A model generated the notes under the pieces. That model saw only the letters and a program-made list of their open reading frames with translations. It was not told the origin of the DNA and searched no databases. Positions 1 through 64,000 of a stretch of 64,000 bases of DNA are shown one piece after another. Within the stretch, counting starts at the first letter, position 1; every line of letters begins with the position of its first letter. Source of the stretch: Pegethrix bostrychoides GSE-TBD4-15B (GTDB lineage Bacteria > Cyanobacteriota > Cyanobacteriia > Elainellales > Elainellaceae); assembly GCA_019359155.1 (NCBI GenBank), contig JAHHHV010000073.1:1-64000 (forward strand), in the 5' to 3' direction. The translations under genes were made by a program, and so were the position numbers.

Positions 1-1382
1 GCCACCTTATAGTCTGGATGCCCGCCCCGAAACACATATTGATCAAACAAAAATTGCAGGTTCCGCCCCGAAGCCTTCTCAATCGCCCGCAGCAGATCCA
101 CCGTCTCCACCGTGCGGTGCGCGTTGTCCTGCACAAACCTCTGGATTGTCTTGAAAAACAGCTCGTCCCCCAGTTCCGCCCGAATCATGTGATAGACGCA
201 GGCTCCTTTTTCATAGAGGTGACGGTCATATAGCTCAATCGCCTCCCGATAAATATGCGTCACCATCGGGCGACGATAGCGCGAGCTGTCCTCGCTCAAG
301 TAGCTGCGGGCTTCCTCCAAATAATAGTAGGCCGCTGCCTCTGCCCCATACTGGCGATTCGTCCAGAGCACCTCCGCATAAGAAGCCATACCCTCTTTAA
401 TCCAGGCGTGCGACCAGTGCTTAATCACCACCAAATCGCCAAACCACTGATGCGCCAGCTCATGCGCTACCAAGCTTTCCGCATTGCGGTTATCCAACGC
501 CGCCCGCTCATCCAGCAAACAGCGATCTGTCAGCAGCGTCGTCGAGGTGTTTTCCATGCCGCCAAAGATAAAGTCTTCGACGCAGACCTGCGCGTACTTG
601 GGGAAAGCGTAAGGATAGCCGTAGGTCTGGCTGAAGAACTCGATCATCGCTGGCGTATCGCCCATTGTGCGGCGCGCATCTGCCTCGCGACCTTTCTCGA
701 CGTAGTAAGTCACAGGCTTGCCCTGCCACTCGTCGCGCAGCTCCGCAAAATCGCCCACTGCCAGCGTCATTAAATAGCTGGGATGCACCTCTTTTTGCAG
801 CCAGTGGTAAATCTTGTCCGCGCCGACTGTCTCGGTCGAGACTAGCTCGCCGTTCGAGATGGCCAAATACTGCTGCGGCACGCGCACCCGAATTTCAGAG
901 GTGGCGAGCTGTCCCGGATAGTCAAAGCAGGGAAACCAGTAGCGCGAATCCTCGTCTTCGCCCTGGGTCCAAACCTGAGTTGGCTTCTGCGGATAGTCGG
1001 CAGAAGGCTGGATGAAATAAATGCCGCGCTGGGGCTTTTCGACCCGATACTGGATCTCAATCAGAATTGGCTGACCTGTCACCGTCGGCAAAATCTGAAT
1101 CTGGAGCTGCTCACCGTTATAGTCAAAGGGTCGAGTCGCGCCCTCCACCTGCACGCGCTGAATCTGCAAATCGACCGCATCCAGCGTCAGCCGTTCCACG
1201 CCGCACCGCACTGGATTCAGCCGAATTTGACAGATGCCCTGATAGCTTTGGCGAGGAATATCTAACGCTAGATCTAGGAAAATATGCTCCACCTGCCCAG
1301 GCCGATCGGGCGTGTAGTGAGGTTTGGCACCGGGCAGCTCAAACGATTTGCGTCCATTATTGTCGTCAAAAAAATGCGGCAT
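1..1382 (-). CDS. M1 family aminopeptidase, N-terminal part (runs off the window)
   Basis: Zinc aminopeptidase of the M1 (gluzincin) family, expected to be cytoplasmic and to remove N-terminal residues from peptides. The frame is open from ATG at 1382 to the window edge, about 460 codons, so roughly half of an 860-residue protein is present. The exopeptidase motif GGMEN is visible, followed by the zinc site HELAHQW near residue 307. The third zinc ligand is the Glu in the segment AWIKEGMA, 18-19 residues further on, where most family members have a LWLNEGFA-like stretch. The N-terminal beta domain starts MPHFFDDNNGRK. It lies downstream of the debranching enzyme on the same strand with a gap of about 260 bases, so it probably has its own promoter. 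The family call is firm; the substrate is not known. Confidence 0.93.
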   Translation of the reverse strand, partial: MPHFFDDNNGRKSFELPGAKPHYTPDRPGQVEHIFLDLALDIPRQSYQGICQIRLNPVRCGVERLTLDAVDLQIQRVQVEGATRPFDYNGEQLQIQILPTVTGQPILIEIQYRVEKPQRGIYFIQPSADYPQKPTQVWTQGEDEDSRYWFPCFDYPGQLATSEIRVRVPQQYLAISNGELVSTETVGADKIYHWLQKEVHPSYLMTLAVGDFAELRDEWQGKPVTYYVEKGREADARRTMGDTPAMIEFFSQTYGYPYAFPKYAQVCVEDFIFGGMENTSTTLLTDRCLLDERAALDNRNAESLVAHELAHQWFGDLVVIKHWSHAWIKEGMASYAEVLWTNRQYGAEAAAYYYLEEARSYLSEDSSRYRRPMVTHIYREAIELYDRHLYEKGACVYHMIRAELGDELFFKTIQRFVQDNAHRTVETVDLLRAIEKASGRNLQFLFDQYVFRGGHPDYKV

Positions 1383-1610
1383 GACTAACCCTCGATTCTG
1401 TGGTGACTGAAAATTCAAAAACTCGGCTTAACCCAACGCTTGAGCTGGTTTATGAGAATTAAAGAGATTCGGTAATTTAGCGCTCTATCGTGTAAAACCA
1501 GTGAACAAAGGCTAATGGATCGTAATAGATCCGATTCGTTCATCGCTATCTTTTTTCATAGGCATACTTTCATACTCGACAATAGCCATAATAAACCGAA
1601 GTCATTATGA

Positions 1611-1640
1611 CTACAAGTTGCTAGCACTTGTGGCTTGTAG
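1611..1640 (-). terminator. Hairpin just after the debranching enzyme gene
   Basis: A perfect 7-base inverted repeat (CTACAAG at 1611-1617 with CTTGTAG at 1634-1640) starts immediately after the stop codon of the gene at 1641-3635. No clear U-run follows on the minus strand, so this may be an RNA 3'-end structure rather than a strong intrinsic terminator. Confidence 0.35.
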
Positions 1641-3635
1641 CTAGCACCAGTGGCGAATCACCTCCGCCACTGACCAAGCCTGCGCCACGGCTCCTCTGGG
1701 AGCATGAGGCGGATCGCCATCAAACATTTCGCTCATCGAACCCAGACAGGCCTGATGCTGAAAGTGATCCAGCAATGGCTGCCAGTCAAACGGTAGCGGC
1801 TGATCCGGGTAAAAGCGCTGCCAGCCTCGGATAAATGCTCCCAGCAGCCAAGGCCAGACCGTGCCCTGATGGTAAGCCTGATCCCGCTGCCAGATGCCGC
1901 CCTGATATTGACCGATATACTGCGGGTCGGCAGGGTCGAGCGACCGCAGACCATAAGGGGTGAGCAGCCGCAGCCGCGCCAGTTCCAGCACCTGCTGCCC
2001 AATGCTGTCTTTGAACCCGCAGTGGTGCAGCGACAGTGCGATCACGGCGTTGGGGCGAATCGTGCAGTCAGGATAGTCGTTGGGGTCAATCCGGTCATAG
2101 AGGTAGCCTTCCGCCGGATTCCAATATTTTTGCAAAGATAGCTTTACCTGCTCAGACTGAGTGGCAAAGCGCTTGGCCTGATTGCTGAGCGTTGCTCTGT
2201 CAAAGGGCGGGTCGGATACAGTTAATAACCGCTCTGCCATTTGATGCCCCCAACAGAGCGCCGAATACCAGAGAGCGTTAATCTCAACCGGCTTGCCGCG
2301 CCGCGCCGTGACAGGCGTTTCGGCCACCACCGCATCCATCCAGGTCAGCGCCACGCCTGCTGCATCCCAAGTCACTAGCCCGTCAAAGGCATCCACCCGA
2401 ATGCTGTAGAGCGTCCCGACCATCAGCCCTTTATAAATTCTCCAGACCACCGGATATTGCTGCACCAAAAAATCCCAGTCTTGGCTGGCTTCTAAATACA
2501 GCCCCAGCGATTCAATCCACCAGAGCGCTGCATCAATCGAGTTATAGATTGGCTTGGTTTCGGCATCGGGGAAAGTGTTGGGGATTAGCCCCTGCTGGCA
2601 ATATTGCCCGAAGGTTTGCAGCAGTCCTTTGGCCAGATCAAATTTGCCCGTTGCCAGGGCCAGCCCCGGCAGGGCAATCAGGCTGTCACGTCCCCAGTCG
2701 TTGAACCAAGGGTAGCCCGCAATAATCGTCGGGTTCTGGGTGGAGGCGCGATGCACAATAAACTGATCGCCTGCGGCCAAGAGCCTCTGACGCAGCGATG
2801 TAGCTTTGCTGCCCAGCCGCAGCTGTTCCGCCGCCAAAGCCTGCTCAAAGCTTTGGTCGCTGAGACTTTGGAGATCTGGCTGGCCATCTAAAAACCCAAC
2901 CCGCGCCTCTAGCGTCACAGTCTCGCCCGCAGTCAGCACCACTATTAAACAGCCCGGACTGTAGAGATCTTCGGTATCAGCCAAGCCGCGCTCAGTTTCT
3001 TCGGGGTAGCGGTAGCCCCAGTACCAGATGCCATCACTAGAGTAGTTGCCCTGCGTCCAGCATAGGCTCCAAGGCGTACCCAACCCGCCACCCGTTCGCT
3101 GGGCTTGCAGCCACAGGCTTTGAGGCTGAGGGATTTGAGTAAATTGCAAATCCCCAGAGCGCTGCTGATGGTGAAACACCCGATCGGCAATCAGGGGGCG
3201 CAGCTTCAGGACGGCAGTTTCAGCGCCGTGATAGCGATACTGGATCAAAAGTCGCTGGCCAGATATCGTATCTGCCCGACTATCTGCCCAACTATCTGCA
3301 CAGTGGGGCAGCAGTAAGCGCCGCGAGAGCTGCCAGTGATCTTGCCCCCAAGTCCAGGTCGGAACTGGCTCCCGCTCAAAGCTTTGCAGCAGACGATAGC
3401 CCTGCGGAGCAATCGCGCCGCTGCTCCAAAAATTCACGCCTAGCTCAAAGCTTTGCCCCAGCAGATCGAGCTGAGCCTCAATTCGCGACAGCAGCAGGTT
3501 GCGCTGACTGGGTGGATCGAGCGCCGCAAACAGCCAGCCGTGATACGTACGGCGATGAGTATCGCTGAGGGTGCCGCTAGCAAAGCTACCCAGCCCGTTG
3601 GTCAGCAGCCATTCCCGCTGGTCTAAACTATCCAT
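1641..3635 (-). CDS. Amylo-alpha-1,6-glucosidase / glycogen debranching enzyme family protein
   Basis: Predicted glycogen debranching-type glucosidase of 664 residues, cytoplasmic, acting on alpha-1,6 branch points of glycogen. The N-terminal part has the short motif EWLLTNGLGSFASGT followed by TYHGWLFA, typical of the GDE N-terminal domain. The C-terminal half is an (alpha/alpha)6 barrel with PWFNDWGRDSLIALPGL, an IDAALWW segment and GIWQRDQAYHQGTVWPWLLG near residues 590-615. The length fits the bacterial single-domain enzymes. ATG at 3635 leaves about 245 bases to the divergent peroxiredoxin gene. A 12-base unit is repeated three times in frame at 3269-3304 (encoding ADS-W/R repeats). Family assignment is strong; activity on particular glucans is inferred. 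Confidence 0.9.
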   Translation of the reverse strand: MDSLDQREWLLTNGLGSFASGTLSDTHRRTYHGWLFAALDPPSQRNLLLSRIEAQLDLLGQSFELGVNFWSSGAIAPQGYRLLQSFEREPVPTWTWGQDHWQLSRRLLLPHCADSWADSRADTISGQRLLIQYRYHGAETAVLKLRPLIADRVFHHQQRSGDLQFTQIPQPQSLWLQAQRTGGGLGTPWSLCWTQGNYSSDGIWYWGYRYPEETERGLADTEDLYSPGCLIVVLTAGETVTLEARVGFLDGQPDLQSLSDQSFEQALAAEQLRLGSKATSLRQRLLAAGDQFIVHRASTQNPTIIAGYPWFNDWGRDSLIALPGLALATGKFDLAKGLLQTFGQYCQQGLIPNTFPDAETKPIYNSIDAALWWIESLGLYLEASQDWDFLVQQYPVVWRIYKGLMVGTLYSIRVDAFDGLVTWDAAGVALTWMDAVVAETPVTARRGKPVEINALWYSALCWGHQMAERLLTVSDPPFDRATLSNQAKRFATQSEQVKLSLQKYWNPAEGYLYDRIDPNDYPDCTIRPNAVIALSLHHCGFKDSIGQQVLELARLRLLTPYGLRSLDPADPQYIGQYQGGIWQRDQAYHQGTVWPWLLGAFIRGWQRFYPDQPLPFDWQPLLDHFQHQACLGSMSEMFDGDPPHAPRGAVAQAWSVAEVIRHWC

Positions 3636-3817
3636 TGCCCTGAATTTACCCTGACTGAATCAACCCAGAACCATCCCTATGAACCGAGCTGGCGGCTAGA
3701 TTCTCATTATTTGGCAAAGCTCTTATTTTTACCAGCGGCGAATTCAGCAAGTTCCTAGAGCAATCTGAGCCAAACTGCCGAACTGAATCTGAACTTGCGC
3801 CAGCCTAGTCACAATCG

Positions 3818-3840
3818 TTATGACTATGATATAGTCGTAA
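3818..3840. promoter_or_regulatory. Palindromic operator upstream of the peroxiredoxin gene
   Basis: TTATGACTAT (3818-3827) and ATAGTCGTAA (3831-3840) form an inverted repeat with 9 of 10 matching pairs around a 3-base spacer. It ends 41 bases before the peroxiredoxin start codon. The AT-rich TTAT...GTAA ends and the target gene suggest a PerR/Fur-family site, but the regulator is inferred. Confidence 0.6.
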
Positions 3841-3881
3841 CAGTTCGTTAAAGTAGACGTATTAGTTAAGGAGATTCGTTC

Positions 3882-4493
3882 ATGACCCTGACCTACAGTT
3901 CTGAAGGATGCCTCCGGGTTGGTCAAGCTGCGCCTGACTTTACGGCCACGGCGGTCTATGATCAAGAGTTTAAGAGCATTAAGCTATCTGACTATCGCGG
4001 CAAATATGTCGTGCTGTTTTTCTACCCGCTCGACTTTACCTTTGTTTGCCCCACTGAGATTACCGCATTTAGCGACCGCCACGCCGACTTTAAGGCGATC
4101 AACACCGAGATTTTAGGCGTCTCTGTCGACAGTGAGTTTTCGCACCTGGCCTGGACTCAGACCGATCGCAAATCGGGCGGCGTGGGCGACCTAGCCTATC
4201 CGCTAGTGGCCGACATCAAAAAAGAAATTAGTGCGGCTTACAACGTGCTCGATCCCGAAGCAGGCATTGCCTTACGCGGCCTGTTCATCATCGACAAAGA
4301 TGGCGTGATTCAGCATGCAACCATCAACAACCTGGCCTTTGGCCGCAGCGTCGAAGAAACGCTCCGCACCCTGCAAGCGATTCAGCACGTTCAGTCTCAC
4401 CCTGACGAAGTTTGCCCTGCTAACTGGAAGCCCGGTGATGCGACGATGAACCCTGACCCGGTGAAGTCGAAAGAATTCTTTGCGGCTGTGTAG
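3882..4493 (+). CDS. Typical 2-Cys peroxiredoxin (AhpC/TSA family)
   Basis: Thioredoxin-dependent peroxidase of 203 residues that reduces hydrogen peroxide and organic hydroperoxides in the cytoplasm. The peroxidatic cysteine lies in [10 protein letters not shown] near residue 55 and the resolving cysteine in [10 protein letters not shown] near residue 175, which is the typical 2-Cys arrangement. The C-terminus ends KSKEFFAAV. The ATG at 3882 has an AAGGAG ribosome-binding site (3868-3873) 8 bases upstream, and the gene is followed by a strong intrinsic terminator, so it is monocistronic. A 23-base palindrome in the promoter region suggests peroxide- or metal-responsive control. This is close to the plant chloroplast 2-Cys Prx type. 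Confidence 0.95.
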
Positions 4494-4524
4494 CAGCGGG
4501 TTGAGTCGTTACGTTTGATAGCAG

Positions 4525-4551
4525 AGGCAGGTAGCAGCCTGCCTTTTTTTT
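4525..4551 (+). terminator. Rho-independent terminator of the peroxiredoxin gene
   Basis: Perfect 7-base stem AGGCAGG/CCTGCCT with a 6-base loop, followed by an unbroken run of T residues to 4551. Confidence 0.92.
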
Positions 4552-4559
4552 ACGCAGAT

Positions 4560-5303
4560 TTAATCTTGAGTCAGCAAATAATTAATCAACTCCACAACGC
4601 CTGCCCCGCGTGCGGCTTGCGCGACCCAGTCGGCCTCAGCTTTCACCGCAGGCAGGGCATTGGCAACTGCCGCTGAGAAGCCGCAGAGTTTGAGCAGATG
4701 CAGGTCATTTTCAGCATCGCCCACGCCCACGGTTTGAGCGGGCGAGATCGCCAGCTCTTGCAGCGCAGCTTGTAGGCCAGAGGCTTTGTCAACGCCGCTG
4801 GGCAAAATCATCACGGCTCGCTTGTTGAGGATCACCTGAAGATCTAGCCCCAGATCCTGAATCAGCGCGGTGGCTGCTTGATCATAGGGCTGCCAGGTCG
4901 CCAAGATCACCCGTCCAGCAGCAAAAGCGTCGAGTTTGCCGCTTTGCACCAGCTGAGCAAATTCGTCCGAATCAGCCGCCTCAAAAATTTTTGAACCCGT
5001 TCCAATCTGCTGCCGCAGCTTTTGCTCAAATTCAGTCGGGGGCGGAGCGCTCAGCAGCTTCACCGCTTGACTCGGCGGATGGTACAGCACGGCGCCGTTT
5101 TCGCACACCACCCAGTCAAATAGCTCAGGCGGCGCATACTGCGGGAAAATATGCAGCCAGTCGTCCAGCATCCGCCCGGTGACTAAAATCAGCCGCCGCC
5201 CAGTTTCCCGCCAGCGCTGCAAGGCGACCAGCGTTGCTGCATCAACCGCACCTTCGGTGGCAATCGTGCCGTCATAGTCGGTGGCCAAAGCAAAATAGGT
5301 CAT
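4560..5303 (-). CDS. HAD superfamily hydrolase, Cof/IIB type sugar-phosphatase-like
   Basis: Cytoplasmic HAD phosphatase of 247 residues. Motif I is DYDGTIA near residue 9 (two Asp of the nucleophile/acid pair), motif II is around LILVTGR, and motif IV is GVGDAENDLHLL near residue 200, the signature of the Cof-type (class IIB cap) subfamily. The substrate is probably a phosphorylated sugar or related metabolite but cannot be read from the sequence. ATG at 5303. It converges on the peroxiredoxin gene, with the terminator at 4525-4551 between them. Confidence 0.88.
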   Translation of the reverse strand: MTYFALATDYDGTIATEGAVDAATLVALQRWRETGRRLILVTGRMLDDWLHIFPQYAPPELFDWVVCENGAVLYHPPSQAVKLLSAPPPTEFEQKLRQQIGTGSKIFEAADSDEFAQLVQSGKLDAFAAGRVILATWQPYDQAATALIQDLGLDLQVILNKRAVMILPSGVDKASGLQAALQELAISPAQTVGVGDAENDLHLLKLCGFSAAVANALPAVKAEADWVAQAARGAGVVELINYLLTQD

Positions 5304-5376
5304 GGCAGCAACCGCGATTTACCCTCGCTATTATCGCCCTGATCTAGTCGGAACTCTAGCCCGATCTAAAGTAAAT

Positions 5377-6483
5377 TTAATCGTAATGAATCAGCAGTTC
5401 AGCTTCTTCAGCCTGCTTAACCTGATGAGTTTGATCTCGCAAAGCCCGCCTTGCCCGCCAGCGCCGAATTGCAATTGCGGCGCGCAAAATTGGCGGTAAA
5501 TAGCCATTGCGCGCCAGCAGCTCAGCTTCATCCGGCAAGTCGCCTAGCCGGGGCTGGATATTCAGACAGTCAGACAGCTTGCCCAGATAAGGCTCCAGAT
5601 TCAAAAATCGCAGAATTTCCTCCGCCGACTGATAGCGGTCGCGGACTGAAATCTTCAGCATCTTATCGAGAATCTTGCCAAAATGCTCGCTGACCGTTAC
5701 GTAGTCCTGCCAGTTAACCTCGCCGGTGGTGGCGTCATAGCTAAACTCCATTGGCGGTTTGCCAGTCAGCATATAGAGACAGGTCACGCCGAGGGCAAAA
5801 ATATCGCTGGAGTAGGTGGCGCGCAGTGAGAGCTGCTCAGGGGGAGCAAAGCCCAGCGTGCCGACAAAATGCGTGGTGGCGGCTCTGTGAGTGCTCTGGC
5901 TCACCTGCACGAACTGCTCTTTGACGGCTCCAAAGTCAATTAGCACCAACCGCCCGTCGTCCTGGCAGCGAATGATATTGGGGGGCTTAATATCGCGATG
6001 AATTACCTGATGCTCATGCACATAGCTCAGCACCGGCAGAATTTCTCTCAGGAAATGCTTCACTTCCAGCTCAGAGAGCTTGCCGCGATTGCGAATTTCT
6101 TTTGTCAGGGTTCGTCCCCGCACATACTCCTGCACCAGATAGAAGCTGCCGTCCTGCTGAAAGTAATCTAGCAGGCGCGGAATCTGAGCGTGACTGCCCA
6201 ACTGGCTCAAAATCTTAGCCTCTCGCTCAAAACGCTGGCTGGCACGATGCAGCACCACCGGATTGCTAACCTTGGGGCAAAGCAGCTTGATCACGCAGAG
6301 CGGCGAGTTGGGCAATGCCGCATCCTTGGCTAAATAAGTTACGCCAAACCCCCCGCGCCCTAGCGTTCGGAGGATCTGGTAGCGGTCGCGAAAGAGCAGC
6401 TCTGAGCCACAGAACTGAGCGAGCGGAGTTTGATGCTGAGGATTAGAGCGAAGCTGGTCGAGCTTGGGGGGCGATGAATCCAT
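5377..6483 (-). CDS. Hanks-type serine/threonine protein kinase
   Basis: Eukaryote-like Ser/Thr kinase of 368 residues. Seen in order: glycine loop GRGGFGVTYLAKD, the lysine in VIKLL, catalytic loop HRDIKPPNI, metal-binding DFG in LIDFGAVKE, and the activation-segment end APPEQ. The C-terminal part past the kinase domain (from about residue 290) has no recognisable repeat or transmembrane segment, so the kinase looks cytoplasmic. An upstream in-frame TTG at 6495 exists, but ATG at 6483 (MDSSPPKLDQ) is the better start. All catalytic residues are present. Targets are unknown; the neighbours give no clue. Confidence 0.9.
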   Translation of the reverse strand: MDSSPPKLDQLRSNPQHQTPLAQFCGSELLFRDRYQILRTLGRGGFGVTYLAKDAALPNSPLCVIKLLCPKVSNPVVLHRASQRFEREAKILSQLGSHAQIPRLLDYFQQDGSFYLVQEYVRGRTLTKEIRNRGKLSELEVKHFLREILPVLSYVHEHQVIHRDIKPPNIIRCQDDGRLVLIDFGAVKEQFVQVSQSTHRAATTHFVGTLGFAPPEQLSLRATYSSDIFALGVTCLYMLTGKPPMEFSYDATTGEVNWQDYVTVSEHFGKILDKMLKISVRDRYQSAEEILRFLNLEPYLGKLSDCLNIQPRLGDLPDEAELLARNGYLPPILRAAIAIRRWRARRALRDQTHQVKQAEEAELLIHYD

Positions 6484-6916
6484 CTGAAAAACCAATGGTT
6501 GGGGTAGATCAAATCGAGAGCTTGGCCTAGTAGATGACGATCGTTTTAGCCGATATCTTAGCCGGGATATCTTAGCCAGGATTTTAGGCGAACTGCCTTG
6601 ACTTAGCAGTGACCTGAGCGCGATATTTACTTGCTTTTAGTCTCAAGTTTCAGATTAATCTTGATTTTCAGGTGGCGCAAGCAGGATGGGATAACTGCTT
6701 GCTAGGTGTTACTAGCTACTCTCATCTGGCAGATATGCAGCTTGCAGCCAGATTGTTTCTGACTCGTTTACAGCTATCTCATCCAGCTTGGTTGCCCCGC
6801 AAGCCTATTTATTTGGCAATATAGCATTTTGACTTCTGCAAGATTGATAAAGACATCGTGAAGTGAGTATCAAGCTCTCACTGCTGCCAATACTGCTGCC
6901 AAGTTTCCTGCCAATC
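6484..6916. other. Intergenic region between the kinase gene and maf
   Basis: No convincing gene in 433 bases. It contains a tandem duplication of a 14-base unit at 6552-6579 and a perfect 8-base hairpin (GCAAGCAG at 6677-6684 with CTGCTTGC at 6695-6702, 10-base loop) without a T-run. The promoter of the kinase gene should lie at its left end; the right end is downstream of maf. Confidence 0.5.
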
Positions 6917-7513
6917 TCACTGATGCCAATAGTCAGAGACATCGTAGCTCAGTGTCGCCAGCATTTGTCTGAGCAGCGGCAGGCTGAGACCAATCACGTT
7001 GCTGTGACAGCCCCGGATTGACTCTATAAACAAACCACCTCGCCCTTCCAAGGCAAAGCAGCCTGCACAGTGCAGCGGTTCACCCGTCGCCACATAGGCT
7101 TCAATCTGCCGCTGGCTGACTAGGGCAAATTCAACTTCAGTGATCTGATAGCGCACGAGCTGCCGCCGCTGCACCTGATCAATCAGCACATGCCCGGTGT
7201 AGAGCGCTCCGGTCTGGCCACGCATCTGCTGCCAGCGCTGAATTGCCTCAGCCGGATTTGCAGGTTTGCCGTAGATTTGCCCGCCCAGTACCAGCACCGA
7301 GTCACAGCCTAAAATCATCATCCCGTTGAGCTGAGCGGCAACGGCTGCGGCTTTGCCTTCCGCGAGCCGCTGTACCAGATCTGCGGGATTGTCTAGCTGC
7401 ACCTGCGACTCATCAAAATCGCTGGGATGCACGACTGGCTCAATGCCAGCCGTCCGCAAGAGTCGTAGTCGAGCAGTCGAGGCAGAGGCAAGAACCAGCG
7501 GCGGAATAGCCAT
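6917..7513 (-). CDS. maf: Maf family nucleoside triphosphate pyrophosphatase
   Basis: House-cleaning enzyme that hydrolyses non-canonical nucleoside triphosphates to monophosphates. Motifs: [14 protein letters not shown] at the N-terminus (Maf has LASxSxRR), SDFDES, the catalytic Asp in [15 protein letters not shown], and the [11 protein letters not shown] end. The first Arg of the usual SxRR is replaced (STARL), a minor deviation. An upstream TTG at 7567 would add 18 residues without homology, so ATG at 7513 ([10 protein letters not shown]) is chosen, giving 198 residues, the usual family length. Lies in a three-gene minus-strand run with the PsbP-like and metallo-beta-lactamase-fold genes. 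Confidence 0.9.
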
Positions 7514-7572
7514 TGCAGCACCAAAAATCTGAGCGCGCCATTTGGGGGCGTTAGTAGACCGAATCAATCAAA

Positions 7573-8115
7573 TTAGTAAACCGAAAAAGTGCTGACGACC
7601 TTGCGAAATAGATCCTGAGACTTCTGCCAGCGTTTTTCGTTAGTGGATAGATTAAACGTGAAAAGCTGACCGCGGCGCACTACCGCGCTCGCCAGATTGT
7701 GCCGCTGCTGCTGGTTGGGCAACGTGATCGCGTACTCCATCAGGTAATAAAGCTCGTCGCCCACCTCGCGACTTTCAGCGCTGACTAGCTCAGCCTCTCG
7801 TCCCGATCCGGGTGGCGCAATGGCGTTTTTCGAGAGTCGATAGCCCACCTCAGTCGGGCTACCCAGCTCTTGCAGCGACTTGTCGCCCGGTACGGGGTTA
7901 ATCACGACGCTGACGTTTTCCATTTCTTCGATTAGATCATGAAAAACTACGTCAGGGCCATCGTCAACTTTGGCCTCAATCCAGCCGTTCGGGTAGAGAA
8001 ACTCGTAGCCTTCGTAGGTATTGACATAGCTTTTGAGGCTGAGCGTTGCCGGGGTACAGCTCTGTAGGCTCAAGCCTAGAATTATTAACAGCGCAACGGC
8101 GATTCGCTTCAGCAT
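7573..8115 (-). CDS. psbP: PsbP-like (CyanoP) photosystem II lipoprotein
   Basis: Thylakoid-lumenal lipoprotein of 180 residues related to the PsbP subunit of the oxygen-evolving complex, in cyanobacteria linked to photosystem II assembly. The N-terminus is a lipoprotein signal with hydrophobic core and lipobox LSLQSC (Cys20). The mature part begins with the PsbP pattern of a YEGYEFLYPNGW segment and continues through VVFHDLIE and VSVVINP to a C-terminal KVVSTFSVY. ATG at 8115 is clear. It lies 62 bases downstream of the metallo-beta-lactamase-fold gene and 59 bases upstream of the maf start, so the three are likely co-transcribed. Confidence 0.88.
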   Translation of the reverse strand: MLKRIAVALLIILGLSLQSCTPATLSLKSYVNTYEGYEFLYPNGWIEAKVDDGPDVVFHDLIEEMENVSVVINPVPGDKSLQELGSPTEVGYRLSKNAIAPPGSGREAELVSAESREVGDELYYLMEYAITLPNQQQRHNLASAVVRRGQLFTFNLSTNEKRWQKSQDLFRKVVSTFSVY

Positions 8116-8177
8116 TTCGGCTTCCTTCTAGTTTCCCGCACCAATTTCCCACAACCAGTTTATCTGGTTTGGGGACA

Positions 8178-8882
8178 TTACAAACTGGGCTGAGTCTGTA
8201 AGCAAGCCTCTAGATCGAGCGCGGCAAGCTGAGGATAGGCGGGTTCAATAGAGATCCGACCCCGCAAAAAACCAGTATTGGCTCCGGGGCAGATATGGCG
8301 GAGCGTTTCGGGGGAAAACCGCTGGCGAAGCGCCTGAATGCTGCGAATCTGCCTGGGCCAGTGAAATGTCTTAGCAAGGCGAAGCGGCACAGGGGCAGCT
8401 TGGGCATTGGGCAACAGATGCCGTCCTGAAAACAAAACGCCGCCGTAGTTTTGATGGTAGAGGCAAGCTGAACCTGGAGAATGGCCGCAGGTCCAAATTG
8501 CCTGACTGCTGGGGCTAAGCTGAAACTCCTGCTCAAAGGTGATGAGAGACAAACCGGGCAGCAGATAAGCTTCCTGCTCCTGCACCAAGATTTTTGCCCC
8601 AAAAGCCTGCTGAATTTCCTTGACGCTTCCCCTGCCGCCCCGATGGGTCAAAAACAGCCAGTCAACGCCGCCCTGTGCGGTCAAAAATGCCTCCGTCTCG
8701 GCATTCCAGGCTGGACAGTCCACCAAAATATTTGCCGCTGGCTCTTGCAGCAAATAGGCCGTGCCGCCCAGCGTCTGCCGATTGGGAGCAAAGGCAAAAA
8801 TAGTTTTAAACCGCTGGCGGGGAGGCTTAAGGCCAGATTTGCTGGCAGATGAGCTAGCAGATGGGCTGGCAGATTGATTCAT
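8178..8882 (-). CDS. Metallo-beta-lactamase-fold protein with degenerate metal site
   Basis: 234-residue protein with the outline of the MBL fold: NILVDCPAWN, FLTHRGGRGSVKE where active enzymes have HxHxDH, TCGHSPGSACLY which keeps the second-site His, and LFSGRHLLP in place of the usual GD motif. Most canonical zinc ligands are therefore missing, so hydrolase activity is doubtful or uses a different centre. The N-terminus is low complexity (Ser/Ala), encoded by a 12-base unit repeated three times (8841-8876). ATG at 8882. It heads a run that includes the PsbP-like lipoprotein gene. The fold call is reasonable; the function is not known. Confidence 0.8.
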   Translation of the reverse strand: MNQSASPSASSSASKSGLKPPRQRFKTIFAFAPNRQTLGGTAYLLQEPAANILVDCPAWNAETEAFLTAQGGVDWLFLTHRGGRGSVKEIQQAFGAKILVQEQEAYLLPGLSLITFEQEFQLSPSSQAIWTCGHSPGSACLYHQNYGGVLFSGRHLLPNAQAAPVPLRLAKTFHWPRQIRSIQALRQRFSPETLRHICPGANTGFLRGRISIEPAYPQLAALDLEACLQTQPSL

Positions 8883-9317
8883 ATTGAACCTTCATCAGAA
8901 CCTAAAAAATCTCGCAACCCTAAAATAAATCTCGAACGCTCGAACTTCAACCCACTTCAACCCACTTCAATCTACATTGAGCTAGAGCGGTAGGATAAGA
9001 AATCCAAAGGGCATAGTAAGAGCATCGTTAAAAACGGGATGAACCTCTCAGTTTACAGGGCTGAATTTTTTGGCCCGCTTGAGCATCCTGAGCGACACAG
9101 GTACACTGAATAAAACTGTACCTCAGCAAGTTCTGCATATCGGCAAATTTCGAACTTGCTGGATCAACTTGCTCACGGTTGCGCGTTTGCCGCCTTTTCA
9201 GCGATCTTCCCCTTAGCGCTGCGATCTGTCACTTTTGCTTTCAACAATCAATAATGTAGTTAGCAAAGTTAATTTCTGTTTCTAAATCAACTTCTAAATC
9301 AACCTGAGGAATCTACC
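8883..9317. other. Intergenic region with repeats and palindromes before the response regulator
   Basis: No gene seen in 435 bases. A 10-base unit is repeated three times at 8945-8974, two perfect palindromes abut at 9099-9161 (listed separately), and a 12-base unit is duplicated at 9280-9303, just before the ribosome-binding site GAGGA (9306-9310) of the next gene. Confidence 0.55.
9099..9161. promoter_or_regulatory. Two directly abutting perfect inverted repeats
   Basis: AGGTACA (9099-9105) pairs with TGTACCT (9117-9123) around an 11-base loop, and the very next base starts CAGCAAGTTC (9124-9133), which pairs perfectly with GAACTTGCTG (9152-9161). No T-run follows either arm, so they do not look like terminators. 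They sit about 160 bases before the response-regulator start and may be operators or a structured leader RNA. Confidence 0.55.
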
Positions 9318-9848
9318 GTGGCCAGCCATAAAATCCTAGTTATTGATGACAGTCGAGTTATTCGTAATATGGTGCGGGACATGCTGCCCAAGGGCAATTT
9401 CCAGGTTCTGGAAGCCAAGGACGGCGTTGAAGGACTCAACTGCATTCGGCAGGAGCGCCCTAACCTGATTATGTTAGATTTTCTGCTGCCTCGGATGAGT
9501 GGCTGGGAAGTTTTCCAGCAGATCCAGACCCAGCCTGACCTGCAATCCATTCCGCTGGTGCTGATGTCGGGGCGGCGCGAAGAGGTGACTGAGAAAATCC
9601 CGGAGCCGTTCGAGTATTTTGAGTTTGTCGAAAAGCCATTTGAGCAGAAAGATTTAATTGAGGCCATCAAGGCAGCAATGGCCAAGTCGCGGCTGCCTCG
9701 CGCCAGAGCCGCTACGCCCGCTGCCCCCGCTGCTGGAGGCGATCTGGCTGCTCTCAACCAAAAAATTGAGAAAATGCAGGCCGAAATCAATTTGCTCAAG
9801 AAGCAGCTGGGTCAGGTGATGACCTTCGTGAAGCAAAAGCTGAAGTAG
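9318..9848 (+). CDS. Response regulator: CheY-like receiver domain plus C-terminal coiled coil
   Basis: 176-residue regulator with a receiver domain at residues 5-125: acidic pair in VIDDSRV, phosphoacceptor Asp in MLDFLLPRMSGWE near residue 56, conserved Ser in LMSGRRE, and Lys in FVEKPFE. A Pro/Ala linker (about residues 128-143) leads to a coiled coil (LNQKIEKMQAEINLLKKQL) where a DNA-binding domain would normally be, so output is probably by oligomerisation or partner binding. The start is GTG at 9318 with GAGGA 7 bases upstream. No histidine kinase gene is adjacent. Specific partner unknown. Confidence 0.88.
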   Translation: MASHKILVIDDSRVIRNMVRDMLPKGNFQVLEAKDGVEGLNCIRQERPNLIMLDFLLPRMSGWEVFQQIQTQPDLQSIPLVLMSGRREEVTEKIPEPFEYFEFVEKPFEQKDLIEAIKAAMAKSRLPRARAATPAAPAAGGDLAALNQKIEKMQAEINLLKKQLGQVMTFVKQKLK

Positions 9849-9901
9849 TTTGAAGTTAATTTGAAGTTAATTCGAACGAAGCTTAATCACCCGATCCTGA
9901 G

Positions 9902-9932
9902 CCGCTCTCGACAGAACTCTAGAGCGGTTTTT
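9902..9932 (+). terminator. Intrinsic terminator between convergent genes
   Basis: CCGCTCT (9902-9908) pairs with AGAGCGG (9921-9927), followed by TTTTT. It overlaps the 3' end of rsmG on the opposite strand. Confidence 0.85.
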
Positions 9933-10638
9933 GGCTGGGAATGCCAGCCAGACGAGGAAACTCAGGCGGGGTGGACTGAACTTTCTTCAGATAGACGCAG
10001 TGGCGGACGCTCTGGCTCTGAGGCGTGGCAAACGCATCAACCCGCTCAATTACGCCGCCTAGCTGCCCTGCGGCAGACTCTAGCGCCTGATGCTCTTCAG
10101 CCTGCCACTGTCCCCGATAGAGAATTGCCGTACCGCCCAGCTTCAGCAGCGGCAGCGTATATTCAGCGCAGATCGCAGGCGCAGCTACAGCTCGGATTGT
10201 GGCGATGTCAAAACTGGCTCGGTACTTAGCCATCTGACCCACCTGCTCAGCCCGACCCGCTATGCTCTGAACAGGCAGGTTCAGCTCGGCTGCTAACGCT
10301 TCTAGAAAAGCCACCTTTTTGCGGGTCGAGTCCAGCAGCGTCACCCGCCAGTCTGGACAGGCAAGCGCTAGCGGCAAGCCCGGAAATCCAGCTCCCGTAC
10401 CCACATCAATCAGGCTCAGCGGCTGCGTCACAGAAGCGCTGAGCGGGGGGAAAACACCGCGCAGCGAATCCCACAGGTGCTTTTCCAAAAATTCAGATGG
10501 CTCAGTAATCCGCGTCAGATTGAGCTGCTGATTGCCCTGCAAAATTGCTTGATAGATTTGCTGTAGCTGCTGCTGCTGCTGAATGCTGGGAGTCCAGCCC
10601 AAAGCCTGTGACCAGTCGGATTCTAAAACTAGCGCCAT
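9919..10638 (-). CDS. rsmG: 16S rRNA (guanine-527-N7)-methyltransferase RsmG (GidB)
   Basis: SAM-dependent enzyme that methylates G527 of 16S rRNA. The 239-residue protein has the N-terminal helix region with QQLNLTRI and HLWDSL, the SAM-binding loop DVGTGAGFPGLPLAL near residue 78, and LLDSTRKKVAFLE, all diagnostic for RsmG. ATG at 10638 follows the ABC ATPase gene by 18 bases, suggesting an operon. A run of Gln codons (QQQQQLQQ, near residue 20) is encoded by CTG/CAG repeats. The 3' end overlaps the terminator of the convergent response regulator. Confidence 0.95.
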   Translation of the reverse strand: MALVLESDWSQALGWTPSIQQQQQLQQIYQAILQGNQQLNLTRITEPSEFLEKHLWDSLRGVFPPLSASVTQPLSLIDVGTGAGFPGLPLALACPDWRVTLLDSTRKKVAFLEALAAELNLPVQSIAGRAEQVGQMAKYRASFDIATIRAVAAPAICAEYTLPLLKLGGTAILYRGQWQAEEHQALESAAGQLGGVIERVDAFATPQSQSVRHCVYLKKVQSTPPEFPRLAGIPSQKPL

Positions 10639-10656
10639 AGAGATTTTGCAATAGGG

Positions 10657-11319
10657 CTACTTCACCAGCGACTGAGCGCCTAGCTGGGCTGGATCAACCG
10701 CAGTCAGACGGCCAGAGTCTAGCGTCCAGCAGCGGTCGGCAATCCCCAGCATTTCACCCGGCTCATGCGAAACCACCAGCAGCGTCCACTGCCGCTTCAA
10801 CTGCGCCAAGAGGCTAATCACCTGCTGTCGCATCGACCAGTCGAGTCCGGCGGTTGGCTCGTCTAGCAGCAGCAGAAAAGGCTGCCGAATCAGCTGAACG
10901 GCAAGCGCCAACCGCCGCTGCTGTCCGCCGCTGAGCAGCCGGGGCGAGCTAGGTAGGGGAATATGCCCCAGCCCGACTGCCTTTAGCGCTTGCTCAATTT
11001 GCTCGCTGTCCAGTTCAGGATGTCCTAGCCGCAGCTCTTCTAAAATACTGTGGCCGCAAAAATGGCGCTCAGGAAACTGAAACACCAGTCCGGCGAGCTG
11101 CTGAAGCTGATCGGGCGTTAGCTCCTGATCACGCCAGCGAATCTGGCCGGAAGTTTTGCGCGCCAGCCCCGACATGATTTCAAGCAGAGTGCTCTTGCCA
11201 GAGCCGCTGGGTCCAATCACCAACCCAAGCTGCTGGGGCGCTAGCTCCAAATTGATTGACTTAAGGATGGCGGTAGGTGTCGCGGCAGGGTGATAGACCA
11301 GATCATTCAAATAGAGCAT
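10657..11319 (-). CDS. ABC transporter ATP-binding protein, EcfA-like
   Basis: 220-residue ABC ATPase with Walker A GPSGSGKST near residue 37, Q-loop FQFPERHF, signature LSGGQQRR near residue 130, Walker B LLLLDEPT and the switch His in VVSHEPGE. The Q-loop context FQFPE resembles energy-coupling-factor ATPases and the plastid NAP14-type relatives. The membrane partner is not adjacent: next genes are rsmG and, divergently, a TPR protein. Cargo cannot be read from the sequence; transition metal or vitamin uptake would be guesses. Confidence 0.85.
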   Translation of the reverse strand: MLYLNDLVYHPAATPTAILKSINLELAPQQLGLVIGPSGSGKSTLLEIMSGLARKTSGQIRWRDQELTPDQLQQLAGLVFQFPERHFCGHSILEELRLGHPELDSEQIEQALKAVGLGHIPLPSSPRLLSGGQQRRLALAVQLIRQPFLLLLDEPTAGLDWSMRQQVISLLAQLKRQWTLLVVSHEPGEMLGIADRCWTLDSGRLTAVDPAQLGAQSLVK

Positions 11320-11588
11320 TCAGAAGGCCAGAGGATTGTTTTCTCTTTATAACAGCTCCCGTCAGCCGGGTGGAACTGGGAGTCGCTGGGTCGCGTCATC
11401 CAGTTAGGCGACCAGCCGATTGACGCAGGCAGGGCTGTGCAGGTTAAAGTACAGGGTGGCGTTCTCATCGCAGTAGTTTTGATATCGCATAGATTCTGAA
11501 TCTGAACGCTGGTCTCTGGTCAATTCTCTGGTCAATTTGCACCTGTTAATCTGCACTTGTTAATTCGCAACAGCCAACAATAGCCAAA

Positions 11589-12548
11589 ATGACTTTATCC
11601 TCCACTCCTCAATCTCAAACCTGGATCTCTTCACTGTCGCTGTCGCTGGGAACCGTCGGAATCGTCGGTGCTGCTTTACTTTGGGCTAGCCCTGCCTCAG
11701 CCGACCCGTTTCGCACCCGCGACCCACATCCGGTTGGAGAAAAAACCGAGCAGGCGTTTAAGCTGCTATTTGAGCAGGGCAACTATCAGCAGGCCGCTCA
11801 GGTCTTAGAAACCGCCGAAGCTGACGAGCCGCTGGCCTATGCTATGAAGGCGGCTTTGGCCTACATCGATCGCGATTGGGATACGATGGGACAAAATGCC
11901 CGCCTGACTCGCGAATCAGCAGAGCAGCTCATTACCCGCGATCCGCTGCGCGGCAACCTGTATATCGCCGCAGGACAGTTTTTGGAAGGGGCACATACGC
12001 TTTCGACGCAGGGCACCGTGCGCGCCACACCCGCGATTCTTGGCAAGCTCCAGCAGATTTTTGATAGCTTGGACAAGGCCGAAAAGCTCTCGCCGCAAGA
12101 TCCAGAGCTAAATCTGCTCAAGGGCTATATGGATCTGATGCTGGCGGTCAACCTGCCGTTCTCCAATCCAAATCAGGCCATTGAGCGCCTTGACAGCTAT
12201 GCGGCTCCCACTTATTTGGCGCAGCGCGGTATCGCCATTGGCTATCGCGACCTCGACCAGCCAGAACAAGCGCTTGTGGCCGTCGATAAGGCAATCCAGG
12301 AAACGCCAAACAATCCTGAGCTGCTGTACCTGAAGGCTCAAATTCTGCGGAAGCAAGACAAAGGCCAAGAGAGCCTGCGCTATTTCCGACAGGCGCTGAT
12401 GCAGCAAGGTCAGCTGCCGCCCAACCTGGCCTATCAAATTGCCTGGGAGCAGTGCCGCACGGTCAATCAGGTTCGCAGCAAAGATCGAGACTGCTCAGCC
12501 GTAGCGCAGCGGCAGGTCGAGAACCCTGAGGCTCAGCCGCCAGAGTAG
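11589..12548 (+). CDS. Sll0314/Alr1548-type TPR repeat protein, secreted
   Basis: 319-residue protein starting with a signal peptide or membrane anchor (hydrophobic core about residues 15-35 ending ASPASAD). The mature part starts FRTRDPHPVG and has helical TPR-like pairs (QAFKLLFEQGNYQQAAQVLE; the tail unit around PEQALVAVDKAIQETPNNPELLYLKAQILRK, read in pieces). It resembles the cyanobacterial family named after Sll0314 and Alr1548. Expected in the periplasm or thylakoid lumen, with a role as a protein-interaction scaffold; no function is established here. ATG at 11589. The 5' region (11513-11565) consists of 12- and 14-base tandem duplications. Confidence 0.8.
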   Translation: MTLSSTPQSQTWISSLSLSLGTVGIVGAALLWASPASADPFRTRDPHPVGEKTEQAFKLLFEQGNYQQAAQVLETAEADEPLAYAMKAALAYIDRDWDTMGQNARLTRESAEQLITRDPLRGNLYIAAGQFLEGAHTLSTQGTVRATPAILGKLQQIFDSLDKAEKLSPQDPELNLLKGYMDLMLAVNLPFSNPNQAIERLDSYAAPTYLAQRGIAIGYRDLDQPEQALVAVDKAIQETPNNPELLYLKAQILRKQDKGQESLRYFRQALMQQGQLPPNLAYQIAWEQCRTVNQVRSKDRDCSAVAQRQVENPEAQPPE

Positions 12549-12634
12549 CAACTAGAATCATGGCCAGACAATAGCGAGCGGCAGAGCGTCACCTGCAAAG
12601 ATGTGCTCTGCTGCCGATTTACCTAATCTACAAC

Positions 12635-13384
12635 CTACCAGAGAGCTGGCACGCTGCGAGGAGTAGAGGGTGCTGGGGTAGGCTGGCTGGGGGTCAAAAT
12701 CTGGCTGGGAGTCGGGGTCACGCCGCTGCTAGGACTGTTGGGCAAAGGCTGGAGCGGCACTTCCTCACCGCGCGGGATAAAGCTGGGCAAGACCTGGCGG
12801 GGACGATTGCTGGCCGCGATACAGTTGTCCATCATCTCAGTGGTGGAATAGCTGGGCGCCTCAGCCGCGATGCCTACAACACAGTTAGAGAAGCGTTTGG
12901 GAAGCAGACTGCGGCGGCAGTAGGTCAAGACATCTAGCGGCTCAGTGCCAGTGGTGCTGATGCCGTTAATTCCCACGACGCAGGTGGCCAAATCTTGAGG
13001 GCGACGGACGCGACGACAGTTTGAGAGGGCATCGCTTGCCAGAATCTCGGTGCCGCCATCAATGCCAGTGACGCAAGATGATAGGGCGCGTGGGTAGAGC
13101 GCTCCCCCGCAGGCTGCCGCCGCCGCTTCAGGCTGGACTCCCGTACCCGCTATCTCCACTGCGCAGGCATTATAGTCTGCCACTAAGCTGCGGTAGGGGT
13201 CAGGATTATAATAACGACTGGATCGACTGGCGCTGGCGGCAGAAATGGGCAGCGCGGCCCAGGCAAGGCCAGCGGTGAGCAAGGGCAGCGCAGAGAGTCG
13301 CGCGATTTGTCCGGGGCGCTTCGCTGAACTCGACGACTGCTTCTGCTTCTGCCGATTGCGGGACTGCAAATCGAAATTATTCAT
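12635..13384 (-). CDS. Secreted protein with four cysteine-pair repeats, function unknown
   Basis: 249-residue protein with an N-terminal signal (hydrophobic stretch ending about ALPISAASAS). The centre holds eight cysteines arranged as four successive units: NACAVEI / ACGGAL, SSCVTGI / SNCRRV, ATCVVGI / TYCRRS, SNCVVGI / DNCIAA. Each unit has a C-V-x-G-I start, about 19 residues to the next cysteine, then a short basic linker. The C-terminal 65 residues are Pro/Ser/Thr-rich, like a cell-wall or surface linker. I do not recognise a named domain. ATG at 13384; convergent with the TPR protein gene. Cysteine pairing suggests disulfides outside the cytoplasm (inference). Confidence 0.75.
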   Translation of the reverse strand: MNNFDLQSRNRQKQKQSSSSAKRPGQIARLSALPLLTAGLAWAALPISAASASRSSRYYNPDPYRSLVADYNACAVEIAGTGVQPEAAAAACGGALYPRALSSCVTGIDGGTEILASDALSNCRRVRRPQDLATCVVGINGISTTGTEPLDVLTYCRRSLLPKRFSNCVVGIAAEAPSYSTTEMMDNCIAASNRPRQVLPSFIPRGEEVPLQPLPNSPSSGVTPTPSQILTPSQPTPAPSTPRSVPALW

Positions 13385-13833
13385 AGTCTAAAAGCGCATT
13401 AGATAACAACGGCTGATCAAGCTGCCATCAGGTATACCCCAAAAGTTTTGTTCTGCCTAGTGGGAACTAGCGGAACTGATAGAAACTAGTGGAACCTGGC
13501 AGAAACTAGATCCGCCCGATCGAATTCCTCTGGATGTCGTCCCTGGTATTCATACATGCAATAATACTTATAGAATATCTGTGAATATGCTTCTTGATGC
13601 TTGCCAAATTGCCTGTTGGGCAAATTGCTAGCACCAGAGGTGTCAACATGGGTCTTCCTCGGCAGTGCTGCTCCCGAATCTTGACTTTCGTCGCTTTGTC
13701 TGCATCTTCGCGTTGACATAGGGCGTTAACATGAGCCTAAAAATCGGACTTTAAAAATCTAGACTTTGAGATTCGGCTCTCAGCGGCTCGCCCAACCTTC
13801 AGCACAAACCCTTAAAATCTCTGCTCACAAATC
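13385..13833. other. Upstream region of petC
   Basis: No convincing gene in 449 bases. It contains an imperfect duplication around 13464-13507 (AACTAG...GGAAC units of about 20 bases), and a TTGACA hexamer at 13713-13718, 17-19 bases before an A/T-rich TAAAAA, which is a possible promoter for petCA. A 77-codon open frame on the minus strand (13486-13719) has no supporting features. Confidence 0.4.
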
Positions 13834-14376
13834 ATGGCTCAACTCTCTGAAACCCCCGATGTTCCCGATTTGGGACGACGACAGTTCATGAATCTACTGC
13901 TGCTTGGAGCCGCAGGTGGAACGGTCGTGGGCGCGCTTTATCCGATTGTGAAGTATTTTATTCCGCCCTCTAGTGGTGGATCAGGCGGCGGTGTAATTGC
14001 CAAAGACGCTCTGGGCAATGACGTTGTGGCTAGCGAATTTTTGGCCAGCCATAACGTGGGCGAGCGGGTCTTGACGCAGGGGCTAAAAGGCGACCCGACC
14101 TATCTGGTGGTTGAGAGCGCTGGAGAACTGGGGAACTACGGCCTAAACGCCGTCTGCACCCACCTTGGCTGCGTCGTCCCCTGGAACGCCAGCGAAAACA
14201 AGTTTATGTGCCCTTGCCACGGTTCGCAGTACAACAGCGAAGGCAAGGTTGTGCGCGGTCCTGCACCGCTGTCTCTAGCCTTGGCTCACGCTGATGTCAC
14301 CGACAACGGCAAAGTCTCCCTCTCGCCCTGGACTGAAACCGATTTTCGGACTGGCGATGCCCCCTGGTGGGCTTAG
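13834..14376 (+). CDS. petC: Cytochrome b6f complex Rieske iron-sulfur protein
   Basis: 180-residue thylakoid protein that carries electrons from plastoquinol to cytochrome f. A Tat-type N-terminus ([12 protein letters not shown]) is followed by one transmembrane helix and a Gly-rich hinge ([10 protein letters not shown]). The [2Fe-2S] site is complete: CTHLGC near residue 108 and CPCHGS near residue 127. Length and motifs are standard for PetC. ATG at 13834. petA starts 58 bases after the petC stop, the usual petCA operon of cyanobacteria. Confidence 0.98.
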
Positions 14377-14434
14377 AGTCTGGTTCGCTATTTCCTTTGT
14401 GACTGAACACCTAAACCCCATCATTTCGTCAACC

Positions 14435-15418
14435 ATGAAGTCAATTTGGTCGAGCCGACGTTCGAGCGGCAAGCTTTTTCTCCAACGGACGCTAACTCTG
14501 ATTGTGGCGGCGGCACTCAGTCTGAGCGCCAGCTTCAGCTTGCCGCAAGCTGCTGCCGCATATCCGTTTTGGGCGCAGCAAAACTACGAAAATCCGCGTG
14601 AGGCCACAGGGCGGATTGTTTGCGCCAACTGCCATCTCGCCGCTAAGCCCGTCGAAATTGAAGTGCCGCAGGCAGTTCTACCCGACACTGTCTTTAAGGC
14701 AGTGGTCAAAGTTCCCTACGACATGAGCATGCAGCAGGTGTTGGGGAATGGCGAAAGGGGCGGGCTAAACGTGGGCGCAGTGCTGATGCTGCCGGACGGC
14801 TTCAAGATTGCGCCCGAAGACCGTATTCCGGAAGAACTCAAAGAGGAAGTCGGGCCGAACTATCTGTTCCAGCCCTACAGCGAAACCCAAAACAACATTG
14901 TGCTGGTAGGGCCTCTCCCTGGCGATCAGTACCAGGAAATTGTTTTCCCCGTGCTTTCGCCTGACCCCAGCACTGACAAGTCAACCCATTTTGGCAAATA
15001 CCAAATCCATCTGGGCGGCAACCGGGGACGCGGTCAGGTTTATCCCACGGGTGAGAAGAGCAACAACGGCATATTCAACGCCTCTGCGACAGGGACAATT
15101 ACCGCTATCACCAAAGCAGAAGATGGCAGCTACGACGTGACGATTCAGCCTGCTGAGGGCGATGCCGTGACTGAGAAAATCCCGGCGGGGCCTGAGCTGA
15201 TTGTCTCGCAGGGTGAAGAGGTTGCCGCAGGCGCAGCTCTGACCGTCAATCCCAACGTCGGCGGATTTGGCCAGCGCGATGTCGAAATTGTGTTGCAAAG
15301 CCCGAATCGGATCAAAGGGCTAGTCGCATTTCTAGCGGCTGTTACTCTGACGCAAATTCTGCTGGTGATTAAGAAAAAGCAGGTCGAGCGCGTTCAGGCT
15401 GCCGAAATGACTTTCTAA
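14435..15418 (+). CDS. petA: Cytochrome f
   Basis: 327-residue c-type cytochrome of the b6f complex, passing electrons to plastocyanin or cytochrome c6 in the lumen. The signal peptide ends at AAAA and the mature protein begins YPFWAQQNY, whose Tyr amino group is the axial haem ligand. The haem motif is CANCH near residue 65. A C-terminal transmembrane helix ([17 protein letters not shown]) and the short stromal tail KKKQVERV... anchor it. Longer open frame upstream to 14294 is not used: ATG at 14435 gives the usual precursor. Followed by a strong terminator. Confidence 0.98.
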
Positions 15419-15479
15419 GTCTGATTGGCCGAGTCTTATCGGCTAAGTCTCACCAGAGGTAGCTCGCTTTAAAAGATAG

Positions 15480-15508
15480 AAGACACTCCAACCCTCGGAG
15501 TGTCTTTT
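15480..15508 (+). terminator. Terminator of the petCA operon
   Basis: Perfect 10-base stem AAGACACTCC/GGAGTGTCTT with a 7-base loop and trailing T residues, about 60 bases after the petA stop. Confidence 0.9.
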
Positions 15509-15892
15509 GCTATGAACCCTTGCATGGGGTCATTATATTCTCTGATAGCTAAAAAAATACAGCCCATGTAAAGAACTGTTGATAGCTGATGGGCAGCTAG
15601 ATTCGGCTAAACCCAGCGTTAGAGGCAGATCCAGTCAGTAACCTGGGCATATTAAAGGTATGGAATTTAAGAATTTACAGCCTCGATCTCCAGTTTCAGC
15701 CCTGAAGCCGCTCATATTTTTCAGAATAAAGGTCTAGAGGCTAGCAGTAATTGACTAGGGCCAGTGACTAGGGCCAGTGACTAGGGCCAGTGACTAGGGC
15801 CAGTAACTAGAGATCGCGACTGGGGCGGGCAGGTCATCCAACGACGCAGCACAAACTAAGAGTTGAGAGAATCCCAGATGGGAGTAGCAAGG
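15509..15892. other. Gap upstream of the pentapeptide gene
   Basis: Nothing gene-like is seen in about 384 bases except a four-copy 13-base tandem repeat (15752-15803, separate entry) and the ribosome-binding site of the next gene. AT-rich start near the terminator, no clear promoter hexamers. Confidence 0.4.
15752..15803. repeat. 13-base tandem repeat, four perfect copies
   Basis: Unit TGACTAGGGCCAG repeated four times without mismatch, followed by a partial degenerate copy (TAACTAG). It lies in the leader region 90 bases before the pentapeptide-repeat gene. Confidence 0.95.
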
Positions 15893-16939
15893 ATGGCAGA
15901 CCAGGAGCATGTGACAGTCCTAGAGCAGGGAGTCTCGATCTGGAATGACTGGCGACAGCAGCATCGGCATGTGCATCCTAACCTGAGTCAGATCACCTTA
16001 GAACAGGGCAGTCTACGGGAGGTGAAGCTGCATGGCGCTGACTTGCAGGAGGCTAGCCTCAGTCAGACTGACTGCTGCATGGCGAATCTTAGCCGCGCTG
16101 ACTTACGCCGCGCTAACCTGCGGGCGATTATTCTCTACACCGCCAACCTGGAAGAAGCTGACCTGCGCGGGGCTAACCTCGCTGAGGCCGATCTGCGCGA
16201 AGCGAACTTGCAGGGGGCTGATCTGCGATCTGCCAATCTCTGTCAGGCTTTTCTCTGCACCGCCAACCTGAAGCATAGCAATCTGCGCGAAGCCATCCTC
16301 AAAGAGGCCAACCTCAGCTATGCGTCGCTCTGTCATGCAGACGGCTGTTTGGCTGACCTGCGCGGAGCCTTGTTGAGCCATGCCGACCTGCGGTTTGCGC
16401 GGTTCTATACGGCAAATCTAAGTCAGGCCACGCTCTATGCCACCAATTTTTCTCAAGCCGATTTGCGAGAAGCCACCTTTTCTCAGGCAAATCTGCGGGA
16501 AGCCGACTTCCGCGAGGCGAATTTGAGTCGGGCTGTTTTTTGCGTCGCTAATCTGATTGGGGCAACGCTCTACAAAGCTAATCTGGAACATGCCAACTTG
16601 AGCATGGCTAACCTCTGCATGGCTAACCTGAGTCACGTCAACTTAGAGCAGGCCATTTTGATTGGAGCAAATCTGATTGGAGCAAATCTCTACACGGCAA
16701 CGCTAATCGAGGCCAATTTGGCGGAAGCTGACCTGCGCGAAGCGTCACTCCGCAGCGCCAACCTGTCCGGCGCGAACCTGTCCCGCGTGAATTTGGGCAT
16801 GGCAAACCTGTCTGGTGCCAATCTTAAAGGCGCAGATCTCAGCTACGCCCATCTCAGGCAAGCCAATCTTTGGGAAGCAAACCTGGAAGGGGCTTGTCTC
16901 ACCGGAGCCGTGATGCCGGATGGCGATATCTATGAATAG
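15893..16939 (+). CDS. Pentapeptide-repeat protein
   Basis: 348-residue protein almost wholly made of A(D/N)LXX pentapeptide repeats from about residue 40 to the end, which fold as a right-handed quadrilateral beta-helix. The N-terminal 35 residues (EQGVSIWNDWRQQH) form a cap seen in other cyanobacterial family members. No enzymatic domain or signal peptide is present. Starts at TTG 15863 and ATG 15878 are possible; ATG at 15893 is chosen because GGGAG stands 8 bases upstream. Role unknown: the family includes DNA-gyrase mimics and many lumenal or cytoplasmic proteins of unknown job. Confidence 0.9.
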   Translation: MADQEHVTVLEQGVSIWNDWRQQHRHVHPNLSQITLEQGSLREVKLHGADLQEASLSQTDCCMANLSRADLRRANLRAIILYTANLEEADLRGANLAEADLREANLQGADLRSANLCQAFLCTANLKHSNLREAILKEANLSYASLCHADGCLADLRGALLSHADLRFARFYTANLSQATLYATNFSQADLREATFSQANLREADFREANLSRAVFCVANLIGATLYKANLEHANLSMANLCMANLSHVNLEQAILIGANLIGANLYTATLIEANLAEADLREASLRSANLSGANLSRVNLGMANLSGANLKGADLSYAHLRQANLWEANLEGACLTGAVMPDGDIYE

Positions 16940-16953
16940 CGCAACTAGAAGGC

Positions 16954-18207
16954 TTATTGAACCTGAATTTTAGCCAACGCAGCGCCCGTGTAGTAGTGCA
17001 GCAAGATCTGCTGATAGCTCCAGTTTTGCTTGGCAAACTCATAGGCGCCGTACTGGCTGAGGCCAATCCCGTGACCGTTGCCGCTGCCGCTAATTTGAAA
17101 GCTGCTGGGGCTGCTGGGCAGACTGTCGCCCGCGCTGGCGACGCGGCTGCGCTGTGCTTCAATGTCAAACAGCGTGCTTCTCAAACCTAAATCTGCCCGA
17201 ACGTCTTTGCCAGCAATCGACATGCGGCCAGCGCTGCCGTCTAGCTCCAGCGAAGTTGCCCGTCCGCGCGAGTCCCGCTTCACTGACACTGCAGAAATTG
17301 TGCCGTTATATCCCAAACGATTGCTGAGTTCGCTGGCGCTAAAGCTCACCGGACTCCAGCGGCAGGCAGGCAGATCCCGATCGGGGCTGAAGACGGCGCG
17401 CAGGTAGGGCAGCGGGTTTGACCAGACATCTTCGACATCTTCGGTGTAGCCCCCGGCGCAGGCGTGAAACACTGAGTTAATGATTTTCCCCTGATAGGTG
17501 AGTACCTGCCCCTGGGTCGCGTCAACGGCGGCTCTGGTGCTAGGAGCTTCTTTCTCGATGCCGCCGTAGACCTGCCAGGTGGTTGTGTCACCGAGATCAA
17601 ACACCGTGTCGGGACCAGTCTGGCGATGGAACAGCGCGTAGGAGCGAGCGGCGACCGCCTGCGATTTGAGCGCCTCCATGCTCCAGCTCGCGGGCATCTC
17701 TGCCCCAACGACGCTGTAAAGATAGCTTTCGAGCGGTACATAGTTGACAGCTGTAATGCCGCCGTCTGTAGGCACCACCAGCGTTCGCCCCCGATACCAG
17801 CGCTCGCCAATAAATACATAGCCATCTTCGCTGATGGGTTCAATCCAAAGCTTACGGGTTTCAAGCTGATTGACGGCGACTTTGCCATTCTTGGATTCGG
17901 CTACCACAGCATTCATAGCAGGCACCTGAGCCAAGACATGCCCGGAATCATCTCTGAGAATTGCCTCGGTTGAGCCACCGACTTTCACCTGCCCAACATC
18001 TTGCTCAATCGCCACCCGCAGCTCCAGCTCGGCTTTAACGGGCAGAATGATCGCTATCCAGATCAGCGCCGTCATCCAGCCGTAGCGCTGGGGTTGGCTG
18101 AGGATTTGCTTTAAGAGTAGCCGTCCGGTTTGCCAGCTACTCTGCCAGCCAGTCTGCCAGATTTGCAGCATTGAAGATTTTGCCTCAGCGCAGTTACGAA
18201 CCATCAT
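16954..18207 (-). CDS. SpoIID/LytB domain protein (putative peptidoglycan lytic transglycosylase)
   Basis: Membrane-anchored, 417-residue SpoIID-family protein likely to act on peptidoglycan in the periplasm. A transmembrane segment (TALIWIAIILPV) precedes a conserved domain with VPLESYLYSVVGAEMP, where the Glu of AEMP is the family catalytic residue, then QAVAARSYAL, a central HACAGGYTEDVEDVW and the terminal GHGIGLSQYGA. The frame continues upstream to TTG 18258, but the ATG pair at 18207/18204 has GAGGGG upstream. Before the transmembrane segment a 12-base unit repeats three times (18131-18166, giving WQT/WQS tetrads). Convergent with the pentapeptide gene, 14 bases apart. Confidence 0.88.
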   Translation of the reverse strand: MMVRNCAEAKSSMLQIWQTGWQSSWQTGRLLLKQILSQPQRYGWMTALIWIAIILPVKAELELRVAIEQDVGQVKVGGSTEAILRDDSGHVLAQVPAMNAVVAESKNGKVAVNQLETRKLWIEPISEDGYVFIGERWYRGRTLVVPTDGGITAVNYVPLESYLYSVVGAEMPASWSMEALKSQAVAARSYALFHRQTGPDTVFDLGDTTTWQVYGGIEKEAPSTRAAVDATQGQVLTYQGKIINSVFHACAGGYTEDVEDVWSNPLPYLRAVFSPDRDLPACRWSPVSFSASELSNRLGYNGTISAVSVKRDSRGRATSLELDGSAGRMSIAGKDVRADLGLRSTLFDIEAQRSRVASAGDSLPSSPSSFQISGSGNGHGIGLSQYGAYEFAKQNWSYQQILLHYYTGAALAKIQVQ

Positions 18208-18522
18208 CTTGATTTGCCCCTCACACTGCATCTCGAAAATATCGCTTTTAACGCTCAAAACCGTTCAACGCCGCGGAACAGAGACGTAGGTATGCAACCT
18301 TGCATTATATTAAGCCTATTTCCCCCCGAATTGCTCCAGTCAAGTAAAAAGATTTTTCCAACTCTGGCTTTGGCGCTCTGGCTTTGGCGAACGCTGAAGC
18401 TGAGCCAGAGGAGAGCGATGCCCAGTATGTCAGTATAGAGAGATAAACAAGTAACGCTTGAGTCTAGAGATAGCGCCAAACTTTTTTAAGCAAACTTTAA
18501 GCAAACTGTAGGCGAACTGACT

Positions 18523-19473
18523 GTGCAGATCACGTTTCTTGGAACCAGTTCAGGCGTGCCCACTCGTGCCCGTAACGTCTCGAGTATTGCGCTGCGGCTA
18601 CCGCAGCGAGCGGAGATCTGGCTGTTTGACTGTGGCGAAGGGACACAGCACCAGATTTTACGCAGCGACCTGAGGGTGAGCCAGATTACCCGCATCTTCG
18701 TCACCCATATGCATGGCGACCATATCTACGGCCTGATGGGGCTATTGGCAAGCTGCGGACTGGCGGGAAACCCGAGCCGAATTGATATCTACGGGCCGCC
18801 CAAGCTAGACGAGTACCTCCGAGCCTGCGGCAAATATTCGCAGACGCATTTCTCCTATCCAGTCAAGGTGCATACGGTGCAGCCCGGGCTGGTCTTTGAA
18901 GATGCCGAATTTACGGTAAGCTGTGCGCCGCTGACTCATCGGGTGCCAGCCTTTGGCTATCGGGTGGCCGAGAAAGATCGACCCGGTCGCTTTGACGTGG
19001 AGCGGGCGGCGGCGATGGGAATTCCGTCTGGGCCGCTCTACGGCAAACTGAAGCGCGGCGAATGGGTGACGCTGCCCGACGGACGGACGATTAACGGAGC
19101 CGATCTCTGCGGCGAAACTCAGATTGGCCGCAAATTTGCCTACTGCACTGACACAATTTATTGCGAGGCTGCCGTCGAGCTAGCCACTGATGCCGACCTA
19201 CTGGTGCATGAAGCGACCTTTGCCCATCAAGACGCAGAGCTAGCCTATCAGCGTTTGCACTCGACTTCGACGATGGCGGCGCAAACGGCGCTGGGAGCCA
19301 AGGCCAAGCAGCTGATCATGACTCACTTTAGCCCCCGCTATGCCCCTGGCAACTCCATTGGGCTGGATGATTTGCTGCAAGAGGCCAGAGCGATCTTTCC
19401 ACAGACCGCGATGGCGCAGGATTTTTTCACCTACGAAATTCCGCGCCGAGCAGCCTTGGCAGCAGTCTCATGA
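18523..19473 (+). CDS. rnz: Ribonuclease Z (tRNA 3'-processing endonuclease)
   Basis: Zinc-dependent endonuclease that removes 3' trailers from tRNA precursors. The 316-residue protein begins [14 protein letters not shown], has CGEGTQHQ, the zinc motif [10 protein letters not shown] near residue 62, YCTDT and a C-terminal MTHFSPRY with HEATF, all standard for tRNase Z (short form, about 310 residues). The start codon is GTG at 18523; the following residues match the family N-terminus exactly. Monocistronic in appearance; bioY follows after about 120 bases. Confidence 0.95.
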
Positions 19474-19594
19474 GTCTTGTGAGTCTCAACAGCCTGACAA
19501 TCAGCTATTTTTAATCCAGGCAGTATAATTTTGAAGTTTGGTGAGGTTGCCTGACTTAGCAGCTCTTGCTTTTCTACCCTCCGCAATCTTGAAG

Positions 19595-20185
19595 GTGAAC
19601 GTGGCTGCTCCAACCCAGTTGATGTGGGCGCTGATTGGTCTGATTTTGACCATTGGCGGCACTTTATTAGAGGCATTTATTACGAGTCCTCCCTGGGGTT
19701 GGAGTCAGCATGGCATTCAGGCTTATTCGCTGGGCGTTACCAGCCAAATCGCCGCAGTGCTGCTGGTAAGCTGCTTGGGTGGCAGAAATGCAGCGGCCAT
19801 TTCGCAGGTAGCCTACCTGATTTTGGGACTCACTTGGTTCAATGTGTTCACGCAGGGCGGCGGCCTGGACTATGTGCATCGGCCAGCTTTTGGCTATCTG
19901 CTGGGCTTTGTGCCGGGAGCCTGGGTCTGCGGCTGGCTGGCGTTTCAGCTGCCGCCTAAGCTGGAGAACTTGGCTTTGAGCTGCCTGATGGGGCTGGCGA
20001 CGATTCACCTCAGCGGCATCAGCTATATCTTGCTGTCCTATGTCACCCGCTGGATTAGCTTTGAGACAATCTCGTTGGCCGAAACGCTGGTGGTTAACTC
20101 GATTTTGCCGCTGCCCGGTCAGCTCGTGCTAGTCTGCGCCGTCACAGTCTTAGCCGCGTTTTTAAGACGTTTGATGCTTTACTGA
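19595..20185 (+). CDS. bioY: Biotin transporter BioY (ECF substrate-binding component)
   Basis: Integral membrane protein of about 196 residues with five or six hydrophobic helices. The segment GGGLDYVHRPAFGYLLGFV matches the BioY-family core (GG...P.GGYLLGF). It would bind biotin as the S component of an ECF transporter. The start is uncertain: the frame opens at TTG 19538, but family alignment suggests GTG at 19595 or 19601, just before AAPTQLMWAL. It sits directly upstream of lspA, an arrangement often seen in cyanobacteria, with 92 bases between. Confidence 0.82.
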   Translation: MNVAAPTQLMWALIGLILTIGGTLLEAFITSPPWGWSQHGIQAYSLGVTSQIAAVLLVSCLGGRNAAAISQVAYLILGLTWFNVFTQGGGLDYVHRPAFGYLLGFVPGAWVCGWLAFQLPPKLENLALSCLMGLATIHLSGISYILLSYVTRWISFETISLAETLVVNSILPLPGQLVLVCAVTVLAAFLRRLMLY

Positions 20186-20277
20186 GGAGGTGGCTTGACG
20201 CAGCCTGAAACTGCTCTGGGACTTAGATTGAGCCGGGATTTAGCTAGCAGAGCTAGCAGCAATATTGGAAAGTGACT

Positions 20278-20745
20278 ATGAGCTTGAGAAATCGCCTGTT
20301 CTGGATTGCTGCTGTGATTGGCTTAGTTGCAGACCAAGTTACAAAGCTCATGATTGTCCGCAACTTTGAGCTCAATCAAACGCTGCCGATTTGGGAAGGC
20401 ATCTTTCACCTGACCTACGTGACCAACAAGGGAGCTGCTTTTAGCCTATTCAGCGAGCAGGGTGGCTGGCTGCGCTGGCTGTCGCTGGCGGTAAGCCTGG
20501 GGCTAATGGCATTGGGGCTATTTTCTCGCCTCAGCCGATGGGAGCAAGTGGGCTATGGCTGCATCCTGGCTGGCGCTTTGGGCAACGGGATTGACCGCTT
20601 CTTTTTTGGCCAGGTTGTAGATTTTCTCGACTTTCGGGTGATTCGCTTCCCGGTGTTTAATCTGGCCGATATTTCCATCAACGTCGGCATTGTCTGTTTA
20701 CTGGTTGCGGCCTTAAAACAACCTGCCTCGGCAAACGGCAGATAG
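20278..20745 (+). CDS. lspA: Lipoprotein signal peptidase (signal peptidase II)
   Basis: 155-residue inner-membrane aspartyl protease that cleaves lipoprotein signal peptides after lipidation. Motifs: ADQVTK near the N-terminus, TNKGAAFSLF, the first catalytic Asp in GNGIDRFFFG with VVDFLDF, and the second in FNLADISI. Four transmembrane helices fit the family. ATG at 20278 has GGAAAG upstream; GTG at 20272 is in frame but less likely. The window contains several lipoproteins that would be its substrates (PsbP-like, Ycf48, the methyltransferase). Confidence 0.96.
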   Translation: MSLRNRLFWIAAVIGLVADQVTKLMIVRNFELNQTLPIWEGIFHLTYVTNKGAAFSLFSEQGGWLRWLSLAVSLGLMALGLFSRLSRWEQVGYGCILAGALGNGIDRFFFGQVVDFLDFRVIRFPVFNLADISINVGIVCLLVAALKQPASANGR

Positions 20746-20892
20746 CGGTACAGGGTCTCTAGCAGCAGGTACGATATTTGCGATTGCAGGCTATGCCATG
20801 TGACAGTCTATGTCATAATCTTTAACAGAGTTTTTAAGAATTGCGGTCTTCAGTCTCGGCTTCAAGTTTTGTTACATCACTGAGTATTTCCA

Positions 20893-21303
20893 ATGACGAC
20901 AGAAGCGCTAGATTCGCCTGACCCAATTGATCCGCAGGTTGATCTACAGGATCTATCGACTCAATCAGAGCCACAGCCGCCCCTTGATCCCAAAGATCTC
21001 GATCGATATGAATGTCGCTCCTGCGGCTATTCCTATGAACCAAACAAGGGAGACAGCACCAACAATATCCCAGCTGGCGTGGCGTTTGAGCAGTTGCCAG
21101 CAGCTTGGCGCTGTCCGGTCTGCGGCGCTCGCAAAACAGCCTTCAGCAACGTAGGGCCGCTGGGCAACCCGTCTGGATTCAAAGAAAATCTCGGCTATGG
21201 ACTGGGCGTAAACACGCTCACACCTGCTCAGAAAAACCTGCTGATCTTCGGCGGTTTGGCGCTTGGATTCTTGTTTTTTATCAGTTTGTACGGACTGAAA
21301 TAG
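20893..21303 (+). CDS. rubA: Rubredoxin with C-terminal membrane anchor (RubA)
   Basis: 136-residue protein: acidic N-terminal extension, rubredoxin domain with the iron-binding pairs CRSCGY and CPVCGA, and a C-terminal transmembrane helix (LLIFGGLALGFLFFISLYG). This is the thylakoid rubredoxin required for photosystem assembly in cyanobacteria and plants. The gene order rubA-ycf48-psbEFLJ is the conserved cyanobacterial arrangement and supports the call. ATG at 20893; ycf48 follows after 48 bases. Confidence 0.95.
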   Translation: MTTEALDSPDPIDPQVDLQDLSTQSEPQPPLDPKDLDRYECRSCGYSYEPNKGDSTNNIPAGVAFEQLPAAWRCPVCGARKTAFSNVGPLGNPSGFKENLGYGLGVNTLTPAQKNLLIFGGLALGFLFFISLYGLK

Positions 21304-21351
21304 CCTAGCTTATTTAAGTTTTGTTAATAGTTTTGGTATTTCTCTAATCTG

Positions 21352-22353
21352 ATGCACCCATTTTTCAAGTCTGTTCAAAAAGTTTTGCTGCTGCTGGTTG
21401 TCGTACTGTTTTGCAGTAGCTGTACGCGCGGCTTCTTGGCCTCAATGGAGACCAACCCTTGGAAGCTGGTTTCCCTGCCCACCGAAGCGACTCTGGCAGA
21501 TCTGGCCTTCGTGAATCAAAATCACGGCTGGCTAGTAGGCAACCGAGCAACGCTGCTCGAAACCACAGACGGTGGCGAGAGCTGGGAACAGCGCATGCTG
21601 GATCTCGGCGAAGGGCAGATCTATAGCTTTCTGTCGGTCAGCTTTTCCGGCAGCGAGGGCTGGATTGTTGGTCAACCCGGTTTGCTGCTGCATACGACTG
21701 ACGAGGGCAAGTCTTGGGAGCGGATTCCGCTGAGCGAAAAGCTGCCTGGTTCTCCCTACAGCGTTACGGCGCTTGACCGTGGCTCTGCTGAAATGACCAC
21801 TGACGTAGGCGCCATTTACCGAACGCAAGACGACGGCAAGACTTGGAAGGCGATGGTGCAGGAAGCCGTTGGCGTAGTGCGAAACATCTCCCGCTCTGAG
21901 GACGGGCGCTATGTAGCAGTTTCGGCTAGAGGCAGCTTCTATTCTACCTGGGAGCCGGGGCAAGAAGCCTGGGAGCCGCATAATCGCAACAGCTCCAAGC
22001 GCTTGCAAAACATGGGCTATGGCAAAGACAACCGGCTCTGGTTGCTGGCGCGCGGTGGCTCGGTGCAGTTCTCAGAGCCGGGCGAGCTAGATGAGTGGCA
22101 AGATCCGTTTAACCCAGAGTATGCGACGAGCTGGGGATTGTTAGATATGGCCTACCGCACGCCTGAGGAAATCTGGATTGCGGGGGGCAGCGGCAACCTG
22201 ATGGCCAGCTTTGATGGCGGCAAGACTTGGCAGAAGGATCGAGAAATTGAGAATATTCCCTCGAACCTCTATCGGATCGTTTTTGTGACACCAGAGCAAG
22301 GGTTTGTCTTAGGCCAGAGGGGAACGCTGCTGAAATACCAGCAGGCTGCCTAG
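21352..22353 (+). CDS. ycf48: Photosystem II assembly factor Ycf48 (HCF136)
   Basis: 333-residue lumenal assembly factor that binds D1 precursor modules during photosystem II biogenesis. The N-terminal lipoprotein signal ends with the lipobox CSSCTRG. The rest is a seven-bladed beta propeller of BNR-like units with repeated [27 protein letters not shown] and SFDGGKTWQ motifs. Position between rubA and psbE agrees with the call. Length is normal. ATG at 21352. Confidence 0.96.
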
Positions 22354-22400
22354 CGAAGTCGCCGCAGCGCATTTAAGTAGAGACAAGCTCGGAACTTAAC

Positions 22401-22429
22401 TTGTGACTCTTGGCGCACTCTCGTATGAT
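22401..22429 (+). promoter_or_regulatory. Sigma-70-type promoter before psbE
   Basis: TTGTGA (22401-22406) and TATGAT (22424-22429) are separated by exactly 17 bases and lie 41 bases before the psbE ATG, after the ycf48 stop. This suggests that psbEFLJ can be transcribed independently of rubA-ycf48. Confidence 0.65.
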
Positions 22430-22470
22430 ATTAAATAGGTGTTAAATAGTTGTCGTTGGCAGGAGACGAA

Positions 22471-22716
22471 ATGGCAGGAACTACAGGCGAAAGACCATTT
22501 GGCGATATTGTAACGAGCGTCCGCTACTGGATCATCCACAGCATCACGATTCCAGCGCTGTTTATCGCGGGCTGGCTGTTTGTCAGCACAGGGCTAGCTT
22601 ACGATATTTTTGGCACCCCTCGTCCCAACCAGTACTTCACCGAAGAACGGCAAGAAGTGCCCGTGGTCAGCGATCGGTTTGAAGCCAAACAGCAGATTGA
22701 CGAGTTCTTAAAGTAA
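22471..22716 (+). CDS. psbE: Cytochrome b559 subunit alpha
   Basis: 81-residue photosystem II protein. One transmembrane helix contains the haem-ligand His in [14 protein letters not shown]; the ending DEFLK is standard. ATG at 22471 is preceded by GGCAGGAG. The frame upstream to TTG 22450 is not used. First gene of psbEFLJ; with PsbF it forms the haem-binding b559 heterodimer. Confidence 0.98.
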
Positions 22717-22748
22717 CCCTAACCCTATCCATTTGAGGTGAGAACAAT

Positions 22749-22883
22749 ATGACAAGCAATTCTCCGAATCAACCCGTTTCCTATCCGATTTTTACCGTCA
22801 GATGGCTCTCGGTTCACGCTCTGGCCGTGCCCTCCGTCTTTTTCCTAGGCGCAATTGCCTCCATGCAGTTTATTCAACGCTAG
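22749..22883 (+). CDS. psbF: Cytochrome b559 subunit beta
   Basis: 44 residues, [10 protein letters not shown] at the start and ASMQFIQR at the end, with haem-ligand His in [18 protein letters not shown] ribosome-binding site upstream. 32 bases after psbE; psbL follows by 7 bases. Confidence 0.98.
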
Positions 22884-22890
22884 ACCAACT

Positions 22891-23010
22891 ATGGAACGTA
22901 CTCCCAATCCCAATAAGCAGGCGGTTGAACTCAACCGGACTTCGCTCTATCTCGGCTTGCTGCTGATTTTTGTGCTGGGCATTCTGTTTTCCAGCTATTT
23001 CTTTAACTAA
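22891..23010 (+). CDS. psbL: Photosystem II protein L
   Basis: 39 residues, [10 protein letters not shown]...SSYFFN, one transmembrane helix; length and sequence are typical for PsbL, which supports dimer formation and quinone-side electron transfer in photosystem II. Third gene of psbEFLJ. Confidence 0.98.
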
Positions 23011-23062
23011 GTCATTTTCAACAAACGCATTTTTAACAGCCCGCTGGGCTTGGAGGTGAATC

Positions 23063-23179
23063 ATGCAGTCTGGTAAAATTCCCCTGTGGATGGTTGCAAC
23101 CGTAGCAGGAACTGGCGTTTTGGTGGTGCTTGGTCTATTTTTCTATGGAGCCTACGCAGGCTTTGGCTCGTCGGTCTAG
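23063..23179 (+). CDS. psbJ: Photosystem II protein J
   Basis: 38 residues, [10 protein letters not shown]...GFGSSV, one transmembrane helix. TTGGAGGTG ribosome-binding site upstream of ATG 23063. Last gene of the operon, followed by a long terminator stem. Confidence 0.97.
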
Positions 23180-23217
23180 TCGAGAGTTTCGCTGCGGTAC
23201 TTACAGAGTTTCACATC

Positions 23218-23254
23218 AAAGAGCCTGATCTCCACTATAGAGATCAGGCTCTTT
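23218..23254 (+). terminator. Terminator of the psbEFLJ operon
   Basis: Perfect 15-base stem (23218-23232 with 23240-23254), 7-base loop. The stem begins AAA and ends TTT, so it can also serve the convergent small gene at 23272-23475. Confidence 0.93.
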
Positions 23255-23271
23255 AACGAATGCTCCTAAAC

Positions 23272-23475
23272 TCAGACGGTTTTCGCCTTGAGCTGTACCT
23301 GACCTGGAATAATCGTCAGCGAATTAGCATGCGTCCGCTGCTTAAACCAGTTAAGGCCAACCACCGTGAAGACTTCGGCATTGTGATTCTGGAGTGTATC
23401 GCCCACAGCAAAAGAGCGGTCGCTGCTCATGGTGCCAAGCGGTCTCTGATGGGTATCAATTAACAAATACTGCAT
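23272..23475 (-). CDS. Small conserved-looking protein of unknown function
   Basis: 67-residue soluble protein, MQYLLIDTHQRPLG... with a beta-rich pattern (FTVVGLNWF, SLTIIPGQVQLK). Not recognised as a named family. It is considered real rather than its plus-strand counterpart because ATG at 23475 has an AAGAGGTG ribosome-binding site at good spacing and because the codon usage fits. Convergent with psbJ, sharing the bidirectional terminator. Upstream lies the long AT-rich gap. Confidence 0.65.
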   Translation of the reverse strand: MQYLLIDTHQRPLGTMSSDRSFAVGDTLQNHNAEVFTVVGLNWFKQRTHANSLTIIPGQVQLKAKTV

Positions 23476-24267
23476 AACACACCTCTTACGGTTAACAACT
23501 TAATGTGAACAAAAACGCGGATAATTGGCATAAAAATAGCCAAAACTCGGCGTAAAACTAGGGTCAAATAAAACCCTTGAAAAAATCAACAATAAGATGC
23601 AAATTGGTCAAACTGACGACAGAAATATCTGATGCCGAGTTTGCTTCTTTAACCTTGTCTGTCAATCATTTAGCACAAAAATATTGGGAGTTATGACTAA
23701 TGATTAATCAGACAAAATTAGCTCCGTGTCAAAGCTTCGACTTTTGTAATCGAAGGGAACTAAGTCAGCAATCTTGATCGCTTAGCCAAAAAATTATGGC
23801 TAGAAACCTCTTGAATAACGATAATCTCAACCTGACTAAAACTACAGTACTAGCTCAAATAATGCTTCAAATTTAAGTAGTTGGAGGTCGAGAATTAACG
23901 ATGAAGAATGTCTCTGAATCGGCTTTTCAAGCAATCTCAAACTAGCCGTTTAGCAACACCCCATTCTTATAACATGCCTTCTTAGAAAAAAACCAAGTTC
24001 AAGAAAGTTTATCTCCGTTTTATCTTTCATTAGGGATTTAATCAAACGCTTGCTATCTCTGGCATACAGCGCGTGATTAAATACTCTTAAAAGAGAATTT
24101 TGGCAATTTGAATTCAACAATTACTAAGGCTGATTGAATCAGAGTGCTGAACTGGAACCAGCAGATCTGAATCCCTGTTGTCAACCCTTGAGCATGGGTT
24201 AGCCGCCGCCAGGTTAGCCATAGCGGCGGAACGGGCACTCTAGCGGGTGAAGTTCGCTGTCTGCGCT
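23476..24267. other. Long AT-rich intergenic region before the polysaccharide cluster
   Basis: 792 bases without a convincing gene, clearly richer in A+T than both flanks. Visible structure: hairpins CTTCGA/TCGAAG (23735-23755) and TAGCC/GGCTA (about 23782-23802); a 14-codon frame beginning ATGAAGAATGTC at 23901 after GGAGG (too far for normal spacing); and near the right end GC-rich hairpins AACCC/GGGTT (24183-24200) and CCGCCGC/GCGGCGG (24202-24229). Could hold promoters, a leader or a small RNA. Confidence 0.45.
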
Positions 24268-25191
24268 ATGCCTGAACCTCAGATTTCTGCCATTATCTGC
24301 ACGCATAATCGCGCTGCCTACCTGGGAGCCGCGATTGATAGCCTGTTGGCTCAAGCCTTTAGCAGCAGCTTTGAGCTGATTGTGGTGGACAACGCCTCAA
24401 CAGACGTGACTCGTCAGGTGGTTGCGGCCAGAGCGAATCCGTTGCTGCGCTATGTCTACGAGCCAGTCACGGGGCTTTCGGTCGCCCGCAACACGGGAGC
24501 AAAGCTGGCGCGCGCCGAAATTTTGGCCTATCTCGACGATGACGCGGTGGCTAGCCCGAACTGGCTCTCGGCGCTCTATGCGGCCTATCAAGCTAACGAG
24601 AAGCTGGCGATTGCGGGCGGCAGAGTCACGCTGCTCTGGGCGGAGGGCAGCAGTCCGCCGCAGTGGCTCTCGGCCAACCTGTCGGGCAATCTGGGCGCTT
24701 ATGATTTGGGGGCGGAGATGCGGCTGATTGACCAGCCCGGACTCACGCCACGCGGCCTCAACTATTCGATTCGTCGCCAGTTTCTAGAGCAGGTAGGCGG
24801 CTTTGATCGGCATCTGGGACGAGTCGGCAAAAATCTGCTCTCGAACGAAGAATTACATATGACCGAGCTAGCGCTAGAGCAGGGCTGGCAGGTAGCCTAT
24901 TTACCCGACGCGCATGTGGCGCACAACGTCGCGCCAGAGCGGCTGAATCGCGCCTGGTTTTTGAGTCGGGGCTGGTGGCAGGGCATCAGCGAGTGCTACC
25001 GCGAGCAGCTGGCGGGGCGGGCAGGGTTGGGCCAGTTTCATCGGGGCGGTGAGCGGCTGCTGCGTGGACTCTACCGATCGCTGAAATATTTCCGCGATCC
25101 GGCTGAACGATTCGACAACTTTGCCTATGCCTACGGCCAAATTGGCTATTTGAAAGCTGCGGCTCAGGGCATTCTTAAGTCAAAGTCCTGA
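24268..25191 (+). CDS. Family 2 glycosyltransferase (HpsE-like)
   Basis: About 307-residue GT-A-fold glycosyltransferase: ISAIICTHNRAAYLGAAI at the N-terminus, VVDNASTD, the metal-binding LDDDAVA near residue 92, and NEELHMTELALEQGW near the acceptor region. No transmembrane helices. Start could also be GTG 24247; ATG 24268 (MPEPQISA) fits the family. First of three genes (two GT2 and one acetyltransferase) that resemble part of the hormogonium polysaccharide (hps) genes of filamentous cyanobacteria. Donor sugar unknown. Confidence 0.85.
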   Translation: MPEPQISAIICTHNRAAYLGAAIDSLLAQAFSSSFELIVVDNASTDVTRQVVAARANPLLRYVYEPVTGLSVARNTGAKLARAEILAYLDDDAVASPNWLSALYAAYQANEKLAIAGGRVTLLWAEGSSPPQWLSANLSGNLGAYDLGAEMRLIDQPGLTPRGLNYSIRRQFLEQVGGFDRHLGRVGKNLLSNEELHMTELALEQGWQVAYLPDAHVAHNVAPERLNRAWFLSRGWWQGISECYREQLAGRAGLGQFHRGGERLLRGLYRSLKYFRDPAERFDNFAYAYGQIGYLKAAAQGILKSKS

Positions 25192-25258
25192 GCAGTAAGT
25201 TTAATTCTGGTCTGTAGTTTCAAGTTTGCTCTACTGTTCTTTTGCCGCAATTAATCCT

Positions 25259-26188
25259 ATGGCTACCAAAATTCCCGTTTCTGTTCTAATTCCGGCCAAA
25301 AACGAAGAGGCAAATTTACCTGCCTGCCTCACCAGCTTGGCTAGAGCCGATGAGATCTTTGTCGTGGATTCGCAGAGCCGCGACCGCTCGATTGAGATTG
25401 CCGAGCGCTATGGAGCCAAGGTGGTGCAGTTCCAATTCAACGGACACTGGCCGAAAAAGAAAAACTGGGGCTTAGATCATCTGCCGTTTCGCAACGAGTG
25501 GGTGCTGATTGTGGACTGCGATGAGCGGATTCCGCCCGCGCTCTGGGACGAGATTGAGCAGGCAATCCGAAACCCAGACTACGAAGGCTATTATCTGAAC
25601 CGCCGCGTCTTTTTCTTGGGGCAGTGGATTCGCTACGGCGGCAAATATCCCGACTGGAATCTGCGCCTGTTTCGACATGCCAAAGGCCGATACGAAAACC
25701 TGAACACCGAAGAAATTCGCAACACGGGCGACAACGAGGTGCATGAGCATGTAGTGATGGCGGGCAAGGTGGGCTACCTGAAGGCCGATATGGATCATAT
25801 CGACTTTCGGGATATGTATCACTGGCTGGAACGCCACAACCGCTACTCTAACTGGGAAGCCAGAGTTTATTACAATCTGCGCAGCGGCATGGGCGAGGGC
25901 GGCACAATTGGCGCAAATCTGTTTGGCGACTCGGTGCAGCGCAAGCGCTTCTTGAAACAGATCTGGGTGCATCTGCCGTTTAAGCCAACGCTGCGGTTTT
26001 TCTTAGCCTACGTGCTGCGGCTCGGCTTCCTCGACGGCAGAGCCGGCTATATCTACGCGCGGCTGCTGAGCCAGTATGAGTACCAGATTGGCGTGAAGTT
26101 GTTTGAGTTGCAGTATGGCGGTCAGCTCAACAAAGCGGCTACATCTCCTGACTCAGCTGCTCTGCCTCAACCTGACTCGGCGCTATGA
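25259..26188 (+). CDS. Family 2 glycosyltransferase
   Basis: 309-residue glycosyltransferase with VSVLIPAKNEEANLPACL, VVDSQSRD, IVDCDERI as the DxD-like metal site, and a C-terminal half with HEHVVMAGKVGYL and a hydrophobic FFLAYVLRLGF. Similar to enzymes that add residues to lipid-linked or surface polysaccharides. The frame opens at TTG 25226; ATG 25259 (MATKIPVSVL) is the likely start. Its stop overlaps the acetyltransferase start by 4 bases (ATGA), a sign of translational coupling. Confidence 0.85.
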   Translation: MATKIPVSVLIPAKNEEANLPACLTSLARADEIFVVDSQSRDRSIEIAERYGAKVVQFQFNGHWPKKKNWGLDHLPFRNEWVLIVDCDERIPPALWDEIEQAIRNPDYEGYYLNRRVFFLGQWIRYGGKYPDWNLRLFRHAKGRYENLNTEEIRNTGDNEVHEHVVMAGKVGYLKADMDHIDFRDMYHWLERHNRYSNWEARVYYNLRSGMGEGGTIGANLFGDSVQRKRFLKQIWVHLPFKPTLRFFLAYVLRLGFLDGRAGYIYARLLSQYEYQIGVKLFELQYGGQLNKAATSPDSAALPQPDSAL

Positions 26189-26787
26189 CCTCAGCGATCT
26201 CTTCCGGCAACCTGATCGTCGATCCTAACGCGCCTGCCGCCGTTGATCTGCGTCACTACGACCAATCTTGGTTTGAGCGCGGTCGTCCGGGCTGGACGAT
26301 TCTGCTCTGGTGGCTGATGCAGGCGACGCTGTTTCCGCTGACGCCGCATTCGGCGCATGGCCTGCGGGTAAGCCTGCTGCGCCGCTTTGGAGCCAAAATT
26401 GGCCGGGGGGTGAGCATTCGTCCCACTGCCCGCTTCACCTATCCCTGGAAGGTTGAGATTGGCGACCATAGCTGGGTAGGCGACGATGTGGTGTTCTACA
26501 GCCTAGATCAAATTACGGTCGGTGCACAGTGCGTAATTTCGCAGAAAAGCTATCTCTGCACGGGCAGCCACGACCTGCAAGATCCGGCGTTTGGCTTGCA
26601 AACCGCTCCGATTATGATTGGCAATGGTGCTTGGGTCGCGACCGATTGTTTCGTGGCTCCCGGCGTGCAGATTGGCGCAAATGCCGTGATTGGAGCACGC
26701 AGTACGGTGCTGAAGAACATGCCAAATCAGCAGGTCTGCTGGGGTAGCCCCTGCCAGCCGCGCTATCCGCGAGTCTTCCGGAATTAG
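26185..26787 (+). CDS. WcaF/HpsU-like O-acetyltransferase (left-handed beta-helix)
   Basis: 200-residue acetyltransferase with an N-terminal HYDQSWFERGRPGW segment, hexapeptide repeats such as VSIRPTARFTYPW, VEIGDHSWVG and VQIGANAVIG, and the ending CWGSPCQPRYPR typical of colanic-acid type (WcaF) enzymes. It would transfer acetyl from acetyl-CoA to a sugar of the exported polysaccharide. Translationally coupled to the preceding glycosyltransferase. Its TAG overlaps the stop codon of convergent gltA (TTAG shared). The name HpsU fits, but the pathway is inferred. Confidence 0.83.
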   Translation: MTSAISSGNLIVDPNAPAAVDLRHYDQSWFERGRPGWTILLWWLMQATLFPLTPHSAHGLRVSLLRRFGAKIGRGVSIRPTARFTYPWKVEIGDHSWVGDDVVFYSLDQITVGAQCVISQKSYLCTGSHDLQDPAFGLQTAPIMIGNGAWVATDCFVAPGVQIGANAVIGARSTVLKNMPNQQVCWGSPCQPRYPRVFRN

Positions 26788-27962
26788 CCCGTTACCAGCT
26801 CCATCAGCTCCTGATCTTCCGCCGAGTCGCGCTTCTCAATCGGCAGATAGGGCGTGCTGCGCGTGCCAGTATAGATCTGAGTGGGGCGGAAGATTCGGTT
26901 TTCGTTGAGCTGCTCTTTCCAGTGCGCCAGCCAGCCAGCCGTGCGTGCAATTGCAAACACGGGCGTGAACAGGTCGGTGGGGATGCCCAACTTGCGGTAA
27001 ACCAGCCCGGAATAGAAGTCTACGTTGGGATAGATGCCTTTGGTACCCAGCCGCGCCTCAACCGCTTGCTCCAGCGCCACGGCAATATCGTAATATTCAT
27101 CCTTGCCAAATTTCTCGAAGAGCTGCTCAGCCAACCCTTGCAGAATAATCGCCCGCGGATCTTTAACCTTATAGACTCGATGCCCAAATCCCATAATTTT
27201 TGACTTCTTCTGGATGCAGTCATCGAGATAGGCATCTACATTGTCGATTGAGCCAATCTCCTCCAGCATAATGATCACCTCTTCGTTGGCTCCGCCATGC
27301 AGCGGCCCTGCTAGCGTTCCGACTGCCGAGGCTACCACGCCGTAAGGATCAGTGAGCGTCGAGGCGGTGACCATTGCTGAAAAGGTTGAGGCGTTGATCG
27401 TATGCTCGGCATGCAGCGTTAGGCAGATATCGAAAATGCGGGCAGCCAGCGGATCAGGCTCGCGCTCGTTTAGCATATAGAGGAAATTGGCGGCGTAGTT
27501 GAGGTTGTCACGAGGCTGCACAGGGTCGTTGCCCTTTCGCATCAGCTGAAAGGCAGCTACCATGGTGGGGATTTTGGCCAAGAGTCGCACCACCGCATCG
27601 CGAATATAGACCGGGTTATCTAACGCCCGCCGCGAGTAAAACAGCCCTAGAGCCGCCGCGCAGGCCTGAAGCGCATCCATCGGATGGCCGCTTTCAGGAA
27701 AACATTTCATCATGTCGCGGATGCGGTACTTGAGGCGGCGGTGATAGCGAATTTCATGCTCGAATTCTTCTAGCTCGTCTTTGGAGGGCAGGCTGCCCCA
27801 AATTAATAGATAGGCAGTCTCCAAAAACGTGCTGTGCTGAGCCAGCTCTTCGATGCTGTAGCCGCGATACTCCAGAATGCCGCGCTGCCCGTCCACAAAG
27901 CTGATGCTAGACTGTGTGACGGGAATTCCCTCTAGGCCAGGTCGATATTCACAGAACGTCAT
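26784..27962 (-). CDS. gltA: Citrate synthase
   Basis: 392-residue type II-like citrate synthase condensing oxaloacetate and acetyl-CoA. Catalytic residues are seen: His in GPLHGGANE near residue 225, His in GFGHRVYK near residue 265, and Asp in NVDFYSGLVY near residue 320. N-terminus MTFCEYRPGLEGIPVTQS matches cyanobacterial enzymes; the frame extends upstream to TTG 28004, but ATG 27962 with a GGTG site is preferred. Its last bases overlap the end of the acetyltransferase gene on the other strand, with no terminator between them. Confidence 0.96.
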   Translation of the reverse strand: MTFCEYRPGLEGIPVTQSSISFVDGQRGILEYRGYSIEELAQHSTFLETAYLLIWGSLPSKDELEEFEHEIRYHRRLKYRIRDMMKCFPESGHPMDALQACAAALGLFYSRRALDNPVYIRDAVVRLLAKIPTMVAAFQLMRKGNDPVQPRDNLNYAANFLYMLNEREPDPLAARIFDICLTLHAEHTINASTFSAMVTASTLTDPYGVVASAVGTLAGPLHGGANEEVIIMLEEIGSIDNVDAYLDDCIQKKSKIMGFGHRVYKVKDPRAIILQGLAEQLFEKFGKDEYYDIAVALEQAVEARLGTKGIYPNVDFYSGLVYRKLGIPTDLFTPVFAIARTAGWLAHWKEQLNENRIFRPTQIYTGTRSTPYLPIEKRDSAEDQELMELVTG

Positions 27963-28084
27963 AATTTCACCACTGCCCGAAACAATTTGGATTGAGCAAA
28001 TCAAAACTAGATTGCCATATTCCGATTGGCTATTTTGTCAGTTTTGAACCTGTCTGCGCTAGAGTCTCGCCGCAGGAACTCGCC

Positions 28085-29971
28085 TCAGCTAGCCGGCTTG
28101 GCAACCGTTTTCGACTTGGTGCTGGCTTTGGCTTTGGCCGCTGCCTTTGTGGCTTTGGCCTGAACCTGACGAGACTGGCCGCTGCTTTGGCTGCTGCTTT
28201 GAGCGTTTTTACGAGCATTCGCGGCCTGAGCCAGCAGCGAATCGGCAAAGGCCATCGCCTCTTGATCTGACTTGCCATCTAACTTGCCGCCCGCAATTTG
28301 GGCTAGCTCTTCGCGGCGCTGCTGACCATCTAGCAGCATCACCCGCACGACAGTTCGCACGTCGCCTTGAGCTTCTGCCGAGTCGAGCTTAGCCTTGCCC
28401 CGCTTTTTGGCACCCGCCGGATCGATCACCTGCTTATCCACCCGAAAATGAGAGTCAGCCATGGCTGCCACAATCGGCTGGTGGGTGACGCAAAGCACCT
28501 GATGTTGATGGCTGAGCTGATGCAGCTTCTCGGCGATCGCCTGCGTCACTCGACCCGAAACGCCGACATCCACCTCATCAAAGACCATCGTGCCCACGGC
28601 ATCGATCTGGGAGAAGCAGGCTTTGAGCGCCAGCAGAAATCGGCTCATTTCGCCGCCGGATGCAGTTTCGGCTAGCGGCTGCAATGGCTCGCCCGGATTG
28701 GGGCTAAACAGAAAAGCAATCCGGTCGGCTCCGGTAGCGCTGGGCAAGGTGGTCGCAATATCTACCTTAAACTGCACTTTGTCCATCGCCAGCGGCTTCA
28801 GCTCTTGAATCAACAATGATTCAAGCTGGCGGGCTGTTTTCTGGCGCAGTTCCGTAAGGCGGGCGCAGGCTTGGTGCAGCTCGTCCTGTCTGGCTGCATA
28901 GGTTTGCTCCAGCACCTCTAGCGACTGACCACCACTGCTGAGTTCCTCAAGTTCGCGCTGCACCTGCTGGCTGTGGGCGATGGCTTCGGCGAGGGTTGGG
29001 CCATATTTGCGGCAGATCTGCTTGAGCTGGATGATTCGCGCTTCGACGGTCTGTAACCGCTCCGGGTCAGTTTCCAGACTTTCGCCATAGGTATTAATCT
29101 GCCGTCCGGCTTCTTCCACCTGTGCCAACGCCTCAGTCACCATCTCCAAAATCGGCTGGAGCTGCGGGTCGTAGCGCAGCATATCGGTGAGCAAGCTTTC
29201 CGCTTTGCCCAGCAGATCGGCGCAGGCGGAAGCACCGCTGTCGTTTTGGTAGAGCGCCTGGTAGGCTTGATAGCTCTGCTGCTGGAGTTCGACGCTGTGG
29301 CTAAGGCGCTGCCGCTCCTGCTCCAACTGCTCTAATTCGTCGGCTTCCGTGAGCTGAGCGGCAGATAGCTCTTTGGCCTGATACTCAAACAGATCAAGCT
29401 GCTGGAGGCGCTGCTGCTCAAACTGACGGCGTTTTTCGAGCGCCTGGAGCGCCTGCTGATGGGCTTGATAGGCCACCCCGACATGCTCGCGCTGCTGCAT
29501 CAGAGGCGTACCGCCAAAGCCATCGAGCCATTCGCGCTGCAAGGCAGGCTGACCGAGCTGAAGCGTTTGCCCCTGCGCCGTAATTTCCAGCAGCCGATCG
29601 CGCAGAGACTCCATCTGCTGCTTGTTGACCAGCACGCCATTGACTCGCGAGCGACTGCGGACGCTGCCTCGACCGGCTACCACCTCGCGACTGCAAACTA
29701 GCGCCATGTCATCTACTAGTTCAATTTGCTGTTCGGCCAGCCAATTGATTAAGCCAGGATCGAGATCAAAGGTGGCTTCGATTAGGGCGCGTTCGGCTCC
29801 GGTACGGATGGCGCGGCTAGAGACTTTACCACCGAGAGCCGCATCTAGAGCGTCCAGGATGATTGACTTCCCGGCTCCGGTTTCGCCCGTCAGCACGTTC
29901 AGGCCGCTGCCAAACTCTAGATCTATTTGATCGACGAGCGCAAAATTTTCAATCTGAAGAGAAATCAGCAT
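28085..29971 (-). CDS. recN: DNA repair protein RecN
   Basis: 628-residue SMC-like ATPase of double-strand break repair. Walker A GETGAGKSI near residue 30, long central coiled coil, signature ASGGEMSRFLLAL near residue 440, Walker B TMVFDEVDVG, and VLCVTHQPIVAAM. The core ends around residue 575; the last 50 residues are an unusual Lys/Ala/Ser/Gln-rich tail (KATKAAAKAKAS...). ATG at 29971. About 350 bases separate it from the divergent AarF gene. Tail probably binds DNA non-specifically (inference). Confidence 0.96.
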   Translation of the reverse strand: MLISLQIENFALVDQIDLEFGSGLNVLTGETGAGKSIILDALDAALGGKVSSRAIRTGAERALIEATFDLDPGLINWLAEQQIELVDDMALVCSREVVAGRGSVRSRSRVNGVLVNKQQMESLRDRLLEITAQGQTLQLGQPALQREWLDGFGGTPLMQQREHVGVAYQAHQQALQALEKRRQFEQQRLQQLDLFEYQAKELSAAQLTEADELEQLEQERQRLSHSVELQQQSYQAYQALYQNDSGASACADLLGKAESLLTDMLRYDPQLQPILEMVTEALAQVEEAGRQINTYGESLETDPERLQTVEARIIQLKQICRKYGPTLAEAIAHSQQVQRELEELSSGGQSLEVLEQTYAARQDELHQACARLTELRQKTARQLESLLIQELKPLAMDKVQFKVDIATTLPSATGADRIAFLFSPNPGEPLQPLAETASGGEMSRFLLALKACFSQIDAVGTMVFDEVDVGVSGRVTQAIAEKLHQLSHQHQVLCVTHQPIVAAMADSHFRVDKQVIDPAGAKKRGKAKLDSAEAQGDVRTVVRVMLLDGQQRREELAQIAGGKLDGKSDQEAMAFADSLLAQAANARKNAQSSSQSSGQSRQVQAKATKAAAKAKASTKSKTVAKPAS

Positions 29972-30323
29972 GAAGCAGGCTCAAGAGGGCAAGACCAAGG
30001 TAATCACCGTACAGGCGATCTATGAATCATCTATCAGTTTAGTAGCTGGCGATCGGTTTGCAATACTTCTCGCTCTATTGGACTAAGACAGAACGGAAGC
30101 AGCCTGTTACAATGCTTAACATAATCAGTAGCTTGATTAGCCATCAATTAGCAATTTAGGTAATTAGCAATTTAGGCTTTGGGCAAATCCCGCACTCAGC
30201 AGGTTGGTTTTTGCGATAGCGCTCATGACAATCTGGGTTAGCGGAATCGATACATTAGGACTGGCGTCAAGACGCATAGCTGTCTGCTCTGGGCGCGATC
30301 ATTTACGATCATTCAGGAGACTC

Positions 30324-32351
30324 ATGCCAACTTTTACTCCCCCCAGCTCCGATCCGGCTGAATTGAACAGTGAAGCTGTCTATCCCGCTGTGGGGATTGC
30401 CATCGAGCCACATCCAGCGCCGCAAGAGCATCTCAAGTCGGTGCAGTTTGACCCGGAGTTCGACAAGGTCAACCCCGAAGTGCGAGCAATGGATTATGAC
30501 CCGGTGGCAATTGCAGCCTACTACCGCCAGCGACCGCTTCAAATCTGGGGCAGGATGCTGTCGATCTTTTGGACATTTGCTCAGTTTATTGTCAGCCTCT
30601 GGTGGGATCGCCGCACGGGTGGAGTGGAGCGCAATCAGGCTAAACGCGCGATTCGCCTGCGAGAAATTCTGACTGGATTAGGACCAGCCTACATCAAAGT
30701 TGGGCAGGCGCTCTCGACTCGACCAGATCTCGTGCCGCCGACCTATCTAGAAGAGCTGACGCTGCTGCAAGATCAAATTCCGCCTTTCCCGAACGAAATT
30801 GCCTACCGATTTATCAAAGAAGAGCTGGGAGATAGCCCTGACCAAATCTATGCCGAGCTGTCGCCCGAACCAATCGCAGCGGCATCGCTTGGTCAAGTTT
30901 ACAAAGGCAAGCTGAAGAGCGGCGAAACGGTGGCCGTTAAGGTGCAGCGTCCTGGTCTAGCGCAGCGGATCACGCTGGATCTATATATTTTGCGCGGTTT
31001 GGCAAGCTGGGCGAATAAAAACTTCAAGCGCATCCGTAGTGATCTGGTGGCAATCATGGATGAGTTTGGCGAGCGGATCTTTGAGGAGATGGACTACAAC
31101 CAGGAAGGCCGCAACGCCGAACGGTTTGCCAAGCTCTATGGTCATCTACCCGATATCTATGTGCCCCGCATCTACTGGCAATACACCGCTCGGCGCGTGC
31201 TAACGATGGAATGGATCACGGGTACAAAGCTGACTCAGCTGGAAGAAATCCGCAGGCAGGGCATTGACGCAGGTTATTTGGTGGAGCAGGGCGTGCAGTG
31301 TTCGCTGCGGCAGCTCCTAGAACACGGCTTTTTCCATGCCGATCCGCATCCCGGAAACCTGCTGGCCACGCCAGACGGCAAGCTAGCCTATCTCGACTTC
31401 GGCATGATGAGCGAGGTGAAGCCTGCCCAGCGCTACGGACTGATTGAAGCGATTGTGCATTTGGTCAACCGCGATTTTGAAGGGTTGGCGAACGACTACG
31501 TGAATCTGGAGTTTCTTACCCCAGACACCGACCTGACTCCAATTGTCCCGGCCTTTGCCAGCGTGTTTAACGATGCGCTGACTGGGACGGTGGCCGACAT
31601 CAACATCAAGAGCATCACCGACCAGCTTTCGGGGCTAATGTATGAATTTCCGTTCCGCGTCCCGGCCTACTATGCGCTGATTATTCGCTCGCTGGTGACG
31701 CTGGAGGGAATTGCGATTAACGTTGACCCCAATTTCAAGGTGCTGAGCAAAGCCTATCCTTATGTGGCGAAGCGATTGCTGACTGATCCAGCTCCGCAGC
31801 TGCGGGCATCACTGCAAGATTTGTTATTTAAAGACGGTCAGTTTCGCTGGAATCGATTGGAAAATCTGCTGACCAACGCCCGCAGCAGTGCCGACTACGA
31901 CATTAATTTGGTGCTCGATCAAACAATAGAGTTTCTGTTTTCGGAGCGGGGCGAGTTTATCCGCGAGAAAATTGCTGATGAAATTGTCAGAGGCATCGAC
32001 ACTGCCGGACAGACAGCGATTGAGCAAACTAAAGCTCGGATTGCGGCTTGGGTTGGCCTGAAGCTCGATAGCCCTGTCTCTGGGACGCCAGCTCCGGCTC
32101 AGCCCAGCTCGTTAGACCACGTAGGCCGAATTGTCAGCTTGCTCAAAGACACGCCTGGATTTGAACCGATGCAGCTCCTGCCGCTGATTCCGCGCATTCT
32201 AGCCAAGCCTGAGACGCAGATATTTGGTCAGCAAATTGTGGGGGGGCTGGCGCAGCGAGTGGCCGCTCGGCTGATCCGTGACCTGTTGCTGGACGGTCGC
32301 TACAGCAGCCCGACGCAGCTGAACCCACGCCTGCCTGCTGGCGTTGCATAG
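30324..32351 (+). CDS. AarF/ABC1/UbiB family atypical kinase
   Basis: 675-residue member of the ABC1 kinase-like family, linked in cyanobacteria and plastids to prenylquinone metabolism and membrane stress. Motifs: KxGQ region YIKVGQALSTRPD, the Ala-rich loop AAASLGQVYKG, Lys in VAVKVQRP, ADPHPGNLL and metal-binding YLDFGMM. A hydrophobic segment near residue 90 (IFWTFAQFIVSLWW) precedes the kinase fold. The start is ATG 30324 with AGGAG 5 bases upstream, not the longer frame from 30204. A 16-base duplication lies at 30147-30178. Ends 5 bases before the convergent coiled-coil gene. Confidence 0.92.
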   Translation: MPTFTPPSSDPAELNSEAVYPAVGIAIEPHPAPQEHLKSVQFDPEFDKVNPEVRAMDYDPVAIAAYYRQRPLQIWGRMLSIFWTFAQFIVSLWWDRRTGGVERNQAKRAIRLREILTGLGPAYIKVGQALSTRPDLVPPTYLEELTLLQDQIPPFPNEIAYRFIKEELGDSPDQIYAELSPEPIAAASLGQVYKGKLKSGETVAVKVQRPGLAQRITLDLYILRGLASWANKNFKRIRSDLVAIMDEFGERIFEEMDYNQEGRNAERFAKLYGHLPDIYVPRIYWQYTARRVLTMEWITGTKLTQLEEIRRQGIDAGYLVEQGVQCSLRQLLEHGFFHADPHPGNLLATPDGKLAYLDFGMMSEVKPAQRYGLIEAIVHLVNRDFEGLANDYVNLEFLTPDTDLTPIVPAFASVFNDALTGTVADINIKSITDQLSGLMYEFPFRVPAYYALIIRSLVTLEGIAINVDPNFKVLSKAYPYVAKRLLTDPAPQLRASLQDLLFKDGQFRWNRLENLLTNARSSADYDINLVLDQTIEFLFSERGEFIREKIADEIVRGIDTAGQTAIEQTKARIAAWVGLKLDSPVSGTPAPAQPSSLDHVGRIVSLLKDTPGFEPMQLLPLIPRILAKPETQIFGQQIVGGLAQRVAARLIRDLLLDGRYSSPTQLNPRLPAGVA

Positions 32352-32356
32352 CCCGC

Positions 32357-32824
32357 TTAGGCGGAAGATTCTTCAGCGTGACTGGCCTTGATCTGATCGG
32401 CCAGTGACTCCAGTTGCTCTTTCTCTTGGAGCAAATTATCCTCTAGCTCCTGAATCTGCTCGCGCCGAGCCTCCATTTCCAGCGCCCGCCGCTGCAGCTC
32501 CTGACTTTTGAGCGTCAGGGACTGGCGCCATTGTTCGGCTCGCTGCACCTCTTCTTGGAGCACCGCAGGCGTAATGCCCACCGCCAGATATTGTTCAATC
32601 ACCTCCAGAATCCAAGAGGTTGCCTCTTGCACTTTTTGCACTTGCCGCGAACCGTTCAGCTCCACTAGCAGCAGTGTCCCTTCGGCATAGCTGTCGGCCT
32701 CAATGCAGAGATCGTTGGCTTCTTCGCTCAAGACGGCCCAAGCATGTTCAGCTTTTTGCTGCGCTAATAGCTGTAGCTGCGCCTTACCTTCATCTTGAAT
32801 TTTCACCTGAGCCAAATGCCACAT
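32357..32824 (-). CDS. Coiled-coil protein of unknown function
   Basis: 155-residue soluble protein. The N-terminal half (MWHLAQVKIQDEGKAQLQLL...) looks globular; residues 90-150 form a clear coiled coil (ELQRRALEMEARREQIQELE..., Leu/Glu heptads). No enzymatic motif. It resembles conserved hypothetical proteins of cyanobacteria, but I cannot name the family. Convergent with the AarF gene; valS lies upstream with 127 bases between. Confidence 0.72.
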   Translation of the reverse strand: MWHLAQVKIQDEGKAQLQLLAQQKAEHAWAVLSEEANDLCIEADSYAEGTLLLVELNGSRQVQKVQEATSWILEVIEQYLAVGITPAVLQEEVQRAEQWRQSLTLKSQELQRRALEMEARREQIQELEDNLLQEKEQLESLADQIKASHAEESSA

Positions 32825-32951
32825 TGCGGTTTTACAGGAGGGTTACGAGAACACGGCGGGGAGTGGAGTATAAAAGCTTACTAAGAGCTGAGTATAGCTG
32901 CTAATTTCGTACCGGGGCGTGCGCTAGCTCACAGTGATTTTAGTGATTGAT

Positions 32952-35900
32952 TCAATCAAGCTGTTTCAGCCGATCTTTGAGAATTTCGGCCTGTTTTTCA
33001 GCTTCGGCCAATGCAGTCCTAGCATTTTGCACCACCTCAATTGGTGCTTTATCGACAAAGTTTGCATTGCCTAGACGCTGAGATAAAGATTGGATTTCGG
33101 CTTCGGCTTTAGCCAGATCTTTCTGGAGCTTAGCGCTCAGCACTTCTGTATCCACCACGCCCGTCAGCGGAATTAAGACCTGCACCGTTCCCACCACGCC
33201 TGCAAACATCTGATCGGCTGGGGCTGAAGTAATGCTGATTGCTTCAGAAACAGGCATAGCCGTCAGGTCAATCTCGGTGACTGGATCAGCCATCTGCTTC
33301 CTAAACTGGCGGATTTGAACCGCCAATTCGCGCCGTTTTTCTCTGGAGATCAAGAACTTGTAAATAAACCAGCCTGTGTAGCCAATGCCAATCAGCTTGA
33401 ACAGCGGCGCTAGCAGCGGCAGACTGTGGAACGTGCCAATTACTGCGCCAAACAGCCGTGCTAAAATCCACAGCGCTAGAAAGAAGATCAGCACCAAAGC
33501 AGGTTTTTTGTAGGTGGCCAAATTCCAGCGGCTCAAGGTTTGCTCCACGCCAGATTCGACCTGTCCGGCAGTCGCGCTAATGGCCTCTTCCACCTGCTGG
33601 ATTGTCTCTGCAACCGTATCAGAGACTGTTTCGTTCAGGTCTGGTTCTGGCTCATTGGGTTCTGGCTGGGTATCTGGCTGGGCATCTGGTTGAATAATTG
33701 TAAGCTGTCCGACTCTAGCCATTTCCTGAATGTAGGTTTGGCCAGCGAGCAGCATTTGGCGCTCTTGCAGGCTGTCGGTTTGCAGAATCGTCTCGATCTG
33801 AGCGCTGGGCTTGATAAAGGCTTCGGCGCGCAGGTTACGGATGGTGCGAATCGTGTCGATAATTTGGTCAAACTGCTGTTCCAAAGCCGGATCGATTGCG
33901 TCCGGATCGGACTGCGGATAGCCTTGCAAGGCTAGATACTCGCCTTCAGCCTGGGTCAAATTCTGCCAGACTTCTTCGGTAATATGCGGCATAAACGGAT
34001 GCAGCAACTTCAGGGTTCCGTCTAGCAGCTGCGCCAACACCTGCCGCGCCGTCCTGCCCGAAGCGCTGTCGGTCTGAAACCGCGACTTGACTAGCTCAAT
34101 GTACCAGTCGCAGAGGTCGCCCCAGAAGAATTCGTAGAGTCGTTTGGCAGCTTCGCCCATGCCGTAGCCATCGAGATCGGCGCGCGTCTGCTGCACAGTT
34201 TGGTTATAGCGGGATAGAATCCAGCGGTCAGCCAGCTCTAGCGCCGTCCGATCAGGCAGACCAAGCTGCGTTGGGGTCTGGCCGTCTAGATTCAGCATCA
34301 CAAACCGCGAGGCGTTCCAGATTTTATTCGTAAAGTTGCGTGAGGCTTCGACGGAGGCCGACTCATCGGTTTTGCGGTCATATTCCAGGCTCACGTCCTG
34401 TCCGGCTCCGGCCACTTCCTTGACTAGCGTAAAGCGCAGCGCGTCCGTGCCGTATTTATCGATCAAAATCAGCGGGTCAATGCCGTTGTTGGCCGACTTC
34501 GACATTTTTTTGCCGTTCTCGTCGCGCACTAATCCGTGAATATAGACCGTCTGAAACGGCATCTGGCCGGTAAAGTGCCCCGCCAGCATCGTCATCCGCG
34601 CCACCCAGAAAAAGATGATGTCAAAGCCCGTCACCAGCGTTGTCGTCGGGTAATAGGTGGCCAAATCCTGGGTTTGCTCCGGCCAACCCATCGTCGAAAA
34701 CGGCCAGAGTCCAGCGGAAAACCAGGTGTCCAGCACGTCTGGATCTTGCTGGATCTGCACCTGCTCGCCAAACTGCTCCACCGCCTTCTCACGGGCTTGG
34801 GCTTCGCTGCTGGCTACCATAAAGGGCGTAGTTTCAGTGATTTCGCCATTGGTTTCGCTGATGGCATACCAGGCCGGGATCTGATGCCCCCACCAGAGCT
34901 GTCGCGAAATGCACCAGTCGCGTAGGCTTTCCAGCCAATCGCGGTACACCTTCGTCCAGCGTTCCGGCACAAACTGCGGCTCCTGAGCATCCAGGAATTC
35001 TAGCGCCCGGTCTGCCAGAGGCCGAATCTTGACAAACCACTGGGTCGAAAGCAGCGGTTCGACGGGAACTTTGCCCCGATCGCTGTAGGGAACGCTGTGC
35101 TTGTGCTCCTCAACCTTGACCAGAAAGCCTTCTGCTTCCAGTCGCTTCACGACGTTCTTGCGCGCCACAAACCGATCTTGGCCTTGAAACTCGCCTGCAT
35201 TTTCGTTGAGGCTGCCGTCTTTATTCAAAATGTTGATCATCGGCAGGTTGTGCCGCTTGCCCATCTCGAAGTCATTCGGGTCGTGGGCGGGAGTGATTTT
35301 AACCGAGCCTGTGCCGAAGCTGCTGTCCACATAGCTATCGGCAATAATCGGGATCTGGCGATTGGTAATTGGCAGCCGCACGGTTCTGCCCACCAGATGC
35401 CGATAGCGATCGTCGTCCGGATTCACCGCTACCGCCGTATCGCCCAGCATCGTTTCGGGGCGTGTTGTGGCCACTTCAATGCAGCCTGAATCATCGCTGA
35501 GTGGATAGCGAAAGTGCCACAGACTGCCGTTAACTTCTTTGTTTTCGACTTCCAGATCCGACACCGCCGACTGGCTGGCTGGGCACCAGTTGACCAAATA
35601 CTTGCTGCGGTAAATCAAGCCCTCCTCGTAGAGCTTGTTGAACGCCGCCAGCACCGCCGTTGACAGCCCCGCATCCATCGTGAAGCGCTCACGGCTCCAG
35701 TCTACCGAAACGCCGAGCCGCCTGAGCTGCCCGACAATGGTGCTGCCCGACTCAGCCTTCCAAGCCCAAGCACGCTCCAGAAACGCCTCGCGACCGATCT
35801 CGTCGCGGCTTTTGTTCTCAGCTTTCAGCTGCTTTTCCAAAATCGTCTGCACGGCAATGCTGGCGTGATCAGTTCCGGGCAGCCAGAGCGTATTCTCGCC

Positions 35901-36155
35901 CAGCATCCGGTGGTAGCGCACCAGCGTATCGATTAGCGAATGCTCTAGGGCATGACCCATATGCAGACTGCCCGTGACGTTGGGCGGCGGAATCACCATG
36001 CAAAACGGCTTGCCGCCCTGATCGGGATTGGCCTTAAAGACCTGATTGCTCTCCCATTCGGCCTGCCATTTGGCTTCGGTGGCGGCAGCGTTATATTGGC
36101 TGGCTGACGAGTGAGCGGATGAGCTGGCAGAATTCTCAGGAATCGCGGCGGTCAT
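32952..36155 (-). CDS. valS: Valyl-tRNA synthetase with inserted CAAD membrane domain
   Basis: 1067-residue class I synthetase charging tRNA-Val. HIGH-type motif is [15 protein letters not shown] near residue 60 and the KMSKS loop is [10 protein letters not shown] near residue 550. Editing and anticodon-binding domains follow. Between about residues 815 and 960, inside the C-terminal part, is an extra segment: an acidic Pro/Glu/Asp linker with 12-base DNA repeats (33661-33696), an amphipathic helix, and two transmembrane helices ([18 protein letters not shown] and [17 protein letters not shown]). This matches the CAAD domain known to tether some cyanobacterial synthetases to thylakoid membranes. 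The usual tRNA-binding coiled-coil arm then ends the protein. ATG 36155. Confidence 0.95.
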
Positions 36156-36261
36156 GGTAGTCGCAAGTAGGGCAGTTTCTTACTGTCAGCTTACCGCAAA
36201 AGACGCTGGGCAGAAGGTGAGGACTGAACCCCCTCTGTGCCTAGACAGCTCCTAGACAGCG

Positions 36262-37041
36262 CTAAGACGAACGCCCAGCAATCCCTTGGCTCAAGATTTC
36301 CTGTAGGTTGACAACCGCCCCAATCACCGCAATGGCTGGCGCATCAAATTCAGCCTTAGCCATCTGCTGCAAAATGCTGGATAGTTTGCCAGTCAGCGTT
36401 TCCTGCTCCGGCCTTGTGCCCCAGCGTACCAACGCAATCGGCGTTGAGTCCGGCAAGCCAGCCCCGCAGAGCTGCTCGATAATATGCGCTAGGTTGTGAA
36501 TGCCCATATAGATCACAATCGTTTCTGAGCTGTGGGCAATCGCCTGCCAGTTGACCTGAGGTCGATATTTGCCCACCGACTCATGCCCCGTTACAAACGT
36601 CACCGACGAGCTGTAGCCGCGATGCGTCAGCGGAATGCCCGCATAGGCAGGTGCGGCGATCCCGGAGGTGATTCCCGGCACCATTTCCACTGCTACACCA
36701 GCCGCCAGCAAGTCCTGCATTTCTTCGCCGCCGCGTCCGAACATAAACGGGTCGCCGCCTTTGAGCCGCACCACAACTGCCTGCTGCGCCGCCTTTTCAA
36801 TCAGCAGCGCCGTAATTTCCGATTGCTGCATTGAGTGACGACCGCGCCGTTTGCCCGCGTCAATCTGTTCGGCCTGGGGATTGATCATCGCCAAAATCGG
36901 CGGGCTGATCAGCGCGTCGTAAATCACCACGTCAGCGCATTCCAGCAGTGTTTTGCCCTTCAGCGTCATTAAGCCGGGATCGCCGGGACCTGCGCCCACT
37001 AAATAAACCTTGCCATTCAACTTGTCAGAACTTTTTGGCAT
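36262..37041 (-). CDS. cobA: Uroporphyrinogen-III C-methyltransferase
   Basis: 259-residue SUMT enzyme that methylates uroporphyrinogen III at C2 and C7 to precorrin-2, the first step to siroheme and cobalamin. Motifs: VYLVGAGPGDPGLMTLKG at the N-terminus, RLKGGDPFMFGRGGEE, VPGITSG and PLTHRG. The single-domain form (no CysG fusion). ATG 37041; TTG 37044 is adjacent and unused. It follows the chelatase gene by 49 bases on the same strand, so methylation and iron insertion steps of siroheme synthesis are likely co-transcribed. Confidence 0.95.
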   Translation of the reverse strand: MPKSSDKLNGKVYLVGAGPGDPGLMTLKGKTLLECADVVIYDALISPPILAMINPQAEQIDAGKRRGRHSMQQSEITALLIEKAAQQAVVVRLKGGDPFMFGRGGEEMQDLLAAGVAVEMVPGITSGIAAPAYAGIPLTHRGYSSSVTFVTGHESVGKYRPQVNWQAIAHSSETIVIYMGIHNLAHIIEQLCGAGLPDSTPIALVRWGTRPEQETLTGKLSSILQQMAKAEFDAPAIAVIGAVVNLQEILSQGIAGRSS

Positions 37042-37090
37042 CAAATCTTACAACAGCAATAGCTATAACTTGGCAGCTCTTTATGAAATA

Positions 37091-37819
37091 TTAGCTGCAT
37101 CCTACAGGTGGCGCTGCCAGTAAATTTACAATCAGCGCTGCCATTTCTGGCGTTGCGCCCATCGGCTGACGTAGCTCAAGCTGAGCATTGGGCAACTGCT
37201 GCTGAAGTTCTGTCACCTTTTGAGCAATTGCGTCAGTAATGCCGCCTGCAAACAGAAAGTAAGGCAGCAGTTCAATCTGCTGAGCGCCCTGCTGCACCAG
37301 CTGACTCACCTGCGTTTCGAGACTGGGCACAACCGACCAATAGGCCGCCACGGCTCCCAGCTTAGCCGCAATCTCATCTACGGTTTGCTGCACGCCAGAG
37401 CGCCGACTGCCGTGCGAAATCAGCACTCGCGCTGAATCTGGTGCTAAACCGGGCGCTGACTGTAGATTTAACAGCTTCCACAGCTCAGCCGCGCTACCCA
37501 AATGCGGGCAGATTTGAATCGGCAGCTGGCTCTCGACCTGCGCCACCTCTGCTGGAATGTCCTCCACTACATGCACCCCTGCCAGCAAGAACATTGGCAG
37601 CAGCTGAATCGATTCGCACCCAGATTGCGATGCCTGTTCCGCAAACGCTTGAAGCTGCTGATGCAGCGGCTGCCCCAATTCCAGCACGCCCGTTTGAATC
37701 AGCGGGGGCACGCCCGTAAAGCGACTGGCCACCTGCTGCGCCAGATTGTCCATCGCGATCTGCGGGCGCGGGTCGCGACTGCCGTGAGAAACCAGAAAGT
37801 AGGCTGAGGGAGACTGCAA
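37091..37819 (-). CDS. Sirohydrochlorin chelatase (CbiX/SirB family, two-domain)
   Basis: 242-residue class II chelatase with two related halves: FLVSHGSRDPRP with LPMFLLAGVHV in the first, VLISHGSRRSG with LPYFLFAGGIT in the second. Inserts Fe (siroheme) or Co (cobalamin) into sirohydrochlorin. No ATG or GTG is available at the N-terminus; TTG at 37819 is taken as start, and an ATT further upstream is the only alternative that would include a few more residues. Pairing with cobA supports the siroheme role. The divergent gene at 38119 is about 300 bases away. Confidence 0.88.
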   Translation of the reverse strand: MQSPSAYFLVSHGSRDPRPQIAMDNLAQQVASRFTGVPPLIQTGVLELGQPLHQQLQAFAEQASQSGCESIQLLPMFLLAGVHVVEDIPAEVAQVESQLPIQICPHLGSAAELWKLLNLQSAPGLAPDSARVLISHGSRRSGVQQTVDEIAAKLGAVAAYWSVVPSLETQVSQLVQQGAQQIELLPYFLFAGGITDAIAQKVTELQQQLPNAQLELRQPMGATPEMAALIVNLLAAPPVGCS

Positions 37820-38118
37820 CGTGGTGGTGCTAATAAGGGCTAGATTTCAAGGTATGAGTCGAGTCAGAAGCAGTACATCCCAGGATTACAGATGATGCAG
37901 TGACAACCAAGCTGAGATATTCAGCGTTTCCTCTTACTTTATTACATTGTATTACAGAGTATCTTAAAAAGGCGGCATCTGAAAGCGTCTCAGAGCAAGG
38001 CACAATCGTTTTTGTGCCCCTTATCTAAGAATAATTCCCCAACCTGATAAGGTGAAAAAGTCAGCTGGCAGAACCCAACTAGAACCCAACTCCAGCAAGT
38101 TGCTTGAAACATTAACCC

Positions 38119-38634
38119 ATGAATTACCTGATCGCGGTACTAGCTGATCGCATTCAAGCCGAAGCCGCCTATACCGAACTCGAAGCTCAGGGGCTGCCCA
38201 TGCCGCAGGTCAGTATTTTGGGCAGCGGCTACAAGACGGCTGACGAATTCGGTTTCATTGACCCCAAGATCCCGGCACGCCAGCAGGCCAAGCTGATGGC
38301 GTTCTGGCTGGTTCCCTTCGGCTTTTTGGGCGGCTGGCTATTTAACCAGGCAACCGCCTATCAGCTCGTCCCAGCGGCGGGCGTAGTTGGTAATCACCTG
38401 TTGGGCGGGCTGCTGGGCGCAGGCGCAGGCGCAATGGGCAGTTTTTTTGTCGGCGGCGGCGTTGGCCTATCCGTCGGCGGCGGTGAGGCGCTACCCTATC
38501 GCAACCAGCTCAAAGTAGGTAAATATATTCTGGTGGTGAGCGGTGCCCCCAACATCACTAGCAAGGCGGCTCGTATCCTGCGTCAGTTTGAGCCAGAAAC
38601 CCTGCAAACCTACGTAGATCCAACTACGGTGTAG
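38119..38634 (+). CDS. Membrane protein with glycine-zipper helices, function unknown
   Basis: 171 residues. The N-terminus (NYLIAVLADRIQAEAAYTELEAQG) resembles the alpha/beta start of general-stress-type small domains that sense or bind; the centre has hydrophobic segments (FWLVPFGFLGGWLF; LLGGLLGAGAGAMGSFFVGGG), rich in Gly and typical of a helical hairpin. The C-terminal part (YILVVSGAPNITSKAARIL) is again alpha/beta. ATG 38119. An 11-base duplication (38070-38091) lies just upstream. Function not known. Confidence 0.7.
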   Translation: MNYLIAVLADRIQAEAAYTELEAQGLPMPQVSILGSGYKTADEFGFIDPKIPARQQAKLMAFWLVPFGFLGGWLFNQATAYQLVPAAGVVGNHLLGGLLGAGAGAMGSFFVGGGVGLSVGGGEALPYRNQLKVGKYILVVSGAPNITSKAARILRQFEPETLQTYVDPTTV

Positions 38635-38680
38635 CCCAGGTGCAGCCTAACAAGCCTCATAGCCCTTTATCTTGCCGCCT

Positions 38681-39427
38681 ATGTCTAGTTCTCCGCCCGT
38701 GCTACCCGATTCGCCGCCTCTGCCCAAAACGCTGGAGGAGGCCACCGAACAAGCCAAAGTTGCCACTCTGGCGGCGCTAGATGCTGGCTATACCCGGCTT
38801 CAGATTGAGCTACAGTTTCCCGAACTCAAAATTATGCCGGTGGCGCAGCAGTTTATTCCAGCCTTTGCCGACTGGGGTAGCAGCCTCCGCATCTATTTCC
38901 CCGATGCAGGAGCTGCCGCTCTAGCCCGCCGCGACTGGGGCGAACAGCCTTATAAAATTCGCGGCATTCGCGATCTAAAGTCGGAGCTGGAGCCGGAAGA
39001 TCGGCTGATTTTGTTCGTCGAGCCTTCGGCAGTCGAAGTGCAAGAGGTTGAGCAAATCTGTGAGGCCACCGCAGATCGCCCGGTAGTGCTGTTCAACCCG
39101 CGCCTCGAAGATATAGCGGTGGTTGGCATTGGGCTAGCAGCTCGCCAGATCCGCGCCCGCTTCCTCAGCACCTTTGAGTCCTGCTACTACCTCCAGCCGC
39201 TCGAAAATGCTGCGATCTTTCGGGCGTTTCCAGCTTCCTGGCAAGTCTGGATTGAAGATGCTGAAACTGGCGACTATCGGCTGCTGGCCGAAACGCCACA
39301 AAAACCTGTGGGTGAAGTGCTAGAGCAGATCTTGGCGGGTCAGACTCGTGACGCTGAGGCAGCTCCAGTTCGACGCAAAGGACTGCTTGCCTCCATGCAG
39401 GAATTCTTGCGAGCGCTCAGCCAATAG
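38681..39427 (+). CDS. DUF1995 family protein
   Basis: 248-residue soluble protein of the DUF1995 family, found in cyanobacteria and plastids (plastid relatives include LPA3-like photosystem assembly proteins). Seen: the N-terminal LPKTLEEATEQAKVATLAAL, LQIELQFPELK, YFPDAGAAALARRDWG, a central VVLFNPRLED and the C-terminal SCYYLQPLENAAIFRAFPASW with IEDAETGDYRLL. Start is ATG 38681 rather than TTG 38672. It follows the membrane-protein gene after 46 bases on the same strand, so they may be co-transcribed. Confidence 0.82.
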   Translation: MSSSPPVLPDSPPLPKTLEEATEQAKVATLAALDAGYTRLQIELQFPELKIMPVAQQFIPAFADWGSSLRIYFPDAGAAALARRDWGEQPYKIRGIRDLKSELEPEDRLILFVEPSAVEVQEVEQICEATADRPVVLFNPRLEDIAVVGIGLAARQIRARFLSTFESCYYLQPLENAAIFRAFPASWQVWIEDAETGDYRLLAETPQKPVGEVLEQILAGQTRDAEAAPVRRKGLLASMQEFLRALSQ

Positions 39428-39613
39428 AGCTCGCTTATCAAGCAGATCGATTGAATGTAACACTCAACCCCCGATCTGGCTGTAATATGTCTAACATAAG
39501 GTGCTTCTACAGACGATATCCAAGGGCAGTAATTTTTTCTAAGGGCTTAGCTTAGATCAAGACGATTAGGAGCGTGCAAGTGATGGTTTAACTTGAACCT
39601 AGGGGAATCCTTC

Positions 39614-39739
39614 ATGAGGGAGTGGGTTCAGCTGCTGAAGTCGCTCGCTTCTGTAGAAAGCAGTCTAAAACTGAGCAAAATGCAGCCAAGACATCTAAGG
39701 AATTTGCGCCGCTTTCGCGAAGTACAACGTTTTAAGTAA
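39614..39739 (+). CDS. Possible 41-residue small protein
   Basis: Short frame starting MREWVQLLKSLASVES and ending REVQRFK, amphipathic and strongly basic in its second half. ATG 39614 has AGGGGAA 7 bases upstream, better than many real genes here, and it stops 14 bases before the phosphatase start. No family recognised. It may be a real small protein, a leader peptide, or chance. Confidence 0.35.
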   Translation: MREWVQLLKSLASVESSLKLSKMQPRHLRNLRRFREVQRFK

Positions 39740-39753
39740 GAGGATGAGGTAGC

Positions 39754-40503
39754 GTGTCTAGCCGTCGCATTTTCATTGGCGATGTACACGGTCATTATGA
39801 CGGTCTAATCAAGCTGCTAGAAGCGATTGTTCCGGCTACCGATGATCAGGTTTATTTTGTGGGCGATCTGATTGACCGGGGGCCGAAGAGTGCTCAGGTC
39901 GTGCGATTTGTCCGAGAAAATGACTACAAATGCGTGCTGGGCAACCATGAGCATCTGCTCCTGGAAGCGTTTCCGGGCAGCCGCGTCTCGCAGATGGCCT
40001 TGCAGGCTTGGCTGCAAAGCGGTGGCCAAACGACCGTGGCCAGCTACAGCAAGCCGGAAGTGCTGCTGGAAAACCTCAACTGGCTTCGCAGCTTGCCAAC
40101 CCACCTCGACTTGGGGGATATCTGGCTGGCTCATGCGGGGCTGCATCCCAGGCTACCAGTGCAGGAGCAAACGCTGCATGAATACTGCTGGATTCGCGAA
40201 GAATTTCACAGTATGCCTACCCCCTATTTTGCCGATAAGCTGATCATTACCGGGCATACCATCACCTTTACGCTGCCCGGTGTTGCCCCCGGAGAACTAG
40301 CGCGAGGCCAGGGCTGGCTAGATATTGACACGGGAGCCTATCACCCTAAAAGCGGCTGGCTGACGGCTGTGGATATGACGCATCAGCAGGTCTATCAGGT
40401 CAACGTCTATCAGCGCAAGGTTCGAAGTCTGCCGCTGGCTGAAGCGACCGTGCAAATCCGCCCAGAGCAGGTCTCACTCAGACGGCAGCTGCTGCATTCG
40501 TAG
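39754..40503 (+). CDS. PPP-family metallophosphoesterase (Ser/Thr phosphatase-like)
   Basis: 249-residue dinuclear-metal phosphoesterase. Motifs in order: GDVHGHYDG (residues 8-16), GDLIDRGPKS near 47, GNHEHLLLE near 72, and the His in WLAHAGLHP and ITGHTIT. These are the PPP protein phosphatase / ApaH-like ligands, all present. The start is GTG 39754, and GAGG lies just upstream. Could dephosphorylate proteins or dinucleoside polyphosphates. The 41-codon frame directly upstream may be its leader. Confidence 0.88.
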   Translation: MSSRRIFIGDVHGHYDGLIKLLEAIVPATDDQVYFVGDLIDRGPKSAQVVRFVRENDYKCVLGNHEHLLLEAFPGSRVSQMALQAWLQSGGQTTVASYSKPEVLLENLNWLRSLPTHLDLGDIWLAHAGLHPRLPVQEQTLHEYCWIREEFHSMPTPYFADKLIITGHTITFTLPGVAPGELARGQGWLDIDTGAYHPKSGWLTAVDMTHQQVYQVNVYQRKVRSLPLAEATVQIRPEQVSLRRQLLHS

Positions 40504-40634
40504 GCCAAGCGCCGATTTTTAGCTGTATGGTTGCTGGATTTTTAACGGGATAGGGCAGTTTGTAGGCGCTGGCTGGGAAATCTAGGGGGAACTCAGAGAC
40601 AGCTCCCGATTCTCACACTACACCCTGCCACACC

Positions 40635-41726
40635 ATGACCGACGCTAATTTGTCGCAGATCGGCTTGCCGCGAATTTCCGTCATCATCCCGATCCACAAC
40701 GGCGAGTCTGACCTCCCGGATCTGCTGCATTGCCTAGCGCAGCAGTCTTACCCGGCAGCACTGGCTGAATATCTATTGGTTGACAACAACAGCAGCGACC
40801 AGACGCTGAAGCTGCTGCGAACCCTGCCTGCGGCCAACATGCGCTGCCTGCGCGAGATGCAGATCCAGAGTGCCTATGCAGCGCGGAATACCGGCATTCG
40901 AGCCGCGCAGGGTGAAATCCTAGTCTTCACAGACGCTGACTGTCGTCCTCAGCCTAACTGGCTGCTGCATCTGGTTCAGCCCTTTACGGCTCCAGAAGTG
41001 GGGCTAGTCGCGGGTGAAGTACTGGCTTTACCGGGCAATACGCTGCTAGAGCGCTATGCGGATCGGCAGGCGACGCTCTCCCAAAAACATACGCTGGCGC
41101 ATCGCTATTTGCCCTATGGCCAGACGGCAAACCTGGCGGTGCGACGGCAAGTTTTTGAGCAGGTTGGGCTGTTTCGCCCCTACCTGACCACGGGTGGAGA
41201 TGCCGACCTCTGCTGGCGGGCTTTGCAGTTTAACTGGAAGACGGACTGCGAAAAACCGGACTGCGAAAAATTGGGCTGGGCAATTCGGCTGGCTGAGCAG
41301 GCGGTTGTTCAGCATCGGCATCGCCCAACTCTCGCCGAACTCCGCAGCCAGTGGCAGCGCTATGGCCGCTCCAACCAATATCTGCATGACCTGCACGGCG
41401 TTGACTTGGCTAGACCGCTCTCTAGGGCAGATCGGCTGCATCGATGGAGTCGCTGGCTACTGAAAGAATTGCCGCTGGCTTCTATGCTTGTTTTTATGAA
41501 ATCTCCCAAGAGGGCTGGTGCTTCTCACTGGATTGATGCGATGGTAGAAACACCGCTCAGCTTAATTTGTCAGCAGGCGCGGGCGCAAGGACAGCGCCAA
41601 GCCCAACTGCCTGAGGCTGCTCGTGAGATTGTCTGGCTAGATTCTGTCCCAGATTCTGCTCCAGATCCAGTCAACTATCGCTCCACTTCTGGTCAGAGCG
41701 TCAGCAGCCAGCAGCCTGTTTCCTGA
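40635..41726 (+). CDS. Family 2 glycosyltransferase
   Basis: 363-residue GT2 enzyme: ISVIIPIHNGESDLPDLL at the N-terminus, LVDNNSSDQT, the DxD region VFTDADCRPQPNWL near residue 98, and a GGDADLCWRAL acceptor motif. A 15-base tandem duplication at 41243-41272 gives DCEKP-DCEKL in a loop. The C-terminal 80 residues are poorly conserved. The DUF1400 hydrolase gene follows after 28 bases on the same strand. Donor and product unknown. Confidence 0.85.
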   Translation: MTDANLSQIGLPRISVIIPIHNGESDLPDLLHCLAQQSYPAALAEYLLVDNNSSDQTLKLLRTLPAANMRCLREMQIQSAYAARNTGIRAAQGEILVFTDADCRPQPNWLLHLVQPFTAPEVGLVAGEVLALPGNTLLERYADRQATLSQKHTLAHRYLPYGQTANLAVRRQVFEQVGLFRPYLTTGGDADLCWRALQFNWKTDCEKPDCEKLGWAIRLAEQAVVQHRHRPTLAELRSQWQRYGRSNQYLHDLHGVDLARPLSRADRLHRWSRWLLKELPLASMLVFMKSPKRAGASHWIDAMVETPLSLICQQARAQGQRQAQLPEAAREIVWLDSVPDSAPDPVNYRSTSGQSVSSQQPVS

Positions 41727-41754
41727 ATCCATCGCCAGTGAACCGTCAGTTAAG

Positions 41755-43680
41755 ATGCTCGTGAACAATTTTCCATGGTTCCCGCCCCAACCGTCGCCCG
41801 ATTGCTCTCAGCACAGCAGTCGCAGAAATCCCAGCAATCGCAAACATCCCAGACGGTGCAGCCTGATGGCACTTGCTGCGGGTGCAGTGACCTTTACAAT
41901 GAGTTTTACGTTGTCCTGTCAGGCCGCTGAGCGAATTGCGATCAAGCTAGGGCCGCTCAAGCAGTCGGTTGCCATTGCCGATCTAGAGCATTTTGCGGCG
42001 ACGGGTGAAGTGAAAGCCAGCCTCCAGCCCTATGGCTCACTGTTGAATTCAGAGGTGCGGGATGCCCTGCGGAGCCGCTTGCAGCTAGATGCCAGCATCG
42101 GGGACAAGCTGGTTGAAGATCTACTGCATTCCTCGGCGGGCGAGCGCTTTCTGAACACCCTGCAAGTTGCCATTCCGGACGCGACCCCGGCTCAGCTTCA
42201 GGTAGCGCTGATGCAGGCAGCCCAGCAGCCCAGCGGCATAAGTCTGCTGGGGTTGCTCAAGGCGATCCCGAATCCGACTGTGACTGTGGATGCCGCCTCA
42301 ACCCTAGCGTTAGCCTCGCAGATTAATCTGCCCTATCTGCAAAGTCAGGCGCTTGGCTCAATTTTGGAGCGAGATTTAACGGTTAAAAACCAGCCCCTGC
42401 GTTCGACCTTTGACCCCACTCAGACTGGCTCACACTGGGTTTGGAAGCAGACAATGGTGCTGCGCGACTACGACCGCGAGCGGACGATTCCGGTTGATCT
42501 CTACTGGGCGCGGCGCACGAATGGGCCGCTGGTGGTGATTTCACATGGATTTGGTGCAGATCGCCGCTTCTTGGGCTATCTGGCCTATCACTTGGCCTCC
42601 CATGGCCTGACGGTTGTGGCGCTGGAGCATCCGGCCAGCAATGTCGCTTGGTTGACGGGTCGCCCGCTCTACGCCAACCGGACGCAGCCCAAAAACAACA
42701 TCTTGCCCGCCAGCGAGTTCATCGATCGCCCCAAAGATGTCAGCTTCGTGCTGGATCGACTCAGCCGCCTGAATCAGTTTTCGAGCGGTCTGCAAGGCAA
42801 ATTCAACACCGAGCAGGTGACGGTGATTGGCCATTCGCTGGGTGGCTATACGGCATTAGCTTTAGCAGGTGCAAAGCTGAGTCTGGGGCATCTGCGCCAG
42901 TTTTGCAATGATCCTAAGCCGGTGGTGTTTTCGCCCTCTGACCTGCTCCAGTGCAATGCCGCCGATCTCGTTGATCCGCAAGAGAGCTTGCAAGATCGGC
43001 GCGTGGTGCAGACAGTTTTGCTCAACCCGGTGATTGGTCGCCTATTTGATGCTCAGAGTCTCGCTCAGGTCAAAACGCCAATGCTAATGCTGGCTGGAAC
43101 TGACGATGCGATTACGCCCGCCGTTAGCCAGCAGTTTCTGCCCTTTACCGAGATGCGTAGCCCGAAGCTGCTGCTGACGGCAATTGGCGGCACGCACCTC
43201 AGCGTTGGCGATCCGGTTAACCTCAACCATGGGCTGACCCAAAGCCTGTTCATTAAAGAGCGCTCGGAGCAAGAGACTGAGCCAGTTCGGCATTTGCTCA
43301 AAGGCGTGAGCTTGGCCTATATCAAACAGCTCACGCCTGAAGCCAGCCGCTACAAGCCGTTCCTCACGTCCGCCTATGCCCAAGCCTTCTCCACTGAAAC
43401 GCTGAAGCTGCGGCTAAATTCACAGCTGCCGCCCAACTTTTCCAAGCGGTTGAAGCTCGCCGCGCTGCCGATGGAGCAGCTGATTGCCAATACGCTGGCT
43501 AAAGGCAAGCCTCAGAGCCAGCAGGGCTTTTGCTATAGCAGCTCCGACTGTTTGCTGAGCAGTCTACCGCTGGTGATGTTCATCTTGCCAGGTGGGCTAC
43601 CCGTCGCGGTCAATCAGATTTTTCGCTGGCGACGCTTGGCTAAATCACGCGCTGAGCAGTCGCCAACGTCGGAAAAGTAA
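41755..43680 (+). CDS. Alpha/beta hydrolase with N-terminal DUF1400 domain
   Basis: 641-residue secreted or periplasmic hydrolase. A signal peptide (VTFTMSFTLSCQAAE) precedes a DUF1400 domain (about residues 60-200: IKLGPLKQSVAIADLEHFA..., RFLNTLQVAIP). The hydrolase domain has VISHGFGADRRF (oxyanion region), the nucleophile in VIGHSLGGYTAL near residue 362, an Asp in MLAGTDDAITP and a His in GGTHLSVGD. A hydrophobic segment is near the C-terminus (LPLVMFILPGGLPVAV). This combination is typical of cyanobacterial platelet-activating-factor-acetylhydrolase-like proteins. Substrate unknown; lipids or polyesters are possible. Start could be later than ATG 41755. Confidence 0.86.
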   Translation: MLVNNFPWFPPQPSPDCSQHSSRRNPSNRKHPRRCSLMALAAGAVTFTMSFTLSCQAAERIAIKLGPLKQSVAIADLEHFAATGEVKASLQPYGSLLNSEVRDALRSRLQLDASIGDKLVEDLLHSSAGERFLNTLQVAIPDATPAQLQVALMQAAQQPSGISLLGLLKAIPNPTVTVDAASTLALASQINLPYLQSQALGSILERDLTVKNQPLRSTFDPTQTGSHWVWKQTMVLRDYDRERTIPVDLYWARRTNGPLVVISHGFGADRRFLGYLAYHLASHGLTVVALEHPASNVAWLTGRPLYANRTQPKNNILPASEFIDRPKDVSFVLDRLSRLNQFSSGLQGKFNTEQVTVIGHSLGGYTALALAGAKLSLGHLRQFCNDPKPVVFSPSDLLQCNAADLVDPQESLQDRRVVQTVLLNPVIGRLFDAQSLAQVKTPMLMLAGTDDAITPAVSQQFLPFTEMRSPKLLLTAIGGTHLSVGDPVNLNHGLTQSLFIKERSEQETEPVRHLLKGVSLAYIKQLTPEASRYKPFLTSAYAQAFSTETLKLRLNSQLPPNFSKRLKLAALPMEQLIANTLAKGKPQSQQGFCYSSSDCLLSSLPLVMFILPGGLPVAVNQIFRWRRLAKSRAEQSPTSEK

Positions 43681-43849
43681 CCCCAAAATAAAAAGTAAAT
43701 AAAAGTAAATCGGTAACTAGGTCGCCAAATAGACCGTACTGAGGCAGATTCTCGACGGCATCCGCTACATTTGAGACAGAGTCTTGCAGCAGAACGCAGC
43801 ATTTTTTCTGACGCTTCGCTCTTTTTGACTCCGGTTTATCTGCCCAAGG

Positions 43850-44332
43850 GTGTCCTCAAGCGTGAATTTGCTTCAAATTGCTGCTACTGTTCCTAGCTCA
43901 TCCAGCTTTACGATCTGGATGGTCGTTGGGTTTGTGTTTCTACTGCTGGGCGTGTCTGTCGGGGAGCCGACAGCGGCTTCTCTGGGGATTGCGGCAATTA
44001 TCACAGCAATTGCCTCGCTCAGCATCGCTTCCACGTCCGTGCAGATGGTGCTGTGGGGGGTGCTGGCCATTGCGCTGACGGTGGTGCTGCGGGGCATGGT
44101 GCCGATGCCGACCCAAGACGAGCAGCCGGACACCGAAGCGGTCGTGTCCGAGATGATCCCGCGAGGTGGCGTGGGCTGGGTATCCTACGAAGGTTCGCTC
44201 TGGAAGGCACGCTGTCAGATTTCAGATGTCGAAATTGCCCGCAGCCAAACGGTACAGGTAATCGGACGACATGGACTGACGCTGATTGTGCTGCCAATCG
44301 ATTTTCCAGACAAGTATGATACGGTTAGCTGA
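43850..44332 (+). CDS. NfeD family membrane protein
   Basis: 160 residues: two to three transmembrane helices (FTIWMVVGFVFLLLGVSV; AAIITAIASLSIAS; MVLWGVLAIALTVVLRG) and a C-terminal OB-fold-like beta domain (GGVGWVSYEGSLWKARC, VQVIGRHGLTLIV). NfeD proteins act with SPFH/stomatin partners in membrane organisation; the SPFH gene is 75 bases downstream. Start is GTG 43850 or 43862. Confidence 0.86.
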   Translation: MSSSVNLLQIAATVPSSSSFTIWMVVGFVFLLLGVSVGEPTAASLGIAAIITAIASLSIASTSVQMVLWGVLAIALTVVLRGMVPMPTQDEQPDTEAVVSEMIPRGGVGWVSYEGSLWKARCQISDVEIARSQTVQVIGRHGLTLIVLPIDFPDKYDTVS

Positions 44333-44407
44333 CCTTGAGCTAGCTTTGAGCTGGCTTCAAGCCATTGGACGATGGGAAATACAGCGCTGGCTGACTAGGA
44401 GAACAAC

Positions 44408-45325
44408 ATGCCTGTGAGTACGCTGGTTTGGGTTTTTGCGCTTGTGTTGACCGCAGTTGGCGCAACGGTTGGTTCAGTCAGGCGGATTGATCAGGGCAAT
44501 GAGGCGCTCGTTCAGCGGCTAGGGCGCTATCATCGCAAGCTGTCAGCTGGCCTTAACTTTGGGATTTTTCCGGTAATTGACGAGGTGGTGATCGAGGCCA
44601 ACACGCGCGAGCGCACCCTGGATATTGAGCCGAGCGAGGTGATTACCAGAGATAGCGTCACGGTGAAAATTGATGCGGTGATTTTCTGGCGGATTATCGA
44701 CCTGTACTCGGCCTACTACGAAATTGACGATGTCAGCGAAGCTCTGAAAAATCTGGTGATTACGACGCTACGCTCCAAAATTGGCGAGATGGCGCTGCAA
44801 GATACCTATGCGTCCCGCGAGAAGATCAACAAGGCGCTGTTGGAAAGTTTGGATGAGGCCACAGAACCCTGGGGGGTCAAAGTCACCCGTGTCGAGATTC
44901 AGGATATCAAAATTCCCGACGAGCTGAGGAAGTCGCTGGAGAGTGAACGCGCTTCCCAGAGTCTGAAGCGAGCTGCCATTGAGGAGGCAGAGGGCAAGCG
45001 CGAAGCTGCCATTGCCGAGGCCGAAGGTGAGCGACAGGCGGCGATTAAGCAGGCTGAGGCCGTCGCTGAATCGATTCGACGGATTGCAGACGTGATGCCA
45101 ACTGCCACTAACCCGCAAGATATTCTGCGCTATCTGGTCATGCAGCGCTATGTCGATGCCAACATGCAGCTTGGCAAAAGCGATAACTCTAAGGTAGTCT
45201 TCATGAACCCGCGTGACATCACCGAAAACATTGACTCCCTGCTGCGCGATCGGCTGTCGCAATACCCGCCGATTGCCCCCTCAAAGCCGGACGGCGAATC
45301 CGCAGGTGGCTCTAAGCCTGCTTGA
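44408..45325 (+). CDS. SPFH/band 7 protein (stomatin, paraslipin type)
   Basis: 305-residue membrane-anchored stomatin: N-terminal helix (LVWVFALVLTAVGATV), the SPFH domain (VRRIDQGNEALVQRLGRYHRKL, INTAV-like DAVIFWRI), a Glu/Ala coiled coil (EEAEGKREAAIAEAEGERQ) and a C-terminal MPTATNPQDILRYLVMQRY. It forms ring-shaped scaffolds in membranes. Excellent ribosome-binding site AGGAGAACAAC before ATG 44408. Paired with NfeD upstream. Confidence 0.93.
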   Translation: MPVSTLVWVFALVLTAVGATVGSVRRIDQGNEALVQRLGRYHRKLSAGLNFGIFPVIDEVVIEANTRERTLDIEPSEVITRDSVTVKIDAVIFWRIIDLYSAYYEIDDVSEALKNLVITTLRSKIGEMALQDTYASREKINKALLESLDEATEPWGVKVTRVEIQDIKIPDELRKSLESERASQSLKRAAIEEAEGKREAAIAEAEGERQAAIKQAEAVAESIRRIADVMPTATNPQDILRYLVMQRYVDANMQLGKSDNSKVVFMNPRDITENIDSLLRDRLSQYPPIAPSKPDGESAGGSKPA

Positions 45326-45539
45326 GCTTTTTAAAGAAGATTGAAATAATGATTTTGGCAGTTTGGCAGTTCAGAACCTGAATGACAGTGACCAAATGAC
45401 AGTAACTAAATGACGGCACTCGAACGGCAGCAACTGGTTGTATGGTGGGATGGCTAGGTGGGCATACTTGCTGATGGGCAAGCATTCTCTGCAAGCTTGA
45501 TTTTAATCCACCGTTGAGCCAAACCTACAGAAGAGCACT

Positions 45540-45905
45540 ATGAGTACAGTTTTGGTGGTCGATGACAGTCAAGCCGTGCGCCAGTTGCTCTGTGAACTGC
45601 TACAAAAAGGCGGACTGACGGTAATTGAGGCCAGCAACGGGATCGATGCTAAAGCAAAAATCCAGGCCAAAACTCCGGATTTAGTGATCACCGACTTGAT
45701 CATGCCGGAAATGAATGGCTATGAGCTATGCCGCTGGATCAAGAGCGATCCGGCGGCGCAAAAAGTGCCTGTGCTGATCTGCTCCACCAAAGATCAAGAG
45801 TTTGATCGCTACTGGGGAATGAAGCAGGGAGCCGATGCCTATATTGCCAAGCCGTTTCAGGCTGGAGAAATGATCAAGACGGTGAAGCAGCTTCTACGCC
45901 GTTAG
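45540..45905 (+). CDS. Single-domain CheY-like response regulator
   Basis: 121-residue receiver domain without an output domain: VVDDSQAVRQLL, phosphoacceptor Asp in VITDLIMPEMNGYEL near residue 52, conserved Ser in ICSTKDQ and Lys in IAKPFQAG. Similar to PilG/PilH/CheY proteins of cyanobacterial phototaxis and pili systems, but no partner genes are adjacent. ATG 45540. Preceded by a 14-base tandem array (45380-45421) in the 5' region. Convergent with metK. Confidence 0.87.
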   Translation: MSTVLVVDDSQAVRQLLCELLQKGGLTVIEASNGIDAKAKIQAKTPDLVITDLIMPEMNGYELCRWIKSDPAAQKVPVLICSTKDQEFDRYWGMKQGADAYIAKPFQAGEMIKTVKQLLRR

Positions 45906-45929
45906 CCAGTGCCGTTCGTGAGCGGCGGG

Positions 45930-47186
45930 CTAGACTGCGGAGAGCAGATTGCTCGCGGCCTGTCGGAGCAGTTCGGCTTTATCAGTCTGCTCCCAGGGGA
46001 GGTCAAGGTCTTGACGACCCAGATGTCCGTAGGCTGCGACGGCCTGATAGAAGCGTCCGCCGCGTTCACTGGGGAGCTGCTGCAAGCCAAAAGTTTGAAT
46101 AATCCCAGCCGGACGCAGCTCAAAATGCTGCTTGGTTAGCTCTAGGAGCCGATCGTCGTCAATTTTGCCCGTGCCGAAGGTGTCCACCAAGATACTCACC
46201 GGACGCGCCACGCCAATCGCATAGCTGAGCTGCACTTCGCATTTGTCCGCCAAGCCTGCCGCGACGATATTTTTGGCGACGTGACGAGCCGCATAGGCAG
46301 CGCTGCGATCCACCTTTGTGGGATCTTTGCCGGAGAAAGCGCCGCCGCCATGCCGCGAGTAGCCGCCGTAGGTATCCACAATAATTTTGCGTCCGGTCAG
46401 CCCCGAATCACCCTGCGGGCCACCCACCACAAATTTGCCGGTGGGGTTGACCAAAAAGCGAGTCTGGTCGCTGGGCTTGATCTCAATGTCGGTGAAAATC
46501 GGCTCAACCACAAACTTCCAGAGGTCGTCTTTGATGCGAGCCTGTACGGCAGCTGGATCGGTGATCTCGTCAATCGTCGCCGTATGCTGCGTCGAGACCA
46601 GAATTGTGTCAATGCCCACCGGGCGACCGTCTTCATAGGCAACCGTCACCTGGGTTTTACCATCGGGGCGCAGATAGTCTAACTGCCCAGACTTACGGAC
46701 TGCCGCCAGCTGACGCGAAATCCGGTGCGCTAGCGAAATCGGCAGCGGCATTAGCTCAGGGGTTTCATTGCAGGCAAAGCCAAACATCAAGCCTTGGTCG
46801 CCAGCACCAATTGCATCTAGCTCTTCATCGCTGGCCTTCTCGCGGGTTTCCTGCGCCCGATTCACGCCCTGAGCGATGTCTGGCGACTGCTCGTCCAGCG
46901 CGACTAAAACCGCACAGCTGCTGGCCGAAAAGCCGTTATCTGCGTCAGTATAGCCAATCTCTGCGATCTTTTTGCGCGCCAGATCAACGTAGTTTACCTG
47001 AGCTTTGGAGGTGATTTCTCCAGTAATTAACACGAGACCAGTGTTGACAACAACTTCTGCTGCGACCCGGCTAGCTGGGTCTTGAGCTAACAGGGCATCC
47101 AGAATTGTGTCTGAAATTTGGTCGCAGATTTTGTCTGGATGGCCTTCGGTCACGGATTCTGACGTGAAGAGGTAATGGCGAGTCAA
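45930..47186 (-). CDS. metK: S-adenosylmethionine synthetase
   Basis: 418-residue enzyme making SAM from methionine and ATP. Motifs: [20 protein letters not shown] in two parts (catalytic His in EGHPDK), [12 protein letters not shown] near residue 115, and [16 protein letters not shown] near residue 280. The start is TTG 47186 (reads [11 protein letters not shown]) with GAGAGG 8 bases upstream; an earlier TTG at 47216 would add ten residues that are not in the family. Convergent with the CheY-like gene, 24 bases apart. Confidence 0.95.
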
Positions 47187-47356
47187 GCAGGTATCCTCTC
47201 TAGTATGAATAAACAACGATGAGGCAACATCTGAGCCGAGTCAAAATAGCTCACTAGTCTTGGAGAATATCACAACCGTTATTTCTTTATGTAAATTTGC
47301 CGAATCTATGGTCTCGGAGACTGTGAATTTTTAATAGATTTACAAGATTTTTAATT

Positions 47357-48097
47357 TTACAGAATTTTAACGTGACTAAATTCGGCCACGGTCACGTCCG
47401 CAGCGCTCAAGTTTGGTGGGATTGTCCAACCTCCCGTAAACCCAATGCTGCCGGCTAGTTTAGCCTGCCTTGCCACCTCTAGGTCACTCAAGGAGTCGCC
47501 AATAATCAGCGTCTGCGCGGGCTGCACGTCCAGTTTCTCAAATAGCTGGTGCAGCAGATTCGGACTGGCTTTGGTTGGGTGCTCGGCATCAACACCACAG
47601 GCCACCTGGAAGTATGGCTCTAGCGCATAGCGGCTCAGAAAATCTTGGACGTTCAGCGAGCTGTCTGAGGATAGAACAGCCAGCTTGACTTGAGCTGCGA
47701 CGAGCCGCTGAATCAACTCTAGAACACCAGGATTCAGCGGCGTGTGGTCGGCCTTTCGGCCAATTGCCTGATCGGCTTCGGCAAAAGCAGAGCGCACGAG
47801 ATCTCGCGCTTCCATCCAGCCTCGGCCTGTTTCCGCCACATAGGCAGCCGCCGCAATTTCGTCCTCTAGGCGGGTGGCGACGGCAATCAACCCGGCTGGG
47901 TTAATCCAGCTATCCTCCACGCCAAAGGCTAAAAGCAACGGCGCTTCTACGCCTGGAACCTGAGCGTCTACAAGCCGCGCCCGTCGCTGAGCCAGGTAGC
48001 GTAGCAATGACTCAGAATGGGCTAATGTGCCGTCTTTGTCAAAGATAACGGCCTCAATACCCTCAAAGACTCTTTCGTGACAGTGAATGGTAGCCAA
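47357..48097 (-). CDS. HAD family hydrolase (phosphoglycolate phosphatase-like)
   Basis: 246-residue HAD phosphatase: FDKDGTLAHSES near residue 20, motif II Ser in VLSSDSSLN, and GDSLSDLEVARQA near residue 200. The cap inserted after motif I is helical. The length and motifs fit phosphoglycolate or related phosphatases, but the substrate is not determined. Start is TTG 48097, 5 bases after GGAG. A strong terminator separates it from the upstream rpsA gene. Confidence 0.83.
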   Translation of the reverse strand: MATIHCHERVFEGIEAVIFDKDGTLAHSESLLRYLAQRRARLVDAQVPGVEAPLLLAFGVEDSWINPAGLIAVATRLEDEIAAAAYVAETGRGWMEARDLVRSAFAEADQAIGRKADHTPLNPGVLELIQRLVAAQVKLAVLSSDSSLNVQDFLSRYALEPYFQVACGVDAEHPTKASPNLLHQLFEKLDVQPAQTLIIGDSLSDLEVARQAKLAGSIGFTGGWTIPPNLSAADVTVAEFSHVKIL

Positions 48098-48141
48098 AAC
48101 AGCTCCTGACCTAAACGCTTTGACAGTTAAGCCGTAAATAA

Positions 48142-48176
48142 CAAAATCGAGGAGGCAAAAACCTCCTCGTAGATTT
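48142..48176 (-). terminator. Terminator of rpsA
   Basis: Perfect 8-base stem CGAGGAGG/CCTCCTCG with a 6-base A-rich loop; on the minus strand it is followed by ATTTTGTT. Lies 30-40 bases after the rpsA stop. Confidence 0.85.
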
Positions 48177-48207
48177 TACGGATGACGTTCTAGCACCACT
48201 GCCGTCT

Positions 48208-49170
48208 CTACTCGGCAGCAGAGGGCAGCTCTTCGTCCAAAAGGATCTCCAGCTCCGGTTCTGGCTCAATCGACTGAGCGGGTTGCAGCATCCGCTCGCG
48301 GTACTTAGCCGCCATCTCTTCGGCCTTGTCGTAAACCACCTGCGGATTCTTGACCATATCGCCAGGTTCTGGCTCTAGCTGCTTGGTTGAGAGCGAAATC
48401 CGGCCTCTCTCAGCATCTAGATCGATGATCATCACCTTCACCTCGTCGTTCACGTTGAAGACGCTGTGAGGCGTGTCAATGTGATCATGCGAGATTTCGG
48501 AAATATGTAGCAGGCCGCTGACACCACCAATATCGATGAATGCGCCGTAGGGCTTGAGGCCGCGCACCGTGCCAATCACGACTTCGCCGACTTCCAGGCG
48601 GTTCATTTTGCGTTCCACCAATGCGCGACGGTGGCTGAGCACCAATCGGTTGCGGTCTTCGTCAACTTCCAGAAACTTCAACGGCAGCTCTTCGCCCACC
48701 AAATCTTCCTTGGGCTTGCGGGTGCTGATGTGGGAACCAGGAATAAAGCCGCGCAGACCTTCAATTCGCACTAACGCCCCGCCGCGGTTGGTAGCGAAGA
48801 CCGCAGAGCGGACAGTAGCATCTTCGGCCTGGAGCTGACGAACGCGCTCCCAGGCTCGCATATACTCAATCCGGCGAATCGAAAGCGTTAGCTGACCATC
48901 TTCGTTTTCGTCAGTCAGGATGAAGAACTCGCGCGTCTCGTTCGATTGCAGCACTTCTTCCGGATTATCGATGCGGTTGATCGACATTTCCTGGATCGGG
49001 ATGTAGGCAGCGGTCTTCGCACCAATGTCAATCAGTGCACCTCTCGGCTCAAGGCTGAATACCGTTCCGGCCACGACCTGTCCGGGGCTGTAGTGGTAGT
49101 CATATTTGTCGAGAAGCGCGGCAAAATCTTCGTGGGTAAAGCCGATATCTATTACTTGCTGATTGACCAT
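48208..49170 (-). CDS. rpsA: 30S ribosomal protein S1 (three S1 domains)
   Basis: 320-residue ribosomal protein that helps bind mRNA. Three S1 RNA-binding domains are seen: GQVVAGTVFSLEPRGALIDIGAKTA, a middle degenerate one around SAVFATNRGGALVRIEG, and GEVVIGTVRGLKPYGAFIDIGGVSG with LLHISEIS. A short acidic tail (PEPELEILLDEELP) ends it. Shorter than the six-domain enterobacterial S1, as usual in cyanobacteria and plastids. ATG 49170. Follows nrdR on the same strand with about 320 bases between. Confidence 0.93.
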   Translation of the reverse strand: MVNQQVIDIGFTHEDFAALLDKYDYHYSPGQVVAGTVFSLEPRGALIDIGAKTAAYIPIQEMSINRIDNPEEVLQSNETREFFILTDENEDGQLTLSIRRIEYMRAWERVRQLQAEDATVRSAVFATNRGGALVRIEGLRGFIPGSHISTRKPKEDLVGEELPLKFLEVDEDRNRLVLSHRRALVERKMNRLEVGEVVIGTVRGLKPYGAFIDIGGVSGLLHISEISHDHIDTPHSVFNVNDEVKVMIIDLDAERGRISLSTKQLEPEPGDMVKNPQVVYDKAEEMAAKYRERMLQPAQSIEPEPELEILLDEELPSAAE

Positions 49171-49493
49171 GCGATGAGTTTCCTGGTGATTATCTCCGTC
49201 GTTAAATATGATGGCCTAGTCAAAAAGCAGCTGTTTTCGGTCATTGAGTTTTCGGTCATTCACCTGTGGCTATCGACGCACGGCTGGGTTGGCCTGCGGT
49301 TCGATTGGCCTAGGGTTTGATGAACCTTCAGTTTAATGACTACAGCAGCTCTATCAAATTTTCACTGCAAGAATTTAATCTCAGCAGTCTTAGACCCGTA
49401 GAAGAACAATCATAGCTTAGTTTTGTTGCCAGCCGCACCTACAGCCCGCAGATCTTGGCAGATTGCCACTAGCGGTAGCGCTCGTTTCAGCAT
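49171..49493. other. Leader region of rpsA
   Basis: 323 bases without a credible gene. A long 5' leader is common for S1 genes, but no clear promoter or regulatory structure could be identified by eye. Confidence 0.35.
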
Positions 49494-50081
49494 TCAAGAA
49501 TGGCTCATTGAGGCTGCTTCTACACCTGCTCTTTCTTCTGGGACGTGATGAGTCTCTGGCTCGCTGGTTACTGGCTCGCTAGTTTCTGGCTCAGCAGCGT
49601 GAGCAACCGCAGCCGCCGGAGCAGACTCAACCGTATTTTGCAAATGATTCAGAGTCTCGACAAAATCGCGGATGCCCTTGAACTGGCGATGAATTGACGC
49701 AAAGCGGACATAGGCAACTTCGTTGAGCGACTGGAGATGCTGGAGCACTAGCTCCCCAATCTCGCTGCTGGAAACTTCGCGAGCCGAACGCTGCTGTAAT
49801 TCAGCCTCGATTTCGTCCACAATGCTCTCTAATTTCGCAGGTGCAACTCCGGTTTTCTCGCAGGCCGCTACAATGCCTTGTAGAAGCTTAGAGCGATCAA
49901 AAGACTCGCGCTCACCGCTTTTTTTCAGGACGACAACAGGTACAAACTCGATCCGCTCATAGGTGGTGAACCGTCGGCTACATCGCAGGCACTCTCTGCG
50001 TCGTCTTACGCTATGTCCGGATTCCGCTGAGCGCGACTCTAAGACCCGATTGTCCGGAAACTGACAAAATGGGCATCGCAT
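49494..50081 (-). CDS. nrdR: Transcriptional repressor NrdR
   Basis: 195-residue ATP-cone repressor of ribonucleotide reductase genes. The N-terminal zinc ribbon ([25 protein letters not shown]) is followed by the ATP-cone ([19 protein letters not shown] to [13 protein letters not shown]). The C-terminal 45 residues ([21 protein letters not shown]...) are a low-complexity Ala/Glu/Pro extension not present in the shortest NrdR proteins. ATG 50081 with GGAGGA upstream. Lies downstream of psbB-psbT, as in many cyanobacteria. Confidence 0.95.
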
Positions 50082-50210
50082 AGCAAATGTCCTCCGGAAA
50101 TTAATCTAAGCAAGGGATTGAAAAGCTGTGAACTGAAGCTCCAAGGTGAGGTCTCAAACAAGACCTAGAACCGCACTTCATAGCCATCATACTGCAATTG
50201 AACATGCAAA

Positions 50211-50275
50211 AGCCTGAGCAGTGGGATCAATTTTATCTGATTAAAAAATTAATCAGAATCGACTGCTCAGGCTTC
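50211..50275 (-). terminator. Nested double hairpin after psbT
   Basis: An outer perfect 13-base stem (50211-50223 with 50263-50275) encloses an inner 8-base stem (50238-50245 with 50250-50257). The T-run expected for an intrinsic terminator is short on the minus strand (CTTTTGC). It probably ends or stabilises the psbB-psbT transcript. Confidence 0.7.
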
Positions 50276-50358
50276 AATCTATTCACAAGCTTAGCAGACT
50301 TGCTGACAGATTTGAGCGGAAATTAGTCTTTGGCGAGTCTTGGGCAAGTCTCTGGCGA

Positions 50359-50457
50359 TCAGTCCTTGGTGATTTTAGGAGGTTCGCGGAAGGCGATTGC
50401 AAAGAACAGTACGCCAATTCCCAGGGTCAAAACCAAAATATATGCGACGGCTTCCAT
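50359..50457 (-). CDS. psbT: Photosystem II protein T
   Basis: 32 residues: [15 protein letters not shown] then [18 protein letters not shown] single transmembrane helix with the standard PsbT start (MEA.AY) and tail. It lies 134 bases after psbB on the same strand, the conserved psbB-psbT order. Confidence 0.96.
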
Positions 50458-50591
50458 AGTTCAAATATCCTCTGGCAATTCCAAATTTACGTTTGATGCA
50501 AAGCTTGAGTGATACAAGGTTCAAGCAGAGCCGAGATCTTGCGCCTAGACTGACGCCCAGACTGATCCAAGCGCAGATCTCAGCAGCCTGA

Positions 50592-52124
50592 TTAGCTGGT
50601 CACTTTACTGCGAGTCGTCTTATCACCCAGCTTCTGGTAGAAGCCCCACTCCACCTGCTCTTCAGACAGCTCTGGGTCAATCCCGGCGAACACATCGCGG
50701 AACAGCGTTCTAGAGCCGTGCCAGATATGGCCGAAGAAGAACAAGAGTGCAAAGCAAGCATGTCCGAAGGTGAACCAGCCGCGCGGACTCGTCCGGAAGA
50801 CCCCATCCGAGTTGAGCGTTTCGGTGTCAAATTCAAACGCTTCGCCCAGCTGAGCCTTACGCGCGTAGCGCTTGACGACGGCTGGATCATCAAAGGTCTG
50901 GCCGTTCAGCGCCCCGCCGAAGAAGCTAACCTTAACGCCAACCTGCTCGAAGCTGTAGCGCGATTCAGCCCGCCGGAACGGAATGTCAGCTCGCACCACG
51001 CCATCTTTGTCGGTCAGGATCACCGGGAAGGTTTCAAAGAAGTTGGGCATCCGGCGCACGGTAAGTGCGCGGCCTTCCGCATCGGTGAATACCGCATGAC
51101 CCAGCCATTCCTGAGCAATCCCATCCCCCTTCACCATGGGTCCGGTTCTAAACAGGCCGCCTTTAGCCGGGTTGTTGCCAATGTAGTCAAAGAAGGCCAG
51201 CTTATCTGGAATCTCTGACCAAGCTTCGGCTTCAGTTGCGCCTGCGTTCATGCTGCCATTGACGCGGCGCTGAATTTCCTGCTGGTAGAAGCCGCTGTCC
51301 CACTGATAGCGAGTCGGGCCAAACAGCTCGACGGGCGTAGTGGCGCTGCCGTACCACATGGTGCCAGCGACCACGAAGGCTGCAAAGAATACCGCCGCAA
51401 TGCTGCTGGAGAGCACGGTTTCAATGTTCCCCATCCGCAGAGCGCGATAGAGCCGCTCTGGCGGACGCACGGTAAGATGAAACAGCCCCGCGATAATCCC
51501 GACGATACCTGCTGCAATATGGTGCGCCACAACGCCGCCGGGGTTAAACGGATCAAATCCTTCTGGCCCCCAGGCGGGCGCGACGGGCTGGATGCTGCCG
51601 GTCAGACCATAGGCATCTGATACCCACATGCCAGGGCCAAACAGCCCCGTCAGGTGAAACGCGCCAAAGCCGAAGCAGAGCAGTCCTGATAGAAACAGGT
51701 GAATCCCGAACATTTTGGGTAGATCAAGCGCTGGCTCGCCAGTGCGCGGATCTCTAAATAGCTCTAGATCCCAGTAAACCCAGTGCCAGCAAGCCGCCAA
51801 AAACAGCAGGCCAGATAACACGATGTGAGCTGCCGCAACGCCTTCAAATGACCAAAAGCCGGGGTCGATGCCGGTTTCGCCCGTGACGCTCCAGCCCGCC
51901 CAGGAGCCTGTGACCCCCAGACGTGACATGAAAGGCAGCACGAACATGCCCTGCCGCCACATCGGGTTCAGCACTGCATCGCTCGGATCAAAAATCGCCA
52001 GCTCATACAAGGCCATTGAGCCAGCCCAGCCTGCGACCAGCGCAGTATGCATGAGGTGTACAGCGATCAGTCGACCCGGATCGTTGAGAACGACTGTATG
52101 GACTCGATACCAGGGTAGTCCCAT
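50592..52124 (-). CDS. psbB: Photosystem II CP47 core antenna protein
   Basis: 510-residue chlorophyll-binding protein of the photosystem II core with six transmembrane helices. It starts [18 protein letters not shown] and shows repeated chlorophyll-ligand His contexts ([65 protein letters not shown]). The large lumenal loop between helices 5 and 6 is present. ATG 52124. Divergent from the [2Fe-2S] gene, with a shared 270-base promoter region. Confidence 0.98.
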
Positions 52125-52394
52125 TTGACTACGCTCCTCCTATATGTTTCAAAGCTTCGTTCAGAGTTTTATTAAGGCGCTTAATACCAGTAAGACTACC
52201 AGATTAAGAGACTCGATGTAGCGGCAGATCGCATCCTGCCTGACGGGTTTTCCAGGTTTGTAGCTGTTCGCTGGCCTAATAACTTGCCTAACTTGCCTCA
52301 ACCCAACTCACCCCTTAGACAGTTTGGCGATAAACCTGTAAAAATGAAAGTGTATAAAGAAGTGTAACCAGACTGAGAGGGGATTGCAAGCGCT

Positions 52395-52823
52395 ATGCAG
52401 ACAGGCTCTGAGGATTCAGCAACCGCCACGTCAGGGGCAAATAATGACGCAAACCTACAGCCAGAGCAGGCTGAGATGTCTAAGAGCGAAACGACTTCGC
52501 CATCTGCGTTCAAGTCGGCAGATATTAAGTTTGTTAAAGAAGACCGAATTGTTTTTGCGGCTTCTGGAGCCAATCTCAGATTTAAGGCTATGGAGAACGG
52601 CATCGATCTCTATACTTTTGGCGGCAAGATGATGAACTGCGGCGGCTATGGCCAGTGCGGCACCTGCGTTGTCGACATTGTAGAAGGGGCAGAAAATCTC
52701 TCGCCGCGCACCGAGGCCGAAGACCGCAAGCTGAAGAAGCGCCCTGCGAGCTGTCGTCTAGCCTGTCAGGTGTTAGTGAATGGCTCAGTAAGCGTGGTGA
52801 CGAAGCCAGCCAAATCTCGCTAG
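52395..52823 (+). CDS. [2Fe-2S] ferredoxin-like protein
   Basis: 142-residue protein with a plant-type/adrenodoxin-like iron-sulfur domain at the C-terminus: [11 protein letters not shown] near residue 82 and C in [10 protein letters not shown], giving four ligands CxxxxxCxxC...C (last about 36 residues later). The first 45 residues are Ser/Ala/Gln-rich and probably unstructured. Often found beside psbB and psbM in cyanobacteria, hinting at a photosynthesis-related role that is not established. ATG 52395; psbM follows after 81 bases. Confidence 0.87.
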
Positions 52824-52904
52824 GTTCAGACCAGAGGCGGTGTATGCTAAAGCTAGGCTTTAGTTTTGATTGACCATTTTAGACGCTGTTGGAGAGGCAT
52901 CACT

Positions 52905-53012
52905 ATGCAAGTTAATGAGCTGGGTTTCGTGGCCACGATTCTGTTTGTGCTGGTTCCGACCGTGTTCTTGCTAATTCTCTATATTCAGACGGCCAGCCGC
53001 GAAGCAAAATAG
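52905..53012 (+). CDS. psbM: Photosystem II protein M
   Basis: 35 residues: [18 protein letters not shown] followed by [17 protein letters not shown]. Single transmembrane helix at the photosystem II dimer interface. Ribosome-binding site GGAGAGG upstream of ATG 52905. Confidence 0.97.
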
Positions 53013-53081
53013 ACTAGACCTGCCTGAAGAGGCGGAGTTTTGCACAGGTTTGAGAGATTGTCAGGCTGAGAGATTGCATTC

Positions 53082-53117
53082 AAGGCGTTAGATCAACCGC
53101 GATCCAACGCCTTTTTT
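53082..53117. terminator. Bidirectional-type terminator after psbM
   Basis: AAGGCGTT (53082-53089) pairs with AACGCC plus TT (53106-53113), with an inner GATC/GATC pairing and a T-run on the plus strand to 53117. The universal-stress gene ends 8 bases further on the opposite strand. Confidence 0.85.
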
Positions 53118-53124
53118 GGCTGAG

Positions 53125-53964
53125 CTAGCGCACCAGCAGCACCGGGCAGTTGGCGTAGACGCGCACGTAGTCGGAAAGCGATTGCCCTAGCAGCCGATCT
53201 AGATCGGGTAAGCCTTTGGCGATTGACGGGCGGCGGTCGGGCGAGCCAATCACCAGCAGATCGACATTGAGCGCTTCAGCGACCTGGCAGATCCGCTCAC
53301 CGGGCTTGCCTTCGGGGGCAATGCATTTATAGTTGATGCCGAGCTTTTTGGCCTCGCTTATCGCCGGAATCAACACTGGATCTGCTTCAGGGTTGGCGGT
53401 GATTTCACCGGGCTTGAGCTTCAGGTCAGGGTTGGTATGCACCAGCACGAGCTGACCGTTTTTGACATCGCGGATTAGCGAGATAGCTAGCTTCAGGCTT
53501 TGTTTGGCCGACTCTGACTTATCGAGCGCCACCATGATCCGGTTAATTTTCTTAACGTAGGTATCGTCATTGACCAGCAGCATCGGACGAGAGGAAAGCT
53601 GGAAGACGTACTGACTCACCGAGTTTTCTAGGATGGCCTGGATTCGCTTTAACCCACGCGATCCCATGATGATCAGATCTGTATCGACCTCTTCAGCTAC
53701 CCGGCAGACCACATCTTTGGGATCGCCCTGCTGCAAGATTGGACTGATTCGGTGTGGCTCCAAGTTGAGATCTTGGACAGCCTGAGCCAGCATTTTGCCG
53801 CCCGCTTCTAGCTTTTCGGTCATGCCCTCGGCGGTAACTTGGGGCGGCACAACATGCAAAATCGTGACGTTGGCGCGCTGAAACAGCGGAATATCCATCA
53901 GCATTTTCAGCATGTCGCGGGTCTGGCCAGTGCCGGAGAGCGCTAACAAAACTTTTTCAATCAT
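53125..53964 (-). CDS. Universal stress protein, two tandem Usp domains
   Basis: 279-residue protein with two UspA domains. The first has the ATP-binding type motif GSRGLKRIQAILENSVS and starts EKVLLALSGTGQTRDML; the second begins NRIMVALDKSESAKQSL and ends with GSPDRRP...LLGQSLSDYV. The start is ATG 53964 (MIEKVLL) with GGAG upstream; the longer frame to 54042 has no homology and includes Cys-rich junk. Probably a nucleotide-binding stress protein in the cytoplasm; the precise role is unknown. Confidence 0.9.
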   Translation of the reverse strand: MIEKVLLALSGTGQTRDMLKMLMDIPLFQRANVTILHVVPPQVTAEGMTEKLEAGGKMLAQAVQDLNLEPHRISPILQQGDPKDVVCRVAEEVDTDLIIMGSRGLKRIQAILENSVSQYVFQLSSRPMLLVNDDTYVKKINRIMVALDKSESAKQSLKLAISLIRDVKNGQLVLVHTNPDLKLKPGEITANPEADPVLIPAISEAKKLGINYKCIAPEGKPGERICQVAEALNVDLLVIGSPDRRPSIAKGLPDLDRLLGQSLSDYVRVYANCPVLLVR

Positions 53965-54143
53965 ACAGACTCCTACCTGAGTATGGGGACAGCTAAATTT
54001 GCAGCGATTAGAGCATTCAGATTGCTCAGAAAGATCACCCAAAACTCAGTGTATGACAGCAGAAATACCCGTAAGAGATTTGAAAATGAATTGTTTCAAT
54101 TGGAGCCGAGGAGAGCTGAATTGAAGTTCTAAAAGCTTTCAGG

Positions 54144-55136
54144 CTAGCTCGCTAGCTCGATCAGAATTTTGCCAATTGCCTCGCCGCTTTCCTGCATTTC
54201 GTGCGCGGCGGCAATCTCGTCGAGCGGAAACTGCTGGGCGATGTTGGGCTGCAAGATTCCGGCTTCTAGGCAGGCAGTAATATCGGTGATGGCGTGGCTG
54301 TGAGCGGTGTCTGACATTGCGTAGACCAGCACTGTATGGATCGTCAGATTTTTGGAGGCGAACCCGTAAAACGGCAACGGCGGCTCGCGATTCGAGTCAG
54401 AGGCATAGGCAGCAATCACGCCGTCTAGCTTAAGAAGCGCCAGGTTGCTGTCCAGATTGCCAGCAAAATCGACTTCGATCACCCGATCAATTCCGGCCTT
54501 TTGCTGGGTAATCTCCCGAACTCGCTCCACCACAGACTCGGTTTTGTAGTTGATCACCTGATCTGCCCCAGCAGCTTGGGCGGTTTCGGCTTTGGCCATT
54601 GAGCTGACGGTTGTGATCACCTGTGCGCCGCCCCATTTGGCGAGTTGGATTGCGTAATGGCCAACTGCGCCCGCGCCGCCCGTCACCAGCAGGGTTTGGC
54701 CTTGCACAGAGCCATCTTTGAAAATGCAGTGGTGCGCGGTCATGGCCGGAACACCTAAGCTCGCGCCTATGGCAAAGCTGACCGGATCCGGCAGCTCGAC
54801 TGCCTGCTGAGCCGGAATCGTCACATATTCGGCGGCGGTGCCCATCGCTCGCGCAAAGGTGGCCTTGTAAAGCCAGACGCGCTGGCCAATTCGCTGCGGC
54901 GAAACGCCCTGACCTACCGCCTCGATGATCCCGGCCCCGTCGTTATGCGGAATAACGCGAGCCGCCCGCATCTTGAGTCCACCCCAGCCGCCGCGCTGCT
55001 TCACGTCTGACGGGTTGACCCCAGAGGCATAGACTTTGACCAGCACCTCGCCCGCTTCGACTCCGGACGCCGCCATATCGTTGACGGTCAAGACTTCGCG
55101 GGCTGCACCCAACTGTTCATACCAGGCAGCTTTCAT
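54144..55136 (-). CDS. NADPH:quinone reductase-like medium-chain oxidoreductase
   Basis: 330-residue member of the MDR superfamily, quinone oxidoreductase/zeta-crystallin group. GroES-like N-terminal domain with SGVNPSDVKQRGG, HNDGAGIIEAVG, and a Rossmann NADPH site LLVTGGAGAVGHYAIQLAK near residue 150 (AxxGxxG type). No zinc-binding cysteines are seen, as expected for the group. ATG 55136. Likely reduces quinones or reactive aldehydes. Confidence 0.9.
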   Translation of the reverse strand: MKAAWYEQLGAAREVLTVNDMAASGVEAGEVLVKVYASGVNPSDVKQRGGWGGLKMRAARVIPHNDGAGIIEAVGQGVSPQRIGQRVWLYKATFARAMGTAAEYVTIPAQQAVELPDPVSFAIGASLGVPAMTAHHCIFKDGSVQGQTLLVTGGAGAVGHYAIQLAKWGGAQVITTVSSMAKAETAQAAGADQVINYKTESVVERVREITQQKAGIDRVIEVDFAGNLDSNLALLKLDGVIAAYASDSNREPPLPFYGFASKNLTIHTVLVYAMSDTAHSHAITDITACLEAGILQPNIAQQFPLDEIAAAHEMQESGEAIGKILIELAS

Positions 55137-55210
55137 CGTTGCTCGTAAGATGAGTGGCTAAACATTAATACGGCGTTCCTCGCTGGCTGTAGTGGCTTGT
55201 ATGGCAAGAC

Positions 55211-55255
55211 TATGTGTAGCAAGGCTATGTGTAGCAAGGCTATGTATAGCAAGAC
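55211..55255. repeat. 15-base tandem repeat, three copies
   Basis: TATGTGTAGCAAGGC at 55211-55225 and 55226-55240, then TATGTATAGCAAGAC at 55241-55255; a degenerate partial copy precedes. Lies between the quinone reductase gene start and the rpe terminator. Confidence 0.93.
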
Positions 55256-55257
55256 TA

Positions 55258-55289
55258 AAAGAGAGGTAGGCTGAAGCTTGCCTCTCTTT
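55258..55289. terminator. Terminator of rpe
   Basis: AAAGAGAGG (55258-55266) pairs perfectly with CCTCTCTTT (55281-55289). Read from the minus strand, the T-rich arm follows the stem; it lies about 60 bases after the rpe stop. Confidence 0.8.
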
Positions 55290-55310
55290 AGCTGTTTAGC
55301 TGTGTTTTCA

Positions 55311-55349
55311 GCTGAGATTCTGAGCTGAGATTCTGAGCTGAGATCCTAA
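55311..55349. repeat. 13-base tandem repeat, three copies
   Basis: GCTGAGATTCTGA at 55311-55323 and 55324-55336, then a degenerate copy GCTGAGATCCTAA at 55337-55349, which runs into the last codon and stop of rpe. Confidence 0.9.
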
Positions 55350-56050
55350 ACGGCAGCTAGCTCAGGAGCCGGACGCTTGCTGCTGCGAATACCCGCGATG
55401 GCGGTAGCATAGTCAGCTTGGCCAAACACGCCCGAACCGGAGACAATTGCGTTTGCGCCCGCTTCTAGCACCTGCCAGGTGTTGTTGGCCTTGAGGCCGC
55501 CGTCTACCTCGATCCAGGGATCCAGTCCGCGCTCGTCGCACATTTGGCGCAGCTTGCGAATTTTGGGCAGCACGGAGGGAATAAAGCTCTGTCCGCCAAA
55601 GCCGGGGTTGACGCTCATGATCAGCACAATGTCGCAGAGATCCAGCACATGATCCACGAGATCGAGCGAGCTGCCAGGATTGAGCACCACGCCTGCTTTT
55701 TTGCCCAGCTCCTTGATTTGACCCAAAACGCGATGTACATGCGTGGTGGAGCTGGTTTCGGCATGAACCATAATGTGATCAGCTCCGGCTTTGGCGAAGT
55801 CGGCCACGTATCTTTCGGGTTCGACAATCATCAAATGCACATCCAGCGGCTTTTGGGTATGGGGGCGAATCGCGTCCACAATCAGCGGTCCAATCGTGAT
55901 ATTGGGGACGAAGCGGCCATCCATCACGTCCACATGCACCCAGTCTGCTCCAGCGGCATCAATGGCTCTAATTTCTTCTCCAAGGCGGCTAAAATCTGCT
56001 GATAGAATCGATGGGGCAACTACAACGGGCTTTGGCGATGTCTGGCTCAT
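55346..56050 (-). CDS. rpe: Ribulose-phosphate 3-epimerase
   Basis: 234-residue TIM-barrel enzyme of the Calvin cycle and pentose phosphate pathway, converting ribulose-5-P and xylulose-5-P. Seen: [17 protein letters not shown] at the N-terminus, [13 protein letters not shown] with a metal-binding His/Asp, [23 protein letters not shown], and the phosphate-binding [10 protein letters not shown]...[13 protein letters not shown]. Start ATG 56050 with GAGGAA upstream; the TTG at 56062 is not used. Divergent from the S8 peptidase gene. Confidence 0.97.
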
Positions 56051-56284
56051 GGCTTTCCTCAATCCTGCGTCCGGTTTTGGTAATTTGTAAGTCGTTTAGG
56101 CATTCATTCAGACCTAGAACCAGTCCAGAATCTTGCCTGAAACTGTACTTAGTTTAACAAACTGCGTCCTCACCCCCAATTTGCGAACCGATATTCTCGG
56201 CCAACCCTCGACAAATTTCACCGGAAGTTTATCACAATCGATCTAGCTGACCGGATATGACAACCGGATATTACAAAGTGACCC

Positions 56285-57961
56285 ATGCGGAATAAAACGC
56301 GATATTTTCGAGACTGGGCTAAATTGCTCCAGCGCCCCCTTTACTACGCTGCGCTGGGCAGCATGGCCTCGCTGCTGGCTATGCCCGCCAAAGCGCTGGA
56401 CAACTCGGTGGGCGCAACAGGAATTGATGCCTATCGGCTGCATGAGGCTCCCTATCAGCTCACGGGTCGCAAGATTGCGATTGGTCAGGTGGAGGTGGGT
56501 CGTCCAGCGCAGCTGGGGCTGGATAAGGCCGCCAATACGAATCTGGCGGTGTTTGTGCGGCGGCTGTTTGTGGGCGACAAGCAGGCTCAGCCCAATGATT
56601 TCGTAGATGAACATGCCGGACGAGTTGCCAGCATCATGATTAGCCAGGACAAGCGCCAGACCGGAGTTGCCCCCAATGCCGTGCTCTATTCAGCTGCACT
56701 GGGGGGCAACATCAGCGGCGGGCAGGCTCAAGAATGTATCGCCGCGCAAATGGTGGCCTCCCAAAACGGTGGCGATGTCCGGGCGATGAACTTCAGCTTC
56801 GGCGAATCGCTGCGCCGCGACCCGCGACCCAAGCCCGTGCTAGACGGCAACGCCCTGCTGACTCAATGCGTCGACTGGTCAACCCGAGTCCACAACGTTC
56901 TCTACTTGATTTCCGGCAATCAAGGACGGGGCGGCTTCCCAATTCCCACCGACAGCTTCAACGGCATGACGATCGCCAACTCGATGCCGATTCAGGGCGA
57001 GATTTATAACAAGGTAGATTTTTTCAGCTTGGGCAGCGAGCCTACGATGGTCATTGGCCGGGATGCTGCCGATGAGCGTAACGTTGGCTCCAGACGTTCG
57101 GTGACGCTGGTCGCGCCGGGGCGGGGGCTAGCCACCTTTAAGCCAGACGGCTCAATTGCGCCACCGGACACAGGCGGAACCAGCTTTGCCGCGCCGCATG
57201 TCACAGCGACGGTGGCACTGCTGCAAGAATGGGGCGACCGGATGATTCGTGAGAACCTGCGTTCTGGTGGTTCAACAGGCGACTCAAACTGGACGCTAGA
57301 TGCGCGACAGTCTGAAGTTGCCAAGGCCGTGCTGATGAACTCAGCCGACAAGCTGCAAGATGCAGGCGATGGCTTGCTGCTGGGGATGAGCCGGACACTG
57401 CTGAACATCCCCAATCGCAGCTGGCTTGAATCTGATGCCTACCGTGATGTCAAGATTCCGCTGGATGCTCAGATGGGAACTGGCCACCTGAACGCCTATC
57501 GCGCCTACGAGCAGTTTAGTCCGGGGCAGTGGAATCCTGAAGCTGACCTGCCTGCGGTTGGCTGGGACTATCGAGCTGTGGGACTTTCATCGTCTGAGCA
57601 GCCCGCCTTCCACGACTATGTTTTGCAGCAGCCGTTGCAGGCAAAGAGCTACATCAGCGTCACGCTAGCTTGGAATCGTCTGGTGGAACTACAAGATAAA
57701 AATGAAAACGGCGAGTTTGATCTCGACGAATCATTTATAGATCGCGGCCTGAACAATCTGGATATCTATCTGATGCGAGCTGAAGATGACGATGTGAATC
57801 AAAGCGTCTGGTCGTCGATAAGTGCAGTAGACAGCGTGGAGCATATCTTTCGTCAGATTCCGACGACTGGACGCTATAAGATTCGGGTGGCGTTTCGCAG
57901 GCGAGTGAATGCCCCGATTCAGCCCTACGCGCTGGCTTGGTGGGCGGTTTCGGCGCGCTAA
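56285..57961 (+). CDS. Secreted S8 (subtilisin-like) peptidase with altered catalytic Asp
   Basis: 558-residue serine peptidase. A signal peptide (AALGSMASLLAMPAKA) precedes the S8 domain. The Ser loop GTSFAAPHV near residue 299 and the His in DEHAGRV (His110) are present, and SGNQG near residue 213 is the oxyanion Asn. Where the catalytic Asp should be, the sequence reads AIGQVEVGRP, i.e. Glu70 instead of Asp, so activity may be altered. The C-terminal 170 residues form a beta-rich domain with a possible calcium loop (DKNENGEFDLDE). ATG 56285. Confidence 0.88.
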   Translation: MRNKTRYFRDWAKLLQRPLYYAALGSMASLLAMPAKALDNSVGATGIDAYRLHEAPYQLTGRKIAIGQVEVGRPAQLGLDKAANTNLAVFVRRLFVGDKQAQPNDFVDEHAGRVASIMISQDKRQTGVAPNAVLYSAALGGNISGGQAQECIAAQMVASQNGGDVRAMNFSFGESLRRDPRPKPVLDGNALLTQCVDWSTRVHNVLYLISGNQGRGGFPIPTDSFNGMTIANSMPIQGEIYNKVDFFSLGSEPTMVIGRDAADERNVGSRRSVTLVAPGRGLATFKPDGSIAPPDTGGTSFAAPHVTATVALLQEWGDRMIRENLRSGGSTGDSNWTLDARQSEVAKAVLMNSADKLQDAGDGLLLGMSRTLLNIPNRSWLESDAYRDVKIPLDAQMGTGHLNAYRAYEQFSPGQWNPEADLPAVGWDYRAVGLSSSEQPAFHDYVLQQPLQAKSYISVTLAWNRLVELQDKNENGEFDLDESFIDRGLNNLDIYLMRAEDDDVNQSVWSSISAVDSVEHIFRQIPTTGRYKIRVAFRRRVNAPIQPYALAWWAVSAR

Positions 57962-58529
57962 TCGGCCATGGCTAGAGTCTGGAGATATGCTTGACCATCC
58001 AGAATTATCCGCTAATTCACTGGGATAAAAGCTGTCTGCCAAAATATCGCTCAGGTGGTAAGGGCAAGTGAGGGTCAAAACCTAAGCTCATTCTCTCTGA
58101 TGAGGATCTGCGGAAGGGGAGATTCAGTATGCCATTGGAGATTGTCGGGCAGTACTCAAGGATACAGGAATATCTTTTAGTAAAATATCTCGTAGTATAA
58201 GCAAAAGAGAAAATTTTTGGAACAATGCAGGTGAATATCGTCTGTCAATTTTTCGGAGTGGTCGCCGAATCCAGGTGACAGAACGAGATTCGCCGTCCTC
58301 AAACCATTCTTGCGACAGAGTCGAGCCTGTCACTTTCAGGTCACATTTGTAGCTAATACTGAGAATAGGGTTTAAATTTTGCAGTCGCAATTCAGCCTGA
58401 TTCGTTCTGCCATTAATGGAGCTGCCATTATCTGCCATCAATGGACGAGTTAGCGTTGCATTCTATGGGAGTAAGTGGGGCTAATGAAGAAAAATTAGAA
58501 CCATTTGAACAGTAAAGGTAGGTAGCAAT
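57962..58529. other. 568-base gap of foreign-looking sequence
   Basis: No standard gene. The base and codon usage (AGA, ATA, AAA, AGT) differ from the neighbours. It contains a plus-strand open stretch described next and an overlapping 105-codon minus-strand frame (58124-58441) that starts ATGATG. At 58408-58448 the words CTGCCAT...ATGGA recur three times. The ribosome-binding region of the permease gene is at the right end. Confidence 0.4.
58104..58352 (+). pseudogene. Possible gene remnant, no start codon
   Basis: An 83-codon open stretch after two consecutive stop codons (58098-58103). Its translation is protein-like: EIQYAIGDCRAVLKDTG, then ISFSKISRSISKRENFW, then NNAGEYRLSIFRSGRRIQV. 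There is no ATG/GTG/TTG at its head, so a lost 5' end is possible. I do not recognise the family, and the overlapping minus-strand frame is an alternative. Confidence 0.25.
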
Positions 58530-59873
58530 TTGGATTTGGATCAAGTAGAGAACCACTATGCGAAATGGGACGGCATGCACAAAGCCGCCCCCCAACCGAC
58601 TCTTGTACTTGCTGATGCAATTGCCTTAATTGTAGGGCTAGTAATTGGCGCAGGTATTTTTGAAACTCCTGCTCTAGTTGCCGCTAATACTGGAACAACT
58701 AGCGGTGTAATTCAGCTCTGGCTAATTGGCGGCGCTGTGTCGCTACTGGGAGCCTTGTGCTATGCCGAACTCGCGACGGCCTATCCTCATGTCGGCGGTA
58801 ACTATTATTATCTGAAGCGCGCCTTTGGGTCACCAGTTGCGGTTTTGTTTGCCTGGGCACGCATGACTGTGATTCAAACCGGATCGATTGCGCTGTTAGC
58901 ATTTGTCTTCGGCGACTATGCCTCTCAGCTACTTCCTCTGGGTGGCTACTCACCGGCGATCTATGCCGCAGCTGCCATCGCTCTGCTTACCCTGCTGAAC
59001 ATCATTGGACTCCGCCAGAGTAAACGCCTCCAGAACTGGCTAGCCGTATGTCTCGTTTTGGGTTTACTGCTGGTCATCTGCGTGGGATTAACTGCCCCTG
59101 CTGCTGCTAATCCCCCAGTTGTTCCATCAGAGTCTAGCCCTTCTTGGGGATTAGGGTTAGTCTTTGTGTTGCTATCCTATGGTGGCTGGAATGAGGCCGC
59201 CTACATTTCTGCGGAAATTCAAAATCCGCAGCGGAATATTGTGCGATCGCTCTTATGGAGCATTGGCATCATTACAGGGCTGTACCTGCTAATCAATCTG
59301 GCATATCTGCAGGGGCTAGGAGTGGCGAGCATGGCTAACTCGCAGGCTGTTGCGGCAGATTTATTGCGGCAAAGCTGGGGGGAGTCGGGAGCAGCGTTTG
59401 TCAGTTTACTGGTTGTGATTGCCACGCTAGGGTCAATTAACGCCACCATTTTCACAGGCGCGCGCACTAGCTTTGCCTTGGGGCAAGACGTAGCTCCCCT
59501 CCGCTGGTTAGGTCATTGGCATCCGCATCCTAGCTCACCGACCACAGCTTATTTACTGCAAGGTGGGATTGCACTGGCGCTGATTGGACTGGGAACATTC
59601 ACCCGCAGAGGGTTCGAGACAATGGTGGATTACACTGCGCCTATTTTCTGGCTCTTCTTTTTGCTCAGCACCCTATCCTTGATTGTCTTACGTATCCAAG
59701 AGCCTGATCGACCTCGCCCATTTCGCGTACCCCTATACCCACTAGTCCCGCTTCTGTTTTGCGCGATCTGCGGATACTTACTCTATTCCAGTCTGATCTT
59801 TACAGGCATTGGCGCAATTATCGGCATCGTTGTTGTTCTACTGGGTATTCCCTTTATCCGTCATAGTAGATAG
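58530..59873 (+). CDS. APC superfamily amino-acid permease
   Basis: 447-residue membrane transporter with about twelve hydrophobic helices. The first helix shows the APC signature VGLVIGAGIFETPA, followed by SLLGALCYAELATAYPHVGGNYYYLKRAFG, which is typical of amino acid/polyamine permeases (unwound helix 1 GAGIF). Start TTG 58530 follows AAGGTAGGT; ATG 58575 is an alternative. Substrate is not known. It lies between a foreign-looking gap and the lipoprotein methyltransferase. Confidence 0.88.
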   Translation: MDLDQVENHYAKWDGMHKAAPQPTLVLADAIALIVGLVIGAGIFETPALVAANTGTTSGVIQLWLIGGAVSLLGALCYAELATAYPHVGGNYYYLKRAFGSPVAVLFAWARMTVIQTGSIALLAFVFGDYASQLLPLGGYSPAIYAAAAIALLTLLNIIGLRQSKRLQNWLAVCLVLGLLLVICVGLTAPAAANPPVVPSESSPSWGLGLVFVLLSYGGWNEAAYISAEIQNPQRNIVRSLLWSIGIITGLYLLINLAYLQGLGVASMANSQAVAADLLRQSWGESGAAFVSLLVVIATLGSINATIFTGARTSFALGQDVAPLRWLGHWHPHPSSPTTAYLLQGGIALALIGLGTFTRRGFETMVDYTAPIFWLFFLLSTLSLIVLRIQEPDRPRPFRVPLYPLVPLLFCAICGYLLYSSLIFTGIGAIIGIVVVLLGIPFIRHSR

Positions 59874-59962
59874 TCTACTGCGGTAAATAATCGGTTACAT
59901 TGCGAATGAACTCTTGCATAGAGTTTGTCACAGACAATACACCAATACCATCGAAGGAGATA

Positions 59963-60655
59963 ATGATCATGCAACTCAAATCTATTAGGCGATCGATGTT
60001 TATGGGCATTAGCATGCTCAGTCTGGCTGGTCTGGCTGGGATCGGCTGCACCCAACTGCGTAACCCTGAGACGGCGACGCCAAGCTCAACTCCGAATTCA
60101 ACTATTAGCTCCCAGCCGAATTCTGCTGCTAATCAAGCTCAAGCGACTCCTGATCCGATCACAGAAGCGCCTAGCCGCGAACCCGATGTCATCTATGTAC
60201 CTACGCCTGTGCCTGTAGTGAATGAAATGTTGCGGCTGGCCAATGTAACCGCAGATGATATCGTCTACGATTTGGGCAGCGGTGATGGGCGAATTGTGAT
60301 TGCGGCGGCGCAACAGCGCGGCGCACGTGGAATTGGCATTGATATCAATCCAGAACGGATTCAAGAAGCCAATCAGAATGCTCAAACAGCAGGGGTGAGT
60401 GATCAGGTAGAGTTTCGTCAGCAGGATTTGTTTCAAACCGACTTCAGCGAAGCCACCGTTGTCACGCTTTATCTGCTACCAGAACTCAACGTGAAGCTAC
60501 GCCCTAAACTGCTGCGTGAATTGCAGCCCGGTACGCGAATTGTGTCCCACGCATTCGATATGGGCGATTGGGAACCTGAACAGGTCGTTGAAGTGGATGG
60601 CAAAACCGTCTACTACTGGGTCGTGCCTGAGAATCCCCCTGACAATCTGCTCTAA
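59963..60655 (+). CDS. Lipoprotein-anchored class I SAM-dependent methyltransferase
   Basis: About 230-residue protein. The N-terminus is a lipoprotein signal (MFMGISMLSLAGLAGIGC) and a Ser/Thr/Pro/Asn/Gln-rich linker of about 45 residues. The catalytic domain has VPTPVPVVNEML then the SAM loop YDLGSGDGRIVIAAA, GIDINPER, and the DLF motif. This is close to the FAM173/ATPSCKMT-like lysine-methyltransferase group, which are membrane-anchored enzymes. AAGGAG lies upstream of ATG 59963/59969. The signal suggests export, which is odd for a SAM enzyme. Confidence 0.82.
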   Translation: MIMQLKSIRRSMFMGISMLSLAGLAGIGCTQLRNPETATPSSTPNSTISSQPNSAANQAQATPDPITEAPSREPDVIYVPTPVPVVNEMLRLANVTADDIVYDLGSGDGRIVIAAAQQRGARGIGIDINPERIQEANQNAQTAGVSDQVEFRQQDLFQTDFSEATVVTLYLLPELNVKLRPKLLRELQPGTRIVSHAFDMGDWEPEQVVEVDGKTVYYWVVPENPPDNLL

Positions 60656-60874
60656 TGTCGCTGGATATGCCAATGCCTTGGCGGATAACCCTATAAAATA
60701 CCGAGCTGTTATTCTATAACTCAGTCTACAGCTAAGATTTATCTAAGATTTATCCGCCAAGGTACGACATCCAGCAACTCTACCGCTCGCTATGATCTAG
60801 AAATACCTGTAAATTCATTCCAGTGATATCAGCTTAGAGTCGTTAGTAGCTCAAGATTTGGGAGAATTTAGTCT

Positions 60875-61972
60875 ATGTCTTTTTCTGACTATCGGAGCTA
60901 CAGCCGACGTAAACTGCTCCAGCTTGCAGGACTAGCCGCAGGCAGCACGGCGGTTTCTGTAGCTTGCAATGCAGTCACCACTCCATCAGAAGAGATTTCC
61001 GCTCAGTCTAGCCCAGGCAGCAGCCCAGACAGCGCTGCCGCTCCAGAAACAGCAGTGCCTGCCGGATCAGGAGTCAGCCGTGTGGTGCTGGTTCGCAGCG
61101 AAGACCGAGTGGCCGGCACCCGCAAGGCCATTGACTTGCTCCAACCTGAAGGCATTACCGGACAGACTGTATTTCTCAAGCCCAACTACAACACCGCTGA
61201 CCCAGCGCCCGCCTCTACCGACACGGCGCTGCTCGAAGCGCTCGTGCAGGAATTACAGAACGCAGGCGCTGGACAAATCACAGTAGGCGACCGCTCCGGC
61301 ATGGCAGAGACGCGGCAGGCCATGCAGACTAAAGGTGTATTTGAGCTGGCAGACCGCTATGGGCTGAATGCGATTGTCCTGGATGAACTCAGCCAAGCCG
61401 ACTGGCAGTATTTTCCACCCGCAGGCACTCACTGGTCGAAAGGGTTTGCCTTTGCCCGTCCGGCTCTGCAAGCTGAAGCTGTGGTGAATACCTGCTGCCT
61501 CAAGACCCATCGCTTTGGCGGTCACTTTACGCTCTCGCTGAAGAATACTGTCGGGCTAGTTGCTAAATATGTGCCAGGTGACTCCTACAACTACATGGGG
61601 GAGCTGCATTCCTCGCCGCATCAGCGCCTGATGATTGCTGAAGCCAACAAAGTCTATAGTCCAGCGCTGGTGCTGTTAGATGGAGTCGAAGCGTTTGTCA
61701 ACGGCGGGCCGGAAGCCGGAGATGTTGCAAAACCGGGCGTGATTTTAGCCGGAACAGACCGGGTAGCTGTAGATGTGGTGGCGATTGGGATCCTGCGCTC
61801 ATTGGGAACATCTTCAACTGTGGCTCAAGGCTCAGTTTGGGACTTGGAGCAGATCAAACGCGCTGTTGAACTGGGCTTGGGTGCGGGCAGTCCGGATCAA
61901 ATCGAGATTGTTACCGCAGATAGCGCGAGTCAAACAACTGCTGATCAAATCCGTCCGCTGATTGTGGCCTGA
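60875..61972 (+). CDS. DUF362 family protein, Tat lipoprotein-like
   Basis: 365-residue protein. A twin-arginine motif (SRRKLLQLAGL) and lipobox-like SVAC suggest export by Tat and lipid attachment. The DUF362 domain has VVLVRSEDR, FLKPNYNTADPAP, ITVGDRSGM, and TCCLKTHRFGGHFTLSLKN. DUF362 proteins are often annotated as ferredoxin-like or iron-sulfur related, but here no CxxCxxCxxxC ferredoxin cluster is present, only a CC pair. ATG 60875 with GGGAG upstream. Exact function unknown. Confidence 0.85.
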   Translation: MSFSDYRSYSRRKLLQLAGLAAGSTAVSVACNAVTTPSEEISAQSSPGSSPDSAAAPETAVPAGSGVSRVVLVRSEDRVAGTRKAIDLLQPEGITGQTVFLKPNYNTADPAPASTDTALLEALVQELQNAGAGQITVGDRSGMAETRQAMQTKGVFELADRYGLNAIVLDELSQADWQYFPPAGTHWSKGFAFARPALQAEAVVNTCCLKTHRFGGHFTLSLKNTVGLVAKYVPGDSYNYMGELHSSPHQRLMIAEANKVYSPALVLLDGVEAFVNGGPEAGDVAKPGVILAGTDRVAVDVVAIGILRSLGTSSTVAQGSVWDLEQIKRAVELGLGAGSPDQIEIVTADSASQTTADQIRPLIVA

Positions 61973-61982
61973 TCGTCACAAA

Positions 61983-62093
61983 CTAGACATGAACCCTTAT
62001 CGCAATCTCAGTTTGAGTGCCCATGGCATCGATGGTTACAACACAGTCAACTCGCTCAAGGGCGTTGAGCAGTTGAGGAACGAATCTCAAGGG
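61983..62093 (-). pseudogene. Fragment of an ISAs1-family transposase
   Basis: Minus-strand frame of 36 codons: a VPQLLNALERVDC piece followed by VVTIDAMGTQTEIA, ending at TAG 61983. This is the DDE-region core of ISAs1 transposases (family pattern ITAIPELL...GCIVTIDAMGCQ..IA), with the second catalytic Asp in TIDAM. Upstream, GAGATT is followed by a frame slip, so the element is decayed. The rest of the IS is absent. Confidence 0.75.
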
Positions 62094-62441
62094 TCACTCC
62101 ACCTGATAGCGAATTAGGGCTTTTACCTGCTGAGGAGAGAGCTTGAGCTGCTGGGCAATTGCCGCTTCTACTTGGTTCGTATCAACGGCGGAAATCTTAA
62201 ATTTCTGCTGTTTGATCACACTGGTGACGGCCCGAACGCTGACTTGAGAAACGCCGCGATCTTGATCAATTTCGACCTTGATAGACAGCACTTGCACAGA
62301 GAGGGATGGCGATGGCTCAATTTGCAAAGCGGGCGTGATCGGATTCGATCGATTGAGCAACTGCTGGCCAATCAAGCTGCTGAGCGCCCAAAACAGCAGT
62401 CCCAACAGCGGCAGCGCTAGCCAATCCAGTCCTAATCGCAT
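62094..62441 (-). CDS. Small membrane-anchored protein of unknown function
   Basis: 115 residues: an N-terminal transmembrane helix (LALPLLGLLFWALSSLIG) and a soluble domain (SVQVLSIKVEIDQDRGVSQVSVRAVTSVIK..., KISAVDTNQVEAAIAQQLKL) that looks alpha/beta. No family recognised. Its start codon ATG 62441 is the first CAT of a 13-base tandem array (62438-62489). Divergent from the response-regulator gene; its stop touches the transposase fragment. Confidence 0.65.
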   Translation of the reverse strand: MRLGLDWLALPLLGLLFWALSSLIGQQLLNRSNPITPALQIEPSPSLSVQVLSIKVEIDQDRGVSQVSVRAVTSVIKQQKFKISAVDTNQVEAAIAQQLKLSPQQVKALIRYQVE

Positions 62442-62489
62442 AGTTTAGTTGCATAGTTTAATCGCATAGCTTAAATGAATAGTTCAAGT
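62438..62489. repeat. 13-base tandem repeat, four copies, over a start codon
   Basis: GCATAGTTTAGTT, GCATAGTTTAATC, GCATAGCTTAAAT and GAATAGTTCAAGT follow each other without gap (62438-62489). The first copy contains the start codon of the minus-strand gene, and the array forms the left half of the divergent promoter region toward the response regulator. Confidence 0.9.
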
Positions 62490-62555
62490 CGTATTATTCA
62501 AACCATACCGGCAAATTATTTGGCAAACTGAAAGGAGTCGAATTGCTGGCTGCCT

Positions 62556-63236
62556 ATGGTCATTCTACTGGTAGAAGACGATCTCGAACAGTCGGAACCG
62601 CTACATGCAGCCCTGTCCGGGGCAGGACATATTGTGGATGCGGTAGCAGACGGCGACATGGCGCAGTGGCTGCTGTCTGTGAAAACCTATGACCTGCTGA
62701 TTTTAGACTGGATGCTGCCCAAGATCAGCGGTTTGCAGCTCTGTCGTCAGTACCGACAGACGGGAACGGCACCCGTTTTGATGCTCACCGCCAAAGATAC
62801 CACGGTTGATAAAGTTGCCGGACTAGATGCGGGCGCAGATGATTATCTGGTCAAGCCGGTGGATGTGATCGAGCTACTGGCGCGAGTGCGGGCTTTGGGT
62901 AGACGATCACCACTCTGGAAAGGCGATACTCTGGTGCTCGAAGGCTTACAGCTGCATACTAATCAACTGGCGATTGAGCGCAATCAGCAGCAAACACAGC
63001 TCTCAATGCGGGAATTTCAGCTGATGGAGTATTTGATGCGCCACCCCAATCAACTGCTCTCACGGGATCAAATCGAGCGATCGCTGTGGGAATGGGGCAC
63101 TCAGCCGGAGAGCAACGCCGTATCAACGTTGGTGCGCCGACTGCGGCAGCGGCTCGAATCGGTGGGGGCGAAAGACTGGCTGGAGACCGTGTACGGCATG
63201 GGCTATCGGCTCGCGCCACCCGCGCCAGATGTTTAA
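62556..63236 (+). CDS. OmpR/PhoB-family response regulator
   Basis: 226-residue transcriptional regulator. Receiver domain: LLVEDDLEQS, phosphoacceptor Asp in ILDWMLPKISGLQ near residue 51, Thr in MLTAKDTT, Lys in DYLVKPVD. Winged-helix output domain: LSMREFQLMEYLMRHPNQLLSRDQIE and VSTLVRRLRQRLE, ending YGMGYRLAPP. ATG 62556. The histidine kinase gene overlaps its 3' end by 8 bases. Resembles RppA/NrsR-type redox or metal regulators, but the signal is unknown. Confidence 0.93.
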   Translation: MVILLVEDDLEQSEPLHAALSGAGHIVDAVADGDMAQWLLSVKTYDLLILDWMLPKISGLQLCRQYRQTGTAPVLMLTAKDTTVDKVAGLDAGADDYLVKPVDVIELLARVRALGRRSPLWKGDTLVLEGLQLHTNQLAIERNQQQTQLSMREFQLMEYLMRHPNQLLSRDQIERSLWEWGTQPESNAVSTLVRRLRQRLESVGAKDWLETVYGMGYRLAPPAPDV

Positions 63237-64000
63237 TCGCAGCCGACAGCGACTGGCCTATTGGTTCACCCTATCGATGGGGGGAATTTTGATTTTCTTT
63301 GCCACTGTCGTTTACTCGCGAGAAGGCCAAGATCAGCTGCGATCATTTGACCAATCGCTCTATTCACGCAGCAAAGCAATCGCCGCTGCTAGCAGCTATC
63401 GACTAGAACAAACTCAGGAACAAGCTCAGCGGCAGTGGCAGGTTGAATTGGCGCAGAGCAAGTCGCCCGATGAGATCGTCTACATCCGCTGGTACGACGC
63501 TGAACGCCGGCTCCAGCAGTTTATCGGCGATGCATCGGCTCAGCAGTCAGTTGGGAAGCTGGGCTTTGCCACGATTGTTGACCGGCAGCTCCGACAGGCA
63601 ACGCTGCCGGTCTATCGTCAGCGGCAGTTGATTGGCTATTTGCAAGTGGCCGTGTCAATTGCGCCCGTTCAGGCAGAGCTTCAGCGAACGCAGCTATTTT
63701 TGGCGCTGGGGGTTCCCGCGACGCTCGGCTTGATTGGTTTAGCAGGCTGGCTGTTGGGTGGCTTGGCGATGCAGCCGATCCGACGATCCTATGACCAGCT
63801 ACAGCGGTTTACGGCAGATGCGTCGCACGAGCTCCGCGCTCCGCTGGCGGCAATTTTGAGCAATGCTCAAGTCGGTCTGCTCGCCCCGGCAGATGATCTG
63901 GTTCAGCCTCGGCAGCGGCTAGACAAAATTGTGGAGACCACCAAGCGGATGAACTGTCTAGTCAACAACCTGCTGTTTTTGGCACGGCACGATGGCTTGA
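63229..64000 (+). CDS. Sensor histidine kinase, N-terminal part (cut by window end)
   Basis: At least 257 residues. N-terminal transmembrane helix (WFTLSMGGILIFFATVVY), a periplasmic region of about 130 residues, second transmembrane helix (LFLALGVPATLGLIGLAGWLLGGLAM), then the dimerisation/phosphoacceptor H-box FTADASHELRAPLAAIL. The ATPase domain lies beyond the window. ATG 63229 overlaps the regulator stop, showing translational coupling. Cognate kinase of the OmpR-type regulator. Confidence 0.92.
   Translation, partial: MFNRSRQRLAYWFTLSMGGILIFFATVVYSREGQDQLRSFDQSLYSRSKAIAAASSYRLEQTQEQAQRQWQVELAQSKSPDEIVYIRWYDAERRLQQFIGDASAQQSVGKLGFATIVDRQLRQATLPVYRQRQLIGYLQVAVSIAPVQAELQRTQLFLALGVPATLGLIGLAGWLLGGLAMQPIRRSYDQLQRFTADASHELRAPLAAILSNAQVGLLAPADDLVQPRQRLDKIVETTKRMNCLVNNLLFLARHDGL

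Follow-up and report, generated by a model that had tools for sequence, protein, structure and literature searches.

How can an enzyme that depends on SAM carry an export signal? The question is raised by a gene in the window, by which is meant the whole 64,000-nucleotide stretch analysed here (contig JAHHHV010000073.1 of Pegethrix bostrychoides GSE-TBD4-15B). SAM is made in the cytoplasm, and an exported SAM enzyme is thus easily dismissed as the product of a wrong start. The initial annotation took the gene to encode a SAM-dependent methyltransferase with a lipoprotein signal and offered three ways out: SAM reaches the outer compartment, the signal is an uncleaved anchor with the domain left in the cytoplasm, or the enzyme uses another cofactor. 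The export signal and the enzyme both stood; overlooked was the neighbouring LAT-type permease, on which the finding turns.

The open reading frame is present where it had been placed, at 59963..60655 on the forward strand, and ORF, Pfam, PDB and structure comparisons concur in a class I SAM methyltransferase of the aKMT/5bxy type, putatively exported. Translation probably begins at 59969 rather than at 59963 as first annotated, since the Shine-Dalgarno-like AAGGAG at 59954-59959 stands 9 nt before the former and 3 nt before the latter, and since near relatives start with MQL. A signal peptide with lipobox (59963..60049) is followed by a linker rich in S, T, P, Q and A (60050..60184), which has low confidence in the predicted model, and by a Cys-free catalytic domain of residues 75-230 (60185..60652). 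The identification as a SAM-dependent methyltransferase was borne out by a Methyltransf_31 match in Pfam (50.5 bits against a cut-off of 27) and by comparison with the PDB, where the best solved relative is 5bxy (E 4e-60), archaeal aKMT matching at E 2e-42. AlphaFold modelling from 32 family members gives a well-predicted domain and an N-terminus of low confidence; VIA-align superposes the domain on 5bxy, an SAH complex, with Z 29.0 and rmsd 1.0 over 155 residues. The class I features are all there, namely a Rossmann-like fold, a glycine-rich SAM loop and an acidic residue after strand 2, and the loop itself, DLGSGDGR (residues 103-110, 60269-60292), is intact as first described. Across 32 aligned proteins D103-R110, D127 and many further domain residues are invariant, and outside the loop T168, L171, S195, H196 and F198 are both invariant and common to active aKMT.

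The Salinibacter ruber protein 5bxy has 61% identity to the window domain and the same SAM site; its solved chain is the domain only, and it is named an 'RNA methyltransferase', for which no basis was seen. The aKMT of Sulfolobus islandicus (5fa8, 5fad, 5jwj), a protein-lysine methyltransferase, has 47-49% identity, Z 20.2-26.4 and the same motifs, with Z 25-26 for its structures with SAM or SAH. It is a cytoplasmic archaeal enzyme, unlike the apparently exported window protein, which moreover scores 157 bits against a cut-off of 200 for NF041081 (aKMT, NCBIfam) and is thus not an aKMT equivalog. The resemblance first drawn to FAM173/ATPSCKMT held in part: of the characterised proteins, Salinibacter 5bxy and archaeal aKMT stand nearest, and FAM173A and FAM173B (ANTKMT/ATPSCKMT) are, in the available text of PMC9006661, more distant aKMT relatives with an N-terminal hydrophobic segment. 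According to the same text they are mitochondrial proteins held by an uncleaved anchor, with neither a lipobox nor a permease partner described there, and they are likened to the window protein by description only.

The N-terminus, MQLKSIRRSMFMGISMLSLAGLAGIGC-TQ, matches a PROSITE-like lipobox pattern and has the positive n-region, hydrophobic core and Cys-bearing lipobox expected of a bacterial lipoprotein; the residue predicted to be lipidated is C29 (codon 60047-60049), the sole Cys of the protein. G28 and C29 are nearly invariant among the 32 aligned proteins. A survey of 80 named cyanobacterial loci, chosen by their methyltransferase, found N-termini that open with a short basic stretch and run on into a hydrophobic core; almost all have a Cys within a box of LGIAGC type. 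Of the 76 distinct rows passing the signal rule, 73 show the lipobox pattern, compared with 2.9% of N-termini after shuffling; in all 67 rows with exactly one Cys in the whole protein that Cys is at the lipobox. Two more rows failed the rule, L048 having an evident lipobox and L074 a hydrophobic segment without one. Pattern fit, conserved Cys and shuffled control agree that the lipoprotein signal first described is well formed; it is kept in relatives, and neither a failing signal nor a wrong start was found. Other lineages have lipobox-free signal peptides (e.g. L091, L098, L125), and it is because one signal type has been replaced by another that export itself appears to be what is kept. Among 41 LAT-linked proteins the mean net charge is +1.9 before the hydrophobic core, where the signal rule itself demands at least +1, and -1.0 after it, a distribution which would orient the methyltransferase domain outward. 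The same contig also encodes a signal peptidase II (PF01252, E 5.8e-40), at window positions 20311-20715. On these sequence grounds the methyltransferase is in all likelihood exported and tethered. The same genome holds a second lipoprotein-type copy (L002 1477-2136, C33) without a permease; before it lie a histidine kinase fragment and an outer-membrane-like protein. Extra copies of another kind occur in G048, G067 and G103 (L106, L172 and L173); their N-terminus is Tat-like and contains RRR, their SAM loop bears a Cys, and they have no permease linkage.

Directly before the methyltransferase on the same strand, at 58530..59873, lies the gene for its conserved partner, a LAT/SLC7-type APC permease; its TTG start at 58530 is uncertain, permease alignments mostly beginning at residue 17-22. 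The short gap of 59874..59962 contains the AAGGAG already mentioned and no terminator-like site, in a promoter and terminator scan that found no more than it did in shuffled sequence. The permease matches PF13520 (AA_permease_2) with 183.2 bits against a cut-off of 27 and has the APC fold, its closest match being y+LAT1 bound to Lys (Z 47.1). With 207.8 bits against a cut-off of 701.8 for TIGR00911 (L-type amino acid transporter) it is LAT-like and outside that subfamily. LAT/SLC7 light chains (y+LAT1, LAT1, BasC) have 27-31% identity to it over 391-423 residues and Z 35-47; its clade differs from them in an invariant Glu222 at the position of LAT1 Tyr259 and in the conserved exported-methyltransferase partner.

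Permease relatives adjoin the methyltransferase in 72 of the 80 named loci, or 73 of 81 counting the window. A permease-only search of 194 genomes of the class removes the bias of loci selected by methyltransferase: at E<=1e-80 it gave 41 LAT matches, spread over 36 genomes. A methyltransferase stands within 1.2 kb of 39 of the matches, always on the same strand, and 37 of these 39 are directly upstream of it with gaps of 40-242 bp. A larger survey of 388 cyanobacterial genomes, the first 194 included, placed 68 of 78 LAT matches (E<=1e-70) beside a methyltransferase. The remaining ten comprise the one in G118, discussed below; three at contig ends (L219, L244, L259), uninformative on linkage; three members of the clade without an adjoining methyltransferase (the second copy in G206, and those in G226 and G227, two genomes that have exported lipoprotein methyltransferase copies elsewhere); and three distant paralogues of 38-40% identity (G048, G067, G103), which served as a control and are unlinked to a methyltransferase. 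The second permease copy of G206 adjoins a methylenetetrahydrofolate reductase gene (PF02219; L198 5683-6621), whose product belongs to methyl-group supply. Judged from this conserved arrangement, methyltransferase and LAT very probably form a functional pair, and it is well supported at the sequence level that many cyanobacteria would export a SAM methyltransferase nearly always encoded beside this particular amino-acid transporter.

Other neighbours do not recur in this way. The DUF362 protein encoded downstream at 60875-61972, whose twin-arginine motif and subsequent Cys lipobox (SRRKLLQLAGLAAGSTAVSVAC) make it a possible Tat lipoprotein, was considered as a partner and rejected, other loci having no DUF362 match at E<=1e-8. 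An OmpR-type response regulator is encoded at 62556-63236; 26 of 81 loci have a homologue near the pair, and 23 a histidine kinase. The gene for a small membrane-type protein with no Pfam match lies at 62094-62441 on the reverse strand and has homologues close to the pair in 14 of the 81 loci. An SDR gene is found near the pair in 35 of 81 loci and an invertase-like gene in 30. The two-component system, SDR and invertase-like genes, each present in a minority of loci, were taken as local synteny and not as parts of the module.

The association also holds between whole genomes. Classification was reached for 73 of the 76 genomes with a methyltransferase match in the 194-genome search, three being unclassified; an exported methyltransferase of the family is present in 35 of 36 LAT genomes and in 17 of 158 LAT-less ones, these 17 indicating that a LAT of the clade is not always needed. 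The one exception among the LAT genomes, G118, has no methyltransferase of the family at E<=1e-10. Its LAT stands tail to tail with the gene for a protein-L-isoaspartate methyltransferase (PCMT) with a signal-like N-terminus (MHVSLVIFLCIVLVILPAWA), a different methyltransferase family from the aKMT type and seen beside LAT in this one case; with the aKMT-type enzyme it has only SAM/SAH in common. PCMT occurs in only 18 of the 194 genomes, and the other 17 are none of them beside a LAT, with no signal-like start seen in 16 and an ambiguous one in L291. The case is single, was noticed after the fact and is a convergent arrangement, not an operon, and the PCMT may belong instead with the DUF1614 gene behind it. 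Among 343 plasmid records of PCMT, the four regions opened had no adjoining permease except a short 'peptide ABC transporter permease' ORF (L237).

Export and permease linkage go together at the level of single proteins as well. Among 105 N-termini from the survey loci, 42 permease-linked and 63 unlinked, a signal is present in 42/42 of the linked methyltransferases and 33/63 of the unlinked (29 have none, and one, L120, near a contig end, is unclassifiable), so that signal-less relatives are never LAT-linked. The signal rule was overridden by eye in eight rows, all in LAT-unlinked loci, seven being taken as exported (L172, L173, L106, L185, L102, L187, L188) and L169 as without signal; nine further matching loci gave no separate row because they are duplicates or do not have the loop motif used (L095, L097, L108, L132, L160, L167, L178, L194, L196). 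The domain is Cys-free in 42/42 linked proteins, 26/33 exported unlinked ones and 1/29 signal-less ones, 25 of these 29 having a Cys within the SAM loop itself (DLGCGDG type). This distribution fits an oxidising compartment. The tree requires only about two changes of export state, hence one or two events, and for that reason the Cys contrast is not statistically independent evidence.

The pair also recurs on plasmids, alphaproteobacterial ones among them. A search of 72,556 plasmids with the methyltransferase gave five records, and one with LAT (E<=1e-50) gave four, all among those five: two near-identical Leptolyngbya boryana plasmids, one of Agrobacterium salinitolerans and one of Chelatococcus. 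The pair is adjacent in all three records opened, the fourth being the near-identical L. boryana record with matching coordinates. The methyltransferase of the fifth plasmid, from Gloeothece verrucosa, has a signal-like N-terminus, and next to it no permease is listed. A clear signal peptide opens the Agrobacterium methyltransferase. The two alphaproteobacterial proteins (L201 2857-3684, L202 2881-3699) are extended at the C-terminus by about 75 residues and contain two closely spaced Cys, CxxWC, which could form a disulfide. Viral contigs searched with the Agrobacterium protein gave no relative.

What the permease might carry is suggested by its pocket. Glu222 (codon 59193-59195, motif YGGWxE) is invariant in 144/144 LAT proteins of >=47% identity and present in 1/8 of the more distant APC proteins aligned. 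It aligns with LAT1 Tyr259, in an alignment with xCT, y+LAT and BasC to which LAT1 was registered through the shared GW motif, and the hydroxyl of that tyrosine contacts the substrate side chain, according to the available text of PMC12444478. An acid at this position would suit a substrate with a positively charged side chain: SAM, and equally Lys or Arg. No LAT is known to carry SAM.

These observations can be drawn together in a two-gene module for SAM-dependent methylation outside the cytoplasm, with LAT supplying the SAM and protein lysines receiving the methyl groups, a scheme to which we would give an even chance of being right as a whole. Its first two steps are well supported: the methyltransferase would be exported and tethered as a lipoprotein, or in other lineages set free once signal peptidase I has cut, which would place the working domain outside the cytoplasm, and it would function together with the adjoining LAT-type permease. 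In the third, LAT would export SAM in exchange for SAH (or methionine), the fuel thereby reaching the enzyme and the inhibitory product SAH being removed; structural relatives of the permease are amino-acid exchangers, and a role as SAM/SAH exchanger is nearly as credible as its absence. The fourth step is the weakest: kinship with aKMT suggests that lysine side chains of periplasmic, outer-membrane or thylakoid-lumen proteins might be methylated, and protein lysine is, on that analogy, a tentative choice of target. Among the three options originally offered, arrival of SAM in the compartment is favoured. Use of another cofactor is disfavoured by the intact SAM site and by near relatives solved with SAM or SAH.

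The most serious competitor, though unlikely, accepts the functional pair and gives LAT a different cargo, the acceptor of the methyl group or the methylated product (such as lysine, methyl-lysine or some other amino acid), SAM arriving by another route or by leakage. That LAT relatives carry amino acids, with Lys bound in the closest fold match, that an aKMT-like enzyme acts on lysine and that 17 LAT-less genomes hold exported methyltransferases would all agree with it, but the known aKMT substrates in the available text of PMC4639711 and PMC9006661 are proteins and not free amino acids, and the PCMT of G118, beside the same LAT, points to SAM/SAH as the common element. A lipoprotein next to a permease is also the layout of an uptake system, and the methyltransferase fold, its SAM site intact, might serve as a SAM/SAH receptor that hands SAM to LAT for scavenging from outside, catalysis being unnecessary; against this the many invariant residues beyond the SAM loop are common to active aKMT, and the domain lacks any additional part by which to dock on a permease, which makes such a receptor improbable.

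Slightly more improbable is the uncleaved anchor, an option already raised in the initial annotation, whereby a cytoplasmic domain would methylate membrane proteins such as the permease. It has a precedent in the FAM173 proteins, anchored by an uncleaved N-terminal segment (available text of PMC9006661), but is disfavoured by the charge pattern around the core, the retained lipobox Cys, the lipobox-free signals that replace it elsewhere and the Cys-free domains. A spurious signal due to a wrong start, with an ordinary cytoplasmic enzyme behind it, could appeal to the signal-less relatives (29 of the 105 rows); it is very hard to reconcile with a signal kept in the named loci in 76 distinct rows by rule and two by eye, and accompanying LAT in every linked case, and we consider it highly improbable.

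The preferred reading thus remains methylation outside the cytoplasm with SAM brought by LAT. Both protein families are already known; a literature search by title or opening of the abstract, with most subscription journals outside its range, found no exported SAM methyltransferase paired with a permease. In its general form, bacterial extracytoplasmic SAM-dependent protein methylation fuelled by a dedicated, co-encoded SAM/SAH exchanger of the LAT family that serves methyltransferases of different families, the proposal is a tentative one. With the pair present across many families of cyanobacteria and on plasmids of proteobacteria, a SAM route to the periplasm becomes testable with two genes, and, if the reading is true, it would predict an unseen layer of protein modification, either on the cell surface or in the lumen of the thylakoids.
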